DNA of 64,000 bases from a bacterium (GTDB lineage: Bacteria; Armatimonadota; Fimbriimonadia; Fimbriimonadales; Fimbriimonadaceae). Below the pieces are notes generated by a model that worked only from the letters and a program-made list of their open reading frames with translations, was not told the origin of the DNA and ran no database searches. The stretch's first letter is position 1, and the number at the start of each line of letters is the position of its first letter. The stretch spans positions 227,432 through 291,431 of the forward strand of contig JAIXUN010000001.1 of the NCBI GenBank assembly GCA_027483535.1, read 5' to 3'. The translations under genes and the position numbers were made by a program. Shown piece after piece: positions 1 to 64,000 of the stretch.

Positions 1-349
1 AGGAAGTGTCCACCCAGTTGTCGGACGAGTCGATTCGGAAGCCGTTTGCGAAGTCCACGTCTGCGTTGCGCACCGAGTACTCATCTCGCGAAACTTGGAT
101 GGAAAATCGGAAAGGCAATCCTCGCCAGCCTTCTTTGTCGGTGGCGACTCCCTCTCCGGAGATGCGAACGTCTCGTCCCGACCCGGTCTCTCGAACGGAC
201 GTGTAGAAAACATACTCCCACTTCGTTTTCTTCTTGATGAGCTGACGAACCGCGTGCTCACCTTGATCGCTCACTTGCGAGGCGCTGCCCACGGCGGCTA
301 AACCTGCAAGCGCCAGAGTCACTCCGATAAATCGATGGACTATTTTCAT
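1..349 (-). CDS. Secreted protein of unknown function, 3'-truncated by window edge
   Basis: The open frame starts at ATG 347-349 and runs off the left edge, giving about 116 N-terminal residues. The first 24 residues look like a signal peptide: basic MKIVHR, then a hydrophobic Leu/Ala/Gly core ending near GSAS. The remainder is soluble and mixed-charge, with a WEYVFYTSVRETGSGRD stretch. No family is recognised. The gene lies 42 bp downstream of the next minus-strand gene and may be co-transcribed with it. I infer export to the periplasm or outside. The missing C-terminus prevents a functional call. Confidence 0.7.
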   Translation of the reverse strand, partial: MKIVHRFIGVTLALAGLAAVGSASQVSDQGEHAVRQLIKKKTKWEYVFYTSVRETGSGRDVRISGEGVATDKEGWRGLPFRFSIQVSRDEYSVRNADVDFANGFRIDSSDNWVDTS

Positions 350-391
350 TGGTGAGATTCTAGACGGATGAGGAGGGGCTCCGGTGTCGAA

Positions 392-1012
392 TCAGAGGGT
401 GACTTTGGCTTCCTTCTTCGCTGCGATTTTGCCCGCGGCCTTATCCACAAGCGGAATGCCTTGCTGAATCAGAGTCTCGAGTTCGTCCCAGGTTTGACCA
501 GGCGTGTAGTCGGCGAAGACGAGGGAGAGCTTGCCGAGGCCAATGTTGAGCACCGTTGCTTTGGGCCCGAAGTCGTCGAATGGGGCGTGGTGAATGGAGA
601 ACTCGGCGAGTTTGCGATCCCCCATCGCCACGTATCCACCATCCACCCCAAAGGGTGCGAGCGAGAAGGTGTCGAGTTCGTTCTTTGCCGCCAGCGGGTC
701 GGTGACCGGTGGACGGCGCTTCTCGAAATAAGACTTCAGACCGGCTTGAAGCGTCCCTTTGAACCCGGGGTGAGCAAAGGAGAACTCGGCAATTCCCAAA
801 ACGTACTCGGGCGAATCTTTCGCCTCCAAGGTCCAACGAACTCCATGCTCCATGCCATGAATTCGAAACTTGCCATCAGTTAGGGCTTCGTATCGCCAGC
901 CCATGGAAGAGCAATACTGCTCCCTTTTCGAAGGCTTTCCCTTTTGAATAACCAGGTAAACGATCGCCCCCAAAACGGCAAGCGCGGCGATAACTCCGAT
1001 AGCAACGTACAT
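392..1012 (-). CDS. Membrane-anchored protein of unknown function
   Basis: This 206-residue protein has one N-terminal transmembrane segment (about residues 2-24) followed by KGKPSKR, suggesting a cytoplasmic C-terminal domain by the positive-inside rule. The soluble part contains no motif I recognise. It is rich in aromatic and charged residues, and ends in an Ala/Lys-rich segment. A GAGAGAGG Shine-Dalgarno-like run sits directly before the ATG at 1012. The ABC ATPase gene lies 110 bp upstream on the same strand. Nothing in the sequence shows that the two work together. Family unknown. Confidence 0.7.
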   Translation of the reverse strand: MYVAIGVIAALAVLGAIVYLVIQKGKPSKREQYCSSMGWRYEALTDGKFRIHGMEHGVRWTLEAKDSPEYVLGIAEFSFAHPGFKGTLQAGLKSYFEKRRPPVTDPLAAKNELDTFSLAPFGVDGGYVAMGDRKLAEFSIHHAPFDDFGPKATVLNIGLGKLSLVFADYTPGQTWDELETLIQQGIPLVDKAAGKIAAKKEAKVTL

Positions 1013-1122
1013 CCTCTCTCTCTCCCGGCCGAAGGCGCAAAACGGCTCCTTCTTGATAGGTTAGATGCATTAGAGGTTCTAAAGGATCACCGAAGTGAAA
1101 CTTTCTTTACGAAGTACCGACT

Positions 1123-2103
1123 TCATTTTGCGTTTTCGGCAAAGAGGCGCCGAATGACTTCTTCAACGGACACTTCCTCGACTGAGACGTCATGGACGGG
1201 AAGCTTTTGGAGGAGTCCAGCCATCACCTGTGGCGTCCGGTCTTTCTCCACCTGAATTCGAACCGATGTCCCTTCGAAAGCTTCGATCTCGCCGAATCCC
1301 TCCGCGTCGGCCCGTTCGACCTCGCGGCTAAAGGTGAGAACAATCGTCCGAGAGTCGGAAAACTTCCTGGAGAGCGCCTCGAGCGTCCCATCGTAAACCA
1401 CGGTGCCCTTGTCGATCACTATGGTTCGCTTGCACAACTCCTGGACGTCTTGCATGTAGTGGCTGGTGAGCAAGATCGTGCAGTTGTCCTGAGCATGCGC
1501 CTCGCGCAGAAACTCGCGAATTCGCTGTTGGCTGATGACGTCGAGTCCCAACGTTGGCTCATCGAGGAAGACAATCTGAGGTCGGTAAAGCAGAGCCGCG
1601 ACCAATTCGCACTTCATCCGCTCGCCCAGCGAGAGTCGGCGCACTTGAGTGTGGACCTTGTCTTTCAGGTCGAGGGCTTCGATGAGATACTCGACCCGTT
1701 TCTTGAACTCAGCTTCGGGGACCTCGTACAGCTCCCGAAAGACGACAAAGCTGTCCCAAGCAGGCAAGTCCCACCAGAGTTGCTGCTTGTTTCCCATGAC
1801 CAGTGAGAGTTGGCGCAGGAGTTCGGGCTTCCTTTCGGTTGGCGTGTACCCAAGCACTTTGCACCACCCACCCGTGGGATGCAGGATGCCGCTCAGCATT
1901 TTTAGCGTGGTCGTTTTTCCGGCTCCGTTTGGCCCCAAAAATCCAATGACCTCGCCCGGCTCGATCTTTAGGTCAATCCCTTTAACGGCCTGCACCTCTT
2001 TCTTATCTGGCTTGAGCAGCGCTTTCACCGCTCCGCCAAACCCAGGTTGCTTCTGGGTGGTGAAGTAGCTCTTTGTGAGACCTTGCGATTCGACGGCGTA
2101 CAC
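1123..2103 (-). CDS. ABC-2 type transporter ATP-binding protein
   Basis: This 326-residue ATPase has a Walker A GPNGAGKTT at residues 57-65, a signature LSLGE at 157-161, a Walker B IVFLDEP at 177-183 and an H-loop His at 215. The signature has L-S-L-G-E rather than LSGGQ, as in the drug/polysaccharide-export ATPases grouped as COG4586. The start is GTG at 2103. The C-terminal 80 residues form the extra domain common in this group. ABC-2 permeases normally lie next to such a gene, but none is present on either side here. It therefore probably pairs with permeases encoded elsewhere. Substrate unknown. Confidence 0.88.
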   Translation of the reverse strand: MYAVESQGLTKSYFTTQKQPGFGGAVKALLKPDKKEVQAVKGIDLKIEPGEVIGFLGPNGAGKTTTLKMLSGILHPTGGWCKVLGYTPTERKPELLRQLSLVMGNKQQLWWDLPAWDSFVVFRELYEVPEAEFKKRVEYLIEALDLKDKVHTQVRRLSLGERMKCELVAALLYRPQIVFLDEPTLGLDVISQQRIREFLREAHAQDNCTILLTSHYMQDVQELCKRTIVIDKGTVVYDGTLEALSRKFSDSRTIVLTFSREVERADAEGFGEIEAFEGTSVRIQVEKDRTPQVMAGLLQKLPVHDVSVEEVSVEEVIRRLFAENAK

Positions 2104-2158
2104 GAATCTCTATCTTAGTCCGTAATCCGCACTGTTTGTGGTTCGCTAAATGGGCTGA

Positions 2159-5998
<3,840 letters not shown>

Positions 5999-6026
5999 CG
6001 ACCCTCTCATTGGAATCTGTGAACAG

Positions 6027-6063
6027 AACGCTCTCTTGGGAATCTCTAAGAGAGCGTTTCTTG
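6027..6063 (+). terminator. Intrinsic terminator after the beta-galactosidase gene
   Basis: A perfect 11-bp inverted repeat (AACGCTCTCTT at 6027-6037, AAGAGAGCGTT at 6048-6058) with a 10-nt loop is followed by TTTC. It lies 29 bp after the stop codon and before the acyl-CoA ligase gene. Confidence 0.8.
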
Positions 6064-6101
6064 CATGAAAAGGGGCAAGCATCGCACAATGAGCAGACCA
6101 C

Positions 6102-7793
6102 ATGGAAGCAAAGTCGCTTGCTCACGCCCTTACCCTGACCGCCGGAAAGTTCGGGGATCGACCTGCCCTGATGCTTCCGATCAAGGAGGGTTTCCAAACT
6201 GTCACCTATGCGGAGTTTCTGAAGAAGGTGCAGGGCTATTCCCAAGCACTTCAATCGCTCGGGGTGGCGAAAGGCGATAAGGTTGTTATCCAGTCTGAGA
6301 ACTGCGGCGAGTGGATGTACTTCGACTACGCTTGCTCTTCACTCGGTGCGATCGTGGTGGCGATCTACCCCACGCTTCCCGCCGATCAGACGCAGTACAT
6401 AGTCACCGACTGCGGCGCCAAACTCGCCTTTGCAGGTTCAAAGGACCACCTTGCAAAGATGACGCCGCTGGAATCGGTGAAGGTACTGCCGCTCACGGGC
6501 GAAGGATCACTGGATGCGATGGCGTCTGAATCGTCGATCGACGACGCCGATTGGAATGCTCGACTGGAGCAAGTCCATCCAGAGGATATCTACACGTTCA
6601 TTTACACATCCGGTACCACCGGCCACCCGAAAGGCGCGATTCTCGATCATAGGGCATTCCTCACCGTAACGAAACACGCCGTTCCTTATCTGGACCTCTC
6701 CGAACAGGACCTATTCTTCAGCTTCCTTCCCTTCTCGCACGTATTCGAACGGGTGGTGATTCACCTGGTTGTCGGCACGGGAATTGGTTTTGCGATCAAT
6801 AACAACCTCGCCCGACTTGCGCCAGACATTCCCAAAGTTCGTCCGACGGCAATGACCGCAGTTCCCCGATTTCTGGAGTCCTTCCGGGAGCGGGTGCTTG
6901 ATAACGTTGCCAAGCAAAAGCCGATCCGGCAGAAGTTGTTCCATCTCGCGCTGGCTCAAGGCGTCGCCAAGGCTCAGGGCAGGCCCGCCCCGCTCTATCC
7001 GGTTCTAGACAAATTGGTCGGGGCGAAGATTCGCGAGCGGCTCGGGGGCCGGTTCCGGTTCTTCGTGGCGGGCGGCGCGGCCCTGCCGAAGCATGTTGCC
7101 GAGTTCTATCTTGGGCTTGGGATCAACGTTTTGCAAGGTTACGGACTCACCGAAACCTCCGGTGGATCGTGCGTGAACCACCCCACTCGCAATCGTTACG
7201 AGACGGTTGGCGAACCGATTGGAGTTGAGATGAAGATCGCCGAGGATGGCGAAATTCTGTTCCGGGGTCCCACGGTGATGAGGGGTTACTACAACCTTCC
7301 CGAGGAGACCGCTCAGGCGATTGATGCCGATGGTTGGTTCCACACCGGTGACATCGGCGAGATGGACGGCAAGCAGCTCCGGATCACCGATCGGAAGAAA
7401 GACCTGATTGTCCTTGGTAACGGAAAGAACGTGGCTCCGCAACCGCTTGAGAACAAGATCAAAGAATCCAAGTTCATCAACGAGGCGGTTGTTCTCGGTG
7501 ACGGAATGGATCACTGCATCGCGCTGATCGTTCCTAATGCAGACGCGGTTCGAGCGGAGTTGAGCCTCCCCGAGCACCAGTCTTTGCAGGGCAATGAAGA
7601 CGCTCGCAAACTCATCAAGCGCGAAATCGATGCGGCGAACAAGACCTTCGCTCACTTTGAGATGATCAAGAAGTTCGCGGTGATCGACGCGGTGTTCAGC
7701 ATTGAAACGGGCGAACTCACGCCGACGCTGAAGGTCAAGCGGAAAGTGATCAAAGAGCGATACGCTCGCGAGATCGAAGAACTCCGGGGCTGA
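6102..7793 (+). CDS. fadD: Long-chain fatty-acid-CoA ligase (AMP-forming)
   Basis: This 563-residue ANL-superfamily enzyme activates fatty acids to acyl-CoA through an acyl-AMP intermediate. The P-loop-like motif YTSGTTGHPKG is at residues 168-178. LQGYGLTETSGG, GWFHTGDIGEM and the hinge motif DRKKDLIVLGNGKNV follow in the expected order. The similarity is closest to the FAA1-type (COG1022) long-chain ligases, which have a substrate-binding region rich in F and L before residue 250. ATG 6102 is preceded by a weak GAGCAG. It stands alone between two terminator-like hairpins and converges with the VWA lipoprotein gene. The exact chain-length preference cannot be read from sequence. Confidence 0.93.
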   Translation: MEAKSLAHALTLTAGKFGDRPALMLPIKEGFQTVTYAEFLKKVQGYSQALQSLGVAKGDKVVIQSENCGEWMYFDYACSSLGAIVVAIYPTLPADQTQYIVTDCGAKLAFAGSKDHLAKMTPLESVKVLPLTGEGSLDAMASESSIDDADWNARLEQVHPEDIYTFIYTSGTTGHPKGAILDHRAFLTVTKHAVPYLDLSEQDLFFSFLPFSHVFERVVIHLVVGTGIGFAINNNLARLAPDIPKVRPTAMTAVPRFLESFRERVLDNVAKQKPIRQKLFHLALAQGVAKAQGRPAPLYPVLDKLVGAKIRERLGGRFRFFVAGGAALPKHVAEFYLGLGINVLQGYGLTETSGGSCVNHPTRNRYETVGEPIGVEMKIAEDGEILFRGPTVMRGYYNLPEETAQAIDADGWFHTGDIGEMDGKQLRITDRKKDLIVLGNGKNVAPQPLENKIKESKFINEAVVLGDGMDHCIALIVPNADAVRAELSLPEHQSLQGNEDARKLIKREIDAANKTFAHFEMIKKFAVIDAVFSIETGELTPTLKVKRKVIKERYAREIEELRG

Positions 7794-7803
7794 AACGTCT
7801 CGA

Positions 7804-7833
7804 CCCCGGCGCAATCGCAAGCGATGGCCGGGG
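7804..7833. terminator. Hairpin between convergent genes
   Basis: CCCCGGC at 7804-7810 pairs with GCCGGGG at 7827-7833, and an inner ATCGC-AA-GCGAT extends the helix. No clear U-tract follows on either strand. It could be a factor-dependent or processing hairpin in the 76-bp gap between two converging genes. Confidence 0.5.
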
Positions 7834-7869
7834 CGAGTGTTGAGGTTGAACTAGGTGAATAAAGGGTGT

Positions 7870-9216
7870 TTAGTACTTGCCGACGAACACCTGATCCGCC
7901 ACCGCTGAGCCACTTTCAACCACCGACAATCGAATGTTGCGGTTAACGGTAGGCAGGGCCGGGTGAGACCTGAATTTGATGGTGTATCCGGCGAGGATGG
8001 TGTCTTTGATCGGGAGTTTTTCCAGATCGACATAGCCGTCCCACGGCAACTTCAGATCCAGTCCACCCGTTGCCTTGGCAAGGATCGAGATGTCGCGGTC
8101 AGTCGCACGACCCGTGGCCCGGATCGGCTTCCCATCGTTCCCCTTTCGCCCCATCGACCTCGTTCCATCGTAGGTGACGGTATGGACGATGTAGCTGTTC
8201 GACATTTCCGAACGGATGGAGTCCATGGAGCGCGTGGTGATCCAGTTGTCTTCGTGAATCGGCGCATCGGTGATGACCAAGATGACTCGTTGGGCACCGG
8301 GGCGCCAGGCGAAGTCTGTCATCGCCTTCTTGATCGCATCGAGCGGGTTCTCGGCCCAGTCGTCTCCGCCGTAGGCTGAAAGGGTCGATGCCCAATCTCG
8401 GAAAGCGGTTGCATTGGTCAGTTCCACGGAGTCGCGCACATCGTCCCCAAAGGCAACGCCGCCCATCTTAATGTCTTGTCCGGAAGCGGCAAGAGATTGA
8501 GAAAAGGCGAGCACACTTTCTCGAACACCGTCGATCGTTCCATTCATGCTGCCCGTGGTGTCAACGATGAAGGCAACATCGGTGAGACCGCTACTGTTGG
8601 TTTGGGTGACGGACTCCAATTTTTTGGCGATCTCGTCTTCAAAGACCTTAAAGTTCGAGAGTCCGAGCCCAATGACAGGCGTGCCGTCGGTGCGATTGAT
8701 CAGAGCGTTCAGCGTGATTTTGATGATGCCGGGTTCGGCGGGATCGGTCGAGATCGTGCCGTTTTGGATGTACCGACCCTCAGCGATCGGAACCGGGACA
8801 TCGTTCATGTCCACCTTTGTCTTAGACTTTGAACCCGCCGCAATTCGCATGGTGGACTCGCCGGATGCGAGAAGGGCACCCGTTGAATCGTAGGCTCTTG
8901 CTTGAAGAATCACGTCTCCGGCGGGCAACCCGCTGAGCGTCGCTTTGGTTGCGGGTCGAGCCAGCGTTGCGGTTTTCGTTGTCGTCCTCGACGCATCCAT
9001 CGCCATGATCTCGATGCGCGTTGCGTTGTCCGGGATCGATCTGCCCGACGGCCATCCGATAGTGACGTCCATCTCACCCGTAGATCGAACGGCGCTGGAA
9101 ACGCCCGGATCGATGCCGGCAATGCCACCGCCGCCGCATCCGACCAACACCTGACTAAGAGCCGCGACCATTAGGCCTGAAACGACGAGATTCTTCTTGT
9201 TGAAAGTAATGTTCAT
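7870..9216 (-). CDS. VWA-domain lipoprotein
   Basis: I choose ATG 9216 (448 residues) because GAGGAG sits 6 bp before it and the protein then starts with a clean lipoprotein signal. The lipobox is LVGC, followed by five Gly/Ile residues. A longer frame extends to 9273 but adds a non-signal-like leader. A region of Ig- or Ser/Thr-rich character precedes the von Willebrand A domain, whose MIDAS begins VDTTGSMNGT (DxTxS form) and continues with GGVAFGDDV. The VWA fold usually binds a divalent ion and a protein partner. The protein is probably anchored to the inner or outer membrane facing the periplasm or surface. Partner unknown. Confidence 0.87.
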   Translation of the reverse strand: MNITFNKKNLVVSGLMVAALSQVLVGCGGGGIAGIDPGVSSAVRSTGEMDVTIGWPSGRSIPDNATRIEIMAMDASRTTTKTATLARPATKATLSGLPAGDVILQARAYDSTGALLASGESTMRIAAGSKSKTKVDMNDVPVPIAEGRYIQNGTISTDPAEPGIIKITLNALINRTDGTPVIGLGLSNFKVFEDEIAKKLESVTQTNSSGLTDVAFIVDTTGSMNGTIDGVRESVLAFSQSLAASGQDIKMGGVAFGDDVRDSVELTNATAFRDWASTLSAYGGDDWAENPLDAIKKAMTDFAWRPGAQRVILVITDAPIHEDNWITTRSMDSIRSEMSNSYIVHTVTYDGTRSMGRKGNDGKPIRATGRATDRDISILAKATGGLDLKLPWDGYVDLEKLPIKDTILAGYTIKFRSHPALPTVNRNIRLSVVESGSAVADQVFVGKY

Positions 9217-9447
9217 TCTCCACTCCTCACCGCCCGGTCTTGCGTTTTTCCCCATGCTCAACCGGGTGTTCATCGATGGAACGGCCGATGAGCGAACCCG
9301 TTATTGGCACAGCCCTGCAAATGCGTCGGAAGACCTAAGTTGAACCTAGACAGGGTCTAAAACCGTGGTTCGTAAGACCTACGGAAAGGGCTTCAAAAGA
9401 GTGGATAGAGTCTGTAGACCGCCCGCAAAAGTGCCGATACATTTCTT

Positions 9448-9461
9448 GGTTCACTTGAACC
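9448..9461. promoter_or_regulatory. Perfect palindrome GGTTCA-CT-TGAACC upstream of the GGDEF/EAL gene
   Basis: The 6-2-6 inverted repeat is centred 41 bp before ATG 9495. TGAACC also appears at 9341. It could be an operator for the dual-domain cyclase/phosphodiesterase gene. There is no direct evidence of binding. Confidence 0.35.
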
Positions 9462-9494
9462 TAACGATTCGCCAGACGTGGCGAAGGTATCGGA

Positions 9495-12338
9495 ATGCGC
9501 ATTCTTCAGAGAGTTCTGTTTATGGTTGTCCTCCTCGTGGTAGGACTCCTTGGCGGTCTCTTCTTGGCGCTCCGGTCTACGGTGAACAACTCCTTCGGAG
9601 ACCTTGAGCGAGAGCAAGCTCAACAACAAATCCTTCGAGTCTCTGCGACGATGAAACGGATTGCAGAGGATCTGCACCAGTCCTCGGTCGACTGGTCCGA
9701 ATGGGATGACTCCTATCGGTTCATGCAGACCCGTTCGCCAAGATTCATTGAATCCAATCTTGGAGGTTCTGCACTCAAGAACATGGGGCTGGACGCCATT
9801 CTGTTTGTGGATCGATCTGGTCGTCTTTGGCACTCCACGAAGATCAAGCGATACACCCGAATAAAAGCCCCTTCCGCACCATCGCTTGTCCGCACCCTCC
9901 GATTTTCAACCTGGCAGAAGGACGCCAAGCGATTCAAGAAGGGATTCAACGGGTTTGTCATCCACCAATCGGTGCCGATGCTGGTCTCGGTTCGACCCAT
10001 CGTTAACACGAACAAAACCGCCCCGTTCAAGGGCTGGATCGTGTTTGCTTCCTATCTTGGAGAGGACTACCGAAAGCGGATTATCGATACGGCGGCTCTA
10101 AAGGAAATCTCCATTCAGCCGATCGCCGCGAAAGAGTGGGGCTCGCTAGAGAGCAAGCTTCGCCGAGACACCGAACCCTTGATGGGGCAAAAAACCAGGA
10201 TCGATAAGTTCTTCCGGTACCGCGTCGACAACAAAGGCGTCGTTGCCACGGCGGTGTTTCCTGACCTCGCCGAAAAGCCCGCGATGCTCGTTCAGGTGAA
10301 GTATGCCCGTGAGCTAAAGGAGCGTGGCGAGGAGATTCTTGGATTCCTCATGCGGTCGGTGGCGCTGGTTGCGATTGCGTTCGCACTTGCCTTCTTCGGC
10401 ATGATGAAGACGGTTGTCTTGGCTCGACTCTATCGACTCACCGACCAGGTGGAACGCATCTCGCCCGACCGCGAGACGACCATCGAAATGCCGGGCAAAG
10501 ACGAGTTCGCGATCCTGGGTCGGAAAACCAACGAGCTTCTGTCCAGCCTTTTCCAGAGCCAGGCAGAGCTTTCCGCAAGTCAGGACGAGTTGCAGCAGCA
10601 CGCTGGCGATCTCGAGAAGCTCGTCGATGAGCGAACCCAAGCGTTGTCATCGATGAACGCGATCCTTGAAGTCGCGGTAGAAGGCATCGGAAAGTTCGAT
10701 CGTAACTTCACTTTGGTCGAGGCGAACCTTTCGTTCGGCGACGTCCTTCGGTGCGAAATCGACGACCTCCTCGGAAAGTCCCTCTTCGAAATCGTGATGC
10801 CGGAGGACGAGGAAAAGATCGCCAACATCTTGGAGCGGCTCCCCACGGAACCAAAGCTGAGCATCGAAACGCAACGTACCTTTGAGGATCACGACACGAT
10901 CCACCAGGAGCTCTCGTTCGTTCCGATTTACAACACGGCAGAAGAATTCGACGGGTTCTACTGCTTCATGAAGGACATTACGAGCCGGAAGGACCTGGAA
11001 GAGCGCATCTTCTATCAGGCTTATCACGACAACCTTACCGGGCTGCCCAACCGACTCCTCTTCAACGAAAAGATTGAAGAGACCATGGCGACGTTCAAGA
11101 AGTCGCATCCGGGTCGGCACGTGGCGGTGATGTTCATCGACCTGGACAACTTCAAGTATGTGAACGATTCGCTTGGGCACACCGCCGGAGACGAACTACT
11201 CTGCGTAGTTGCCCGGCGACTCACCATGTCGGTGAGACCTGGGGACGTCGTTGCTCGAATGGGTGGCGACGAGTTCACGGTTCTTCTTCCCGGCGTACGC
11301 GATGAATCGGAAATGCGGTTGATTGCCGAACGAACGGTTCGAGCGATGCGCTCGCCTGTCCGATTGGAGAATCGCGATCTGTTCGTTACTTTCTCAGTCG
11401 GCGTTGCCATTTCCGACGAGCAAACCACGAGCGCGGTTCAGCTCCTTCGCAATGCAGACACGGCCATGTACGAGGCCAAGGCGCGGGGTAAAGCTTCCTA
11501 CATCCTGTACGAACCGTCCATGAATCTAGCCGCCATGGAGCGGTTGGAGCTGGAGACAGGTCTGCGGATCGCACTCAGCGAGGGTCACCTTCGAGCCTAC
11601 TATCAGCCTATCGTCGACCTCAAAACGGGTCAGGTATCTGGTGCGGAAGCACTTATTCGCTGGGAAGACCCCGTGAAGGGACTCATCAATCCTTCTCGAT
11701 TTATCGCGATCGCGGAAGAAACCGGACTTGTCACCGACATCGGCGAATGGATCCTGAGGCAGTCGTGCGAAAACCTTTTGGAGTGGCGCGAAGCCATGGG
11801 CAAAGGTTGGAATTTCACGGTCAGCGTCAACGTCTCGACCAAACACATTCAACGAGCGGATTCGGTCGATCGCATTTACCGCATCGTTCGCGAAATCGGA
11901 GTCGATCCTAGCTGGGTGAAGATTGAAGTCACCGAGTCGGCGATGATGGACCAAGTGGAGCAGACGATTGCGAAGCTAGAGAAGTTGAAAGAGCTCGGAT
12001 TCCACCTCGCGCTGGACGACTTTGGAACGGGCTACTCTTCGCTGTCCTACCTTTCGAAGCTTCCGGTAGACACCGTTAAAATCGATCGATCGTTTGTCGA
12101 CGTTCTGGGCGTAGAGAAGAGCCCCACCGCGATCACAAAGGCGATCATGACCCTGTGCGCAGAGATGTCCAAGGTGGTCACGGCCGAGGGGATCGAAACG
12201 CAGGCGCAGCTCGATATGCTGCGCGAACTTGGCTGCCACCTTGGACAAGGGTATTACTTTGCCCGACCGCTTCCGGAAGTCGAATTCCGACAGCGACTTT
12301 TTTCGAACAGCTTAGGCGAAGACCTCGCTGCCGCCTAG
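9495..12338 (+). CDS. Membrane CHASE4-HAMP-PAS-GGDEF-EAL c-di-GMP signalling protein
   Basis: This 947-residue receptor is built from TM1 (about 7-27), a periplasmic CHASE4-type sensor (WSEWDDSYRF), TM2 (about 282-302), HAMP, a short coiled coil, a PAS domain (about 390-500), a GGDEF domain and an EAL domain. The cyclase signature GGDEF is intact at 590-594 in ARMGGDEFTVLLPG. The phosphodiesterase signature EAL is at 718-720, and DDFGTGYSSLSYL is also kept. Both activities are therefore possible, and which one dominates cannot be told from sequence. It should tune c-di-GMP in response to a periplasmic cue. A palindrome lies upstream. Confidence 0.94.
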   Translation: MRILQRVLFMVVLLVVGLLGGLFLALRSTVNNSFGDLEREQAQQQILRVSATMKRIAEDLHQSSVDWSEWDDSYRFMQTRSPRFIESNLGGSALKNMGLDAILFVDRSGRLWHSTKIKRYTRIKAPSAPSLVRTLRFSTWQKDAKRFKKGFNGFVIHQSVPMLVSVRPIVNTNKTAPFKGWIVFASYLGEDYRKRIIDTAALKEISIQPIAAKEWGSLESKLRRDTEPLMGQKTRIDKFFRYRVDNKGVVATAVFPDLAEKPAMLVQVKYARELKERGEEILGFLMRSVALVAIAFALAFFGMMKTVVLARLYRLTDQVERISPDRETTIEMPGKDEFAILGRKTNELLSSLFQSQAELSASQDELQQHAGDLEKLVDERTQALSSMNAILEVAVEGIGKFDRNFTLVEANLSFGDVLRCEIDDLLGKSLFEIVMPEDEEKIANILERLPTEPKLSIETQRTFEDHDTIHQELSFVPIYNTAEEFDGFYCFMKDITSRKDLEERIFYQAYHDNLTGLPNRLLFNEKIEETMATFKKSHPGRHVAVMFIDLDNFKYVNDSLGHTAGDELLCVVARRLTMSVRPGDVVARMGGDEFTVLLPGVRDESEMRLIAERTVRAMRSPVRLENRDLFVTFSVGVAISDEQTTSAVQLLRNADTAMYEAKARGKASYILYEPSMNLAAMERLELETGLRIALSEGHLRAYYQPIVDLKTGQVSGAEALIRWEDPVKGLINPSRFIAIAEETGLVTDIGEWILRQSCENLLEWREAMGKGWNFTVSVNVSTKHIQRADSVDRIYRIVREIGVDPSWVKIEVTESAMMDQVEQTIAKLEKLKELGFHLALDDFGTGYSSLSYLSKLPVDTVKIDRSFVDVLGVEKSPTAITKAIMTLCAEMSKVVTAEGIETQAQLDMLRELGCHLGQGYYFARPLPEVEFRQRLFSNSLGEDLAAA

Positions 12339-12374
12339 CGATTCCTGCAACCGAATCTAGACCGTTCGGGTACC

Positions 12375-13130
12375 TTGAATCGGGTTCGATATCACCCGCG
12401 AGGATTCACACTGCTCGACTACATTCTGCATATTGATAAGCATCTCGAAGACGCCACACGGCAGTACGGGACGCAGATCTACTGGATCCTCACGGCCGTC
12501 ATCTTTGCGGAAACGGGCTTCGTTATCTTTCCGTTCCTCCCGGGTGACTCCCTCCTCTTCGCCATTGGCTATATCGCCTCCGAAGAGACCAAGTACAACA
12601 TCAGTTTCCTGGTGATGTTCGTCCTGCTCACCTCGGCGGCGATCCTGGGCAACGTGGTGAATTACTTCATTGGGAAGGCGATCGGCGAACGGGCTTTCAA
12701 CAACCCCAAGTCCAAAATCTTCACCCAGTCCAACCTCAAGAAAACCCACGAGTTCTTCGAGCGGTATGGTGGCAAAGCCATTATCATCACCCGATTCGTA
12801 CCCGTGATTCGGGCGTTCGCTCCGTTCGTGGCAGGCATGGGCGCCATGACCTTCGGTCGATTCATGCTTTTCAACGTCATTGGCGGAGTCCTCTGGGTCG
12901 GAATCTGCATGGGTGCGGGTGCATTCTTTGGATCGATCCCGGCGGTGAAAGAGCGATTCGATCTCGCCATCCTGGGTCTCGTCGCGATCTCGATCGCACC
13001 GATTGCTTTTGAGTGGATCGCGCACAAAAAGCGTGCGAAGAAGGCCGCGGCAGAAAAGGCGGCCGCAGAGTCTGCGAATCCGGGTAGCCCCGAGTCTAAC
13101 TATCCGCGAGAAGAGAAGCCGCAAGGATAA
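12375..13130 (+). CDS. DedA-family (VTT domain) membrane protein
   Basis: The protein is 251 residues if translation begins at TTG 12375. A later CTG or TTG start is possible, because no good Shine-Dalgarno marks this one. Family motifs are plain: ETGFVIFPFLPGDSLLF near residue 56 and RFVPVIRAFAPFVAGMG near residue 140, with four to five hydrophobic segments. DedA proteins are inner-membrane lipid scramblase or undecaprenyl-phosphate flippase-related proteins needed for envelope homeostasis. The C-terminus is a charged Lys/Ala/Glu tail. It is followed 34 bp later by a tRNA gene on the other strand. Family call is firm; exact substrate is not. Confidence 0.88.
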   Translation: MNRVRYHPRGFTLLDYILHIDKHLEDATRQYGTQIYWILTAVIFAETGFVIFPFLPGDSLLFAIGYIASEETKYNISFLVMFVLLTSAAILGNVVNYFIGKAIGERAFNNPKSKIFTQSNLKKTHEFFERYGGKAIIITRFVPVIRAFAPFVAGMGAMTFGRFMLFNVIGGVLWVGICMGAGAFFGSIPAVKERFDLAILGLVAISIAPIAFEWIAHKKRAKKAAAEKAAAESANPGSPESNYPREEKPQG

Positions 13131-13164
13131 CAGCCCAAAGGTTAGAAGCCGCGAAGCGAGAAGC

Positions 13165-13239
13165 TGGAGCGGGCGACGAGATTCGAACTCGCGACTTTCT
13201 GCTTGGGAAGCAGACACTCTACCGCTGAGTTACGCCCGC
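13165..13239 (-). tRNA. tRNA-Gly (anticodon CCC)
   Basis: A full cloverleaf is readable on the minus strand: acceptor GCGGGCG/CGCCCGC, anticodon stem TCTGC/GCAGA with loop TTCCCAA, TpsiC arm with TTCGAAT, and an encoded CCA end. The anticodon is CCC, so it reads GGG glycine codons. A second Gly tRNA lies 105 bp upstream. Confidence 0.95.
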
Positions 13240-13344
13240 TAACGACCTTTTTACGTTAGTCCTCGAAGGCTCGCAGTCTCAAGAAGAGGGTTCTCAAAAC
13301 GGCACAGAGCGAAGCTCGATGTGACTTCAGGAATGAGAAGGTTT

Positions 13345-13418
13345 TGGAGCGGGTGATGGGAATCGAACCCACGTGGCCAGCTTGGAAGGCTGGAGCTTTA
13401 CCATTAAGCTACACCCGC
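13345..13418 (-). tRNA. tRNA-Gly (anticodon TCC)
   Basis: The minus strand gives acceptor GCGGGTG/CACCCGC, anticodon stem CCAGC/GCTGG with loop CTTCCAA, T-arm GGGTTCGATTCCC and encoded CCA. The anticodon TCC reads GGA and GGG. It is probably the first gene of a two-tRNA transcript with the tRNA-Gly(CCC). Confidence 0.95.
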
Positions 13419-13487
13419 GCGCAGTCGTAAGAGAATACCTCATCACCGGATTTGGTTCAATCCGATGCGTGCCTCGACCGACTATTT

Positions 13488-14057
13488 TCAGCTCGGTCGA
13501 GGGCGTGACAGGAGGTTGAACTCCATCAGAACGGAATTCTCGACGTTGTCGGCAAGCCATGCCGTCGCCGCGTCTTTTCGTGCGAAGTAAAAGCCCCGAT
13601 CGCTGAGTGCCCCCTGCGGGTTTTTGGCATATTGGGCGGCAAACACAGGATCTTCTTCCAGCAGGTTCTTTACCAAGGAGGCTTGATAGCCTTCGAGTTC
13701 GAGGAGTGCCTCGGTCGCTTGAGGGTCGCGAGCCAATGCTTGAGCCGCCTCGCCATAACGGTTGAGGCCACGAAGAGCCATTCCACGCAAACCGTGGTAG
13801 CCAGGCTCGAAAGGATTAAGGGCGATCAACCGGTCGGTGATTCGTCTCACCTCTTCAAAGTCTTCGAGTTTCCAATACAACTTCGCAGAGATTTCGAGGG
13901 CACCAATGTGCTCCGCATCCTCGCTAATCACTCTCTTGAGTGCAGTGCGAGCCACGGCAAGATCACCGCGAACAAGCGCAAATTCGGCCTTTTTCACCAG
14001 ATCGGCGTGATGCCGCCTGACAGAATCAGCACCTTTGTCAAACTTAAAGCAACGCAT
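13488..14057 (-). CDS. Small TPR-repeat protein
   Basis: This 189-residue protein consists of helical hairpins with the TPR pattern: residues about 20-55, 56-90 (EPGYHGLRGMALRGLNRYGEA) and 91-125. The last 60 residues contain GFYFARKDAATAWL and are less regular. No signal peptide is present, so it is likely cytosolic. AGGG before ATG 14057 is a plausible ribosome site. It is 177 bp downstream of the GAF protein gene and in the same direction. TPR modules mediate protein-protein contacts, and the partner is unknown. Confidence 0.75.
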   Translation of the reverse strand: MRCFKFDKGADSVRRHHADLVKKAEFALVRGDLAVARTALKRVISEDAEHIGALEISAKLYWKLEDFEEVRRITDRLIALNPFEPGYHGLRGMALRGLNRYGEAAQALARDPQATEALLELEGYQASLVKNLLEEDPVFAAQYAKNPQGALSDRGFYFARKDAATAWLADNVENSVLMEFNLLSRPRPS

Positions 14058-14234
14058 ATACCCTGAACCAAAAACGCCTTGTTCAAGTCATAACCTCCAA
14101 CGTCCCCTGTGTCAGCGGTGCCAAGCCAAACACCATCGGTGGCTTCAAATATTCGAACTTTGCGTTTATCTCCTGAGGATAGCAAAGAACCTAACTTGAT
14201 TCACCTGGTAACTGGGGTCTTCCCGTGCCACAGA

Positions 14235-16175
14235 CTATGCTGCGGCGAAAATCTGGTTATTTTGCGGGCTGAACTGTGCGACTTTGGCACGAAGATTGAC
14301 CGGGATCGGCGTCGATCCATCCGGCGTCCGAATGGAGATGCTCGGACTGAGAGAGGCCATATCGTTTGCCCAAGACACCGCGTAGGCTCCGTCCTTGGTT
14401 TCCATAAACACCATGAGGAGGTGGTTGGGGTGGAGGCAGATGAACGCCCCTTGAGGAAGCTTGGCTCGAATCCGATGGGCGATCTGTCGCATGGCGTGAA
14501 CCGTTGCGGGCTTACCATATTTGCCTTCGATATCGCCGATTCGCATGGGTTCCAGGGTGACCAGGTACCCAGTTCTTGCGGCAATCGAATCCGAAAACTG
14601 TCGTGGAGTAAGAACACCTTCCGACTGATCCGTTGTAGAGGCCTTTCGCGTGAGGAGTCTGCTCAGCTCGGCCGCCGTCACCCGAAGGCACTCGACGTGA
14701 CCCAGATCGAGCCCACCAACTCGCGCCGAAGCGGCACTTAGGAATCCAAACAGTTCCTCGCCCATCATCAGAGGGAGAACGCAATAGCTTCCGATTCGCG
14801 CCTTCAGCGACACATCGGCCGGAAACTGATTATCGACCCGAACGTCGGCGATGGCGATCTCGGGAGTGCCCGATTGCATCCAACCACCCACGCCGACACC
14901 GTATTCAAAGCGCATGTTCTCAAGGAGTCGCACCATTCGGCCCTCAGTGGCGAGTGAACTGATATCTCGACCCTGAATGGTGAAGATGCCTACGTGGTCG
15001 CATTCCAGCACATCGTGAAGGTCTTTCACTACTCGCGCGGCGATGTCTGCCGTGGACTGCGCCCCATCGCTCATTGCGATCACACCGTAAAGAATTTCCG
15101 TCTCCTTCAGTCGACGCTCGATGTTCTCGCGTCGATTCTCTTCGGCAATCGCGTTGGCAATCATCGGAAGAGAGAGATTTGCGCTCTCAAGGGCGGAAAG
15201 AAGACCGTCCTCTGCCTCGCAGGTGATGCAGAGCAGGCCCACGACCTTGCCTTCGCTCTGAATCACCAGATTCGAAGAGAGGCGACCATCGGAAAGCTCG
15301 TGCGTGATTCGGTCGGCTTGATCTCGGATGAGAGCAATTGCCTGGCGAGTTGAAACTTCTAACGCAGTGGTCTGCTGACTCTCCGTAACGTTGCCGGAGG
15401 TCGCACGGACGACCATTGCATCCGCGTATTGGGCCGTGGTGTAAAGAACCAATCCTTGCGCGCCGGAGATCACGGCTAGGCGATCCAGCATCTTCCTAAG
15501 AATGCCGTGGCCAACCCCTTTGACTTCGGCAAGTTGCGCGGTGACTCGGTCTTTGTGCGCCTTACGATCGAGATCTCGGTAGGCGTCGCGGAGTTGCCGG
15601 TAGCTCTCTCGAAGCTCCAGGTACTGCTCGTTGGCAGCGAGGATTTCAAATTTGTTGGTCAGGGCCTCGTCCGTCTCGGAAATGGCGCCGTTTTCACCCA
15701 CGATGATTGGCTGGGTAAAGGTTTGGATCGCGGTGGGGCGAAGGAGCATTCCGACCACAAGCACCGTGCCCGCTTGCGCCAAGATGATGTTCGGCGGAAG
15801 CGCCCAAGTGTGCTTGGCACTATCAATGACCATGATTGCCGATGCGGCAACAGGCGCCATCAGAAGGCCCTGACTCCGGTATCGGTAAGTTGCGTACAGA
15901 AGCGGGGCGAGAGTGAGCGCACCAAAGCCTTCTAACGCGGGAAACTTGGCGATGCCGCCTAGAATCGAGGCGATACAGGTCGCGTCTGCCGAGGCAATGA
16001 GCCCAGCAATAGCAGGCGTTCGAAGGTTCTTTTTCTCTAACAAGTACGCGATTACGCCTACAATCGCCATTGTCATCGAAACTTGAACTGCCGTCGTAAA
16101 GGTCGGCTGTCCTGCCAGCCCACTCACGAAGATGAGTGCCCCTGCGACGATCAATCTCAACGAAAGCTCTACCAT
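14235..16175 (-). CDS. Membrane protein with two GAF domains and a degenerate GGDEF-like C-terminus
   Basis: This 646-residue protein has an N-terminal region of about 5-6 hydrophobic segments (residues 1-150), a charged coiled coil (about 175-215), then two GAF-type domains (about 215-340 and 350-490). The C-terminal 130 residues read like a GGDEF fold (LVTLEPMRIGDIEGKYG, HPNHLLMVFMETKDG). However, the catalytic GGDEF loop is replaced by HPNHL, and DxLT metal ligands are not seen. I infer an inactive or GTP-sensing relative of diguanylate cyclases. It lies divergent from the atypical receiver gene 92 bp away, which may be its signalling partner. Confidence 0.78.
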   Translation of the reverse strand: MVELSLRLIVAGALIFVSGLAGQPTFTTAVQVSMTMAIVGVIAYLLEKKNLRTPAIAGLIASADATCIASILGGIAKFPALEGFGALTLAPLLYATYRYRSQGLLMAPVAASAIMVIDSAKHTWALPPNIILAQAGTVLVVGMLLRPTAIQTFTQPIIVGENGAISETDEALTNKFEILAANEQYLELRESYRQLRDAYRDLDRKAHKDRVTAQLAEVKGVGHGILRKMLDRLAVISGAQGLVLYTTAQYADAMVVRATSGNVTESQQTTALEVSTRQAIALIRDQADRITHELSDGRLSSNLVIQSEGKVVGLLCITCEAEDGLLSALESANLSLPMIANAIAEENRRENIERRLKETEILYGVIAMSDGAQSTADIAARVVKDLHDVLECDHVGIFTIQGRDISSLATEGRMVRLLENMRFEYGVGVGGWMQSGTPEIAIADVRVDNQFPADVSLKARIGSYCVLPLMMGEELFGFLSAASARVGGLDLGHVECLRVTAAELSRLLTRKASTTDQSEGVLTPRQFSDSIAARTGYLVTLEPMRIGDIEGKYGKPATVHAMRQIAHRIRAKLPQGAFICLHPNHLLMVFMETKDGAYAVSWANDMASLSPSISIRTPDGSTPIPVNLRAKVAQFSPQNNQIFAAA

Positions 16176-16267
16176 TACTCAAGGTTTTCGGCGAATCCCG
16201 GTAATCCTCTAGGGTCTTTTCTTCCGTTCATACTCAATTCTGATCCTTGAGGGGACGAGGAAAGAGC

Positions 16268-16696
16268 ATGACCGCGCGCGAGATATACGATCTGTTGAAA
16301 CTGAACGAGGGCTCGAAGCGGGTTCTGATCGTTGAGGACGACGCACACTTTGCCCGTGGTCTTCACGAACTCCTGGTGTCGCACGGTCACGAGGTCACCT
16401 GGTTCGTTGGACTGGAATCTTTGGAGGATTCGCTCCTCACCGGATGGACCGTGAAAGAAGAGTTCCAAGAGGTGGACTTGTCTGCCATTGAGGTTGTCTT
16501 TCAAGACCACTACTTCCCTAGTCGCTCAACGTCCCTTGCCGATGGCACCCTCGCGACGCGGGCCATTCGACAGGCCCACCCAGGCATTCGTGTTTTCGGG
16601 ATGTCTAGCGTTGGGTCGGCGAATGCTTCCATGAGCCAGGCAGGCGCAGTTGGGTCCATGCGAAAAGCCCTGCTGGGCGTCACTTTGGGCATCTGA
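16268..16696 (+). CDS. Stand-alone atypical response-regulator receiver domain
   Basis: I take ATG 16268 (142 residues), preceded by GAGGAAAGAGC, rather than an upstream TTG. The receiver fold is recognisable: acidic pocket VLIVEDD (E23, D24, D25), phospho-acceptor candidate D80 in VVFQDHYF, a Ser in FGMSSVG, and Lys in SMRKALLG. A roughly 20-residue insertion separates the usual second and third strands (LTGWTVKEEFQEVD). No output domain follows, so it may act by protein contact. It is divergent from the GAF-protein gene. Kinase not identified. Confidence 0.78.
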   Translation: MTAREIYDLLKLNEGSKRVLIVEDDAHFARGLHELLVSHGHEVTWFVGLESLEDSLLTGWTVKEEFQEVDLSAIEVVFQDHYFPSRSTSLADGTLATRAIRQAHPGIRVFGMSSVGSANASMSQAGAVGSMRKALLGVTLGI

Positions 16697-16818
16697 AACG
16701 ACCCTAAAACTCCTACCGGCTGAACCTATTGCTAGGTTAACGACGAAACCCCAGAACACCGGCAATTTCCACCAGGTACGAGCGTTGCCTAAGTGGAATT
16801 TCCCCTGCGAGAGGTCTT

Positions 16819-17583
16819 ATGCCGACAGGTCGCAGAGGTGTTTGGGGAGTGTTGCCCGTGATGGCGTTGGTGACGGTAACCGTATCTGGTTACACCGGCG
16901 CAAAATTCCGAGCAAATGTCCATCCAACAACCCTCTCGCACCTAGATCTCGTAAGAGCCAAGGCACAATCCGGCAGACCTGCGGACGCAATCGGCTACGC
17001 CGAATCGATGCTGATGCGCGATAACCTTCGCGTGGGCATCGACTACGGCGACACTCCAGAAGGACAGCGCTCCAGCGCCCAACAGGCGGTGGAACAAGCC
17101 GTTGCGGCGTGGGAACGCGGTCTTGATGGAGAGGTGAAATTCCAGATCGTCCCCATGGACGAGGCGAACATCAAGATTCATTTCGGCAGTGATGTCCGCC
17201 TGAAGGGTGAAATCGTCAGCGGTTACATCAACTGGAGCCGATCGATTTTGCGAACTCCGCAAGGAATAAAGCCGCTCTTTAAGGCAGACATCCACCTTCG
17301 AACCACCGATCCGAAGGGGAATCGGATGAACCTCGACTGCATGCGCCACACCTGCGGTCATGAATTTGGACACATGTTCGGTCTTGACGACGCGAATATC
17401 GTGGGACCGATCATGGGTCCGCTTGACCTTCGAAAACCCGTGAAGAAGCCCTCGGAGGCAGAAGTCGACACGGTGAGATCTATCCGCGCTGAGTTTGAAT
17501 CGATGATCACCGAAGCTCGCGGCACGCATGCCTGCAGGTTCGCCGAGGACGGGAAGTGCTCGTGCGGGTGCTGCGCACACTGA
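16819..17583 (+). CDS. Secreted metzincin-type zinc metalloprotease
   Basis: This 254-residue protein has a basic start and a hydrophobic segment (about 8-25), then a catalytic domain with HEFGHMFGLDD at residues 181-191. This fits HExxHxxGxxD, with H181, H185 and D191 as zinc ligands and E182 as catalytic base. VGPIMGP downstream would supply the Met-turn Met. Asp as third ligand is known in matrixin-like and snapalysin-like families. The C-terminus has a Cys-rich end (CRFAEDGKCSCGCCAH), unusual for the type. The Shine-Dalgarno is GAGAGG before ATG 16819. It converges with polA. Substrate unknown. Confidence 0.85.
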   Translation: MPTGRRGVWGVLPVMALVTVTVSGYTGAKFRANVHPTTLSHLDLVRAKAQSGRPADAIGYAESMLMRDNLRVGIDYGDTPEGQRSSAQQAVEQAVAAWERGLDGEVKFQIVPMDEANIKIHFGSDVRLKGEIVSGYINWSRSILRTPQGIKPLFKADIHLRTTDPKGNRMNLDCMRHTCGHEFGHMFGLDDANIVGPIMGPLDLRKPVKKPSEAEVDTVRSIRAEFESMITEARGTHACRFAEDGKCSCGCCAH

Positions 17584-17607
17584 TCCTCCCGTCCTTTTGA
17601 CGAATCC

Positions 17608-20289
17608 CTAGCTCGGTCGAGCGATCTCGGTCATATCGTTCCAGTTCGACCCGATTTTTGCATCAACTTCGACCGGGACTCCGAGCGGAAGAGCGGTCTC
17701 CATCACGGTTCGGATCGGTTCAATCAGGTCCTCTTCACCCTTCCACAGTTCAAAGACAAGTTCGTCGTGGACGTTGAGCAACATGCGCGACTCGCGACCC
17801 TCGAGGAGCTTGACCACTTCGATCATGGCGAGCTTAATCATGTCCGCCGCAGTGCCCTGAATGGGCGCGTTCATCGCCTGGCGTTCGGCGTACTGCCGAT
17901 CTTGCATGCGGGCCGCGTGGATGTCGGGGAAGTAGCGTCGGCGACCGATGAGCGTGGTCGTGAATCCCTTCGAGCGCGCCTCCGTAACCACCGACTTCGT
18001 GAATTCCTTCACGGTTGGGAATCGATCGTTATACAAGTTGATCAGTTCCTTCGCTTCCGATCGGGAGAAGCCGCCGCCAAGCTGGTTGGCGAGGCCGAAA
18101 TCGGTGACGCCATAAAGCACGGCATAGTTGAGGAGCTTTGCCATTCGCCGCTGATCCTTGGAGGGTTGCTCGGACCCCAGGTGGAACATGATTCGCGCGG
18201 TGGCGGTGTGCACGTCTTCGTGGTTTTCAAAGGCCGACTTCAGCGCCGGTTCTTCGCACATGTGCGCCAGAACACGAAGCTCGATTTGCGAGTAGTCCAG
18301 CGAGAGGAGTTGATAGCCTGGGGCCGCTTCGAACGCCTTTCGGATTCCCCGCCCAAGTTCGGTGCGGATGGGGATGTTCTGCAGATTGGGATCGTTGCTG
18401 CTGAGGCGCCCTGTTGCCGCAACCGTTTGGTTGTAGGTGGTGTGAATGCGCCCATCTTCTCGGATAAGCCGTTCCAGAGCGTCGGTGTAGGTCGACTTCA
18501 GCTTGGTGAGTTCTCGCCAGGTCATCACCTCGCCCGCAATCTCGTACTGGGGTGCGATTTGAACCAGAATTTCCGCGCCTGTGGCGTATCCGGTTTTGGT
18601 TTTGGTGGCTCCGGGGATGCCGAGTTTGTCGAAGAGTATCTCGCCAAGCTGCTTGGGGGAGCCGATCGTGAACTCCTGACCCGCGAGTTCGTAAATTTTC
18701 GCGGTCGACTGCTCGATGGCGATCTGCAGTTCCTTGCTGAACTCCTTGAGCTGAGTGCGATTCGTTGCGATTCCGACCGACTCCATGTCGGCAAGGATCG
18801 GCGCAAGCGGCTGTTCGACTTCGGAAAGAACCTTGGTCTGGCCCTCTTTCTCCAAACGATCGCGCATCGCCTTGGCAAGCGGGAGCAAGCAGGCCGCCAT
18901 TTCTTCTGAGACAGTCGGGGGTGCGTAGTCGGTATAGCCCTGAATGAGATCGCGAATCGCATAGGCGCTTCTTCCCGACTGCAGAACGTATCCTGCGAGC
19001 ATCGGGTCGAACGCCACCGGACGGTCTACGTCTACGCCAATGGTATCAGCCGCTCTGACCAGGCTCTTGCTATCGTGAACAATGGCGCGCCCTGCGTTTT
19101 GTGCAAGAAGCCGCAAGCCGTTTTCGTCGGAAGTGACGAAGACGTCCTTGCCGACTGAGACATATGCTTTTTTGGTTGGTTGCGCAAAAAGGTCACCCGT
19201 TCCGGAAGACTCCTGCGATACGTCGTTTGCAAGGAGCAGGCCAAACTCCTTACCGGAGACCGCACTTTGAAGAATCGGCAACGAGCCGACCTCCTTCTTG
19301 TTGAACTCGATCTTCTCTGAGACGACCTCGACGGAGGGAGCGGTTGCTTCGAAGCCAGTTCCCGCCACGTATGGACCTAGAACGCGCTCAACGGTCCGGA
19401 CATGGGCGCGAAACTCGAATCTCTCCAACATCGCTTTCGCCCGCTGCACCTGCTCGGGGGTTAGCACAAACGGGGCAAAATCGTATTCGATCTCCATGTT
19501 TCGATCGATGGTGGCAAGCCACTTCGAGAGCTTCATCACCTCTTCTTGGCCCGTGATCTTCTTTTGGTATTTGGCTGGCACCTCATCGAACCGTTCAAGG
19601 ATTTGTTCAATGGAGCCAAAGAGTGCGATGAGTTCGGCGGCGCCCTTCTCGCCAATGCCTGCAACTCCGGGGATGTTGTCGGAGGTGTCGCCCTTGATCG
19701 CTTTGAAGTCGACCACTTGATGCGGATCGACGCCGAGCTTTTCCCGCACGTCGGCGGGTCGGTAAAGCATCGTTTCGGTGATTCCCTGTTTGGGCGTGAG
19801 GACCGACACCTTCTCATCGACCAGTTGCAGAGAGTCGAGGTCTCCGGTGACGATGGTGGTTTCGTATCCGGCTTCTTCGGCCCGTTTACTGATGGTGCCG
19901 ACAATGTCGTCTGCCTCGAACGAGATTTTTTCGAGTTGCGGAATGCCCAGCGCGGCAATGAGGTCTCTGGCTTCCACGAGCTGAACTTTCAGTTCGTCGG
20001 CGGTCTCTTTGCGAGTGGCCTTGTACTCGCTGTATTCGGCGTGCCGGAAGGTCTTGCCAGGGGCATCGAGCGCCACCACGATCGCGTGAGGACGAATCTT
20101 CTCCAGGATCGTAAAGAGCATGGAGGTGAACCCGAACAGGGCGTTCGTCGGCTTGCCATCGCTGGTGCTGAGGTATCGGGTGGCGAAAAAGGCTCGGTAG
20201 AGCAAGCCGTAGCCGTCGATGATCACCAACCGCTTGGTATCGGCCTGCTTGTTTTCGGGGTCGGTTACAGCAGAGGCGTCATCAGACAT
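17608..20289 (-). CDS. polA: DNA polymerase I
   Basis: The 893-residue protein has the N-terminal 5'-3' flap nuclease (about 20-300, starting RLVIIDGYGLLYRAFFA), a middle 3'-5' exonuclease-like region and the family A polymerase. The polymerase motifs A (LLSLDYSQIELRVLAH), B (NYAVLYG) and C (NVHDELVFE) are all present. The exonuclease motif FDxET is not found: that place reads KEFGLLLAND, so proofreading is probably lost, as in Taq and Bacillus Pol I. It fills Okazaki fragment gaps and repairs DNA. It is the last gene of a likely argH-acpS-polA operon, 47 bp after acpS. Confidence 0.97.
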   Translation of the reverse strand: MSDDASAVTDPENKQADTKRLVIIDGYGLLYRAFFATRYLSTSDGKPTNALFGFTSMLFTILEKIRPHAIVVALDAPGKTFRHAEYSEYKATRKETADELKVQLVEARDLIAALGIPQLEKISFEADDIVGTISKRAEEAGYETTIVTGDLDSLQLVDEKVSVLTPKQGITETMLYRPADVREKLGVDPHQVVDFKAIKGDTSDNIPGVAGIGEKGAAELIALFGSIEQILERFDEVPAKYQKKITGQEEVMKLSKWLATIDRNMEIEYDFAPFVLTPEQVQRAKAMLERFEFRAHVRTVERVLGPYVAGTGFEATAPSVEVVSEKIEFNKKEVGSLPILQSAVSGKEFGLLLANDVSQESSGTGDLFAQPTKKAYVSVGKDVFVTSDENGLRLLAQNAGRAIVHDSKSLVRAADTIGVDVDRPVAFDPMLAGYVLQSGRSAYAIRDLIQGYTDYAPPTVSEEMAACLLPLAKAMRDRLEKEGQTKVLSEVEQPLAPILADMESVGIATNRTQLKEFSKELQIAIEQSTAKIYELAGQEFTIGSPKQLGEILFDKLGIPGATKTKTGYATGAEILVQIAPQYEIAGEVMTWRELTKLKSTYTDALERLIREDGRIHTTYNQTVAATGRLSSNDPNLQNIPIRTELGRGIRKAFEAAPGYQLLSLDYSQIELRVLAHMCEEPALKSAFENHEDVHTATARIMFHLGSEQPSKDQRRMAKLLNYAVLYGVTDFGLANQLGGGFSRSEAKELINLYNDRFPTVKEFTKSVVTEARSKGFTTTLIGRRRYFPDIHAARMQDRQYAERQAMNAPIQGTAADMIKLAMIEVVKLLEGRESRMLLNVHDELVFELWKGEEDLIEPIRTVMETALPLGVPVEVDAKIGSNWNDMTEIARPS

Positions 20290-20336
20290 GGGGGAATTCT
20301 ATCCCCTTCGCCCATCTTCACGCGATAAATCGCCTG

Positions 20337-20696
20337 TTACACGATCGGGACTTGCATCACCGCTCGCTCCACCACGGCGACCGCCGCGGCATAACCCCGC
20401 TCGTGCGTGATGCTCACGAAGATGCGGAGTCGCTTTCGGTCGAACTTGTGGGAGTGGATGGTGACGTGAGGCTGCCCCAAGGGATCGTTGAGAATCTCAA
20501 TCTCTTGGGGGAGCAAACTCAGCCCGATGGCTTTGATGACGGCCTCTTTTGCCGCCCATCGACCCGCGACCTTAGAAGGAGTTCGGCAGTAGTTTTCCTC
20601 GAGTTCGGTGAGAATGCGAGGCACAAAGCGCTCGCGACGCATTGCCTTCTCGATGCGGGCAATTTCCACGATATCGATTCCAACTCCGACGACCAT
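20337..20696 (-). CDS. acpS: Holo-[acyl-carrier-protein] synthase
   Basis: This 119-residue enzyme moves the 4'-phosphopantetheine arm from CoA to acyl-carrier protein, activating fatty-acid synthesis. The AcpS motifs are VGIDIVEIARIE at the N-terminus, RWAAKEAVIKA in the middle (the E and K residues bind Mg and CoA), and SITHE near the end. Length and layout match bacterial AcpS trimers. The gene lies 25 bp after argH and 47 bp before polA on the same strand, so the three are probably co-transcribed. Confidence 0.95.
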   Translation of the reverse strand: MVVGVGIDIVEIARIEKAMRRERFVPRILTELEENYCRTPSKVAGRWAAKEAVIKAIGLSLLPQEIEILNDPLGQPHVTIHSHKFDRKRLRIFVSITHERGYAAAVAVVERAVMQVPIV

Positions 20697-20721
20697 CTCT
20701 AGTTACCTACGTTCGTAAAGG

Positions 20722-22110
20722 TTAGGCGATTTTAGGGAAACCACGCTCGGCGAAGATGGCCTGCGCGTGGGCCACTTGAACGTCCATCGCTTTCGGTCCC
20801 GGACCACCGAAAGACTCGCGTCTGGCTACCGATTGCTCGGGTTGCAACACGCTGATGGCTTCCGCAGGAATCTCTGGATCGATCTCGGCCAGCACGGAGG
20901 CGGTGAGTTCCTCCAGAGTGATTCCTCTTTCTTCGCAGCCACGAACCACTTTCCCAACCATTTCATGCGCGACCCGGAAAGGAACACCGCTTGCGGCGAG
21001 GTAGTCGGCGAGGTCGGTGGCGGTTGAAAAGTCTCCGCGAACGGAGGTCGCCATGCGTTCCACTTGCCAATCGGCGGTGCGGAGCATCATGTCCACCAGT
21101 TGCAGAGAGTCCTTCACCTTGCCCAACGAGTCGAACAGCGGCGGCTTGTCTTCTTGAGTGTCTCGGTTGTAGCCGAGCGGGAGTCCCTTCATCACCGTTG
21201 CAAGCGTCACCCAGTTGGCGATCGCGCGACCGGTTCGCCCCCGAATGAGTTCCGCCATGTCGGGATTTCGCTTTTGCGGCATGATCGAGCTACCCGTCGT
21301 GGTGGAATCGGCAAGTTTGACGAAGCCGAACTCTCGACCACTCCAAAGCACCAGTTCTTGGCTGATGCGGCTGAGGTCGATCATGATCATGGCGCTCACG
21401 TGGAGCGCGTCCAAGATATAGGACCGATCGCTAGTGGCATCAAGCGCGTTCGGGATCGGAGCGGTGAATCCGAGTTCATCGGAAGTGGCTTGGCGGTTGA
21501 TCGGGAATCCAGTGCCTGCGAGAGCGGCTGCACCCAAAGGCGAGTAGTTGGCAGATTCAAAGAGTCGCTCCGCTCGCCATCCATGACGTTGAAGCGCCCA
21601 GAAGTGAGCCATGTAGTGAAAACCGAGGGTGATCGGCTGGGCTCGCTGTTGGTGCGTGTAGCCGGGCATGATGGTGCCCTTGTGGGTTTGACCGATCTCG
21701 AGCAGAGTCTTCTGCAAGTCCTTGATGAGGTCCAGTACGAGCAGAAGTTCGTTGTGCAGGTAGAGCCGAGCAGCAGTCGCGACTTGGTCGTTTCGGCTGC
21801 GCGCGGTGTGAAGCTTTCCGGCGACATCTCCGCAAAGTTCGCGAAGCTTGATTTCAATAGCGGTGTGAATGTCCTCAACGTCCATGTTGAGAGCTTCTGG
21901 ACCACCTTCGTGGATCTTTTCTAGTCCATCGATAAGTTGCTGGGCCTCATCTTTGGTGATGATTCCGACCTCGCCAAGCATACGCGCGTGGGCGACGGAC
22001 CCAATGATGTCCTCTTGCCAGAAGTTAAGGTCTGTCCGAATGGACTGACCGAATCGATCAACGAGTTCATCCGTAGACTCGCCAAAAGCGCCACCCCAAA
22101 GTTTCTTCAT
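20722..22110 (-). CDS. argH: Argininosuccinate lyase
   Basis: This 462-residue fumarase-superfamily enzyme splits argininosuccinate to arginine and fumarate, the last step of arginine synthesis. The N-terminal LWGGAFGESTDE and the signature GSSIMPQKRNPDMAEL are both present, and the length is normal. The ATG at 22110 has no evident Shine-Dalgarno. It leads the argH-acpS-polA group. The other arginine gene in the window is the argD-argF fusion, about 2.8 kb further on and separated by two PEP-CTERM genes. Confidence 0.97.
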   Translation of the reverse strand: MKKLWGGAFGESTDELVDRFGQSIRTDLNFWQEDIIGSVAHARMLGEVGIITKDEAQQLIDGLEKIHEGGPEALNMDVEDIHTAIEIKLRELCGDVAGKLHTARSRNDQVATAARLYLHNELLLVLDLIKDLQKTLLEIGQTHKGTIMPGYTHQQRAQPITLGFHYMAHFWALQRHGWRAERLFESANYSPLGAAALAGTGFPINRQATSDELGFTAPIPNALDATSDRSYILDALHVSAMIMIDLSRISQELVLWSGREFGFVKLADSTTTGSSIMPQKRNPDMAELIRGRTGRAIANWVTLATVMKGLPLGYNRDTQEDKPPLFDSLGKVKDSLQLVDMMLRTADWQVERMATSVRGDFSTATDLADYLAASGVPFRVAHEMVGKVVRGCEERGITLEELTASVLAEIDPEIPAEAISVLQPEQSVARRESFGGPGPKAMDVQVAHAQAIFAERGFPKIA

Positions 22111-22191
22111 GCGGTGGTTAGCATATCCTCTCAGGCCTCTGACTCTTGCGGAGGATGCGAGACCAGAGAGGAAATTTGATCGAATCCCGTA

Positions 22192-23682
22192 TCAGCGAGA
22201 CTGTCTGCGGCGACGAGCAAGGGCGAGAAGACCTGCGCCGAGCATCGCAAACGTCGCGGGTTCAGGAACAACCGATCCGGCGAGCTGGACGGTTCGGAAC
22301 TGTCCCGTGAAATCGTCGGTGATCGTCAACAAGCCCGTCTTCTGACCCATCGACGAGGTGTTGATTCGGATCATCGAGTTGATCGAACCGCCGCCATCGA
22401 TGTCGAAAGTGCCCGTCGGAACGGTGAAGTCCCCGGTCACCGAGAAGCGAACTCGGGTTCGTTGAATCCCACCCACGCCCCAGAGGCTCGAATCAACCGA
22501 GTTCGAGACAAGCAGGCTTTGGAAGTTTCCGACGACATCGTTCAGCGCAACCTCACCGAAGTTCAGGGCAGATGCACCCGCGGTGAGGTCGGCGGGAACC
22601 TTGAGGTCGAGAAAAACGGGCAGGTGACCACCCGTATTGCTTGGGTTCGTGTTTCCGACCGAATCGATGAGCGCCTGGGCGATGGTGGCTCCCACCATCG
22701 TGTTGCCGTTCACTTTGAGAGTCGTGTTGAACGAAGTGCCATCGTTGCCCCAAACGCGGTAGGAGTGGTTCGAATCGTTCCAGGTGGTGCCGCTATACGC
22801 ATCCGTGGTCGAGCCAATGTATTCGAGACCCTTGCCGTCGCGGAGCGATCCGCCGACCAACATGAAGTCAAGACGGTCGTCCATTCCGCCCGCTCCGTAC
22901 GGGTCCTGAGTGTGCAAGAACCGATAGGTGTTGCTGTTGTTCCAGTTGATGTTGCCACCGTTGGAGGTGTAGGACGAGTTGATCGGGTCGAAGAATCGGC
23001 CACCCGTCAAAGCGCCGCCGGGACGAGAAACGGAGGCGTCAAGGAGTTGCTTGTACCCGTCGTCTCCGCTGCCTTGGACGTTGAAGTCGCCACCGATCAT
23101 GATGTGCGTCCCCGCGGGCCGGTTGGCGGCATCGGTTCGAATATTGGTGGCCTCAACCAGTCGTCGCGCCTCGTCATCGGTGGTGCTACCCGCCTTCCAG
23201 TGGGACGAATAGAAAGAAACGTTCGGATTGGTGGTGCTGCCCGCCTGATAGCCCTTGAGGCGAAAATCGTATCGCTGGGTATCTCGCGGATCGCCCGTGA
23301 TGTTCACGCGGGAAACGTAGTCGATCTTGTTCTTTCGGTAGACCATTCCCGAATCGGTGTCGCCCGTATCTAAAAAGGGTGCGGCCGCCCACTGGTTTTC
23401 TTGTCCGGGAGTGGTATTGAGAATGTTTAGGAAGTTGGTGAGTCCGGTCGAACCTCTCAGTTCCTGAAGAACGAGGATGTCCGGGTTGAACGATCGCCCT
23501 TCGAACTGGTTGAAAATGGCGGTTCGGAAAGCGTTGGTCCGCCCCGATTCATAGTTCGTCACGTTCCAAGTAGCCGCTCTTAGCTGAGCCTCTGCCGTCA
23601 GTCCTGCCGAAACCAGGAACCCGGAGAGCAGAACCCTGGAAAGCAAGTCGCCACGCAAAGCGCGTGCATTCAAGAAAACCAT
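22192..23682 (-). CDS. Secreted endonuclease/exonuclease/phosphatase-family protein with PEP-CTERM tail
   Basis: I choose ATG 23682 (496 residues) because the signal peptide (RALRGDLLSRVLLSGFLVSAGL) follows directly. A longer frame extends to 23796 without a signal-like start. The domain (about residues 35-340) has the nuclease motifs ATWNVTNYE, VLQELRG, GGDFNVQG and GGHLPVFL, typical of the EEP/DNase I superfamily with metal-bound Glu and His. After an Ig-like region the last 22 residues are VPEPATFAMLG, a short Leu/Ala helix and RRRRQSR, a PEP-CTERM-like sorting signal. I infer an exported phosphodiesterase or nuclease anchored by an exosortase. A terminator for the next gene lies at its 5' side. 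Confidence 0.83.
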   Translation of the reverse strand: MVFLNARALRGDLLSRVLLSGFLVSAGLTAEAQLRAATWNVTNYESGRTNAFRTAIFNQFEGRSFNPDILVLQELRGSTGLTNFLNILNTTPGQENQWAAAPFLDTGDTDSGMVYRKNKIDYVSRVNITGDPRDTQRYDFRLKGYQAGSTTNPNVSFYSSHWKAGSTTDDEARRLVEATNIRTDAANRPAGTHIMIGGDFNVQGSGDDGYKQLLDASVSRPGGALTGGRFFDPINSSYTSNGGNINWNNSNTYRFLHTQDPYGAGGMDDRLDFMLVGGSLRDGKGLEYIGSTTDAYSGTTWNDSNHSYRVWGNDGTSFNTTLKVNGNTMVGATIAQALIDSVGNTNPSNTGGHLPVFLDLKVPADLTAGASALNFGEVALNDVVGNFQSLLVSNSVDSSLWGVGGIQRTRVRFSVTGDFTVPTGTFDIDGGGSINSMIRINTSSMGQKTGLLTITDDFTGQFRTVQLAGSVVPEPATFAMLGAGLLALARRRRQSR

Positions 23683-23756
23683 TGGCGGTAAGAATACCGG
23701 GCGAGCGCTGGCTTCTTGGCTGGAATAAACCCAGCAAACGTAACAGGTTGAACGCA

Positions 23757-23787
23757 AAAGCCTCTCTTGGTTAATAAGAGAGGCTTT
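23757..23787 (-). terminator. Intrinsic terminator after the PEP-CTERM gene
   Basis: A perfect 12-bp stem (AAAGCCTCTCTT at 23757-23768, AAGAGAGGCTTT at 23776-23787) with a 7-nt loop is followed on the minus strand by TTTTGCG. It lies just downstream of the stop at 23805 and upstream of the nuclease gene start. Confidence 0.75.
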
Positions 23788-23804
23788 GTAGGGCAATTGA
23801 AGGA

Positions 23805-24713
23805 TTACTTGCGTCGCTTTCGGATGAGTCCGCCGAGACCGACGGCGAACATCGCGAGGGTTGCGGGCTCAGGAACAACCTTAACGTCGTCGATGGCGAA
23901 GCCGTGGTCCGAACCAGAGGAATCGACGTCATTCCACCGAAGCAACAAGTCTGAACCGGCAGCCCATTCGCTGTGAATTTGACCGACTCGAACTGATCGG
24001 AACGTGTTTCCGTCCAGGGCCACTTCACCACCCGGTCCAAGATTTGAAACGTTGTGAGAAGCCGGCATTACACCGAGATCATTCTCGTATGTTCCCGCGG
24101 TGTTCTCATCAACCGGGTTACCTCCACTCACTCGGATCTTCAGGTTATCGCGAGTCCAAATGCCTGTTCCCACATTGGCAAGCCCATCGGAGGCCGTAAG
24201 GGCATAGGAGGAAGATTGGAAACTGTAGTCAAAGCTTTGGATGTCAACACTTGTTGAGCCCGAGCGCCACTGCTCGACAAACCACTTGAATTCAATGACG
24301 CCAGGTCCCGAAATCGACGAGACGGCTCCGTTGTTACGAAGCCGCAAAATCCGACTTCCCTTCGCCATGGAGCCAGCACCGATGGAACCCAAGGCACGAT
24401 CGGTACTACCGGTGGCCCCGAAGCTGTAGAACCCACTCGTTCCAACACTGCCGGCGCCCGTGTAGAGGTTGCGTCCGGCGGTCGTTCCTGAAGTGGCCGA
24501 GGTGACAAGGTACCACCCCGACATCGATGAGCCAACCGTCGAACCAAGGTCCATGATTTGGCTGCCGGAGGTAAAGGTCGTCGACCCTGTTGTCGGAAGA
24601 GTGTCGAAGTTCTGCTCGTATCGGTTCAGCGAACCGTTCCAGAGGTTAGCAACCGATTGCCCGAACGAAAGCGGCGCAACCGCACATAAAAGTAATACCG
24701 AAACCTTCTTCAT
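23805..24713 (-). CDS. PEP-CTERM secreted protein of unknown function
   Basis: I choose ATG 24713 (302 residues): GGTGGGAA sits just before it and a signal peptide (MKKVSVLLLCAVAPLSFG) follows. The middle is Gly/Ser/Thr-rich and beta-predicted, without an enzyme motif. It ends with VPEPATLAMFAVGLGGLI, a hydrophobic segment, then RKRRK, the PEP-CTERM pattern. A surface or envelope protein is inferred. The 5' UTR carries three ATGCA repeats (24725-24742) and a TATACT-like -10 on the minus strand near 24758. Exosortase is not in this window. Confidence 0.82.
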   Translation of the reverse strand: MKKVSVLLLCAVAPLSFGQSVANLWNGSLNRYEQNFDTLPTTGSTTFTSGSQIMDLGSTVGSSMSGWYLVTSATSGTTAGRNLYTGAGSVGTSGFYSFGATGSTDRALGSIGAGSMAKGSRILRLRNNGAVSSISGPGVIEFKWFVEQWRSGSTSVDIQSFDYSFQSSSYALTASDGLANVGTGIWTRDNLKIRVSGGNPVDENTAGTYENDLGVMPASHNVSNLGPGGEVALDGNTFRSVRVGQIHSEWAAGSDLLLRWNDVDSSGSDHGFAIDDVKVVPEPATLAMFAVGLGGLIRKRRK

Positions 24714-24875
24714 TTCCCACCAAAATGCAAATGCAAAATGCATTCAACGGTGGGAGTATAAATATTGGCTCGTGCCGAACTTTAGGTTCAAAATTCAAAG
24801 CAAGTATTGTTGCTGAGGTGAACCGGCAAACTTGCAAGGAGCGTCTTAAAGCTCACTTAACAAAGCCTTAGCCGA

Positions 24876-24897
24876 CACCTAGTAGGAACACTAGGTG
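24876..24897. repeat. Inverted repeat after the argD-argF fusion gene
   Basis: CACCTAGT (24876-24883) and ACTAGGTG (24890-24897) form a perfect 8-bp arm pair with a 6-nt spacer, 16 bp past the stop of argDF. There is no U-tract, so it may be a weak terminator, an RNA-stabilising hairpin or an operator. Confidence 0.45.
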
Positions 24898-24913
24898 CCA
24901 GCTAAACTTGGGT

Positions 24914-27028
24914 TTACAAACCGAGAATTCGCTGCAAGAGCGCTTTCTGGGCGTGCAGACGGTTTTCAGCTTGATCGTTGACCACGCTTCCAACCCCGTC
25001 GATCACATCGTCGGTCACTTCCAAACCTCGTCGTGCCGGGAGGCAGTGCATGAACACGGCATCCTTATCCGCCATCGCCATCATTCGTCGATTCACCTGG
25101 AACGACTCAAACACTCGCATGCGGTGCTCTTGTTCGTGCTCGTCACCCATTGAGACCCACACATCTGTGTAAACGACCTTTGCGTCGGCGAGTCCTTCCT
25201 CGACATCGGCAGTCTGGGTAAGACCGTCCATCGGCTCCAAGCGGAAGTTCTCTGGACCCACAATGCTCACCGGGTACCCGAGCCGGGTCGCCAGCTTAGC
25301 GAGCGATCGCGCTACGTTGTTGGCATCACCGACGTAGGCGATCTTCACCTTGTCCGATCCGAACCGCTCGCGAACGGTCATCACGTCGGCAAGCGCCTGA
25401 CAAGGGTGTTCCCATTCCGTAAGCGCGTTGACAACGGGCACATCGCAGAACTCGGCGAGTTCCTTCAGGTGCTTGTGCCAGTAAAGCCGAGCGACAACCA
25501 TCGACGACCATCGACTGAGGTTCATCGCCACGTCTTTGACCGCCTCTCGCGAGCCCATGCCTACATCGCTCTTGCCGAGATACACCGGATGTCCGCCTAG
25601 CTCTCGAATAGCGACCTCAAAGGAGAAGCGGGTTCTCAACGACTGCTTTTCAAACAGCATGGCCACCGAGCGGTTCTCGACCGGGGTGATTGCGCTCGGG
25701 GCGAGTTTTCGCCGTTGTTTGCTGTACGCGGCAAGATCAAGAAGGTCTTCCAGTTGTTGATCGGTGAGGTCGTCGATGGAGAGGACGTCTCGGTATTCAA
25801 CGCTCGGCCGGGCGGCAACCACTCGATCAACGGGTTTCGCGGCGTCGACCCCTAGAACGGACGCGATGATCGCGATCGCCTCATCGACTTGTTCGACGGT
25901 TAGAATGAGCGGCGGAACAAACCGAAGCGTCGTTTCATCGGTGGCGTTGATGATCAGCCGCTTTTCCAAACACTGCCGAACAATGTCGCGCGCTTTCGGC
26001 TCGGTCAGGGCGAGCCCAAGCATGAGACCGTAGCCTTTGACCTTTTCAACGATCGGGCCCAGACCTTGAAGGCGCTCCCGGAAGTAGGCCCCAACTTTGT
26101 CCACGTGCGCCAGCAAGTCTTGGTGCTCGATGGTCTCGATAACGGCCAATGCCGCCGAGCAGGAGAGGGGATTTCCGCCAAAGGTCGCCCCGTGATCTCC
26201 TGGCTCCAGGATTCCGGTTGCTTTACCCGCGACGAGGCAGGCTCCAATAGGCACGCCACCACCCAGGCCCTTGGCAAGGCACAGAACATCGGGGCGAATT
26301 CCGTGGTGCTGGAAGGCAAACCACTTTCCGGTTCGACCCATTCCCGACTGGACCTCGTCCAGCATCAGGAGCGCGTTGTGTTCGCGGCATAGGCTCTCCG
26401 CCTCTTTCAAAAACTCAGTCGTGAGTTCTTGAACGCCACCTTCGCCCATGATCGGCTCGAAGAGAACGGCAGCCGTCTTGTGAGAGAACGCTTCTCGGAG
26501 GGCTTGGATGTCGTTAGCGGGGATGTGAACGAAGCCCGGGATGAGCGGCTCGAACGGTCGTTGGTACTTACGTTGTCCCGTGGCCGAGATCGAACCCAGA
26601 GTTCGGCCATGGAACGAACGTTGAAGTGTGATGATTTGATAATCGCCATCCGGTCTTTTTATCGCCCCATGCTTCTTGGCGATTTTGAGCGCCGTTTCAT
26701 TGGCGGTCGCTCCGCAGATGGCATAAAAGACTTTCTCCATTCCGGAGATCCGGCAGAGCTTTTCTGCCAGTTGGGCTTGGGGAGCGGTGAGCAACAAGTT
26801 GGAGACGTGAATGAGCTGTTGCGCTTGCCGCGTGATGGCAGCCACCACGGCCGGGTGGCAGTGCCCGAGGTTGCAAACGGCGATACCGGCTAAGAGGTCG
26901 AGGTACTCGTTGCCTCGGTTGTCCCACAGCGAACAGCCTGCGCCTTGAACGAACAAAGCGGGCATTCGGGTGTAAGTTGGTATCACGAAATCGTCGTCTA
27001 GCGATTTGATCTGATCATATTTGAGCAT
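24914..27028 (-). CDS. ArgD-ArgF fusion: acetylornithine aminotransferase + ornithine carbamoyltransferase
   Basis: One 704-residue frame carries two arginine-pathway enzymes. Residues 1-395 are a class III PLP aminotransferase like ArgD, with LDEVQSGMGRTGKW at 223-236 and the PLP lysine K253 in LAKGLGGG. Residues about 411-704 are a carbamoyltransferase like ArgF, with SLRTR at 463-467 (carbamoyl phosphate), HPCQ at 541-544, SMGDE near 627 and HCLP at 661-664. The linker is only about 15 residues. ArgD makes N-acetylornithine, a deacetylase or ArgJ makes ornithine, and ArgF makes citrulline. Both halves look intact, so this is probably functional. A possible leader ORF lies upstream. Separate argD and argF are the normal arrangement. 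Confidence 0.93.
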   Translation of the reverse strand: MLKYDQIKSLDDDFVIPTYTRMPALFVQGAGCSLWDNRGNEYLDLLAGIAVCNLGHCHPAVVAAITRQAQQLIHVSNLLLTAPQAQLAEKLCRISGMEKVFYAICGATANETALKIAKKHGAIKRPDGDYQIITLQRSFHGRTLGSISATGQRKYQRPFEPLIPGFVHIPANDIQALREAFSHKTAAVLFEPIMGEGGVQELTTEFLKEAESLCREHNALLMLDEVQSGMGRTGKWFAFQHHGIRPDVLCLAKGLGGGVPIGACLVAGKATGILEPGDHGATFGGNPLSCSAALAVIETIEHQDLLAHVDKVGAYFRERLQGLGPIVEKVKGYGLMLGLALTEPKARDIVRQCLEKRLIINATDETTLRFVPPLILTVEQVDEAIAIIASVLGVDAAKPVDRVVAARPSVEYRDVLSIDDLTDQQLEDLLDLAAYSKQRRKLAPSAITPVENRSVAMLFEKQSLRTRFSFEVAIRELGGHPVYLGKSDVGMGSREAVKDVAMNLSRWSSMVVARLYWHKHLKELAEFCDVPVVNALTEWEHPCQALADVMTVRERFGSDKVKIAYVGDANNVARSLAKLATRLGYPVSIVGPENFRLEPMDGLTQTADVEEGLADAKVVYTDVWVSMGDEHEQEHRMRVFESFQVNRRMMAMADKDAVFMHCLPARRGLEVTDDVIDGVGSVVNDQAENRLHAQKALLQRILGL

Positions 27029-27082
27029 GGGTTCGGTGCTTCTTGTAGAAAGGAAAAATCGGGGGTCCAGAAGAGACCGTCA

Positions 27083-27136
27083 GCGGCTTGATATCTCGGG
27101 GGGAGCCGGATTAAGCCGCAAAATCGACGGCTCCCC
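27083..27136 (-). promoter_or_regulatory. Alternative hairpins in the argDF leader
   Basis: On the transcribed strand, GGGGAGCCG (27136-27128) can pair with CGGCTCCCC (27108-27100). The loop of that hairpin contains GCGGCTT (27119-27113), which can instead pair with AAGCCGC (27089-27083). If both were stable they would exclude each other, as in attenuators. A small GGTCT/GGACC hairpin followed by CCCGATTTTT lies between them and the ATG at 27028. Confidence 0.4.
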
Positions 27137-27281
27137 ACACAATACGGCGGGCGGCGCGACGACGGGCCGAGGCTGCAAACCCAGCGGCGGCAAAGAGAGA
27201 ATTTGAGGCGTTAGCGATCGATCCGCTTCTAGCAGACAGGATCGCCTCCGGGCGCGTTTGGGCAAAATCGGTCCCAAACAT
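27111..27281 (-). CDS. Possible leader peptide ORF (56 aa) upstream of argDF
   Basis: The ATG at 27281 opens a 56-codon frame that ends in TAA at 27113-27111, inside the loop of the first leader hairpin. It contains RRRAARR at residues 40-46 (CGT CGT CGC GCC GCC CGC CGT). The Arg codons end only 7 bp before the first hairpin arm. A TATTCT -10-like element on the minus strand (27296-27291) ends 9 nt before the ATG, so the message could be almost leaderless. A ribosome stalled on arginine codons could shift the hairpins. This is an inference. The region is GC-rich, and such Arg runs can arise by chance. Confidence 0.35.
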   Translation of the reverse strand: MFGTDFAQTRPEAILSARSGSIANASNSLFAAAGFAASARRRAARRIVWGAVDFAA

Positions 27282-27312
27282 TGTTTCCACAGAATATCAC
27301 GAGCAACGTTTT

Positions 27313-27330
27313 TTGCGCATCGTTGCGCAT
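27313..27330. repeat. Tandem TTGCGCAT direct repeats between divergent promoters
   Basis: TTGCGCAT occurs at 27313-27320 and again at 27323-27330, exactly 10 bp (one helical turn) apart. The second copy overlaps the -35 of the lipoprotein promoter. This spacing fits a bound dimer. It could also affect argDF on the other strand. Confidence 0.45.
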
Positions 27331-27352
27331 TTTCCATTCGTAACTCTATAAT
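27323..27352 (+). promoter_or_regulatory. Sigma-70-like promoter of the small lipoprotein gene
   Basis: -35 TTGCGC (27323-27328) and a perfect TATAAT -10 (27347-27352) are 18 bp apart. The predicted transcript starts near 27359, leaving a 65-nt 5' UTR that ends with AGGAGGTG before ATG 27426. Confidence 0.6.
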
Positions 27353-27425
27353 GATCGGGATGCAGGAAAGGGAAACCAATCCTGAGCCCATCAAATAAAC
27401 AGTCTAGGAGGTGTTGAGAAACAAT

Positions 27426-27569
27426 ATGAAGAAGCTTTTGACGATCGTTATGGTGCTTGGCGTGATCGGTGGCGTGCTCGCCGGTTGCAGTGGTGGCGGT
27501 GATGCCGCTGCTAACACGAATGCTCCCGCAGCAGGCGCTGAGGGTGCAACCGCAGGCGACTCCAAGTAA
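27426..27569 (+). CDS. Very small lipoprotein (47 aa)
   Basis: ATG 27426 begins MKKLLTIVMVLGVIGGVLAGCSGGG, with a lipobox LAGC at residues 18-21. After Cys21 the sequence is low-complexity Ala/Gly/Thr with two Asp residues and a Lys end. The gene has a strong AGGAGGTG ribosome site 11 bp upstream, a TATAAT promoter and a strong terminator at 27598, so it is probably a real, highly expressed envelope lipoprotein. No family is recognised. Confidence 0.8.
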   Translation: MKKLLTIVMVLGVIGGVLAGCSGGGDAAANTNAPAAGAEGATAGDSK

Positions 27570-27597
27570 GTTCACGCTAACGCATTTAGCGAGGCAG

Positions 27598-27637
27598 AAG
27601 GGCCGACCCACACGGGTCCGCCCTTTTGTTTTTTTTA
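27598..27637 (+). terminator. Strong intrinsic terminator after the small lipoprotein gene
   Basis: AAGGGCCGACCC (27598-27609) pairs with GGGTCCGCCCTT (27614-27625) over 12 bp with one mismatch, 4-nt loop, followed by TTTGTTTTTTTT. Confidence 0.9.
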
Positions 27638-27670
27638 GCCCCTCCGGTTTTTGAAGAAAAGCCGGACACA

Positions 27671-27697
27671 AAAAAGAGGGGCATTGCCCCTCTTTTT
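27671..27697. terminator. Bidirectional terminator between convergent genes
   Basis: AAAAAGAGGGGC (27671-27682) and GCCCCTCTTTTT (27686-27697) form a 12-bp stem with a 3-nt loop. Each strand reads into a T-run. It separates the plus-strand lipoprotein from the minus-strand nucleotidyltransferase gene. Confidence 0.85.
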
Positions 27698-27711
27698 CCG
27701 CTGACTCCGAA

Positions 27712-28653
27712 TTAGCCCTTGTAGTCGCCGTGAAGGATGACGCTCTGAGCGGATTCGCCCAGTTCCACTTCTCCGCCAAAGACGGAGTGTCGGATAGTGC
27801 CGTTCACTTTGACCTTCGCTCCGGGCAGAACCACCGAGTCCTCAATCGATTCGCACTCGACGGTCGCCCCGGCGCCGATCACCACTTTATCGCCGATAGA
27901 GCCCGTTACCGTGGCGGTTTCATCGACCATCGGTCCATTGTTCGAAAGGTAGGCACTGGTTTCTAGGAACGAATCGAGCGTGCCGGTATCGAACCAAGCC
28001 CCTTCGTAGAGACCCGCAAGAACCAGGTTTCCTCGGTCGATCAGCATCTGGATCGCGTCAGTGATCTCGAATTCGCCGCGGCCGCTTGGCTGAAGGTCTG
28101 GCAAAATCTCCCAGATCTGCGGTCCAAAGAAGTACAGACCCGCCATAGCGAGGTTGCTCTCGGGCTGTTTCGGCTTCTCGACCAGCTTGACAATCCGGTC
28201 GCCTTCCACGTTGGCGACGCCGAATCGCTCCGGATCAGGTACGGACTTCACCAAGTTGAGGTTTGCACAGCCAGACTCTTCGAATCGCTTCTTGAGTTCC
28301 ACAAAGCCGTCGCTGTAAATGGCGTCGCCAAGATACAAAACGAACGAATCACCTGCGACGAAATCCTTCGTGAAGGAGACCGCGTGAGCAAGTCCCTTCG
28401 GCTCCGGTTGGCGAACATAGGAAAGGGAGACTCCAAACGCTGAACCATCGCCAAGGGCAGATTTCATCGCGTTCTCGTTCTCTCCCACCACCACGCAAAT
28501 CTCGTGGACGCCCATCTCTTTCAGCTTTTCGAATGCGTAGGCGAGGGTCATCCGATTGGCCAACGGGAGAAGTGGCTTCGGGATGATATGCGTGACAGGG
28601 TACAGCCGGCTTCCCTTTCCGGCAGCGAGAATCACTCCTTTCATCTCGTTCAT
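27712..28653 (-). CDS. Sugar-nucleotide (glucose-1-phosphate) nucleotidyltransferase
   Basis: This 313-residue GT-A-type transferase begins MKGVILAAGKGSRLYPVT (second Met, residue 4 of the frame), the nucleotide-binding loop. DAIYSDGF, ERFGVANVEGDRIVKLVEKP and the GAWFDTGTLDSF motif near residue 220 are typical of RmlA/GlmU-like enzymes. A short left-handed beta-helix tail (VTGSIGDKVVIGAGATVE) closes it. It makes an NDP-sugar from a hexose-1-phosphate and NTP. dTTP/glucose is a guess. It stands alone, so the pathway (LPS, exopolysaccharide or glycoprotein) is not shown. Confidence 0.88.
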   Translation of the reverse strand: MNEMKGVILAAGKGSRLYPVTHIIPKPLLPLANRMTLAYAFEKLKEMGVHEICVVVGENENAMKSALGDGSAFGVSLSYVRQPEPKGLAHAVSFTKDFVAGDSFVLYLGDAIYSDGFVELKKRFEESGCANLNLVKSVPDPERFGVANVEGDRIVKLVEKPKQPESNLAMAGLYFFGPQIWEILPDLQPSGRGEFEITDAIQMLIDRGNLVLAGLYEGAWFDTGTLDSFLETSAYLSNNGPMVDETATVTGSIGDKVVIGAGATVECESIEDSVVLPGAKVKVNGTIRHSVFGGEVELGESAQSVILHGDYKG

Positions 28654-28728
28654 GTTACCGATCTAGCCGGAATGATGGGAGATCACGTTAAAAGATGCTT
28701 AAATGGATGAGAGGTTTCTCAACCACGG

Positions 28729-29955
28729 ATGGAGAGAAAGCGGTTTTTGGGTCGACACATCGCTCTGGGGGGCATATTCTTTGCCGCTTTCTTGGGCGGA
28801 TGTTCTTCTGCGAAGGAAGTGGTTTTCGATCCTATTCCAACGGCTCTTCCTCCCACTGAGCGGACCGACCGCGAAAAGCGCTCCTTTGAAGCCTACATGG
28901 AGGCGGGACAGCGCATTGAGGCGGAGTCCAAGCACATCAACCGGACGACCTTTTTCCCTCGACAGAAACAAGAATCAGAGGCGGTGGTTTTAAAGGTTTG
29001 GAATCAGGTGACGCAGGCTGCCACCTCTGAGTGCCGATTCGACTATAAGCCTCAGGGCTTCCAAACAACCGATTACCCACTCAAGGGATGGCGCATGATC
29101 GGTCGAGTGCTCGCTTGGCGAATCGAACGAGCCGTCAAAGCGGGAAGCTATGATGCCGCCATTGCCCAGTACCGAATCGGCCTGCGATTCGGGTTGCACC
29201 TTTCTGGAGGCGATGCTGAAACGCTCAGCTTAGGCCTTGGAATTTCGGACGACTGTCGGCGAGCCCTGCTTCCCGCGCTTCGAAAGCTTGGGTCGGGACA
29301 GCTCAACCGGCTGAATCAGGTTGTTTCCGCCGCGCTGAAGATCAAGCCGCCGCTAGAATCAACCGCCTTGCACGAGGCATACCGCTCCCGAATGGTTCTT
29401 TCGAGCGTTCAGCAGGCGTATCGGGAGTCAACCGTGCCATCGCTGATCTCAACCCTTGGAAAGGGCCTAGAAGACGATCTGACGCGAGTGAGCAAGCTGA
29501 AAGCCTCCGAGGCGGCGGCGTTCTTCAAGGATCGCTTAAAGGAAATCGACGCATACGAGCAGTCCCTTCGCGCCGACGCCAGGCTCGCGGTTCCAAAACG
29601 TGGGACCGACTTCGACTTGGGCTCTAGAAAGTTTCGAACCCTACGCCGGGCCCTGCTGAGCGGCGGTCGGGCGATGCTCGGGATCCACGATGCCAGCATC
29701 GCCAGAACGAGATTGCTCGCGGTTTACGCGTCTTTGCTGGCACAGGCGAAGAGCAAAGGGAGCGTGCCGAAGAACCTCAAGAAGTTCCCGCAGCTAGAGA
29801 TTCAAGATCCTTACAGCGGATACCCCTTCGTTTATCGCAGCGACGGGCGCGAGTTCTTGGTGTACTCAGTTGGCATCGATGGCAAGGACGACCTTGGGGA
29901 GACGGACAGTTCTTTCCTTTCTCCAGACCTTTGCCTGGAGATCCCCCCGAAATAA
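28729..29955 (+). CDS. Lipoprotein of unknown function with a GspG-like C-terminal motif
   Basis: This 408-residue protein has an N-terminal signal with lipobox FLGGC (Cys25). The body is helical and rich in Arg, Ala and Leu. The last 45 residues read DPYSGYPFVYRSDGREF and LVYSVGIDGKDDLGE, resembling the calcium-binding tail of type II secretion pseudopilins (GspG), which is found alone in many Planctomycetes and Armatimonadota proteins. No signal suggests it is a pilin itself. It converges with the efflux operon, 13 bp away. Function is unknown. Confidence 0.78.
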   Translation: MERKRFLGRHIALGGIFFAAFLGGCSSAKEVVFDPIPTALPPTERTDREKRSFEAYMEAGQRIEAESKHINRTTFFPRQKQESEAVVLKVWNQVTQAATSECRFDYKPQGFQTTDYPLKGWRMIGRVLAWRIERAVKAGSYDAAIAQYRIGLRFGLHLSGGDAETLSLGLGISDDCRRALLPALRKLGSGQLNRLNQVVSAALKIKPPLESTALHEAYRSRMVLSSVQQAYRESTVPSLISTLGKGLEDDLTRVSKLKASEAAAFFKDRLKEIDAYEQSLRADARLAVPKRGTDFDLGSRKFRTLRRALLSGGRAMLGIHDASIARTRLLAVYASLLAQAKSKGSVPKNLKKFPQLEIQDPYSGYPFVYRSDGREFLVYSVGIDGKDDLGETDSSFLSPDLCLEIPPK

Positions 29956-29968
29956 AGCCAAAGAGCGC

Positions 29969-30736
29969 TTAGTGCGTGAAGGCGGCTCGCTCGGCTTCCT
30001 TGGCGAGGGCTTCGGCTTCCAGTTCCGCAATGATGTCTTTTGCGTTGGTGGGGTTCTCCACTCGTTCGTCCACCAAAATTCTTCCGTCTCGGAACCGGAT
30101 GATTCGCTTACAGTGTCGAGCGATGTCCTCTTCGTGCGTGACGATGATGACGGTCTTCCCTTCCGCATTCAAATCTTGGAAGACAGACATGATCTCTTCC
30201 GAGGTGCGAGTGTCCAAGTTTCCGGTCGGCTCGTCGCCCAAGATGATGACGGGGTTGTTCACGATCGCCCGTGCAATCGCGACGCGTTGCTGCTGACCAC
30301 CCGATAACTCGCTCGGCTTGTGATGGACACGCTGACCGAGACCAACGATCTCCAGCGCCTTAAGTGCCCGCTCGGCGCGGTTTCGAACACCCGCGTACAT
30401 GAGGGGTAGCTCGACGTTCTTAATGGCGCTTGTTCTGGGAAGCAGGTTGAAGTTTTGGAAAACGAACCCGATGTAGGTGTTCCGGACCTCCGCAAGTTGA
30501 TTGTCGTTCATCTGAGCGACGTTCTTTCCGTCAAGGAAATACTCGCCACCCGTCGGTCGGTCCAGACAACCAATAAGGTTCATGAAGGTCGACTTACCGG
30601 AGCCCGAAGGGCCCATGATGGCTACGAACTCCCCCTTCTCAATGGTGAGGTCCACATCTTTCAAAGCATTCACGACCTGGTCACCCATGACGTATCGCTT
30701 GGAGATGCCCTTCACTTCAATTACGGGTTTGCTCAT
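29969..30736 (-). CDS. ABC transporter ATP-binding protein (MacB/LolD type)
   Basis: This 255-residue ATPase has Walker A GPSGSGKST at 42-50, the signature LSGGQQQRVAIARAI, and Walker B VIILGDEPTGNLD. Such domains power MacB-like permeases (tripartite export) or LolCDE lipoprotein release. The permease gene sits 75 bp upstream and the MacA-like adaptor and TolC-like genes before it, all in one direction, which supports the MacB-type call. The C-terminus has a 30-residue Glu/Ala-rich tail. Substrate unknown (macrolide, peptide or siderophore-type in relatives). Confidence 0.93.
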   Translation of the reverse strand: MSKPVIEVKGISKRYVMGDQVVNALKDVDLTIEKGEFVAIMGPSGSGKSTFMNLIGCLDRPTGGEYFLDGKNVAQMNDNQLAEVRNTYIGFVFQNFNLLPRTSAIKNVELPLMYAGVRNRAERALKALEIVGLGQRVHHKPSELSGGQQQRVAIARAIVNNPVIILGDEPTGNLDTRTSEEIMSVFQDLNAEGKTVIIVTHEEDIARHCKRIIRFRDGRILVDERVENPTNAKDIIAELEAEALAKEAERAAFTH

Positions 30737-30811
30737 GTTCTAATTCTCTACTCGGTGCGTGTCTGGAAACGTTTCAGATTGGGTCGTTAGGCACAGTTAT
30801 TCGTACGCCCT

Positions 30812-32023
30812 TTATTCGTATCGGAGTGCTTCGATCGGCTGCAGGTTGCTTGCCCGAATCGCAGGATACAGTCCGAAGAACAGGCCCACGAATGCGGAGA
30901 ATCCGAACGCCATCGCGATAGCGGTCGAGTTCACGGCGGGCGGGACCTTCATTTGCTGGGCAACAATGTTCACCATTCCAAGACCAAGCAGAATGCCCAA
31001 GACGCCTCCGACAAGGCACATGACCACCGATTCCAGCAAGAACTGGCTGAGGATGGTTTCTCGCTTGGCACCGATGGCCTTTCGCAGACCAATCTCACGA
31101 GTGCGCTCCGTTACGGAGACCAGCATGATGTTCATGATGCCGATGCCTCCAACGAGAAGCGAAATCGAGGCGATTCCTGCGAGAAGGATGGAGAGCAGGC
31201 GCGTTTGCGTCTCCATTTGCTCGATCCATTCGCCTTGGTTGATCACCCGGAAAAGGGGCTCTCCGCTAGAGTTCTTTCGCTTTTTACCGAGCGCTTCTTC
31301 AACCTGTTGTTGCATCCGTGGAAGAAGGTCGGTTTGCGAACCCTGCATGACGATGGAATCGACATTGGTTCGGCCCAGCAGTCGCGTTTTTGCGGTTGAG
31401 AGCGGGATGTAGATTTGGTCGTCCGGGTTCCACATTCCCGATCCGCCTTTGTAATTGACAACGCCAACGACGGTGAAGTTTTGGTTGCGGATTCGGATCG
31501 TCGTCCCAATCGCGTTATCGCCCTTAAACAGTTCATCGTAGGCGAGGTAGCCGAGCACGCAAACTCGATTAGCGGCAATCTCGTCCTCTTTCGTGTACCA
31601 CTCGCCCTGGAGCATCTTCGTCGCGTTGCGAATAATCGCAATCTGCGATTCGGCGCCCGTGATTTGGGTGAAGTAGGTGAGGTTGCGGTGCTTAACGTTG
31701 GCGCGTGAGCCGACGGTGCCCGTGACCAGGGTGATGAGCGGAACTTCCTTCTTCAGAAGGCGAACGTCTTCGTCCTTCAAAGTGGGAATCTCGTTTGGAC
31801 CTCCGCCCACGCCACCGCGACGCCAGTTGGGCATCACGATGAGCATGTTTGTGCCCATGACCTGAATGTTTTCGATCGACTTGGCCTTGGTCCCTTCGCC
31901 GATACCGATCATCGCAATGACCGATCCTACGCCGATAACCACCCCGAGCATGGTGAGAGCCGATCGGAGCTTATTGGCTCCGATCGCCCTCAATGCACTG
32001 ATAACCGAATCGAACAGGTTCAT
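30812..32023 (-). CDS. ABC transporter permease (MacB/FtsX family)
   Basis: The 403-residue protein has an N-terminal helix (RSALTMLGVVIGVGSVIAM), a periplasmic MacB core (about 50-270) and three C-terminal helices of the FtsX domain (LLVGGIGIMNIMLVSV, ERTREIGLRKAIGAKR loop). Its ATPase is encoded by the next gene, and the split subunits correspond to the single MacB chain. AAGAGG stands 8 bp before ATG 32023. It is 12 bp after the adaptor gene. With the adaptor and TolC it should extrude a substrate from periplasm to outside using ATP. Confidence 0.93.
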   Translation of the reverse strand: MNLFDSVISALRAIGANKLRSALTMLGVVIGVGSVIAMIGIGEGTKAKSIENIQVMGTNMLIVMPNWRRGGVGGGPNEIPTLKDEDVRLLKKEVPLITLVTGTVGSRANVKHRNLTYFTQITGAESQIAIIRNATKMLQGEWYTKEDEIAANRVCVLGYLAYDELFKGDNAIGTTIRIRNQNFTVVGVVNYKGGSGMWNPDDQIYIPLSTAKTRLLGRTNVDSIVMQGSQTDLLPRMQQQVEEALGKKRKNSSGEPLFRVINQGEWIEQMETQTRLLSILLAGIASISLLVGGIGIMNIMLVSVTERTREIGLRKAIGAKRETILSQFLLESVVMCLVGGVLGILLGLGMVNIVAQQMKVPPAVNSTAIAMAFGFSAFVGLFFGLYPAIRASNLQPIEALRYE

Positions 32024-32035
32024 CTTAGATTCCTC

Positions 32036-33751
32036 TTACCGAGATTGCGCTCTGGCTCGCGGCCTTTGACCGGGTTGCTGTCGACCGCCGCCCGCTAGAC
32101 CGCCGCCTTCTTGCGCTTCAGCCATTTTCTTCTGAATTTCACGCTCTTGCGCGAGGTCGATCTTGGCGATCACGATTTCATCGCCCTCTTTCAATCCTTC
32201 GAGAATTTCGGTTCCCTCGTTTCCAACTTCGCCGATCTTCACTTCACGTCGCTCTGGTTTCAGGGGGTCTGCCGACTTCACCTCGACGAACGCCTTACCG
32301 TCTTCGTTCTGCACGGCTTGAGAAGAAACAACGAGCACGTCTTTCTTTTGGAGCGTGACGAACTCGCACGTGGCGTTCATGCCAGGAACGATTGCCGGAC
32401 GCTTCCCATCGACAACCTTTACTCGAACTTTGACTGCGGTCACGTTCTGCTCGGTCACCGCGGACGGGTTCACCCGCTCGACAACTCCGTCAAAGCTTTC
32501 TCCCGGGAACGCTTCGGTGGTGATTCGAACCTTTTGGCCGTTTCGAACCGATCCGATATCCGCCTCGTCTACGGCGCACTCGACGAATAGCTGCGTGACA
32601 TCGCTCAACTGAACGATGCTGGTTCCAACCGCGAAGGTGCTCAAGCCGGGCGGGATGATCGTTCCCTCTTCGATGTACTTCTTCGTCACAACACCGTCTC
32701 GAGGGGCGAGAACGGTGGTGGAATCGAGCTGCACTTTCGCGTTGTCAAGAGCAACCCGGTTACGCACCGTGGCCGCCTGCGCCGCCACGATATCTTTCCG
32801 GCGAACTTCGACGAGTCGTTGGTTCGCCTTTGCTCTCTCAAGCGCCACCCGGGCCTGCTCAAGAGCGCGCTTGGCTTCGGTCACCGTGACTTGCGCAAGA
32901 TCGTTTTGAGCCAAGTTGGCTCGTGATTGCTGAACGGCCGCCTGGGTTCGATCTACCGCCAGCTTGGCATCCCGCATTTGCGCGGCGATGTCCTTCTCCA
33001 ACGTCGTTTGTCGTTGGACCGCATTGTCGTAAGCGTTTTTGGCAACAGCAAGTTGCGCCTCGGCCGCTTGGACAACCGCGATGGAGACGAATCCTTTCTC
33101 GAGAAGCTGCCTTTGGCGATCCAGGTTTGCCGCCGCGGTGTCTCGGTTCGCTTTGGCTTGGTCAACTGCACCGGAGGCTTCTCTGCGCTGCTGCGGACCC
33201 TGAACTTCTTCGAGTCTTCGCAGAACGGCGACCGCCGCATCGTAGTTGGCCTTTGCCGTTTCGACCGCGCTGTTGGAAACCTCGGGTTGCCGTTTGTTAT
33301 CGATCTGGGTGCGCTGGAGCCGGATCTGCGCGATCTTCACCGCAAGCTCGGCATCGGCGACATCGTTCTTCGTTGTTTGAGCCTGAATCTTCAGGTTCTC
33401 TTCCGCCTGGGAAGCACGTGCCACGGCCGAATTGAGGTCTGCTTGTGCCTGATCGTAAACCGACTGCGTGTCTGCAGGATCGATGACGGCGATGAGTTGG
33501 CCCTTCTTCACGACCGACCCTTCGTCGACGGCGAGTTGAACAAGGTTTCCGCCCGCCTTACACTTAACGTCCACAGACGTGAGGGCGACAATGAGCCCAG
33601 TCGCACTGATCGAGCGGACGAGTTCCCCTTTTTCGGCCTTTTCGTACCGATACTCGATCTCGGGAGTTGCTTCTCCCGATCCCTTAAAGGCGGCAAAGAA
33701 TCCGCCGCCCACCAAAACAATTGCGCCAACAAGCCAGGCTATCTTCTTCAT
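32036..33751 (-). CDS. HlyD/MacA-type periplasmic adaptor (long coiled-coil)
   Basis: This 571-residue protein has one N-terminal TM (about 5-22), a lipoyl/barrel-sandwich half (DVKCKAGGNLVQLAVDEGSVVKKG), a very long alpha-hairpin (about residues 90-340, Ala/Gln/Glu-rich heptads), the second lipoyl half and beta-barrel (DSTTVLAPRDGVVTKKY), and a Gly/Gln/Arg-rich tail (QEGGGLAGGGRQQPGQ). The hairpin is much longer than in MacA, so it may bridge a wide periplasm or have no separate channel tip. AGGA precedes ATG 33751. It links the permease to TolC. Confidence 0.92.
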   Translation of the reverse strand: MKKIAWLVGAIVLVGGGFFAAFKGSGEATPEIEYRYEKAEKGELVRSISATGLIVALTSVDVKCKAGGNLVQLAVDEGSVVKKGQLIAVIDPADTQSVYDQAQADLNSAVARASQAEENLKIQAQTTKNDVADAELAVKIAQIRLQRTQIDNKRQPEVSNSAVETAKANYDAAVAVLRRLEEVQGPQQRREASGAVDQAKANRDTAAANLDRQRQLLEKGFVSIAVVQAAEAQLAVAKNAYDNAVQRQTTLEKDIAAQMRDAKLAVDRTQAAVQQSRANLAQNDLAQVTVTEAKRALEQARVALERAKANQRLVEVRRKDIVAAQAATVRNRVALDNAKVQLDSTTVLAPRDGVVTKKYIEEGTIIPPGLSTFAVGTSIVQLSDVTQLFVECAVDEADIGSVRNGQKVRITTEAFPGESFDGVVERVNPSAVTEQNVTAVKVRVKVVDGKRPAIVPGMNATCEFVTLQKKDVLVVSSQAVQNEDGKAFVEVKSADPLKPERREVKIGEVGNEGTEILEGLKEGDEIVIAKIDLAQEREIQKKMAEAQEGGGLAGGGRQQPGQRPRARAQSR

Positions 33752-33785
33752 ATTTCCTGCGGTGCGCCTCCCCAGCGCGAAGGCA

Positions 33786-35096
33786 TCATTCTCCTGGGAT
33801 CGGTTGACCGGTCGCCAGTTTGAGTCGAAGTTCGGAGATCAACGTGTCGTACAGAGCTTCGATGTAATTCGTCTCGGAGGTTACCAACGAAACTTGCGCA
33901 GTCAAAACGTCGATGAGGTTCGAGGCGCCCAGCTTCTGAGATTCCACCGCCGCATCGTAGTTGAGCCTTGCAGCGGAGACAGCAAGCTTGGCCGCTTCCA
34001 TTCGAGACTTGTTCTGCTCGAAGGTCACAAAAGCCTGCTCAACCTCGGCCTTGGCATCTCGCTCCGCTTGGGCGAGCGATTCCTGTGCGCTCTTCCAAGA
34101 AGCACGGCGCTCTCGGAGCTGAGCCTTCACACGACCTCCATCGAAAAGTGGATATCGGGCGTTGAACGCGAGCGTCTGGTTCGCAAGGCTTTCCGGCGTG
34201 ACCTGGAGACTGTAGTTGAAGCTGAGCGAGTAAACGATGCCCACTTCGGTCTCAGCGATCCGCATGGTCTCTTCTTGCTGACCCACCCGTTGCCGTTGAG
34301 CGTTCAGATCGGGTCGCTCTTTGAGAGCTTTCGCCATGACGGTCGCAAGGTCTCCGCGCATGGTCATCGGCTCCGGATTCGTAGGCATGTCCAGGGCTGG
34401 GTTCGTCTCTGGATCTGCCCATCCGATAGCTGCCTTTAGGGTGGCGAGGTTGGTCGCAATGCGGTTCTTCGCGGTTATCGCGCTCACTTTCGCGTTCAAC
34501 TCGTCTGCCTTGGCTTGGAGAATGTCCCGCTTGGCTGCGTCTCCCACCTCAACGCGGGCTTCCGTTTGAGCAAGCACGGTTCTTGCTCGCTCCACCTGCG
34601 AATCGGCAACCTTCTGGAGCTCCTGAGCCCGCAGGGTTTCTAAGAAAGATTGGTGAACAGAAAAGAGGGTTTGGCGAATGGTTTGGAGCGCCTGAAACTC
34701 TTGGGCTCTCCACTGCTTTCGACTGGCGGTGTAGTTGTACGCTCGTGCGCCTGAGTCGATGATGGTGTAGTTGGCCTGTACCTGCGTCGAGTTTTGGACA
34801 AAAGCGAGTCGCTGGTTACCGAACTGGTTGTCCGCAATTTCACGTCGCGTGTCGTTGTAAATGAACGACGGCGTGATCGTCGGGAAGAAGCTCGCGTACG
34901 TGACAAGGAGTCTTTCCCGAGCAGACTTCACATCAAGCCGGGCGGCCTGGATGGTGCCATTGTTCTTCCGCGCCATTTGCAGCGCTTCGTCGAGAGTGAT
35001 CTTGCTTCCAACAGAACCTTGAACGGCCCAACCCGACGAAACAATCACCACCATTCCGGAAGTGAAGGCGATACTACGATTTCCCCACATGTTCAT
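33786..35096 (-). CDS. TolC-family outer-membrane efflux protein
   Basis: I take ATG 35096 (436 residues), or ATG 35090 two codons later. A longer reading frame to 35177 has no signal peptide directly at its start. A signal peptide (NRSIAFTSGMVVIVSSGWAV) is followed by the outer-membrane efflux repeats, each with a long helical hairpin and an alternating beta portion (ITLDEALQMARKNN, then a second ERRASWKSAQESLAQAERDA). It should form the outer-membrane duct of the operon adaptor-permease-ATPase downstream, 34 bp away. It is the first gene of the four. Confidence 0.9.
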   Translation of the reverse strand: MNMWGNRSIAFTSGMVVIVSSGWAVQGSVGSKITLDEALQMARKNNGTIQAARLDVKSARERLLVTYASFFPTITPSFIYNDTRREIADNQFGNQRLAFVQNSTQVQANYTIIDSGARAYNYTASRKQWRAQEFQALQTIRQTLFSVHQSFLETLRAQELQKVADSQVERARTVLAQTEARVEVGDAAKRDILQAKADELNAKVSAITAKNRIATNLATLKAAIGWADPETNPALDMPTNPEPMTMRGDLATVMAKALKERPDLNAQRQRVGQQEETMRIAETEVGIVYSLSFNYSLQVTPESLANQTLAFNARYPLFDGGRVKAQLRERRASWKSAQESLAQAERDAKAEVEQAFVTFEQNKSRMEAAKLAVSAARLNYDAAVESQKLGASNLIDVLTAQVSLVTSETNYIEALYDTLISELRLKLATGQPIPGE

Positions 35097-35198
35097 ATAG
35101 AGCCTACCAACCCAACGGCTTACGCGTTTCCGAATAAGGACGGTTGGCCCACTGGGTCTTGCGACCCAATAAGCCAAACGCTCTCACTGTACGAGAGT

Positions 35199-36488
35199 TC
35201 AACCCCAAATGAGGTTCTCTTGCAATACGATCGTTTCGGCTCGATCTGGGCCAACGCTGACAATGGCAACGGGCACTCCCGTGTATTCCGCCATGAATTT
35301 TAGATAGTCCAGCGTCTCTTGAGGAAGGTCCGATTCCGCCCTTGCACTTCGAAGATCGCCTTCCCAACCGTCGAACTCCCGATAGATTGGTTTTACTCGA
35401 CTGAGCGTGTCTACATCGCCGGGCAAGTATTCAATTCGGGCACCGTCGAGTTCATAGCCGACGCAAACCTGAATTTTTTTGAATCCGGAGAGAATATCGA
35501 GCCGCGTGACAACCAATCCGGAGAGTGAGTTCAGCCGACAAGAGTGTTTGAGGGCAACAAGATCGAGCCAGCCAATTCTTCGGCCTCGACCCGTGGTGGT
35601 CCCAAACTCTTTTCCGATGGTGCGAATGTGATCGCCGACTTCATCGGTCAGTTCGGTGGGGAATGGTCCCGACCCAACCCGAGTGGTGTAGCTCTTGCAC
35701 ACACCCAGCACGGAGTGAATGTCTCGAGGCCCGACGCCCGTTCCCAAGCAAGCACCGCCCGCCACTGGGTGCGAAGACGTTACGTACGGATACGTGCCGC
35801 TATCGAGGTCTAGGAAGGTGCCCTGAGCACCTTCAAACAGAACCTTTTTGCCCGAGTAGACCGCTTCCTGAACGATAGGTTCGATGTCTTTGACAAACGG
35901 CTTCAGTCGCGCCGCGTATGCCTGGTATTCAGCCAGAAGCGGTTCGAAGGCGATCGGCTCTTTGCCGAACATCTCTAGGAGTCGGTTCTTGACGTCCAGA
36001 ACTTCCTTCAAGCGAATCGGGAATCGGGCTTCGTCAACCAACTCGCCCGCTCTGATGCCGATCCGAGCGACCTTGTCTTGATACGCCGGGCCAATGCCGC
36101 GCGACGTTGTTCCGATCTTGTTTTGTCCCCGAGCTTCTTCCTCGAGAGCGTCCAGCATTCGGTGGTACGGGAAAACGATGTGGGCCGCGCTGGAGATAAG
36201 CAGAGTCCCCAATTCGCTCTTTTGCTCGAGGGTTCGGTCGAGTTCTTCGAGCAATCCCTTGGGACAGACCACCATACCGCTACCGAGGACCGCAATGGTT
36301 CCCGGGTGCAAGATTCCGGCGGGGATGAGGTGGAACTTGTATTCCTTTCCTTCGGCAATAACGGTGTGTCCGGCATTGTTGCCACCCGCATATCGAACCA
36401 CCATTTGGCTCTGCCCGCCGAGCACATCGACAAGCTTGCCCTTGGCTTCATCGCCCCACTGAGCTCCTACAATCACCAACGTCGACAT
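35199..36488 (-). CDS. purA: Adenylosuccinate synthetase
   Basis: This 429-residue enzyme joins IMP and aspartate with GTP hydrolysis in AMP synthesis. The catalytic motif reads GAQWGDEAKGKLVD (residues about 8-21; usual GDEGKGK, here Gly to Ala), followed by GGNNAGHTV with the catalytic His, and GTTSRGIGPAY near residue 125. The end contains GVPVAIVSVGPDRAETI. Size and motif order are normal. Its leader has a terminator-like hairpin and a -10 TATAAT. It sits downstream of the divergent GGDEF gene, and the efflux operon follows 102 bp later. Confidence 0.97.
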   Translation of the reverse strand: MSTLVIVGAQWGDEAKGKLVDVLGGQSQMVVRYAGGNNAGHTVIAEGKEYKFHLIPAGILHPGTIAVLGSGMVVCPKGLLEELDRTLEQKSELGTLLISSAAHIVFPYHRMLDALEEEARGQNKIGTTSRGIGPAYQDKVARIGIRAGELVDEARFPIRLKEVLDVKNRLLEMFGKEPIAFEPLLAEYQAYAARLKPFVKDIEPIVQEAVYSGKKVLFEGAQGTFLDLDSGTYPYVTSSHPVAGGACLGTGVGPRDIHSVLGVCKSYTTRVGSGPFPTELTDEVGDHIRTIGKEFGTTTGRGRRIGWLDLVALKHSCRLNSLSGLVVTRLDILSGFKKIQVCVGYELDGARIEYLPGDVDTLSRVKPIYREFDGWEGDLRSARAESDLPQETLDYLKFMAEYTGVPVAIVSVGPDRAETIVLQENLIWG

Positions 36489-36547
36489 CTTCTAAGACCT
36501 TTCACCCGAGAAAAGAACGAAGCAAATGACCCTTGAAAAACAAGAAT

Positions 36548-36576
36548 GCCGACGAATCCGCTGAGGATTCGCCGGC
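36548..36576 (-). promoter_or_regulatory. Terminator-like hairpin in the purA leader
   Basis: GCCGGCGAATCC and GGATTCGTCGGC (transcribed strand, 36576-36565 and 36559-36548) pair over 12 bp with one G-U, loop of five, then ATTCTTGTTTTT. It lies between a TATAAT at 36607-36602 and the purA start (36488). It could be an attenuator, or the -10 is not used and this ends something else. Confidence 0.5.
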
Positions 36577-36601
36577 AGTACCAAGGCCTTTTCTCGACTC
36601 T

Positions 36602-36607
36602 ATTATA
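36602..36607 (-). promoter_or_regulatory. Candidate -10 element for purA
   Basis: The minus strand reads TATAAT at 36607-36602. No good TTGACA -35 lies 16-18 bp away (the region reads GGCGAA), so confidence is limited. The distance to the start codon is about 110 bp. Confidence 0.4.
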
Positions 36608-36776
36608 CATGAAAGCCCGTGAGTTCGCCGATGCAAGCCTGTAGGAATTATCAGCATGGACGGCGGTTATTCGTGGCATAGAGAAAACGGAGGAGTGTCT
36701 ATTCCGCATCCATCTAAGGGCAACAGATGGAGAGACGAATCGACATAGCCGCGATCGAAGGAACGATTGGGCAGGG

Positions 36777-38477
36777 ATGACAATGTCAAACAGGGACGAT
36801 TTCAACGGTGGACAACGACGGCGACTAGGTGATGACGCCAAGGCCTCCGGGAATTCAGCAAAGCTGGTTGAGCGCGCCTTTGCCTTGCGAAAGGTGGAGC
36901 CGAGCCAAAGTTTGGAGCTTGCCAAGCAAGCCGAAAACGAAGCTCTGACTTCCGGGAACCTTCACGTTGTTGCCGCCGCTTGGACCGTTCGAGCCGAAGT
37001 TTTGCTGTCTTACGATCCCGCCCGAGCCCTTCCAATTGCTCGCAACGCGTACGATCTTAGCAAGCAGGTGGACGACCAACATGGTGCGGGCCGAGCCGTG
37101 CTCGCCATGTACAGCGCCTATTCAGCCCTCGGTCAGTTCGCGGCAGGCTTCCCGTATCTTGCGGAAGCGTTCGCACGTGGTCGGGCCGCAGGCGACTTGG
37201 AGATGTGCGCCATTGCGATGCTGCGCATGGGCGAAAGCTCTGACGATCGTCGCGACTTTTCCAAGGCGCTCAGTCACTACGACCTAGCAACCGAATGGTC
37301 GGAGACGCACGGCTTTCCCGAGATAAGGATTCTTGCCGAAGCGGGCTATGTAAACGCGCTGTTGCATCTGAACCGATACCAAGATGCCCTTCAACGAGCC
37401 CAGAAGCTGGCGACGCTCGTAACCGTCGACACGCCCTGGTCCATCCGTCAAGCCGTTTTTACGTCCCTCGCTGCGACGCAGATCGCAAATGGAGATCTGG
37501 AATCGAGTCGATCTAACCTAATCGGGGCGATGACGGCCGGGAGTCGGCGCATTGGCGAACGATTATCCGTTCGCCTGCAACTCACGCGGATTCGCTACTA
37601 CCTCGCGACAGGAGATGCTGCTCGTGCGGTCAAGCTCAGTCGGCGAAAGGTCGACCAGTCCTATGCCGAGGATCGAGTTGCGGATGCCCTGCGATTCAAG
37701 CAATACCTGGGGCGATCTCTGGCCGCTACGGGCAACTTCGAAGAGGCTTACAAGGTGCTCGATGCTTGGCGTTCTGAATCGGAACAGTGGTTCGCCGAGC
37801 GGTCTCAAGAAGCGGCTCGAACGCTCAACGAGATTCGGGAAATGGAGATTCTGCGCGCTGAGGCAGAACTGGAGCGGCGAAGATCGGTGGAGATCGCCAC
37901 GGTTAATCAAGAGCTTCGACAGGTCATGGCTCAGAAAGAGAAGCTTCAAAGGCAACTGGTCCAACTGTCTTCTCTGGATGAACTCACCGGAATCTTTAAC
38001 CGTCGCCAGTTCGTGAATGAGGCGATGCTCGAATTCGAGCGGTTTGTTCACCTCGATACAACCTTCAGCGTTCTCATGATCGACGTCGATCACCTGAAGC
38101 GCATCAATGAGACTTACGGTCACCCGGTCGGCGACGAAGTGCTTCGACGCGTGGCAAAGTCCATCAACGAGAAGCTTCGGGGGACAGACATGATGGGCAG
38201 ACTCGGCGGCGAGGAATTCGGCGTGCTGCTTCCCACCGCGAATGTCGGCACCGCGACTCGGGTCGCGTCTCGAATCCTGGAAGGCGTGGAGAGCACCGAC
38301 CTCAGCGACATCATTCCGGAAGAAACCATCACCGTTTCGATCGGCGTTTGCGAGGTTCGGAACGATCACCTTTCGTTCTTTGATGTTCTCAGCGAAGCCG
38401 ATGCGGCCCTTTACGAAGCGAAAGCATGGGGTCGGGCGCAGGTTCAGGTGTATCACCCTGAAATCCCCGCCGCCTAA
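36777..38477 (+). CDS. TPR-GGDEF diguanylate cyclase
   Basis: This 566-residue cytosolic protein has TPR-like helical repeats over about residues 25-320, a coiled coil (about 330-390; EMEILRAEAELERRRS) and a C-terminal GGDEF domain. The signature is GGEEF at residues 477-481 in RLGGEEFGVLLPTA, a functional form of the catalytic motif. It should convert two GTP to c-di-GMP. TPR input may sense protein partners. The ATG at 36777 is followed by another at 36783, which has a better-spaced GGG. It is divergent from purA and followed closely by prfA (46 bp). Confidence 0.9.
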   Translation: MTMSNRDDFNGGQRRRLGDDAKASGNSAKLVERAFALRKVEPSQSLELAKQAENEALTSGNLHVVAAAWTVRAEVLLSYDPARALPIARNAYDLSKQVDDQHGAGRAVLAMYSAYSALGQFAAGFPYLAEAFARGRAAGDLEMCAIAMLRMGESSDDRRDFSKALSHYDLATEWSETHGFPEIRILAEAGYVNALLHLNRYQDALQRAQKLATLVTVDTPWSIRQAVFTSLAATQIANGDLESSRSNLIGAMTAGSRRIGERLSVRLQLTRIRYYLATGDAARAVKLSRRKVDQSYAEDRVADALRFKQYLGRSLAATGNFEEAYKVLDAWRSESEQWFAERSQEAARTLNEIREMEILRAEAELERRRSVEIATVNQELRQVMAQKEKLQRQLVQLSSLDELTGIFNRRQFVNEAMLEFERFVHLDTTFSVLMIDVDHLKRINETYGHPVGDEVLRRVAKSINEKLRGTDMMGRLGGEEFGVLLPTANVGTATRVASRILEGVESTDLSDIIPEETITVSIGVCEVRNDHLSFFDVLSEADAALYEAKAWGRAQVQVYHPEIPAA

Positions 38478-38523
38478 GTTCGAACAGATTCGATCGTTCG
38501 GGCGTCGGTAAACTTAGGAACAC

Positions 38524-39594
38524 ATGCTTGAGAAGTTGCTCGAGATCGAACGCAGGTTCGACGGGGTGGATGCCGCCTATAACGATCCTGACATCGTCTC
38601 CGACCCAAAGGAGCTTCAGAGGCTCGGCCGCCTTCGCGCCGAGCTTGAGCCTGTTGTGCTTGCGACTCGCGAGTACCGCAAGACCCTCGACGACCTTGCT
38701 CAAGCAAAGGAAATGCTCGACGACCCCGAGCTTCGCGAACTGGCGCAAGACGAGATTCCAGGGCTAACCGTTCGGCGAGACGAACTGGAGATCGAGCTCA
38801 AGAAAATGCTCGTGCCGAAAGATCCGGCCGACAGCAAACCCGTGATCGTCGAAATCCGACCCGCCGCTGGTGGAGCAGAGGCGGCTCTTTTCGCTTCCGA
38901 GCTTCTGCGGATGTACCTTCGATTCTGCGAGCGATCGCGTTGGAAGACGGAGATGATCGACCACGAAGAGAGTGGGATTGGCGGACTCGATCGCGTCATC
39001 TTCAAGATCGACACTCATGGGGCGTACTCCATGCTGAAGCATGAGAGCGGCGTTCACCGGGTTCAGCGAGTGCCTGCCACCGAAAGCCAGGGCCGAGTTC
39101 ACACGTCTACGGTGACCGTTGCCGTTCTCCCCGAAGCGGAAGACGTCGATGTCCAGATCAACGATAAGGATCTGGAAATCTCGACCTTCTGTTCGTCTTC
39201 TGCAGGTGGTCAGCACATGCAAAAGAACGAAACCGCGATTCGGATCATTCACAAGCCAACCGGGCTTGTGAGCACCTGCCAAGACGAACGGTCCCAAGCC
39301 CAAAACAAGTTGAAAGCGATGACAGTTCTGAAGGCGAAGCTGTTCCAAATGGAGCAAGAGCGCTTGGCTAGTGAGCGATCTGGGCTTCGGAAAGGCCAGA
39401 TTGGCTCGGGCGACCGTAGCGAAAAGATTCGAACCTACAACTTCCCGCAGTCCAGAATCACCGACCACCGAATCAAGATGGATTCGCACAACTTGACCTC
39501 GTTCATGGACGGCGATATTGAAGAGATGCTCAAGGCCCTAGTTGCCGACGAGCAAGCTCGACGACTGGCCGATGAAGAGCAGTCTGTCGCTTAA
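38524..39594 (+). CDS. prfA: Peptide chain release factor 1
   Basis: This 356-residue factor recognises UAA and UAG and triggers peptide release. RF1-type stop-codon motif PAT (RVPATESQG) is present. The catalytic GGQ is at residues 228-230 (SAGGQHMQKNETA). In common RF1 the next residues are H-V-N, so Met-Gln here is a small departure. The rest (TGLVSTCQDERSQAQNK) fits RF1. It lies 46 bp after the cyclase gene, probably in a separate unit, and precedes the sugar isomerase-like gene. Confidence 0.96.
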   Translation: MLEKLLEIERRFDGVDAAYNDPDIVSDPKELQRLGRLRAELEPVVLATREYRKTLDDLAQAKEMLDDPELRELAQDEIPGLTVRRDELEIELKKMLVPKDPADSKPVIVEIRPAAGGAEAALFASELLRMYLRFCERSRWKTEMIDHEESGIGGLDRVIFKIDTHGAYSMLKHESGVHRVQRVPATESQGRVHTSTVTVAVLPEAEDVDVQINDKDLEISTFCSSSAGGQHMQKNETAIRIIHKPTGLVSTCQDERSQAQNKLKAMTVLKAKLFQMEQERLASERSGLRKGQIGSGDRSEKIRTYNFPQSRITDHRIKMDSHNLTSFMDGDIEEMLKALVADEQARRLADEEQSVA

Positions 39595-39666
39595 TTTGCC
39601 GTAAGGCCAAATCACGACATTCTTCCGACTGGAATAGGTTGTTCAAGGGTGTAATCTCGGCTCGTT

Positions 39667-40419
39667 ATGGGTCACAGGCCGATTTCACTCCAACTCTATT
39701 CTTTGCGCGACGATGCTCCAAAGGACTTCCCGGGAATCTTGAAACAGGTTGCCGAGATGGGCTATGAAGCGGTTGAGTTTGCGGGCTATCACGGACATAC
39801 CGCAACCGAACTTCGATCTGTTTTGGACGAAGTGGGTCTGATCTGTTCGGGTACCCACACGGGCATCAATCTCCTTGAAGAGGAAACGATCGAGGAGACT
39901 TTTGCCACCCACGCGGCGCTAGGCACCAAGAACATCATCATCCCTTGGCTCCCTCTTGAGTTGCACAGCACGGCCGACGCAACGCTGAAAACGGCCGAGC
40001 GCCTGACCGCACTCACCGAGAAGGTCGAAGCGGCCGGATTCCGCCTTGGATTCCATGCGCACGATGCGGACATGAAGCCGCTCGATGATGGTCGAAGCAC
40101 TTGGTACATCCTTGCCGAGAACACTCCATCCACTTTCCTTCTCCAGTTCGATACCGCCAATGCCCTTCATGGCGGAAGCGATCCCGTTCAGCCGCTGTTG
40201 GACTTCCCTGGCCGAGGTTTGACCGTTCACCTGAAGGAGTATCCGTTTGACGGCACACCGCTGGGTGAGGGACAAGTTCCGCTCGATAAGGTCTTGGCTG
40301 CACTCGACACCGCCGGGTCCGAGTTTGTTGTCATTGAGCAGGAGCAGTACGGCTCGCGCACTCCGCTTGAATCGGTGGAAGTTTGCCTTAAGAATCTTAA
40401 GGCCGCTCTCGGTCGCTAA
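39667..40419 (+). CDS. Sugar phosphate isomerase/epimerase (xylose isomerase-like TIM barrel)
   Basis: This 250-residue protein has the AP endonuclease 2/xylose isomerase-like fold: SLQLYSLRDDAPKDFPG at the start, GYEAVEFAGYHG near residue 35, FHAHDADMK (metal ligands His and Asp), LQFDTANALHGG and EFVVIEQEQYG. These Glu/Asp/His sites bind a divalent metal in the family, which includes inosose dehydratase and hydroxypyruvate isomerase. Substrate cannot be predicted. No signal peptide. It stands alone after prfA with its own terminator. ATG 39667 has no strong Shine-Dalgarno. Confidence 0.85.
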   Translation: MGHRPISLQLYSLRDDAPKDFPGILKQVAEMGYEAVEFAGYHGHTATELRSVLDEVGLICSGTHTGINLLEEETIEETFATHAALGTKNIIIPWLPLELHSTADATLKTAERLTALTEKVEAAGFRLGFHAHDADMKPLDDGRSTWYILAENTPSTFLLQFDTANALHGGSDPVQPLLDFPGRGLTVHLKEYPFDGTPLGEGQVPLDKVLAALDTAGSEFVVIEQEQYGSRTPLESVEVCLKNLKAALGR

Positions 40420-40437
40420 GCGCTGAGAGGTGTTTGG

Positions 40438-40470
40438 ATCGGGGAGGATGAACCCTCCCCGATTTTCATT
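40438..40470 (+). terminator. Intrinsic terminator after the isomerase gene
   Basis: ATCGGGGAGG (40438-40447) and CCTCCCCGAT (40454-40463) make a 10-bp stem, loop of six, followed by TTTCATTT. It sits between converging genes. Confidence 0.8.
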
Positions 40471-42083
40471 TAGGCCAGCTTGGTGGGAAGAATCCTCACC
40501 CTGCGATTAGGATCTTCGCCGATCGCTTCGCTCGCCAGTCTTCGAGACTCGATCATTTGGAGCTGCATTTTTCGAACCGAGGCGCTTTGCGGACCCAGTT
40601 CAAAAGGCTTGCCCGACTGCAGGACGGTTTCGATTCCTGCCTGAACCTCCACCAGAGCCTTATCATCGACCGCACTCTGCTGCGGCACCGGGTTCGCCTT
40701 GAGGAGTTCGTCCAGGGCAGTCGCGATGTTGGAGAACGTGTTCGACCGAACGACCACCGTTCTCACCTGCTTCCCAGCGAGTTCGCGAATCTTCTTCGGC
40801 TTGTTTTGGTAGGTCGACCGGATCGCCATCACCGCATCGGCTTGTTCCATGTCGGTGGTCACGATGGCGGCGGCTCGCTTCTCGCGGATGGCTCGTTCCA
40901 GGCGAGTTCGTGCGATTCCGTACGGGTAGATCCGGAGAAATAAGCTCGATTCCTTGAGGGCAACCGCTTCTTCTGGCTTCGGTGCGGTCTTGGGTTCGCG
41001 AACAGGGCGATCCTCCCGCTGACCGTTTCGAGCGAGCGCTGGGAATCGCTGGTTGAACGAAGGGTCCGAGATTTCAGCGGTTTGCTCGTTTTGAACCACG
41101 TCGAATTGACCTTCTCCGGTTCGAACGCGGATTTCGGGTCTTGGCGGAACCCCTCGCAAGATCATGTCAACGGTCTTTTGAACGTTGTTGTGCACCGCCA
41201 GTCGATCGTAATCGAGGAGTTCAATAACGACGTCGAAGGTCGGAGGAGCTTTGCGCTCAAGAACGGTTTTTTGTGTTCCTCGTCGCTGAGCCTCGGCGTC
41301 GGAAAGGGTGACCGCTTGGATGCCTCCGATGAGGTCTGCCAACGAGGGGTTGAGCATCAGGTTCTCAAGCGATTGCCCGTGTGCGGTTGCGACGAGTTGC
41401 ACACCCCGCTCGGCGATGGTTCGGGCCGCTTGCGCCTCCGCTTCGTTACCGATCTCATCGATGACGATCACTTCCGGCATGTGGTTTTCCACCGCCTCGA
41501 TCATCACGTTGTGTTGCTCGGCGGCGATTCGCACCTGCATTCTTCGGGCGTAACCAATCCCAGGATGAGGAACGTCGCCATCGCCCGCAATTTCGTTCGA
41601 GGTGTCAACGATAACAACGCGCTTGCCGACCTCATCGCTGAGGACTCGGGCAACCTCCCGTAGTTTTGTGGTCTTTCCAACGCCGGGCCGACCCAGCATG
41701 AGAATCGACTGACCAGACCGGACGATATCGTCGATCATGTCGATCGTGCCTTCCATCGCTCGCCCGACTCGGCAGGTGAGACCCACGATTTTGCTGTGCC
41801 GGTTTCGGATGGCCGAAATTCGGTGCAGGGTGCGCTCGATGCCTGCGCGGTTATCGGTACCGAACTCGCCGAGCGACTTGGAGACGTAGTCGATATCCAG
41901 CTCCGAAACCATCAGGTCCGGATAGCGCTCCACCCCGTCGAGAAATCTTGCTTCCGCAGGGCGACCATAGTCCAGAACGACTTCTATCAGCTTTTCAGGG
42001 CGGTTAGAGGCTTCGATGCGTTGACGAACAATTTGAGGCAGGACAGTGAGAAATTCCTCTAGCCCCTCGGAATAAGTCGACAT
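40470..42083 (-). CDS. Ycf45-like AAA-type ATPase with R3H-related C-terminus
   Basis: This 537-residue protein has an N-terminal helical part, a P-loop ATPase with Walker [11 protein letters not shown] (about 129-138) and Walker [15 protein letters not shown], then a second basic domain (about 400-480) and the end [18 protein letters not shown]. It resembles the Ycf45 family of cyanobacteria and Firmicutes (SpoIIIAA-related), usually ending in an R3H nucleic acid-binding domain, R-xxx-H. Here the second conserved position is Leu in place of His (RKMQL), so the R3H may be altered. The role is thought to be nucleic acid binding but is not established. It converges with the isomerase gene and lies 153 bp downstream of the HtrA gene. 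Confidence 0.8.
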
Positions 42084-42236
42084 GGTCGTGTAAGGAGAAT
42101 TTAAAATGGCTCGGACTTCCGAAGCGGTAGCCCGAGCCTCAATTTTATTTACGTTGCGTATCCCTGAGAAGGGGCAATGTTTGTTATTTTCGTTTGCGAT
42201 GTTAAGGGTTCAGACTGGGATTTCCCAGGGGAACCG

Positions 42237-43403
42237 TTAAGCCTCAGGCTGAATTTCGACCAAAGCGACGCTGGCTTCTTGGGTTTTGCCCTTGCTCCAG
42301 AACTTGACCTTCACCTTATCTCCCGGCTTACGGGTGAGCAGAGCTTTGTTCATGTCGAACGTAGACTCGATTTTCTCGCCTTCGATCTCCAGAAGGATGT
42401 CGTAGCGCTTGGCTCCCGCCGTCTTCAGCGGTCCTCCGACGGTGTCCAACACGATTCCGTGATCGGGTACCGACTCCGTCTCGTGGAACTCGCCCACCTG
42501 GCCCCTGAAATAGGGGTCGGCAAGTAGTCCGACCCAACGCGGGTTGTAGCTCACTCCGAGACCGGCGTACTTGGCGTAGCCGAACTTGACGATGTCTTGC
42601 ACCACTCGATTCACGCGGTCGATGGGGACGGCAAAACCGATCCCGACGCTTGTTCCAGTGTTCGAGGCAATGGCGGTGTTGATGCCGATCAGCTTTCCTT
42701 GAGAGTCGCAGAGCGCTCCTCCCGAGTTGCCGGGGTTGATCGCCGCATCCGTTTGGATTCCATCGACCAAACCTTGGATTCCAACGGGAAGGTTTCGCTT
42801 GAGAGAGGAGATGACGCCAACCGAAAGCGTGTTGTCAAATCCAAGCGGATTGCCGATCGCCATGACCCATTGACCAACTTCCAGGCCACCGCTTCGACCC
42901 AGTTCGATGGGTTGAAGATTGGAAGCTTCGATCTTCAGGACGGCAATGTCGGACCGCTCGTCAGTGCCTAGTACCTTCGCTTCGAACGTGCGCTTATCTT
43001 GAAGCCGCACTCGGACCTTGCCCTCTCTTGCCCCGCGCATTCCGCCCTCGCTGACGACGTGGTTGTTCGTGACGATGAGGCCGGTGTTACTGATAATCAC
43101 ACCCGATCCCGTTCCGGCTTCAACGTCTTGCGCCTCACCCGTGAACATGTCGCGCTGACTAGCCAATTTATCGACGCTGACGACCGACGGCATCACCTTC
43201 TTGGCGGCGGCTCGAAAGTCAACCGCACCTGCCGGGAGCGGCGCGGGGTCGAACGAGGCGGGGAGTCCTTCAACGGTAGTTCGCTTGGAGATCACCGCGA
43301 GGTCGGCCTGTTGTTGAAGGTAGCGATCCAATCGGATACCTCCAAAAACGCCTAATGTGACAACGGCTGCGGTACCCAATCCAACGAGAACTTGTTTCTT
43401 CAT
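42237..43403 (-). CDS. Trypsin-like serine protease with PDZ domain (HtrA/DegP family)
   Basis: This 388-residue protein has an N-terminal TM or uncleaved signal (about 5-23), then a chymotrypsin-fold protease with catalytic triad H115 (TNNHVV), D152 (RSDIAVL) and S227 (GNSGGA). One PDZ domain (about 280-385) follows. It should degrade or refold misfolded envelope proteins. AGGA is 7 bp before ATG 43403. A short TTAAGGGTTC/GGAACCGTTAA-type hairpin overlaps the stop codon. It is divergent from the methyltransferase gene. Confidence 0.94.
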   Translation of the reverse strand: MKKQVLVGLGTAAVVTLGVFGGIRLDRYLQQQADLAVISKRTTVEGLPASFDPAPLPAGAVDFRAAAKKVMPSVVSVDKLASQRDMFTGEAQDVEAGTGSGVIISNTGLIVTNNHVVSEGGMRGAREGKVRVRLQDKRTFEAKVLGTDERSDIAVLKIEASNLQPIELGRSGGLEVGQWVMAIGNPLGFDNTLSVGVISSLKRNLPVGIQGLVDGIQTDAAINPGNSGGALCDSQGKLIGINTAIASNTGTSVGIGFAVPIDRVNRVVQDIVKFGYAKYAGLGVSYNPRWVGLLADPYFRGQVGEFHETESVPDHGIVLDTVGGPLKTAGAKRYDILLEIEGEKIESTFDMNKALLTRKPGDKVKVKFWSKGKTQEASVALVEIQPEA

Positions 43404-43613
43404 GTTTGATTCCTATCTGGTATCTGGATGAAACATTCAGGGCGTCACTTCCGGTTCCGGTTACGCGCCCCTTGTATTGTTGGTACGTCGCAATTCGACG
43501 CTATGTGCCCATAGATTGAACCCAAAAGAGGGCTACTCCTTCTGCAGACCTCGGCGAAGAACCTCAGGGACCAAAGCCCTAGCCACCGTGATCCTTCCGC
43601 TATCCTCTCCGAA

Positions 43614-44363
43614 ATGGGACGGACAAGCGAGACCATTGATCTTTGGCGAAAATCGGCCGAAGCCTGGATCGAAGGTCAGGGAGATGCTGGAGATCAGTCC
43701 CGAAAGATCATCCTCGACCCTGCTCTTGTTCGGCTTTGGGAGGACCTGTATGGGTCGACGGGTTTGGCTACACTGCGGATCGTCGACATAGGCTGCGGAG
43801 AGGGTCGCTATTCCAGATTCCTTACCTCTCACGGCGCTTCCGTCATCGGAATCGACCCCGTCGAGGCGTTCATTGATCGCGCAAAGGAACTCCATCCGGA
43901 TGGCAACTATCATGTCGCCCGCGGCGAAAATCTGCCTGTCGATTCTGAGTCTGTTGATCTCGCACTGTGCTACCTCTCTCTGTTGGATATCGAGGACCAG
44001 GATGCTGTGATCGCAGAAATAGGTCGCGTGGTTAAGCCCGGTGGTCGCTGCGTGATCGTGGCCATCTCGAACATGTGCAGTAGCACCGAGGGTTGGGTGA
44101 AGGACTCGGCGGGGAATCGGCTTTACCGTCCGGTCGACGACTACATGGATCGCAAGTCGATGCGCCTGAGTTGGAAAGGCATTGAGATCATCAACTTCCA
44201 CCGCCCGCTGAGCGAGACCCTTTCTGCCTTCTTCAAGAGTGGCTTCGTGCTCGATCGGTTTATCGAGCCACTCCCTCCGCAGGATCACCCTTGGTACGCC
44301 GAGGAAGTTCGAGCTCCGAACTTTCAGATCTATGCGTTCAAAAAGGAAAACCCCTCCCTGTAA
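43614..44363 (+). CDS. Class I SAM-dependent methyltransferase
   Basis: This 249-residue Rossmann-fold enzyme has motif I VDIGCGEGRYSRFL (about 55-68), followed by GIDPVEAFIDRA, then the SAM-side motif RGENLPVDSESVDLALCYLSL and PGGRCVIVAIS. The pattern matches Methyltransf_11/25 (small-molecule or quinone-type). Substrate unknown. TATCCT lies 6 bp before ATG 43614, so the mRNA may be leaderless. Its end overlaps a bidirectional terminator. It is divergent from the HtrA gene and converges with a PEP-CTERM gene. Confidence 0.88.
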   Translation: MGRTSETIDLWRKSAEAWIEGQGDAGDQSRKIILDPALVRLWEDLYGSTGLATLRIVDIGCGEGRYSRFLTSHGASVIGIDPVEAFIDRAKELHPDGNYHVARGENLPVDSESVDLALCYLSLLDIEDQDAVIAEIGRVVKPGGRCVIVAISNMCSSTEGWVKDSAGNRLYRPVDDYMDRKSMRLSWKGIEIINFHRPLSETLSAFFKSGFVLDRFIEPLPPQDHPWYAEEVRAPNFQIYAFKKENPSL

Positions 44364-44377
44364 TCCAGGAGGGGTTT
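44348..44377. terminator. Bidirectional terminator between methyltransferase and PEP-CTERM genes
   Basis: AAACCCCTCC (44348-44357) and GGAGGGGTTT (44368-44377) make a 10-bp stem. On the minus strand it runs into TTTTCCTTTTT, which favours the PEP-CTERM gene. It includes the methyltransferase stop. Confidence 0.85.
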
Positions 44378-44405
44378 GAGTTCCAGATGCGAAAGGGTCA
44401 GGAAC

Positions 44406-45266
44406 TTACTTCTTCGATCGCTTGCGGCGAGCAGCGATACCCGCTAGACCCGCAAACAGAGCGGCCATCGTTCCGGGCTCCGGAACCGCTTCGAAGTTGA
44501 AGGTTTGAGCGTTTTGGCCCGCAAACTTGAACGAAAGGTCGTCAACTGCACCCTCGAACCCGTTCGCCCAGCCGGAGCCGACGCCCATGCTGAAGCCTAG
44601 AACCACGCTGTTTGCGCTGATCGTGTTGAGTCCGGCTTGCCAATCCGAAATCTTCACGCCATAACCCTCCTGCGCGGTCGACATCCCTGCTCCAAAGGTC
44701 CACATGTTCGCTCCGGCGCCCGAGTTGTAACCGAAGATATCCTCGCTCACCCAGGTGTCGGTCGCCGCGGTTGCCGAACCGTTGTAGGCAATCTCGAAAA
44801 CGAGTCCGCCGCGATCACCCGTGGTGGCTACATTGCCGTCTGCGTCCACCAGAATTCGGAGGGCAGGTTGGAAGTTTGCCGTGGTCGTGGAGGTGCCTTT
44901 TCGGTACCAAGAGTAGCTCAGCGCCTCAAGATCGCCGAGCTTTCCGAGCGAGCCGGCCGCAAAGAAGTTCCCGGCGAAGTTTGTGCCCTGCGCCAAGAAC
45001 TCGAAGTCGGCCTTGTCCGAACCGTCTTCCGACTTGAAGTAAGCCGAACCGTTTCCATTGCGAGCGATTTCGGTGTTGATACCGACCGTTCCGCCATTGC
45101 GAACGTTGTTGTAGAAGAAGCCACTTGTACCAACGGCTTGCCCTTGGTTGGAACTACCCGCGTTCGAGAAGTAGTCACCCGAAGGATTGTTAGGAGTGAC
45201 GATCTGCGCGCTAGCGACGCCGGTTAAGATAATGGCCGAAAGAGAGATTGCGATTTTTCCTTTCAT
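44406..45266 (-). CDS. PEP-CTERM secreted protein
   Basis: I choose ATG 45266 (286 residues), since GGGG lies 9 bp upstream and the signal peptide KGKIAISLSAIILTGVASAQ follows. The middle is beta-rich with many Asn, Gly and Ser residues, with no enzyme motif. The C-terminus reads VPEPGTMAALFAGLAGIAAR and ends in RRKRSKK, a clear PEP-CTERM sorting signal. It should be secreted and anchored or retained by an exosortase not found in this window. A CGTCAC-N8-GTGACG repeat lies just upstream of the start. Confidence 0.85.
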   Translation of the reverse strand: MKGKIAISLSAIILTGVASAQIVTPNNPSGDYFSNAGSSNQGQAVGTSGFFYNNVRNGGTVGINTEIARNGNGSAYFKSEDGSDKADFEFLAQGTNFAGNFFAAGSLGKLGDLEALSYSWYRKGTSTTTANFQPALRILVDADGNVATTGDRGGLVFEIAYNGSATAATDTWVSEDIFGYNSGAGANMWTFGAGMSTAQEGYGVKISDWQAGLNTISANSVVLGFSMGVGSGWANGFEGAVDDLSFKFAGQNAQTFNFEAVPEPGTMAALFAGLAGIAARRKRSKK

Positions 45267-45285
45267 GAGGTTGCCCCATTGCACA

Positions 45286-45305
45286 CGTCACACCAATGCG
45301 TGACG
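45286..45305. promoter_or_regulatory. CGTCAC-N8-GTGACG inverted repeat upstream of the PEP-CTERM gene
   Basis: Two 6-bp arms (45286-45291 and 45300-45305) with an 8-nt spacer lie 20 bp upstream of the PEP-CTERM gene start codon (45266). It has the size of an operator for a dimeric repressor. No regulator is known. Confidence 0.35.
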
Positions 45306-45429
45306 CTTTACAGCCTCATGCTAATCCAATGGGGTGCCAGTCGCAGGACTTACCGGCGAAAACCGGCAATCGTACGTATCATTACTGCAACTGATTTTAT
45401 AGAATCTCTCAATAGGTACCAAAAAGGGA

Positions 45430-46341
45430 TTACAGGAACCCTTCAGTCGATAGGTAGCGCTCGCCCGTGTCGTAGCAGAACGTGAGCACTTTCGCACCTG
45501 CCGGAAGCGTCGGAAGCACCTTCGCAACTGCGGCAAGAGACGCACCCGAGCTGATCCCGATCAACACTCCTTCCTCTTTGGCAGAGCGTTGAGCAAAGGA
45601 AATGGCGTCTTCTTCCGAAACCTGCACCACCTCGTCGATGGCATCGGCGTGGAAGTTCGCAGGTACGAATCCCGCTCCGATCCCTTGAATCCGGTGAGGT
45701 GAGGGCGAGCCACCCGAAAGGACAGGTGACTTCTCCGGCTCCACGGCGAAGACCTTCAGCGACGGCCAGCTCTTCTTGAGTTCCTCGGCAACTGCCGTGA
45801 TGTGACCGCCCGTCCCTACGCCCGTGACGATGGCATCGAGTCCATCGGGGAAGTCGGCAAGGATCTCCTTCACCGTTGTTTTGACGTGGGCTTGAATGTT
45901 GGCAGGGTTCTGGAACTGCTGCGGCACCCATGCCCCAGGAGTCGACTCGGCGAGTTCGTTCGCCTTTTCGATGGCGCCCTTCATTCCCTTTTCGCGTGGA
46001 GTGAGCTCAAAAGTGGCCCCGTAAGCGGCCATGAGTCGTCGACGCTCGATGGACATCGACTCCGGCATCACCAAAATCAGCTTGTATCCCTTCACCGCCG
46101 CCACCATCGCCAACCCAATTCCGGTGTTGCCGCTGGTCGGTTCGATGATCACGCTCTGCGGGTTAAGAAGACCATCGCGTTCGGCTTGCTCGATCATTTC
46201 TAGAGCGATTCGATCCTTGATCGAGCCACCCGGATTCGCGCGTTCGAGTTTGGAATAGACGTTGGAATCGGCCCCAAACAGGCGATTTATCCGAACGTGA
46301 GGGGTGTTACCGATGGTTTGGAGAACGTTTTCAAATTTCAA
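45430..46341 (-). CDS. cysK: Cysteine synthase A (O-acetylserine sulfhydrylase)
   Basis: This 303-residue PLP enzyme converts O-acetylserine and sulfide to cysteine. The PLP lysine is K42 in [11 protein letters not shown]. The Asn loop [12 protein letters not shown] (about 67-78) and GTGGHITA for phosphate binding are present. Size and motif order are those of CysK. It lies 39 bp downstream of cysE in one direction, a natural pair since the two enzymes form a complex in many bacteria. No Fe-S or riboswitch control was seen. Confidence 0.95.
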
Positions 46342-46380
46342 AGTGGACTTCCTTGTTGGCTGCAGAACTCAGGATGCAGG

Positions 46381-47220
46381 TCAAATGTTAAATTCCAGGT
46401 CAGTTCCTTGAGGCAGAAGACGATCCTGGCGACTTCGTGGCTGGCTGGCCTGACTCAACTGCGAGAACGGGGGAATAGACGCCGTGATCCAAGCATTGCC
46501 ACCGATCACGCTATCGTGACCGATGACGGTTTCCCCGCCGAGAATGGTTGCATTGGCGTAGATCACCACGTTGTCCTCAATCGTTGGGTGTCGCTTAGTG
46601 GTCGCTAACTCGCGATGAACGGTCAACGCCCCAAGAGTGACTCCCTGATATAACTTGACGCCGTTCCCGATGACGGTTGTTGCACCCACCACAATGCCCG
46701 TTCCGTGATCGATGCAGAACCGTCGACCAATGGATGCGCCCGGGTGAAGATCGATCCCGGTTTGCGAGTGAGCGATCTCCGTGACGAGGCGGGGGATCAA
46801 GGGCAAACCAAGATCGTGCAACTCATGGGCAATGCGGTAAGCGGCTATCGCATAAAACCCTGGGTAAGTAAGGATCACTTCGTCGATCCCACTAGAAGCA
46901 GGGTCTCCAAAATGAATGGCTTCGGCGTCTTCCAAAAGCTCGGCCTTGATCTCGGGAATCCTCTCCCAAAAGGTCCCAATGCGCGTTCGAGCCTTGTGGC
47001 ACTCCGTCACCGAATCTACGATCGAGCCCAACCGGGCAATCCCCTCTTCTAGCCTGTCTTGCACGCTCCGATCCACGCTCGCAAAGTGCGGAAAGAGCAG
47101 GGCAAGAACTCCGTGAAGCCAGGTTTGGGTTTCGATTCGCAGCCCTGAAGGAAATGGACACTCCCTAGCGGGTTCCACGGCTTCAAGACGCGCCACGATA
47201 TCGCCGGTTAAGTCCACCAT
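46381..47220 (-). CDS. cysE: Serine O-acetyltransferase
   Basis: I choose ATG 47220 (279 residues), although the frame can be opened upstream at a TTG (47277) and neither site has a clear Shine-Dalgarno. The hexapeptide-repeat left-handed helix (PGASIGRRFCIDHGTGIVVG, ATTVIGNGVKLYQGVTLGA) is typical of CysE, with an N-terminal helical domain before it. It makes O-acetylserine from serine and acetyl-CoA for CysK. It is upstream of cysK by 39 bp and 95 bp downstream of the MarR gene. Confidence 0.9.
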   Translation of the reverse strand: MVDLTGDIVARLEAVEPARECPFPSGLRIETQTWLHGVLALLFPHFASVDRSVQDRLEEGIARLGSIVDSVTECHKARTRIGTFWERIPEIKAELLEDAEAIHFGDPASSGIDEVILTYPGFYAIAAYRIAHELHDLGLPLIPRLVTEIAHSQTGIDLHPGASIGRRFCIDHGTGIVVGATTVIGNGVKLYQGVTLGALTVHRELATTKRHPTIEDNVVIYANATILGGETVIGHDSVIGGNAWITASIPPFSQLSQASQPRSRQDRLLPQGTDLEFNI

Positions 47221-47315
47221 TGCAAAGACATTACGCCGCGAAAGAAGGGGGCGATCCCCTTCTGCCGAGATCTCCAAACATTCTTAGGTGTTCGCGGCAG
47301 AGGACCTTGTAACTC

Positions 47316-47780
47316 TTAACGCTCTTCGTTTAAAGGCGTCGGAGAATCGGCTAGCACGGTATCCAGTTCGGCCAGAACAAGCGCTAACTGAGCGAATAAC
47401 TCGCGGTGCTCCCCTTGCGAAATTTCGGCAAGACGCTGGACTCGGCAAGACTTACGCTCATCGAACGCCTCCCGAGCTTCGGCGGAGAGTTCTAACAGTC
47501 TCCGACGCCTATCGTCACTCGAAACCTGCCGAACGACAATCCCCTTTTCTTCGAGTCTTCCCAGAACGTGGGTAACCGCGCTCACCGACATTTGCAGCTC
47601 TCCCGCAAGTTCAGATACGGTTTTCGATCCTTCGTTCAAAACCCGAACCACTCGCAGTTGCGCAACGGGGAGAGATCCAAGCGGGTCCTTCTCTAGGGTC
47701 GGAAAAACCTTGCGCCAAACTCGTGGAAAGAGGGTTTCTAGCTCCGCAATATCGTGAGCAACCTTTGCAGAACGGTTCAA
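47316..47780 (-). CDS. MarR-family transcriptional regulator
   Basis: This 154-residue winged-helix protein has the MarR fold: recognition helix SVSAVTHVLGRLEEKGIVVR (about 66-85), followed by a wing with SSDDRRRRLLELSAEA. MarR proteins are dimeric repressors that bind small phenolic or drug-like ligands. Its ATG (47780) overlaps the stop of the RND pump gene by 4 bp (ATGA), so it is the third gene of the adaptor-pump-regulator operon and probably represses it. This gives translational coupling to pump expression. Confidence 0.9.
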   Translation of the reverse strand: MNRSAKVAHDIAELETLFPRVWRKVFPTLEKDPLGSLPVAQLRVVRVLNEGSKTVSELAGELQMSVSAVTHVLGRLEEKGIVVRQVSSDDRRRRLLELSAEAREAFDERKSCRVQRLAEISQGEHRELFAQLALVLAELDTVLADSPTPLNEER

Positions 47781-50700
47781 ACGGTGGGGACCTCCTGAGG
47801 CTTCCCGCTTGCACCGTCGATCTCGGTGCTTGCATTCGGAACCGCCGGATCTGGGCTGCCGCCGAACGCTCCGGGGGTCGGACCGACTCCGACAGGAGCC
47901 GCCAAATCCAGTTTGTTTCCTCGCAGTTTCCGAGCAAGGTCATCGAAGTACGTGTAAACGATCGGTACCACGAACAGGGTGAGCGCGGTACTCGAGATCA
48001 AACCACCGACAACTACAACCGCTAGTGGCGCCTGGAGTTCCGAGGACGCTCCCAAGCCAATCGCAAGCGGGAGCATTCCGAGGAGGGCGCAGATAGAGGT
48101 CATCAAGATGGGGCGAAGTCGGGTGGGACTCGCTTCCAGCACCGCCTCGTCCCGGTTCAAACCTCTACTGCGGAGCTGGTTCGTGTAGTCCACAAGCAAA
48201 ATGCCGTTCTTCACAACAATGCCAATGAGCATCAACAGTCCCACATAGGCCGTTAAGCCAAACGCTTTGCCGGATACAAACAGCGCGATGATCGCACCGC
48301 CCGCACAGAACGGAACCGAGACCAGAACAATCAGCGGATAGACGAACGACTCAAACTGGCTTGCCAGCAGCATGTAGATGAGGGCAAGGGCAAGGAAAAC
48401 CGTTAGTCCAAGACCACTGAACTCCTGCGCTTTTCGCCGCTGTTGTTCGCCGAATTGGTAGTAAACGCCGTTTTCGAAATCCACCTTCTCGAGCGCCGTT
48501 GTGACGTCGTCCAAGACCGCACTCTCCGGGCGATCTACAACCCGGCCGTTTACCGAGACGAAGCGCTGACGGTTCAAGCGCGTGATCTGGTTGGGACCGT
48601 TTTGGATGGTCGGAACCGCGACATCTCCGAGGAGTATTTGTCGCGAGATTTGCCCGGTCCCAGCAGCGACAACGGTGCGGACGGGGAGCATTTTCAGCGA
48701 TTCGATGCTCTCACGCTGATTCAGCGGGAGCTGAACAAAGATCGGATACTGGAAGCCGTTCTCTTGGTAGTAAGTCGTAAGAATTCCGCCCGTTGCGCCT
48801 GCGATGGCGCCCGCAACATCGGCGTAACTCACTCCTAGCAGGCTCGCCTTTTCGCGGTCGATTTTCCACTGAACTTCGGGCGAAGATTCCTCAAAGCTCA
48901 CATCCACCGATTCGAGGCCAGGGATCCCTTTCAGAGCCTCTTGAACTTCTTTTGCCTTGGCGGTGATTTGCGGCAACGACTGGCCAATGATGTCGACGCC
49001 GATTCCGTTGTTGTTGCCTCCGATCGTGTTCGCGACGATATCGTAAGGCTGGGAGTTGATGCGCGCGCCGCCGATGGTCCCAAATTGCTTTTGGACTCGC
49101 TTGATCACGTCCTCGGTTTTCACCTTTCGCTTGGCCTTCAAACGCACCAACGCGGAGCCTTGGTTGCTTTGGGCATTGCCAGACGCTCCTCGAACGGAGA
49201 GATTCGCACCCGCGCAAAGCAACACATTCTCCACGTCAGGATCGGCCCGAAGGATCTCTTCGACCTTAGCCATCTTTTGTTCGGTGGTGGAGAGAGCCGT
49301 TCCAATCGGAAACTTGACGTTGACCGTGAAGTCGCCCGTGTCGCTCTTTGGCAGGGTTTCGTTTCCTATGTAACCAATGAGGGGATACACCACCGCAACC
49401 GAGGCAAGAGCTCCGAACACCACTAATCCGCGTCGCTTCAGAGCCCATTCCAGCCCCCTTCGATACGAGGCATCCATGTTGTTCAGCCATCGACCGAACG
49501 TGTCGAACATCGCCAGGATCGGAGTGGTCTTCTTGCCACGCAAAGCTCGAAGCTCGGGGTGAGCTTCTTCTTCAACCTCTTCCTCTTTGATGAATCGAGA
49601 GGCGAGCATAGGGACAACCGTCGTCGCGTCCAGTAGCGAGACCGCAATGGAGAAGATGACGACCAACGCGAACTGCGTGAACGTTTGCCCAGTTTGACCC
49701 TTGATCAACAACAGCGGGAAGAAGACAACGATGATCGTGATCGTCGACGCTACAACCGCACTAAGAATCTCTTGAGTGCCGGAAACAGCGGCATCGACCG
49801 CTCGCTTCTTGTCGCGCTCAATGTGCCGGAAGATGTTTTCCAAAACAACAATCGCATCGTCCACGATGAGGCCCGTCGCCAACGCCAATCCGCTGAGCGA
49901 AATGGTGTTGATGGTGTAACCCATGAAGTACAGCAGCGAGAACGTGCTGATGATCGAAATGGGGATTGACAGGGCGATAACGATGGTCGATCGAACCGAT
50001 CGAAGGAAGAAAAGGATCGCCAGAACGGCAAGAACGCCTCCGATGATCGCGGTCTCTTTGAGCTCTTCAATCGACTTCTCGATGAATCCGCTTTGATCGT
50101 AGGCGACCCCAAACCTCAGGTCTGGGTACCGCTTTTCAATCTCTTTCACCCGCTCCTGAACGGCTTCGACCGTCTGGATCGTATTCGCGTTGGTTTGCTT
50201 GCTGACTCCGATGCTGAGACCCGGTTCGCCGTTGAATCGAACGAAAATCCGCTGGTCTTGGGCAGAGTCCTTTATTTCGGCAACCTCTCGCAGAGTGATT
50301 GGTCGTCCTTGGAAGGCACCCACTGGGAGGGTTTCGATTTCCTTTACGGAAGCGAAATAGCCAACACTTCGGATGGTGTATTCGGTTTCGCTTTGCTTGG
50401 CAATTCCTGCCGGGCGACTCAGGTTTTCTTGTGCAATCCGGTCCTGAATCTGGCTTATCGTTAGACCGTAAGCCGATAGTTTCTGCGTGTCGACCTCAAC
50501 CAGAACGGCTCGCTCTTGTCCTCCGGAGAGAGTCACCTGCGCCACACCGCCTGCCGATTCGATGAGAGGGGCGATCTCGTTACGAATCAGGGTCGCCAGT
50601 TCCACCTCGCTTCTCGAAGTGCTGTTCACACCGTAAACGACTACCGGGAGGGTGCTTGGGTCGAACTTGAAGACAACGGGAGCGCCAAGGTTCGGATCGT

Positions 50701-51061
50701 CCGGGAAGTTTCGAGCCGCTCGCTGAACGTATTGGAGGACGTCGGTCGCGGCTGCGTCGATGTTCACGCCGTAGTCGAGTTGAACACGGATAAAAGCTTC
50801 GCCTAACGAGCTGTTCGAGTTCACGCTGTACAGACCGGGAACGGTCGAGACGGCTTGTTCAATGGGCCGGGTGATCTGCGTCTCGATTTCCTCGGGCGAG
50901 GTGTTTGGCCACGCAACGCGGACCGCAACGGTCGGAATGTCGACTCGCGGGAGAAGGTCGGTGGGAATGCGGAGCAAACAGATGAAGCCGAGCAACATCA
51001 GCGCGGCGATGCGCATGGTGACCGCTACCGGACGCGTGACCGAGAACTTTGCGAAGTTCAC
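47777..51061 (-). CDS. RND efflux pump (HAE1/AcrB family)
   Basis: This 1094-residue pump has the twelve-helix RND plan with two large periplasmic loops. The TM4 proton-relay Asp pair (TGLIVDDAIVVLEN, near residue 400) and the TM10 Lys (GIVVKNGILLVDYTN) are both kept, so proton-driven transport is expected. Its start overlaps the adaptor stop by 4 bp, and its stop overlaps the MarR start by 4 bp. No outer-membrane TolC gene is in this operon, so it may use one encoded elsewhere, for example the TolC at 34-35 kb. Confidence 0.95.
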   Translation of the reverse strand: MNFAKFSVTRPVAVTMRIAALMLLGFICLLRIPTDLLPRVDIPTVAVRVAWPNTSPEEIETQITRPIEQAVSTVPGLYSVNSNSSLGEAFIRVQLDYGVNIDAAATDVLQYVQRAARNFPDDPNLGAPVVFKFDPSTLPVVVYGVNSTSRSEVELATLIRNEIAPLIESAGGVAQVTLSGGQERAVLVEVDTQKLSAYGLTISQIQDRIAQENLSRPAGIAKQSETEYTIRSVGYFASVKEIETLPVGAFQGRPITLREVAEIKDSAQDQRIFVRFNGEPGLSIGVSKQTNANTIQTVEAVQERVKEIEKRYPDLRFGVAYDQSGFIEKSIEELKETAIIGGVLAVLAILFFLRSVRSTIVIALSIPISIISTFSLLYFMGYTINTISLSGLALATGLIVDDAIVVLENIFRHIERDKKRAVDAAVSGTQEILSAVVASTITIIVVFFPLLLIKGQTGQTFTQFALVVIFSIAVSLLDATTVVPMLASRFIKEEEVEEEAHPELRALRGKKTTPILAMFDTFGRWLNNMDASYRRGLEWALKRRGLVVFGALASVAVVYPLIGYIGNETLPKSDTGDFTVNVKFPIGTALSTTEQKMAKVEEILRADPDVENVLLCAGANLSVRGASGNAQSNQGSALVRLKAKRKVKTEDVIKRVQKQFGTIGGARINSQPYDIVANTIGGNNNGIGVDIIGQSLPQITAKAKEVQEALKGIPGLESVDVSFEESSPEVQWKIDREKASLLGVSYADVAGAIAGATGGILTTYYQENGFQYPIFVQLPLNQRESIESLKMLPVRTVVAAGTGQISRQILLGDVAVPTIQNGPNQITRLNRQRFVSVNGRVVDRPESAVLDDVTTALEKVDFENGVYYQFGEQQRRKAQEFSGLGLTVFLALALIYMLLASQFESFVYPLIVLVSVPFCAGGAIIALFVSGKAFGLTAYVGLLMLIGIVVKNGILLVDYTNQLRSRGLNRDEAVLEASPTRLRPILMTSICALLGMLPLAIGLGASSELQAPLAVVVVGGLISSTALTLFVVPIVYTYFDDLARKLRGNKLDLAAPVGVGPTPGAFGGSPDPAVPNASTEIDGASGKPQEVPTV

Positions 51062-52674
51062 TTTGCGCTCCCTTGTCCCTCAGGCTTCTTGATGCCGGGG
51101 GCGCTCACCTTCTGGCCGTCTTTTGGCTTCGTATAAGAAAGCGAAACGACCTTCTCGCCGGGATTTAGGCCCGAGACGATCTCGACGAACCCGTTTTGAG
51201 TTTGTCCGGTTGAGACCGGGCGAACCTCGATTCCTCCCTGCTCGTCGGCGACCGATACCGTTGTCTTCTCGCCGGATTTAGTGACCGCATCGGTGGGAAC
51301 GGCGATCACTCGAACCTTTGCGCCCACCGATAGTCGAACCTTCACGAACATCCCCGGGGATAGCGTTTTCGCCGGATCAATCACCCGGATGCGGGCGAGG
51401 TTTTTGCGAGTGACGAGGTCTGCAGATGGGTTGATGGAAACAAGCTTGCCAAGGAGCTTAGTTCCCTTTCCTTGTGCAGCGGACTCCATTTGCACTACCG
51501 CTTCATCGCCGATGGTGAGTCGGGCCGCTTCTTCCGCTGAGATGGGCAAGGTAACAAAGAGGTCATCCACTGATTGGAGCGTCAAAATGGTCTGGCCCGG
51601 TCCGGCCACGGCTCCGGGACTCAGGAGTCGTTGGGTGACCGCACCGGAGAAAGGAGCGCGAATCTCGGTGTCTTGCAATCGACTCTCGGTTTGCCCAAGC
51701 TCGCCTCTTGCCGCGCTGACCCCGGCCTCTAACGCCTGGATGTTCGAGTCGTAGGCGTCGATGTTCGCCCTTGCCGCAATCGCCGCTTGCAGCGATGCTT
51801 CGGCGAGTTCCACCCTGGATTGAGCGGCCACTAGATCCGATTCCACTTGGCGCTTGATGATCTCAAGTTGGGACTCGGATGCCCCTAGCTCTGCTTTGCT
51901 CGATTCCAGGGCGAGTTGGGCGGTTGTCAACTGCCCGGCCGAAACCTCGCGATTTCGATCCGCGTTTTCCGCCACAAGTTCCTGATCGTCCACTTGCTGT
52001 TGAGGGACATAGCCGCTTTCCAAAAGCTTCTTGAGTCGGTCTAGTCGAGTTCGAGCGGTCTTCAGGGCTACGTCGGAAGCCTGGAGGCTCTTTTCGGCGT
52101 TGGTAATGTTCGCCTTTGCGGTATCGACTCTTGCCTGAGCTACCCGGACATCGGCTCTCCCGGAAGCAATTCGAGCCTCGGCGGTTTTTTGCACCTGATT
52201 GAGGTTGGCTTTGGCAGACGCGACGTTTGCCTTGGCTTGGAGGATCGTCGATTCGATCGAAGTTCGGTTGGAACTTGCGGATACTTTCGCCTCGGCGAGC
52301 CTTCCCTGGGCTTGAGCGACGTTTGAAGCTTTCGCCGCGCGATCGCCCGTGAGTTCGCGAGGGTCGATTCGGACCAGAAGATCGCCTGCCTTGACTCGGT
52401 CGCCTTCTTGCACCGCCACGCTAATGATTTGTCCGTTGAATCGAGAGGCAATGGGAGTGGTGAGTCCACTTTCAACCGTTGCCGTACCTTCGATGGCGTC
52501 CTCAAAAATACGCTCCTGAACGGTGACTAGGTCGACCGGAGCGGCCCGGTTCTTCCTACCCTCGGCTTGCTTTTTCAGTTCCTCGCCGGTTTTCTTGACC
52601 TCATTAAGCCTCGAACCAACCGCAAGACCGACCACCAGAAGGGGAATACCGATAAAGAGAATGCGTTTAATCAT
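51058..52674 (-). CDS. RND-type periplasmic adaptor (HlyD family)
   Basis: This 538-residue protein has an N-terminal hydrophobic anchor (about 2-20), lipoyl motif (TTPIASRFNGQIISVAVQEG), a long alpha-hairpin (about 110-320) with repeats rich in Ala, Gln, Arg and Lys, then the second lipoyl half (QDTEIRAPFSGAVTQRLLSP) and beta-barrel. It is the first gene of the RND operon. Its stop overlaps the pump start by 4 bp. The hairpin is longer than in AcrA, like that of the MacA-type adaptor at 32-33 kb. Confidence 0.92.
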   Translation of the reverse strand: MIKRILFIGIPLLVVGLAVGSRLNEVKKTGEELKKQAEGRKNRAAPVDLVTVQERIFEDAIEGTATVESGLTTPIASRFNGQIISVAVQEGDRVKAGDLLVRIDPRELTGDRAAKASNVAQAQGRLAEAKVSASSNRTSIESTILQAKANVASAKANLNQVQKTAEARIASGRADVRVAQARVDTAKANITNAEKSLQASDVALKTARTRLDRLKKLLESGYVPQQQVDDQELVAENADRNREVSAGQLTTAQLALESSKAELGASESQLEIIKRQVESDLVAAQSRVELAEASLQAAIAARANIDAYDSNIQALEAGVSAARGELGQTESRLQDTEIRAPFSGAVTQRLLSPGAVAGPGQTILTLQSVDDLFVTLPISAEEAARLTIGDEAVVQMESAAQGKGTKLLGKLVSINPSADLVTRKNLARIRVIDPAKTLSPGMFVKVRLSVGAKVRVIAVPTDAVTKSGEKTTVSVADEQGGIEVRPVSTGQTQNGFVEIVSGLNPGEKVVSLSYTKPKDGQKVSAPGIKKPEGQGSAK

Positions 52675-52881
52675 GAGCGCGGCAGAGACGCCAAAATTAG
52701 TTTACGCGCGTCAAGTAATTTGATTCGCGCCTCCCCAGCCGCACTGCAACAGAACTGCGAAATATAACCGGAAAACCCGTTTTTTCGGGATTTGAACATC
52801 CGCACCTTCTCGTTCCGTTAAGATAGTTCGATCCTATTCCGAACAAGCAGAAATCGCGGGTTCGGAAGAAAGAGGGACAGT

Positions 52882-54195
52882 ATGGGTGTGAGTTTCCAGA
52901 GAATTGGGCTGGCCCTAACGGCGATCGGAGTTCTATCAGGCTCGGCTTGGGCCCAGAACTATATGATCCGCGGGGCAAAAATTGTCATTAAGCCGGGCGA
53001 GGTGCTTGAGGGCGCCTCTATTGCGGTATCCAAAGGCAAGATCACGGCGATCGGCAACCTTGAGCCGGCTTCTGATGCAACCGTTTTGGACGGAAAGGGC
53101 CTCACGGTCTACCCCGGGTTCATCGATGCTTTTCGAAGTGGCCTGGTCAAGCTTCCCGATGCGCCCCCAGCAGCAACCGCACCCGATTCAGCCATCACCG
53201 CTCCGGCGACAATGTGGGCTCAGAACCGAAAAGGGAATCGCGCGGAAGTTCTTGCGCACGCAAACTTAGACACAACCGGGTTCGCTCGGGCACTGTCGTC
53301 TGGAGTCGTCATCTCTCACGCTGCCGTCGGTGGATCGGTGTTTCGAGGCTGGACCGCTCTCACGTACTCGGTTGAAAAGTCGATTCTCACCGAGCGGGTC
53401 GCAATGGAGATGTCGTTCCGGGGAGGACCCGGACAGGGATATCCAAGCTCCTTGATGGGAACCATTGCCCTTCTTCGGCAAACCCTAATCGATGCCAAGG
53501 ACTACACCGAGCCCGCCGCGCCCGCTGACCCCAAAGAGAAACCCAAAGGGGATCCCGTTTTAGCCTCGTTGAAGCCTGCCGCCGTGGGCGCCGATCCGGT
53601 GGTTTTCTTTGCGAACACCGAACTCGAGATTCGTCGCGCTTTTCGACTTCAGGACGAGTTCCGCTTGAAGCTCATGATTGCGGGTGGAAAGGAAGCTTAC
53701 AAGGTCGTTGACGAGCTTAAGAAGCGAAACATTCCCGTCCTCGTTGACATCAAATTAGACTCCGAGCCCTCTACCAGCCCCACTCAAGACGGCCCTCCCA
53801 AGGAGATTCTCGAAGAGAGAAAAGCTCGAGTGGTTGAGAGAAACCAGAACCTGAAGCAACTCATCGCCGCGGGAGTAAAGGTTGCTTTTGGCTCGCACGG
53901 GGCGTCGCCTAGCGAGTGGCTGACCGCCATGCGTGATCAGATTGGGCTTGGTCTGACCCACGAGCAAATGCTCGCCGGGGTGACGACTGCCCCCGCGGAG
54001 ATTTTTGGTCTCACCGGGTTTGGATTGATCGAGAAGGGTGCACCTGCAAACCTAACGATCCTCGAGTCCGACATCACTTCGAAAGACGCAAAAGTGAAAT
54101 GGCTCTTTGTCGATGGCAAGTTCGTGGACCCGAACGCCAAACCAGCCGAAAAGCCTGCCGACAAACCCGCTTCTAGCAAGGAGGTATCTCGATGA
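52882..54195 (+). CDS. Amidohydrolase-like protein lacking the HxH metal motif
   Basis: This 437-residue protein has a signal peptide (about 24 residues) and an imidazolonepropionase-like composite fold, with strands of the N-terminal beta domain (GAKIVIKPGEVLEGASIAVS) and a TIM-barrel-like middle. The place where the metal motif should stand reads YPGFIDAFRSG, in place of DGHIH. The later His and Asp ligands are not seen, so it is probably inactive. GAGGGACAG precedes ATG 52882. Its stop overlaps the next amidohydrolase gene by 4 bp, so the two are co-translated and may form a complex. Confidence 0.82.
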   Translation: MGVSFQRIGLALTAIGVLSGSAWAQNYMIRGAKIVIKPGEVLEGASIAVSKGKITAIGNLEPASDATVLDGKGLTVYPGFIDAFRSGLVKLPDAPPAATAPDSAITAPATMWAQNRKGNRAEVLAHANLDTTGFARALSSGVVISHAAVGGSVFRGWTALTYSVEKSILTERVAMEMSFRGGPGQGYPSSLMGTIALLRQTLIDAKDYTEPAAPADPKEKPKGDPVLASLKPAAVGADPVVFFANTELEIRRAFRLQDEFRLKLMIAGGKEAYKVVDELKKRNIPVLVDIKLDSEPSTSPTQDGPPKEILEERKARVVERNQNLKQLIAAGVKVAFGSHGASPSEWLTAMRDQIGLGLTHEQMLAGVTTAPAEIFGLTGFGLIEKGAPANLTILESDITSKDAKVKWLFVDGKFVDPNAKPAEKPADKPASSKEVSR

Positions 54196-56975
54196 CCAAA
54201 TTCCTGATCGCCGCAATGGCCTCGCTAACCGTGACCGCTCCCTTTGGCGGGAACCAGTTCGACACCGGAGAATCGAAGGACTCTGCCCGAGCGACCCCAT
54301 ACAACTTCGCGTTTGAACTCGAGGCGGATCGCCTTCCCTTGCTGAAGACCGCCGGAAAGCGAGTGCTCATCAAAGGCGCCAAAGTCTTCACCGTCACCAA
54401 GGGCACCCTTCCAACGGCCGATGTCCTGATCGACGAAAAGGGCAAGATCGCTAAGGTGGGTCAAAACCTCACCGCCGGAGCGGATGCGGTTGTCATCGAC
54501 GGAAAAGGAAAGGTCCTTACGCCGGGTCTGGTCGATGGTCACATCCACCGGGGCTCCGATGCCACCAACGAAGGTTCCGACTCGATCACGGGTGAAGTTC
54601 GAATTGAAGACGTCTTGAACCCGAACCTCAGCAACGTTTGGGGTTCGCTTGCAGCCGGAGAAACCACCGGAATGCTGCTCCACGGAAGCGCGAACGCCAT
54701 TGGCGGTCAAAGCACGGTCATCAAGCTGAAGTACGGCAAGAAGCCCGCCGACATGCCGATTCCCGACGCGCCGCGCATGATCAAGTTTGCGCTTGGTGAG
54801 AACGTGACCCGGTCCCAAAGTGGAACGGGCACCCGATTCCCGCGCACTCGCATGGGTGTTCAAGCCCTGTATCGCCGAGCCTTCACCGAGGCAAAGGAAT
54901 ACATGAAGGATTGGGAGGCCTACGAGAAGGGTCAGACGAAGGTCAAGCCCCGTCGAGACCTTCGATTGGAGACCCTTTCCGACATTCTCAGAAGGCGCAT
55001 TTGGGTTCAGTGCCACAGCTATCGGGCGGATGAAATGCTGATGATGGTCCGACTGAGCCAGGAGTTTGGATTCAAGCTTGGCAACCTCCAACACGGATTG
55101 GAGATGTACAAGATCGCTCCTGAAATGGCGAAAGCCGGAGTCTCGGGAAGCATCTTCGCCGACAACTGGAGCTTCAAGCTCGAAGGATACGACGGCATTC
55201 CGTACAACGCTTCCATCGCTACCCGAGCCGGAGTCAACGTATCGGTCAACACCGACGGTACCAACGGCGTGCCAAGCATCATTATCGATGCCGCGAAGTC
55301 GATGCGCTACGGTGGTCTTTCTGAGGACGAATGCCTTCGAATGCTCACGATCAACCCCGCCAAGTCGCTTGGGATCGCTCACCGAGTGGGCAGCATCGAG
55401 GTTGGGAAGGACGCCGACCTCGTTCTTTGGGACGGTCACCCTCTCAGCGTTTACAGCAAGGTGCAGATGACCATGATCGAAGGCGAGGTCTTCTTCCAAC
55501 GACGAGATAAGTTCAAGGTCGATGGGATGAAATCGCCCCGGTCGGTGAACCTTCCTTTGAACCAGAAGCGCGGACCGCTCGCGGTTCCGGACAACCAAAG
55601 GGCGTACCTGGTTCAAGGCGCAAAGATCGTTCGAGTGAGCAAGCCGACCATCACTGGCGACGTTCTGATCCAAGGCGAAAAGATTGTAGCGATTGGTCAG
55701 GGTCTCAAGCCGAACGGCGCTTTCGTCATCAACGGGAAGGGGCTAAGCGTCTATCCAGGATTCTTTGACACGGGGAACTCACTCGGCCTTGCCGAAATCA
55801 GCCCGGTGAGCGAATCCATCGATACAACCGAGATCGGCGGCGACCAGCCGGATCTCATCGCATCGACGGCGATGCAAATGCAATCGGAGCAATTCCCGGT
55901 CACGCGATTCGGTGGTGTGTTGGTTTCTATGGTGAGGCCATCCGGCGCAACCATTCCCGGTCAGGCTTCTTTGGTACACAATCAGGGATGGACGACCGAG
56001 GACATGCGCCTTGGGCCGGACTATCTGATGGTCAACTTTGCGGGCGGTTCGGGACCGGCTAACTCGGCGGACAACTGCTGTATCGATCTCGGCGGCGGGT
56101 TTGACCCTCGCGATGGATCGGTGGTGTTCGGTGACTTCCAGCGGTTCTTCCACGGTCAGCAGCACAAGTACGAGAACATCGGATCCGGCGAGGGTCACGA
56201 CCACGATCACGATGGATCGCCCGATCCGAGCGAGCCGATGAGCTTTGCGATGACCTCCCGTGCCGTGGCTCAAAGCAGCAGCGAAATGGACAAGATGGTC
56301 GAAAAGACCATGGAGTACAAGAAGCAGCGTGCTCAAGTTCCTCCGGCAGTGAAGATCGACCTTAAACAAGAGGCGCTGATTCCTTACTTTGAGGGCAAGA
56401 AGCCGATCGTGCTTCGGGTTCGATCTCGCGCCGCCATTCGAGGAGCGGTCGCATGGGCGAAGAAGAACAAGCTCAAGGTCGTCCTGGCGGGTGCTCCGGA
56501 CGCATGGAAGGAAGCGGACCTGCTGAAGAAAGAGAAGATTCCGGTGCTGATCAACCCGGCCGGGAAATCGACCCTCTTCGCAAACGCCCCGACCAACCCG
56601 TGGGACCCGTACGACACCCCGTTCGCAACTCCCGGTCTTCTCGAGAGGGCGGGCGTGAAGTTCGCCTTCCAAAGCGAAGATAACTCGGGAGCTTTCACGC
56701 TGCCGGTTCGAGTTGGACAGTCGTGCGCTTACGGTCTCAGCCAAGACCGAGCGGTTCGAGCGTTAACGCTCGATGCGGCGGAGATCATGGGCGTTGCAGA
56801 TCGGCTCGGCAGCGTTGATCCGGGCAAACTAGCCACGGTGGTCATCACTGATGGTGATCCGTTTGAACTCACGACCAACATCATCGGCGGCTTCGTGAAG
56901 GGTCGACCGCTGAACCTAGAAAACAGGTTCACAAGGCTCCGCGACCAGTGGTCGAAGCGCCTGGCGACCAAGTAA
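54192..56975 (+). CDS. Secreted protein with two tandem amidohydrolase modules, one active-looking
   Basis: The 927-residue protein has an N-terminal signal-like segment (about 15 residues), then two amidohydrolase modules. Module one (about 55-450) keeps HxH at H117/H119 (DGHIHRG), and CHSYRADE and NTDGTNG occur later as possible ligands. Module two (about 470-927) has YPGFFDTGNSLG in place of HxH and contains a His/Asp run (GHDHDHDGSPDP, near residue 665). The first can be a zinc hydrolase, and the second is probably a structural or partner domain. It overlaps the single-module gene by 4 bp. Substrate is unknown (N-acyl amino acid, peptide or imidazole types in relatives). Confidence 0.85.
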   Translation: MTKFLIAAMASLTVTAPFGGNQFDTGESKDSARATPYNFAFELEADRLPLLKTAGKRVLIKGAKVFTVTKGTLPTADVLIDEKGKIAKVGQNLTAGADAVVIDGKGKVLTPGLVDGHIHRGSDATNEGSDSITGEVRIEDVLNPNLSNVWGSLAAGETTGMLLHGSANAIGGQSTVIKLKYGKKPADMPIPDAPRMIKFALGENVTRSQSGTGTRFPRTRMGVQALYRRAFTEAKEYMKDWEAYEKGQTKVKPRRDLRLETLSDILRRRIWVQCHSYRADEMLMMVRLSQEFGFKLGNLQHGLEMYKIAPEMAKAGVSGSIFADNWSFKLEGYDGIPYNASIATRAGVNVSVNTDGTNGVPSIIIDAAKSMRYGGLSEDECLRMLTINPAKSLGIAHRVGSIEVGKDADLVLWDGHPLSVYSKVQMTMIEGEVFFQRRDKFKVDGMKSPRSVNLPLNQKRGPLAVPDNQRAYLVQGAKIVRVSKPTITGDVLIQGEKIVAIGQGLKPNGAFVINGKGLSVYPGFFDTGNSLGLAEISPVSESIDTTEIGGDQPDLIASTAMQMQSEQFPVTRFGGVLVSMVRPSGATIPGQASLVHNQGWTTEDMRLGPDYLMVNFAGGSGPANSADNCCIDLGGGFDPRDGSVVFGDFQRFFHGQQHKYENIGSGEGHDHDHDGSPDPSEPMSFAMTSRAVAQSSSEMDKMVEKTMEYKKQRAQVPPAVKIDLKQEALIPYFEGKKPIVLRVRSRAAIRGAVAWAKKNKLKVVLAGAPDAWKEADLLKKEKIPVLINPAGKSTLFANAPTNPWDPYDTPFATPGLLERAGVKFAFQSEDNSGAFTLPVRVGQSCAYGLSQDRAVRALTLDAAEIMGVADRLGSVDPGKLATVVITDGDPFELTTNIIGGFVKGRPLNLENRFTRLRDQWSKRLATK

Positions 56976-56979
56976 AACC

Positions 56980-56993
56980 CGCTCCCTCGAGCG
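56980..56993. terminator. Short bidirectional hairpin between amidohydrolase and glpX genes
   Basis: CGCTC-CCTC-GAGCG (56980-56993) is a 5-bp stem with TTTAGTT following on the plus strand and GGTTTTAC on the minus strand. It fills the 19-bp gap between convergent stops. Confidence 0.5.
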
Positions 56994-56994
56994 T

Positions 56995-57960
56995 TTAGTT
57001 ACAGGGTGGATGCCGAAGTTCCTCATCGAGGTGCTTCGTCTCCACCCTTCGAATTGTTCCTTGAGCCGATCGCATCACGATGGACTCGGTGATCGCAAAC
57101 CCCCGCCGGAATCGTACTCCTCGAAGGAGATTTCCATCGGTGACTCCCGTTGCGGCGAATACGACATGGCCCTCGGCCATCTCCGTCGTGACCATCACCC
57201 GATCGACATTGCCGCCCACCATGCGTTCGGCTCGCTCTCGTTGGTCGTCGTTGCTGAAGACGAGGCGGCCTTGCATCTCTCCTCCGTAACAGAGAGTTGC
57301 TGCAGCGGTAATGACCCCCTCGGGAGCGCCACCTGTTCCCATGAGGGCATCGACGCCGGATTCGGGATCCAGCGCGGCAATTGCGACGCTTAAGTCACCG
57401 TCGGAGATCAGCATCACCCTTGCTCCGGCTTCTCGAATCTGAGCAATCAAGCGGTCGTGACGTTCTCGGTCTAAGACTCCAACGGTCACTTCACCCACAT
57501 CTTTGCCAAGAGCCTTGGCCATTAGGTTGATGTTGATTCGAGGAGAGAGGGTGATATCCACTACCCCTCGGCACTCTCTGCCAACCACCAGCTTTTCCAT
57601 GTAGCAGTCCGGGGCGGCCATTAGTCTGCCCTGCCCTTCTACCGCCGCGGCGAGAACAGAAATGGCATTGGCAGTACCGTTCGAGCACAGGTTCGTCCCC
57701 TCCAAGGGGTCTACAGCGATACTAACTTTTGGGCCCACTCCGGTCCCAACTTTCTCTCCGATGTAGAGCATCGGAGCTTCGTCGCGCTCGCCTTCACCGA
57801 TGCAGATCACGCCATCGATCGCCATGTCGTTCAAGAACGACCTCATCGCGGTTGTGGCTGCTTCGTCGGCGGCGTCCTTATCGCCTTTTCCAACCCATCG
57901 GCTGCAAGCAAGGGCGGCCGATTCAGTGACACCTAAGTATTCGATTGTGGGAATCGTCAT
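56995..57960 (-). CDS. glpX: Class II fructose-1,6-bisphosphatase
   Basis: This 321-residue GlpX-type enzyme dephosphorylates fructose-1,6-bisphosphate in gluconeogenesis. IGEGERDEAPMLYIG (about 54-68) has the metal-binding Glu/Asp run, and IAVDPLEGTNLC (about 81-92) is the phosphatase signature. GTGGAPEGVITAAA is typical of GlpX. Length is normal. It converges with the amidohydrolase genes and is upstream of nothing else on its strand nearby, so it may be monocistronic. Confidence 0.95.
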   Translation of the reverse strand: MTIPTIEYLGVTESAALACSRWVGKGDKDAADEAATTAMRSFLNDMAIDGVICIGEGERDEAPMLYIGEKVGTGVGPKVSIAVDPLEGTNLCSNGTANAISVLAAAVEGQGRLMAAPDCYMEKLVVGRECRGVVDITLSPRININLMAKALGKDVGEVTVGVLDRERHDRLIAQIREAGARVMLISDGDLSVAIAALDPESGVDALMGTGGAPEGVITAAATLCYGGEMQGRLVFSNDDQRERAERMVGGNVDRVMVTTEMAEGHVVFAATGVTDGNLLRGVRFRRGFAITESIVMRSAQGTIRRVETKHLDEELRHPPCN

Positions 57961-58103
57961 TGTTTGAAACTCCTTCGTTTCGCTTGTCGTGCGCTCGACT
58001 TTGAGCTAGCGACATCTGGATGGTACCAAACGCAACCTCCGTGCCAGCCCACAAGCTTGAAGGGTGCGAATACCGTTTCGCCCCGGGGCGAAAGATGAGT
58101 GGG

Positions 58104-58619
58104 CTACTCGCGAACGCGATCCATCTTGATCACTTCTTCTTGGGGTGCCCCGCTGTTCGAAACTCCCTTCAGAACCACGCGGATGGAATCGCCTTCCCGC
58201 TTGTAGTGGATCGACTGCGGAAACTTGTTGGTCGGATCGACCCACATCACCTCGTTCGGACCGATCTTGCCAAGCGAGAAGGTGTGAATCTTGTTCGGCA
58301 CCGTGACCGTGTAGTTGAGGGTCGAACCCGCCTGACTGAGGTCCATGAATTCCTTGAAGATGAGACGGTTGTTTTCGCCCGTAATGCGGCTGATTCCAAG
58401 GATGCATCCGCCGCCAGGCAGAGAAAACTCTTCTTCAATGGTGCCTCCGAACGCCTTGCCCTTCCACCGACCCTGAATCCAGCCAAGGTCCTCGATCTTT
58501 CCCGGAACGTCGGTCGCAGGTGCAATGGCAACGGGGCGACCATCGACTTTTTGCTCGGTGGGGACCTGAACGGCAAAGAGAAAGGCTAAGCCTAAGGCAG
58601 AAGCGGTGGAGGCGGTCAT
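58104..58619 (-). CDS. Secreted protein resembling DUF6265
   Basis: I take ATG 58619 (171 residues), giving a signal peptide (TASTASALGLAFLFAVQV). The body reads LGWIQGRWKGKAFGGTIEEE and GCILGISRITGENNRLIFKE, in the manner of DUF6265 lipocalin-like domains. Those proteins are predicted to be beta-barrel ligand binders in the periplasm. No catalytic residues are seen. It lies 144 bp upstream of glpX and 58 bp from the next MarR gene. Function unknown. Confidence 0.75.
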   Translation of the reverse strand: MTASTASALGLAFLFAVQVPTEQKVDGRPVAIAPATDVPGKIEDLGWIQGRWKGKAFGGTIEEEFSLPGGGCILGISRITGENNRLIFKEFMDLSQAGSTLNYTVTVPNKIHTFSLGKIGPNEVMWVDPTNKFPQSIHYKREGDSIRVVLKGVSNSGAPQEEVIKMDRVRE

Positions 58620-58676
58620 AGCCAAGGATACAGGGCGGTCACGAAGCGCGTTCCCGCAAGTTTTCGGCGATGGACT

Positions 58677-59129
58677 CTAGCAGGCTTCCGGAGCCAAGCT
58701 CTCGTGAATCTCAGCGGTGAGCTCGGCGAGGATGGTTTGCAGTTCGGCGAGTCGTTGGTTTGAGAGCTTGCCTAACACCCTTTCGCTCGCGACGTTGATC
58801 GCCTCGACCGCTTCGTCGTGCTTTTGTGTCCCAAGGACGGTTCGCTCGATGCGTATCTTGCGGCGATCGTTCTTGTCGAGGCTGCGCTCTACGTAGCCAA
58901 GCCGCTCTAGCTCACGAAGAATGTTGGAGATGGTGGGGAACGGGGCCCCGAGGCTCTTTGCAATGTCGTGCGGGTAAGGCATGATCTCGCACACCGCCAG
59001 TACCGCCATCGACTTTGGATTCAAACCGAGCGGTTCCAAGGCGTCTGAGGCTGACCCAAAGATCGCCTGTTGCGTCATCCACATCAATCGGACAAGGTCC
59101 CATCCTTGTGGTCGCACACTTCCACTCAT
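58677..59129 (-). CDS. MarR-family transcriptional regulator
   Basis: This 150-residue winged-helix regulator (ATG 59129; a GTG at 59138 is possible) has the helix-turn-helix FPTISNILRELERLGYVER (about 66-84), then DKNDRRKIRIERTVLG as wing. It is transcribed divergently from the epimerase gene, starting 82 bp away, so it is likely to repress or autoregulate through the AT-rich stretch between them (59179-59204). Ligand not known. Confidence 0.87.
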   Translation of the reverse strand: MSGSVRPQGWDLVRLMWMTQQAIFGSASDALEPLGLNPKSMAVLAVCEIMPYPHDIAKSLGAPFPTISNILRELERLGYVERSLDKNDRRKIRIERTVLGTQKHDEAVEAINVASERVLGKLSNQRLAELQTILAELTAEIHESLAPEAC

Positions 59130-59198
59130 TGAACTCACACTTTACCGCCCTCAGCGATTTTGCGATTCGGAACGCGAACATTTATTAATTCATTTCTG

Positions 59199-59204
59199 TA
59201 TAAT
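59199..59204 (+). promoter_or_regulatory. TATAAT -10 element directly upstream of the epimerase start
   Basis: TATAAT is at 59199-59204, with TG before it, and the ATG follows at 59211. Transcription would start at about the A of the ATG, giving a leaderless mRNA. No Shine-Dalgarno is present. An AT-rich stretch (59179-59198) covers the spacer. Confidence 0.6.
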
Positions 59205-59210
59205 TCCATT

Positions 59211-60209
59211 ATGAAACTATTCTTAACCGGTAGCACGGGTCTCTTGGGATTGAATCTGGTGGTCGAACTCCTGAATCGAGGTCACGAGTTGACTCTGTAC
59301 GTGAGGGACATCGATAGGGCCCGATCTTTGCTTCAACCGTTGATCGGTTCGGATAAGGTGAACGAGCTCCAGTTCGTAAAGGGAGACCTCGGAAACCTGG
59401 TGGAAGGTTCCCCCAATCTTTCAGGCTTCGATGGCGTCATCCACGCCGCCGCGCTGTTTTCGGACTATTACAGCAAAGGATCAGACTGGAATTCCTTCCA
59501 GAGAGACAACATCGATGCGACGTTGGGGTTTTTCCGAAGCGCTCAAAAGGCAGGAGTTCGAAGAGGGGTGTTCGTTTCGTCGGTGGGCGTGTTGAAGAAC
59601 CAGAGTGAAGAGCTTCTCGATCCGAACTCCATTCAGGATCTCTACCGACGTTCAAAGATCATTGGCGAGAAGGCGCTTCTGAGCGACCCGGTTTCTTCGA
59701 GCATGCAGATCACAGTGGTACGACCGGGCTGGATTTTTGGTCCCAACGACGTTGCGCCCACCACCACCGGAGCCATGGCGAAAGAGATGCTGGACAAGGG
59801 CTCGACGATGATGATGAAGGCGGATAAGGTCGCCATGGTAGACGCTCGCGACGTTGCCGTCCTGATCGCAAATGCGATTGAAATGGACCACGGCACCGAG
59901 ACGGTGAACGCCGTCGGGCATCATCTTTCGAGTTTCGAAGCCCTTGATCAGATCGCCTCACGTTTCCCAAAGGCGAAGGTGGTGGGCGCCCCGCTCGCGA
60001 TGGGCTTGTTCCTTGGATCCGTTTTCGAGATTCGAGCCAAGCTCTTTGGAATCAAGAATCCCATGCCCGTGGAAGGGATCAAGTTCATCGCCGGACCTCT
60101 CATCGTCGATAACCGGAAGTCGATCGAGAAGTACGGCGTTCAATATCGATCCTTTGACGAGACCGCACAGGACATCGTCGACTACTGGATGTCTCTCAAC
60201 CGCGAGTAA
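59211..60209 (+). CDS. NAD-dependent epimerase/dehydratase (extended SDR)
   Basis: I choose ATG 59211 (332 residues), where the Rossmann motif GSTGLLGLNL begins close to the N-terminus. A longer frame adds 17 non-conserved residues. DGVIHAAALFSDYYS and the YRRSK catalytic pair (Y-xxx-K) near residue 145 are standard. It resembles dihydroflavonol-4-reductase- and NAD-dependent epimerase-type SDRs that act on sugar or steroid substrates. It is divergent from a MarR gene, probably regulated by it, and has an intrinsic terminator after its stop. Confidence 0.87.
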   Translation: MKLFLTGSTGLLGLNLVVELLNRGHELTLYVRDIDRARSLLQPLIGSDKVNELQFVKGDLGNLVEGSPNLSGFDGVIHAAALFSDYYSKGSDWNSFQRDNIDATLGFFRSAQKAGVRRGVFVSSVGVLKNQSEELLDPNSIQDLYRRSKIIGEKALLSDPVSSSMQITVVRPGWIFGPNDVAPTTTGAMAKEMLDKGSTMMMKADKVAMVDARDVAVLIANAIEMDHGTETVNAVGHHLSSFEALDQIASRFPKAKVVGAPLAMGLFLGSVFEIRAKLFGIKNPMPVEGIKFIAGPLIVDNRKSIEKYGVQYRSFDETAQDIVDYWMSLNRE

Positions 60210-60240
60210 CAGAAGGCGAGAATCGCCGACTTTATCGAGA

Positions 60241-60276
60241 AAATCCCTCTGCGCGAAAGTGCAGGAGGGATTTTTC
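60241..60276 (+). terminator. Intrinsic terminator after the epimerase gene
   Basis: AAATCCCTCTGC (60241-60252) and GCAGGAGGGATTT (60261-60273) pair with one bulge, loop of eight, then TTC. It lies 31 bp past the stop. Confidence 0.8.
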
Positions 60277-60344
60277 ACTTTTTCAAAGGTTTCTTGTGCG
60301 ATTTTGAAGGGGCGCGGACATGAGGTGATGAAAGCGAGCAAAGA

Positions 60345-61559
60345 ATGGACTTCAAAACCGACCTGGAACTGTTGCGAGACTGGAAAGAGCAAGGGAGCGA
60401 ACCGGCATTTGCCGAAGTGGTTCGCCGCCACCAGTCGTTAGTGCTCGGTGTCTGCCGACGGTGGAGTCCCCAACTTGCAGAAGACTGCGCTCAAAAGACG
60501 TTTATCGTCTTGGCCCAGCGTAGCCCGGTTTCCAAAGAGAAATCGGGGTCGGTAGCGGGGTGGTTAGCCACCACCGCCAAGCAGATTTCTTCCGCCGAGA
60601 ATCGCTCGCGTTCAAGAGAGTTACGCCGCCAATCGCGTTGGTGGCAGGAAACCATGGACACGCAAGAATCGCACCGCGAGCCCGACCCGCTCCTGGTGGC
60701 CCGCATCGAAGGAGGACTCGAATCCTTAAGTTCCGAAGATCGAGAAGCGCTGCTTCTTCACTTCGCCGAAGATCGACCTTATTCGGTGCTCGCCGACCAC
60801 CTGGGGGTTAGCGAAAACACGGCCCGAATGCGCGTTCAGAGAGCCCTCGACAAACTTCAGCGCCGTCTCGGTCTCAGCGCCTCTGCGCTCACCGTCGGTC
60901 TGAAGGGGATCCCCGCTTCCTCCTCGGGAGCCGATTTCGTTGACCTCTGGACTTCTGCAGCCCTGAAAGCTCCTTCCCTATCACCGATCGGCGGCACGTT
61001 GCTCGGGATCACCCTCATGACAAGCACCCAAAAAATCATCGTCGCCGGTTCGGCCCTTGCCCTTGCTCTGTTCGCCGGTGTTGGCGGGAACGCCCTTGCC
61101 AATCAAAGCCGAAAGCCTGACCCAGCGAAGGATAGAGCCGAGGTTGCCAAGGTCTACAAGCCTCTAACCGGAAACTGGAAGGGCAAGCTCACGTACGCCG
61201 ACTTCAAAACGGGACGGTTGCAGAGTTTTCCGATCAACGTCACGCTGCTTGCCGACGCTACAACCCTCTTTGCGGAAATGAAGTTTTCGGACGCGCAGTA
61301 CAACAGCAAGGTGAGGCTCACCGTAAAGCCCTCTGATAAGGTTTTCCGGATAGAGGACGACACGGTAACGGACCTGCGCCTGATTTCGTATGGACCGGGG
61401 AAGGTACTCGCCGAGGGTGATTCCCTCATCAACAAGAAGAAAGAATTCATCCGGTTCACATTGGAGAATTCCGGATCGACGGCACTCGTCAAGCAGGAGC
61501 GTCGAACCCAGTCCGGCTGGAAACTGCTCAACAAATACGAACTGGAGCGAGCACGATGA
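60345..61559 (+). CDS. ECF sigma factor with C-terminal transmembrane and extracytoplasmic domain
   Basis: The 404-residue protein has sigma-70 region 2 (about 15-85; AEDCAQKTFIVLAQ), a linker, and region 4 (about 125-180; SVLADHLGVSENTARMRVQRALD, the -35-binding HTH). After a spacer comes a TM segment (about 226-250; QKIIVAGSALALALFAGVGG) and then a 150-residue extracytoplasmic beta-rich domain (LTGNWKGKLTYADFKTGRL). The protein therefore tethers sigma to the membrane and may sense outside signals. Related ECF factors with C-terminal extensions occur in Planctomycetes, Verrucomicrobia and Acidobacteria. It overlaps the pilin-like gene by 4 bp. Confidence 0.88.
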   Translation: MDFKTDLELLRDWKEQGSEPAFAEVVRRHQSLVLGVCRRWSPQLAEDCAQKTFIVLAQRSPVSKEKSGSVAGWLATTAKQISSAENRSRSRELRRQSRWWQETMDTQESHREPDPLLVARIEGGLESLSSEDREALLLHFAEDRPYSVLADHLGVSENTARMRVQRALDKLQRRLGLSASALTVGLKGIPASSSGADFVDLWTSAALKAPSLSPIGGTLLGITLMTSTQKIIVAGSALALALFAGVGGNALANQSRKPDPAKDRAEVAKVYKPLTGNWKGKLTYADFKTGRLQSFPINVTLLADATTLFAEMKFSDAQYNSKVRLTVKPSDKVFRIEDDTVTDLRLISYGPGKVLAEGDSLINKKKEFIRFTLENSGSTALVKQERRTQSGWKLLNKYELERAR

Positions 61560-62245
61560 AACGAGCGTTTACCCTTATCGAACTTTTGGTCGTGATTGCG
61601 ATCATCGCCATTCTCGCCGCTTTGCTCTTTCCCGTTTTCGCCTCCGCAAAGCGTGCCGCCAAGACCACCAAAACGGTCTCGAATCTGAGTCAGCTTGGTA
61701 AGGGCATCGCCCTGTACGCTCTCGACTCGGACGATCGCCCACCGATGGTTACTGAGGGTCGAAACGGGGTTGATCTTTACGATGGATGGGTTCGGAACCG
61801 CTCTTTCGAATCCTACGCCGCCGGGGTGTTCGAACCCCAAAACGGGAGCCTCTTCCCTTACGTGAAGTCGAAAGACATTTACCGATCCGAATTGGATCGA
61901 GATGCCCAGAAGAGTGGCAACTCCTTTGCCATGAACGGGTGTCTCAGCGAGTGGCCCCCCGCACCGCGACGAGTGATTTTGAAGCCTTTTACCGCCAACC
62001 AGAACCCCTCCCAAATGATGCTGCTAGCAGAGGAAACTCTCGGTGACGGAAGCGGCGGGGGTACGAACGATGGATTCTTCCACCCGCTAGTCGACGTTCT
62101 GGCCGAGAATCACGCGGGCAAAACCGCGATGGTCTTTGTGGACGGTCACGCGGGGACGGTTTTTGTCGAAGGCAATTATCCGAAATACGTCGACGCCTCA
62201 GAGACGCCGTGTTGGCCCTCCGATCCGTTTCTCACCGGAAACTAG
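61556..62245 (+). CDS. Prepilin-like protein with N-terminal methylation/cleavage motif
   Basis: This 229-residue protein begins KRAFTLIELLVVIAIIAILA, the type IV prepilin helix with cleavage before Phe and Glu at position 5. DUF1559-like layout follows (SNLSQLGKGIALYALDSDDRPPM), with a VDGHAGTVFVEGNY end close to the HxGG-type motif of these pseudopilins. It should be exported by a PilD-type peptidase and be a surface or secretion-system component. Its start overlaps the sigma factor stop by 4 bp, so the sigma factor probably controls it, or is controlled along with it. Confidence 0.87.
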   Translation: MKRAFTLIELLVVIAIIAILAALLFPVFASAKRAAKTTKTVSNLSQLGKGIALYALDSDDRPPMVTEGRNGVDLYDGWVRNRSFESYAAGVFEPQNGSLFPYVKSKDIYRSELDRDAQKSGNSFAMNGCLSEWPPAPRRVILKPFTANQNPSQMMLLAEETLGDGSGGGTNDGFFHPLVDVLAENHAGKTAMVFVDGHAGTVFVEGNYPKYVDASETPCWPSDPFLTGN

Positions 62246-62271
62246 ACCGGTCAGTGATCTGGGCGCGTTTT

Positions 62272-62304
62272 GAGACCGGCTTTCAGCGATATCCGGTCTC
62301 TTTG
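62272..62304 (+). terminator. Intrinsic terminator after the pilin-like gene
   Basis: GAGACCGG (62272-62279) and CCGGTCTC (62293-62300) make an 8-bp stem with a 13-nt loop, followed by TTTG. Confidence 0.7.
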
Positions 62305-62361
62305 CAGTTCTTGTCGACGTCGGCTTTTGTAGTCGAGGCCTATTCTTTGTAGACTAGGAGA

Positions 62362-64000
62362 GTGATCGCCACCCTCTCTGGACTCGTTACGCTCACCTTG
62401 TCGATTCAAGGAGGAGCGGATCTTGAACGACTGAAAAAGGCGGTCGGCGAAGATCCCACTCCGTTTCAAGTTTCCGGAGCGATTCCGGGCGTGGTGATGG
62501 CGTTCGGCGAGCGGTCGGATGTCCTGGCGGCGGCGAAAGACGGCAACACCACCCGCCCGATGATTGCGGCAGGCGTGTACGGAAAGGGTCGAGCGGCTTG
62601 TTTTGGTCACGGGGCGCTCCTTGACCAAAACCAGGCACACCCTTCGGTGACGAGGCTTTTTCTTTGGCTCGGAGCAGGCGCGTCGTCCGACAAACGGTCG
62701 AAGGTTGCCGTGTTCGGGAACGTTCCTGAGGCACTCGCCGCAAAGAGCGGTCTACAGTTTCAGAAATACGCCCCGAATGCCCTGTCCCAGGCGATCTCGG
62801 AGTGCGGAACTTTGGTGCTTGGCAACGGGGTGCTGGGGAATGGTGTCCTGGGTGACGGGAAACAATCCATCTCGACAGTTCAACGCTTTGTGGAATCCGG
62901 GGGAGGCGTCCTGTACATCGACACCCCCTGGGGTTGGAAGCAGCTCAACCCGAACAAGGAAATCCGAAAAGACCACCCGGGACAAGCTCTTTTGGAGCCG
63001 ATGGGCATTGGGTTTGCCGATGGAATCCTAGACACCGATAGTGGCGTCGTGAAACCCCTCCCGGCTCAAACCGAGCATCATGCCCTCGCCGCGACCATGG
63101 CTTTTCTTTCGAAGAGGGACTACGAAGCCCCAACCGCGAGGATCTTGAGCGGCACGCTGATGAACCTGCTCAGCGACGGTCGAGAGGGATCCCCGGCCGC
63201 TGAACGGCTCCGCACCCTCGTTGGCATTGCAGGTGCGAACACATTTCCCACCAAGGAGAGCCCACTCAAAGCAACCGACTTTCGGGCACGACTAGCAGTG
63301 ACTCTCTTCGACCAGGAATGGCGCGCCAAGAAGGCGTCCGACGTTACGGCTCACCCCGCCGCTGCCGACTTCCCGGGTGCGGTCACCGCTCCTGTCGAAG
63401 CCTGGGTGAAGGTGAAGGTTGGCGGCGGGGAGAGACGCTGGTGGTCGACCGGCCGCTACGCTGCTCCTGGCAAGAAAGTCGTGCTCCGGGTTGCGGGGAC
63501 GAAAGGTCGTGTAGCGCTTCGAATTGGTGGGCATCGCGACGAACTTTGGCACCTAGACCGGTGGCAGCGAATGCCCTCGATCTCGCTTGAAGTCCCGATC
63601 AAGGACGGAGTTATCGAGGCAACCAACCCCTTCGGTGGGCTCATCTACGTGGTCGCTAACCAGCCCCTTGCGGAGGTAGAGGTCGAGTTGGAGAATACGG
63701 CACCGGCACCCACCTATTTCCTCGGGAAGACCTCGGACGCAGATTGGAAGCGAATTCGGACTTCCGGCGCCCCGTGGGGGGAGGTCGTGGGACAACAGTG
63801 CGCGATCTCGGTTCCCAGCGAGGTGCTCCGAACCTTGGACAACCCGAAAGCGCTCGCCGAGTACTGGGATGAAGTTGTCCGAGAGTGCGAGAAGTTCTAT
63901 GCCGTGCCCGTTGGCACCACCGAGCAACGCTACCAGGTCGATCGACAGATTTCGGCGGGATACATGCACGCGGGCTATCCGATCATGACGGGCGACGACG
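62362..64000 (+). CDS. M60-type (enhancin/TCAF-like) secreted peptidase, 3'-truncated by window edge
   Basis: The frame opens at GTG 62362 (AGGAG lies directly before it) and is open to the window end, giving about 546 residues. It starts with a signal-like hydrophobic segment (IATLSGLVTLTLSI). An N-terminal domain (RPMIAAGVYGKGRAACFGHG, FVESGGGVLYIDTPW) resembles the ThuA/DUF4350-like part of TCAF and M60 proteins, followed by a beta module (YAAPGKKVVLRVAG) and the start of the M60 domain (RQISAGYMHAGYPIM). The zinc HExxH motif would lie beyond the end. M60 peptidases cleave mucin-like glycoproteins. It follows a terminator, so it is a separate unit. Confidence 0.8.
   Translation, partial: MIATLSGLVTLTLSIQGGADLERLKKAVGEDPTPFQVSGAIPGVVMAFGERSDVLAAAKDGNTTRPMIAAGVYGKGRAACFGHGALLDQNQAHPSVTRLFLWLGAGASSDKRSKVAVFGNVPEALAAKSGLQFQKYAPNALSQAISECGTLVLGNGVLGNGVLGDGKQSISTVQRFVESGGGVLYIDTPWGWKQLNPNKEIRKDHPGQALLEPMGIGFADGILDTDSGVVKPLPAQTEHHALAATMAFLSKRDYEAPTARILSGTLMNLLSDGREGSPAAERLRTLVGIAGANTFPTKESPLKATDFRARLAVTLFDQEWRAKKASDVTAHPAAADFPGAVTAPVEAWVKVKVGGGERRWWSTGRYAAPGKKVVLRVAGTKGRVALRIGGHRDELWHLDRWQRMPSISLEVPIKDGVIEATNPFGGLIYVVANQPLAEVEVELENTAPAPTYFLGKTSDADWKRIRTSGAPWGEVVGQQCAISVPSEVLRTLDNPKALAEYWDEVVRECEKFYAVPVGTTEQRYQVDRQISAGYMHAGYPIMTGDD

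Follow-up and report, generated by a model that had tools for sequence, protein, structure and literature searches.

A conserved and recurrent fusion of two ordinary arginine-biosynthesis enzymes, ArgD and ArgF, in a family of Armatimonadota

N-acetylornithine aminotransferase (ArgD) and the anabolic ornithine carbamoyltransferase (OTC, ArgF) are known as stand-alone enzymes, represented by the curated models TIGR00707 and TIGR00658 and by solved structures of each (2ord, 2eh6 and 1vef for ArgD; 1a1s, 1pvv and 2ef0 for OTC). In clusters of the argCJBDF type the two genes form tandem pairs, in the same order and the same phase in many genomes, separated by a stop codon. Fusions of other arginine-pathway enzymes have been reported, namely argH(A) of Moritella and Idiomarina and the NAGS-kinase of Xanthomonas (PMC1382215, PMC1865377). 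These likewise combine two arginine-biosynthesis steps in a single chain, and ArgH is also joined with ArgA across non-consecutive steps, but the enzymes involved differ from those considered here; PMC1382215 does not mention argD and describes no ArgD-ArgF pair. The preliminary description of the present locus knew of no described ArgD-ArgF fusion, and we found none in the open-access library that was searched.

The window, a stretch of 64,000 nucleotides from a bacterium of the Fimbriimonadaceae, contains a fused argD-argF gene (argDF) at positions 24914–27028 on the minus strand. It is a single open frame that begins with ATG, has no internal stop and encodes 704 amino acids. Pfam matches on this chain are Aminotran_3 at residues 19–392 (6e-114), OTCace_N at 413–554 (7.5e-43) and OTCace at 560–699 (4e-47). 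Together with the NCBIfam models discussed below, they bear out the earlier statement that one 704-residue frame holds a complete ArgD and a complete carbamoyltransferase, and the motifs cited at that time were located at K253, DEVQ 224–227, SLRTR 463–467, HPCQ 541–544 and HCLP 661–664. In contrast to the tandem pairs, no stop codon separates the two genes. Our search of solved structures returned no chain that spans both halves.

The two halves are joined by a linker covering residues ~394–412 (25793–25849, minus strand), or ~20 residues (393–412) when counted between the Pfam domains; the joint is indeed short, as first described, though longer than the 15 or so residues then given. It is the least conserved stretch of the chain, variable in sequence among the 30 intact copies described below (mean top-residue frequency 0.52–0.53). 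In an AlphaFold model, residues 398–414 have pLDDT values below 50, and the linker is thus predicted to be disordered. This model (mean pLDDT 75, pTM 0.52), built from a shallow alignment, was used for the linker alone and not for domain packing. A consensus scan places a strong terminator-like hairpin of 18 pairs with a T-containing tail directly past the argDF stop codon (24867–24906, minus strand), which suggests a single transcript end past both halves, although it is no evidence of function.

The ArgD half, a class-III PLP aminotransferase, extends over residues ~14–393 (25850–26989, minus strand). It scores 465.6 bits against TIGR00707 argD (cut-off 410.05) and 480.5 bits against PRK03244 (cut-off 457), and the closest solved chain is the acetylornithine aminotransferase 2ord, which matches residues 14–392 with an E-value of 6e-115. 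The half has the whole catalytic domain of the stand-alone enzymes, including the active-site lysine and the DEVQ motif, besides F139-HGR-R142; it differs from them in that the chain runs on into an OTC domain. Lysine 253 and D224, corresponding to the PLP lysine and the Asp of the class-III fold, are invariant in all 30 intact copies, as are E225 and Q227. The half is therefore predicted to be an N-acetylornithine aminotransferase, and the presence of ArgJ and ArgC in the genome agrees with N-acetylornithine as the substrate.

The OTC half covers residues ~411–704 (24917–25798, minus strand) and carries the SxRTR, HPxQ, DxxxSMG and HCLP motifs of stand-alone OTCs as SLRTR, HPCQ, DVWVSMG and HCLP. 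Scores of 324.7–329.1 bits against TIGR00658 (cut-off 280.85) and 357–361 bits against PRK00779 (cut-off 306) place it among OTCs, and the closest solved chains, 1a1s and 1pvv (the latter covering residues 410–703), are ornithine carbamoyltransferases. SLRTR, D-V-W-x-S-M-G and HCLP are invariant in the 30 intact copies; the third position of HPCQ is C in 27 of them and F or L in three, while the rest of that motif is invariant. Compared with stand-alone OTCs, the N-terminus is attached to ArgD, and relative to 1a1s the half is ~13 residues shorter after the GPENF segment. An N-acetylornithine carbamoyltransferase at this position would have made the two steps consecutive. This was ruled out by a PRK04523 score of 160.3 bits against a cut-off of 288; the putrescine carbamoyltransferase model TIGR04384 likewise gives a score below its cut-off (265.1 against 500 bits). 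Since the half scores as an OTC and far under the N-acetylornithine carbamoyltransferase cut-off, the two active sites of ArgDF do not catalyse consecutive steps.

The genome of the window (3.77 Mb in 4 contigs, 99% complete) holds one full-length argDF match, which is its only OTC, the other carbamoyltransferase being PyrB, and also the only protein that scores as ArgD. The best scores of the next nearest aminotransferases mark them as putrescine-aminotransferase-like and lysine-6-transaminase-like; the first of these reaches 378.7 bits against TIGR00707, under the cut-off of 410, and might have some ArgD activity too. ArgB, ArgC, ArgJ and ArgG are encoded elsewhere in the genome. The argJ gene is separate and adjoins argC on another contig (C1:941036-942241). 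The gene for argininosuccinate lyase, argH, lies inside the window downstream of argDF (20722–22110, minus strand; TIGR00838 526 bits, cut-off 279.5), as it does at two further argDF loci (L005 and L062).

Two PEP-CTERM genes are located between argDF and argH in the window (22192–24743). PEP-CTERM genes also come immediately after argDF, or after its OTC-only relative, at L062 7418, L048 6144, L042 3620 and L043 639, and in several genomes they split these genes from argG and argH. On the upstream side, a nucleotidyltransferase gene (27712–28653, minus strand; Pfam NTP_transferase) serves as a syntenic marker: it is likewise found upstream of argDF in L005 and L062, and L048 and L049 have it ahead of a gene for OTC only and for ArgD only, respectively. 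A lipoprotein-like gene (28729–29955) is divergent from it, and like genes occupy the same place in L005, L048, L049 and L062, so that the two appear to form a conserved pair.

A complete argD-argF fusion is present in 31 of the 291 Armatimonadota genomes searched, all of them in the window's family f1 (Fimbriimonadaceae-like), a family of bacteria from soil and water, where it spans 8 genera; the proteins are 58–73% identical to that of the window. The preliminary description had named a frameshift or assembly error at the joint as what would overturn the fusion. The same in-frame joint recurs in 30 other genomes (with a nonsense codon in the OTC half of one), and this recurrence excludes such an artefact; with three single-contig chromosomes among the 30 (G015 of 5,231,762 bases, G069 and G070), we give an error at the joint a negligible probability. 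It had also been considered that the fused chain might be common and already described; it is common within family f1, and apparently undescribed. Outside the phylum, a sample of 301 Chloroflexota genomes gave no match at 1e-145 in a search run without a positive control. A plasmid search gave one unannotated record with most of the query in two pieces and one record annotated as two separate genes, the remaining matches being ArgD-like only.

The intact copies, the window's included, number 30 and are each 700–705 amino acids long. Across them 177 of the 704 residues are invariant, the catalytic motifs included. In each half, dN/dS lies at 0.02–0.09 for nearly all close pairs; a single noisier value, 0.22, comes with a dS of only 0.06. 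Both halves are under purifying selection. The 31st fusion genome (G022) has a TAG at codon 517 of argDF (L015 1501–3615), inside the OTC half, and neither ArgJ nor a good ArgC match. This looks like a decaying arginine pathway, though the assembly is 89% complete in 440 contigs and the absences could partly reflect this.

Within family f1, 30 of the 31 genomes with the fusion have ArgJ, compared with 2 of the 54 remaining genomes (Fisher p 2e-19, with genomes treated as unrelated). Most of the non-fusion f1 genomes, G016, G019, G020 and G032 among them, have neither ArgJ nor a close ArgD or OTC match. Members of the family seem repeatedly to have lost the ability to make arginine.

Three observations make a single bifunctional enzyme the most likely product: little or no variation in the catalytic motifs, purifying selection on each half, and the absence of a conserved internal start. 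A candidate internal start yielding a separate OTC was rejected, as no start codon position near the joint is common to the 30 intact copies. The possibility that two separate proteins result, by an internal start or by proteolysis of the linker, so that the fused frame would be a coupled gene pair, draws on the linker being the least conserved and disordered part of the chain and on the start codons scattered near it in some species. Against it, some intact copies lack any start codon before the OTC core, and in the window the only GTG near the joint lacks a Shine-Dalgarno-like motif in the scan used; we consider it very unlikely. Linker cleavage in vivo, or internal translation in single species, may nevertheless occur.

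Tandem argD-argF pairs that are in phase and have one stop between them were seen at six Armatimonadota loci inspected and in Pseudomonadota, Bacillota and Actinomycetota samples (phylum names of samples follow the titles of the anchor records). As such pairs are common, stop loss is a simple one-mutation route to fusion, and argDF most likely arose when neighbouring argD and argF genes lost the stop codon that kept them apart. The trees place the two halves differently. For the ArgD half, the sister group is the ArgD of f3, another family of the order (100/98). For the OTC half it is not the f3 OTC but the stand-alone OTCs from family f2 and from some f1 genomes (100/99). In family f2 the OTC gene heads an argF-argG-argH run, and the gene order in G069 is argDF, a PEP-CTERM gene, argG and argH. 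These differing sisters and gene orders suggest that an argF-argG-argH run probably gained an argD at its front end, the fusion following later.

The fusion is not restricted to this family. A second occurrence is in genus g56 of family f10, another genus of Armatimonadota (G123 and G126; 721 amino acids), and a third in a single genome among the Bacillota sampled (G1007, L092); there it closes an argC-argJ-argB-argDF cluster whose genes were named from sequence by eye and not by profile scan. Both are placed apart from the f1 fusion in the trees. When the f1 and g56 fusions were constrained to one clade, as a single common origin requires, the OTC half rejected the constraint (AU p 0.005), and the ArgD half did so only marginally (p 0.049). 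Besides that in family f1, at least two fusions thus look independent.

Single-half genes are also found. Downstream of the same nucleotidyltransferase gene, OTC is present alone in G036 and ArgD alone in G056, showing that each half can exist alone at this syntenic spot; G064 and G065 have ArgD alone as well, in G064 at a different place. The trees nest all of these inside the fused clade, while a clade of fused genes only is not rejected (p 0.066 for ArgD, 0.215 for OTC). The nesting suggests that the single-half genes at the argDF locus (G036 and G056) derive from a fused ancestor by loss of one half, but the single-half genes may instead represent states that precede the fusion.

OTC has another fusion partner in other Armatimonadota. 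Clp_N-OTC chains of 472–637 amino acids in the same frame are encoded near argD in G135, G133 and G242 (L064 1935–3845, minus; L079 1700–3574, minus; L086 5410–6825, plus). That of L064 contains a T2SSE-like segment, which in L079 is under the Pfam cut-off. It is odd to find a chaperone/protease adaptor domain paired with an enzyme of biosynthesis.

In the proposed scheme, the N-terminal half of ArgDF would convert N-acetylglutamate semialdehyde to N-acetylornithine, which would leave the protein. The separate ArgJ would then move the acetyl group to glutamate and free ornithine, which the C-terminal half would carbamoylate to citrulline, to be followed by ArgG and ArgH. The fusion would be kept for fixed expression and stoichiometry of the steps flanking ArgJ, the simplest advantage that we infer for it. 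Taken as a whole, a bifunctional ArgD/ArgF enzyme working around a separate ArgJ, arisen by stop loss and kept for stoichiometry and expression, is in our judgement highly probable. The earlier suggestion that the fusion could bring ornithine supply close to the carbamoyltransferase is unsupported, since the intermediate must pass ArgJ, an intervening enzyme that is a separate protein encoded on another contig; chemistry excludes direct transfer from ArgD to OTC unless ArgJ docks.

The advantage itself is open to a serious rival, namely that the ancestor of the family lost the stop on a single occasion and the chain has simply persisted, functionally neutral, with both enzymes folding and working as before and nothing gained in channelling, scaffolding or regulation. 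This contests the benefit of the fusion and not its bifunctionality, so the considerable likelihood that we give it, somewhat short of even, overlaps with that of the explanation by stoichiometry. The frequency of tandem in-phase pairs one mutation away from fusion, a variable and disordered linker, the position of the middle enzyme ArgJ outside the chain and the relatives that seem to have dropped one half all fit neutral fixation. On the other hand, every intact copy has stayed in frame across 58–73% identity with its length held at 700–705 residues, and there are at least three apparently separate occurrences, which count against neutrality.

A more elaborate possibility is that ArgJ docks between the ArgD and OTC sites, so that N-acetylornithine and ornithine are kept from the cell pool. 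The fusion does join exactly the steps on both sides of ArgJ and co-occurs with it in 30 of 31 genomes; such co-occurrence would, however, accompany any ArgJ-dependent route to arginine, and with argJ lying beside argC on another contig and the linker variable and disordered, we find channelling through such a complex improbable. Typical ArgD enzymes are dimeric, and OTCs usually form trimers. For this reason a higher assembly is predicted, for example of six chains arranged as three ArgD dimers and two OTC trimers, to which ArgJ could dock, although both the assembly state and the proximity of ArgJ are speculative. A closed particle that holds ArgJ as a three-step ornithine-citrulline scaffold, with three ArgD dimers linking two OTC trimers or of larger size, and that evolved several times via stop-codon loss, is similarly unlikely.

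The preferred reading remains the bifunctional enzyme kept for stoichiometry and expression. ArgDF is a real, conserved and recurrent fusion of two ordinary enzymes, with an architecture that is new as far as checked and no sign yet of new chemistry. As it joins enzymes of differing usual oligomeric state that catalyse non-consecutive steps, it offers a clean natural test of whether such a fusion serves channelling, stoichiometry or nothing, and the existence of fused, tandem and single-half relatives makes a direct comparison possible. For the Armatimonadota themselves, naming argDF genes after a single function would make the second enzyme seem to be missing when their pathways are reconstructed.
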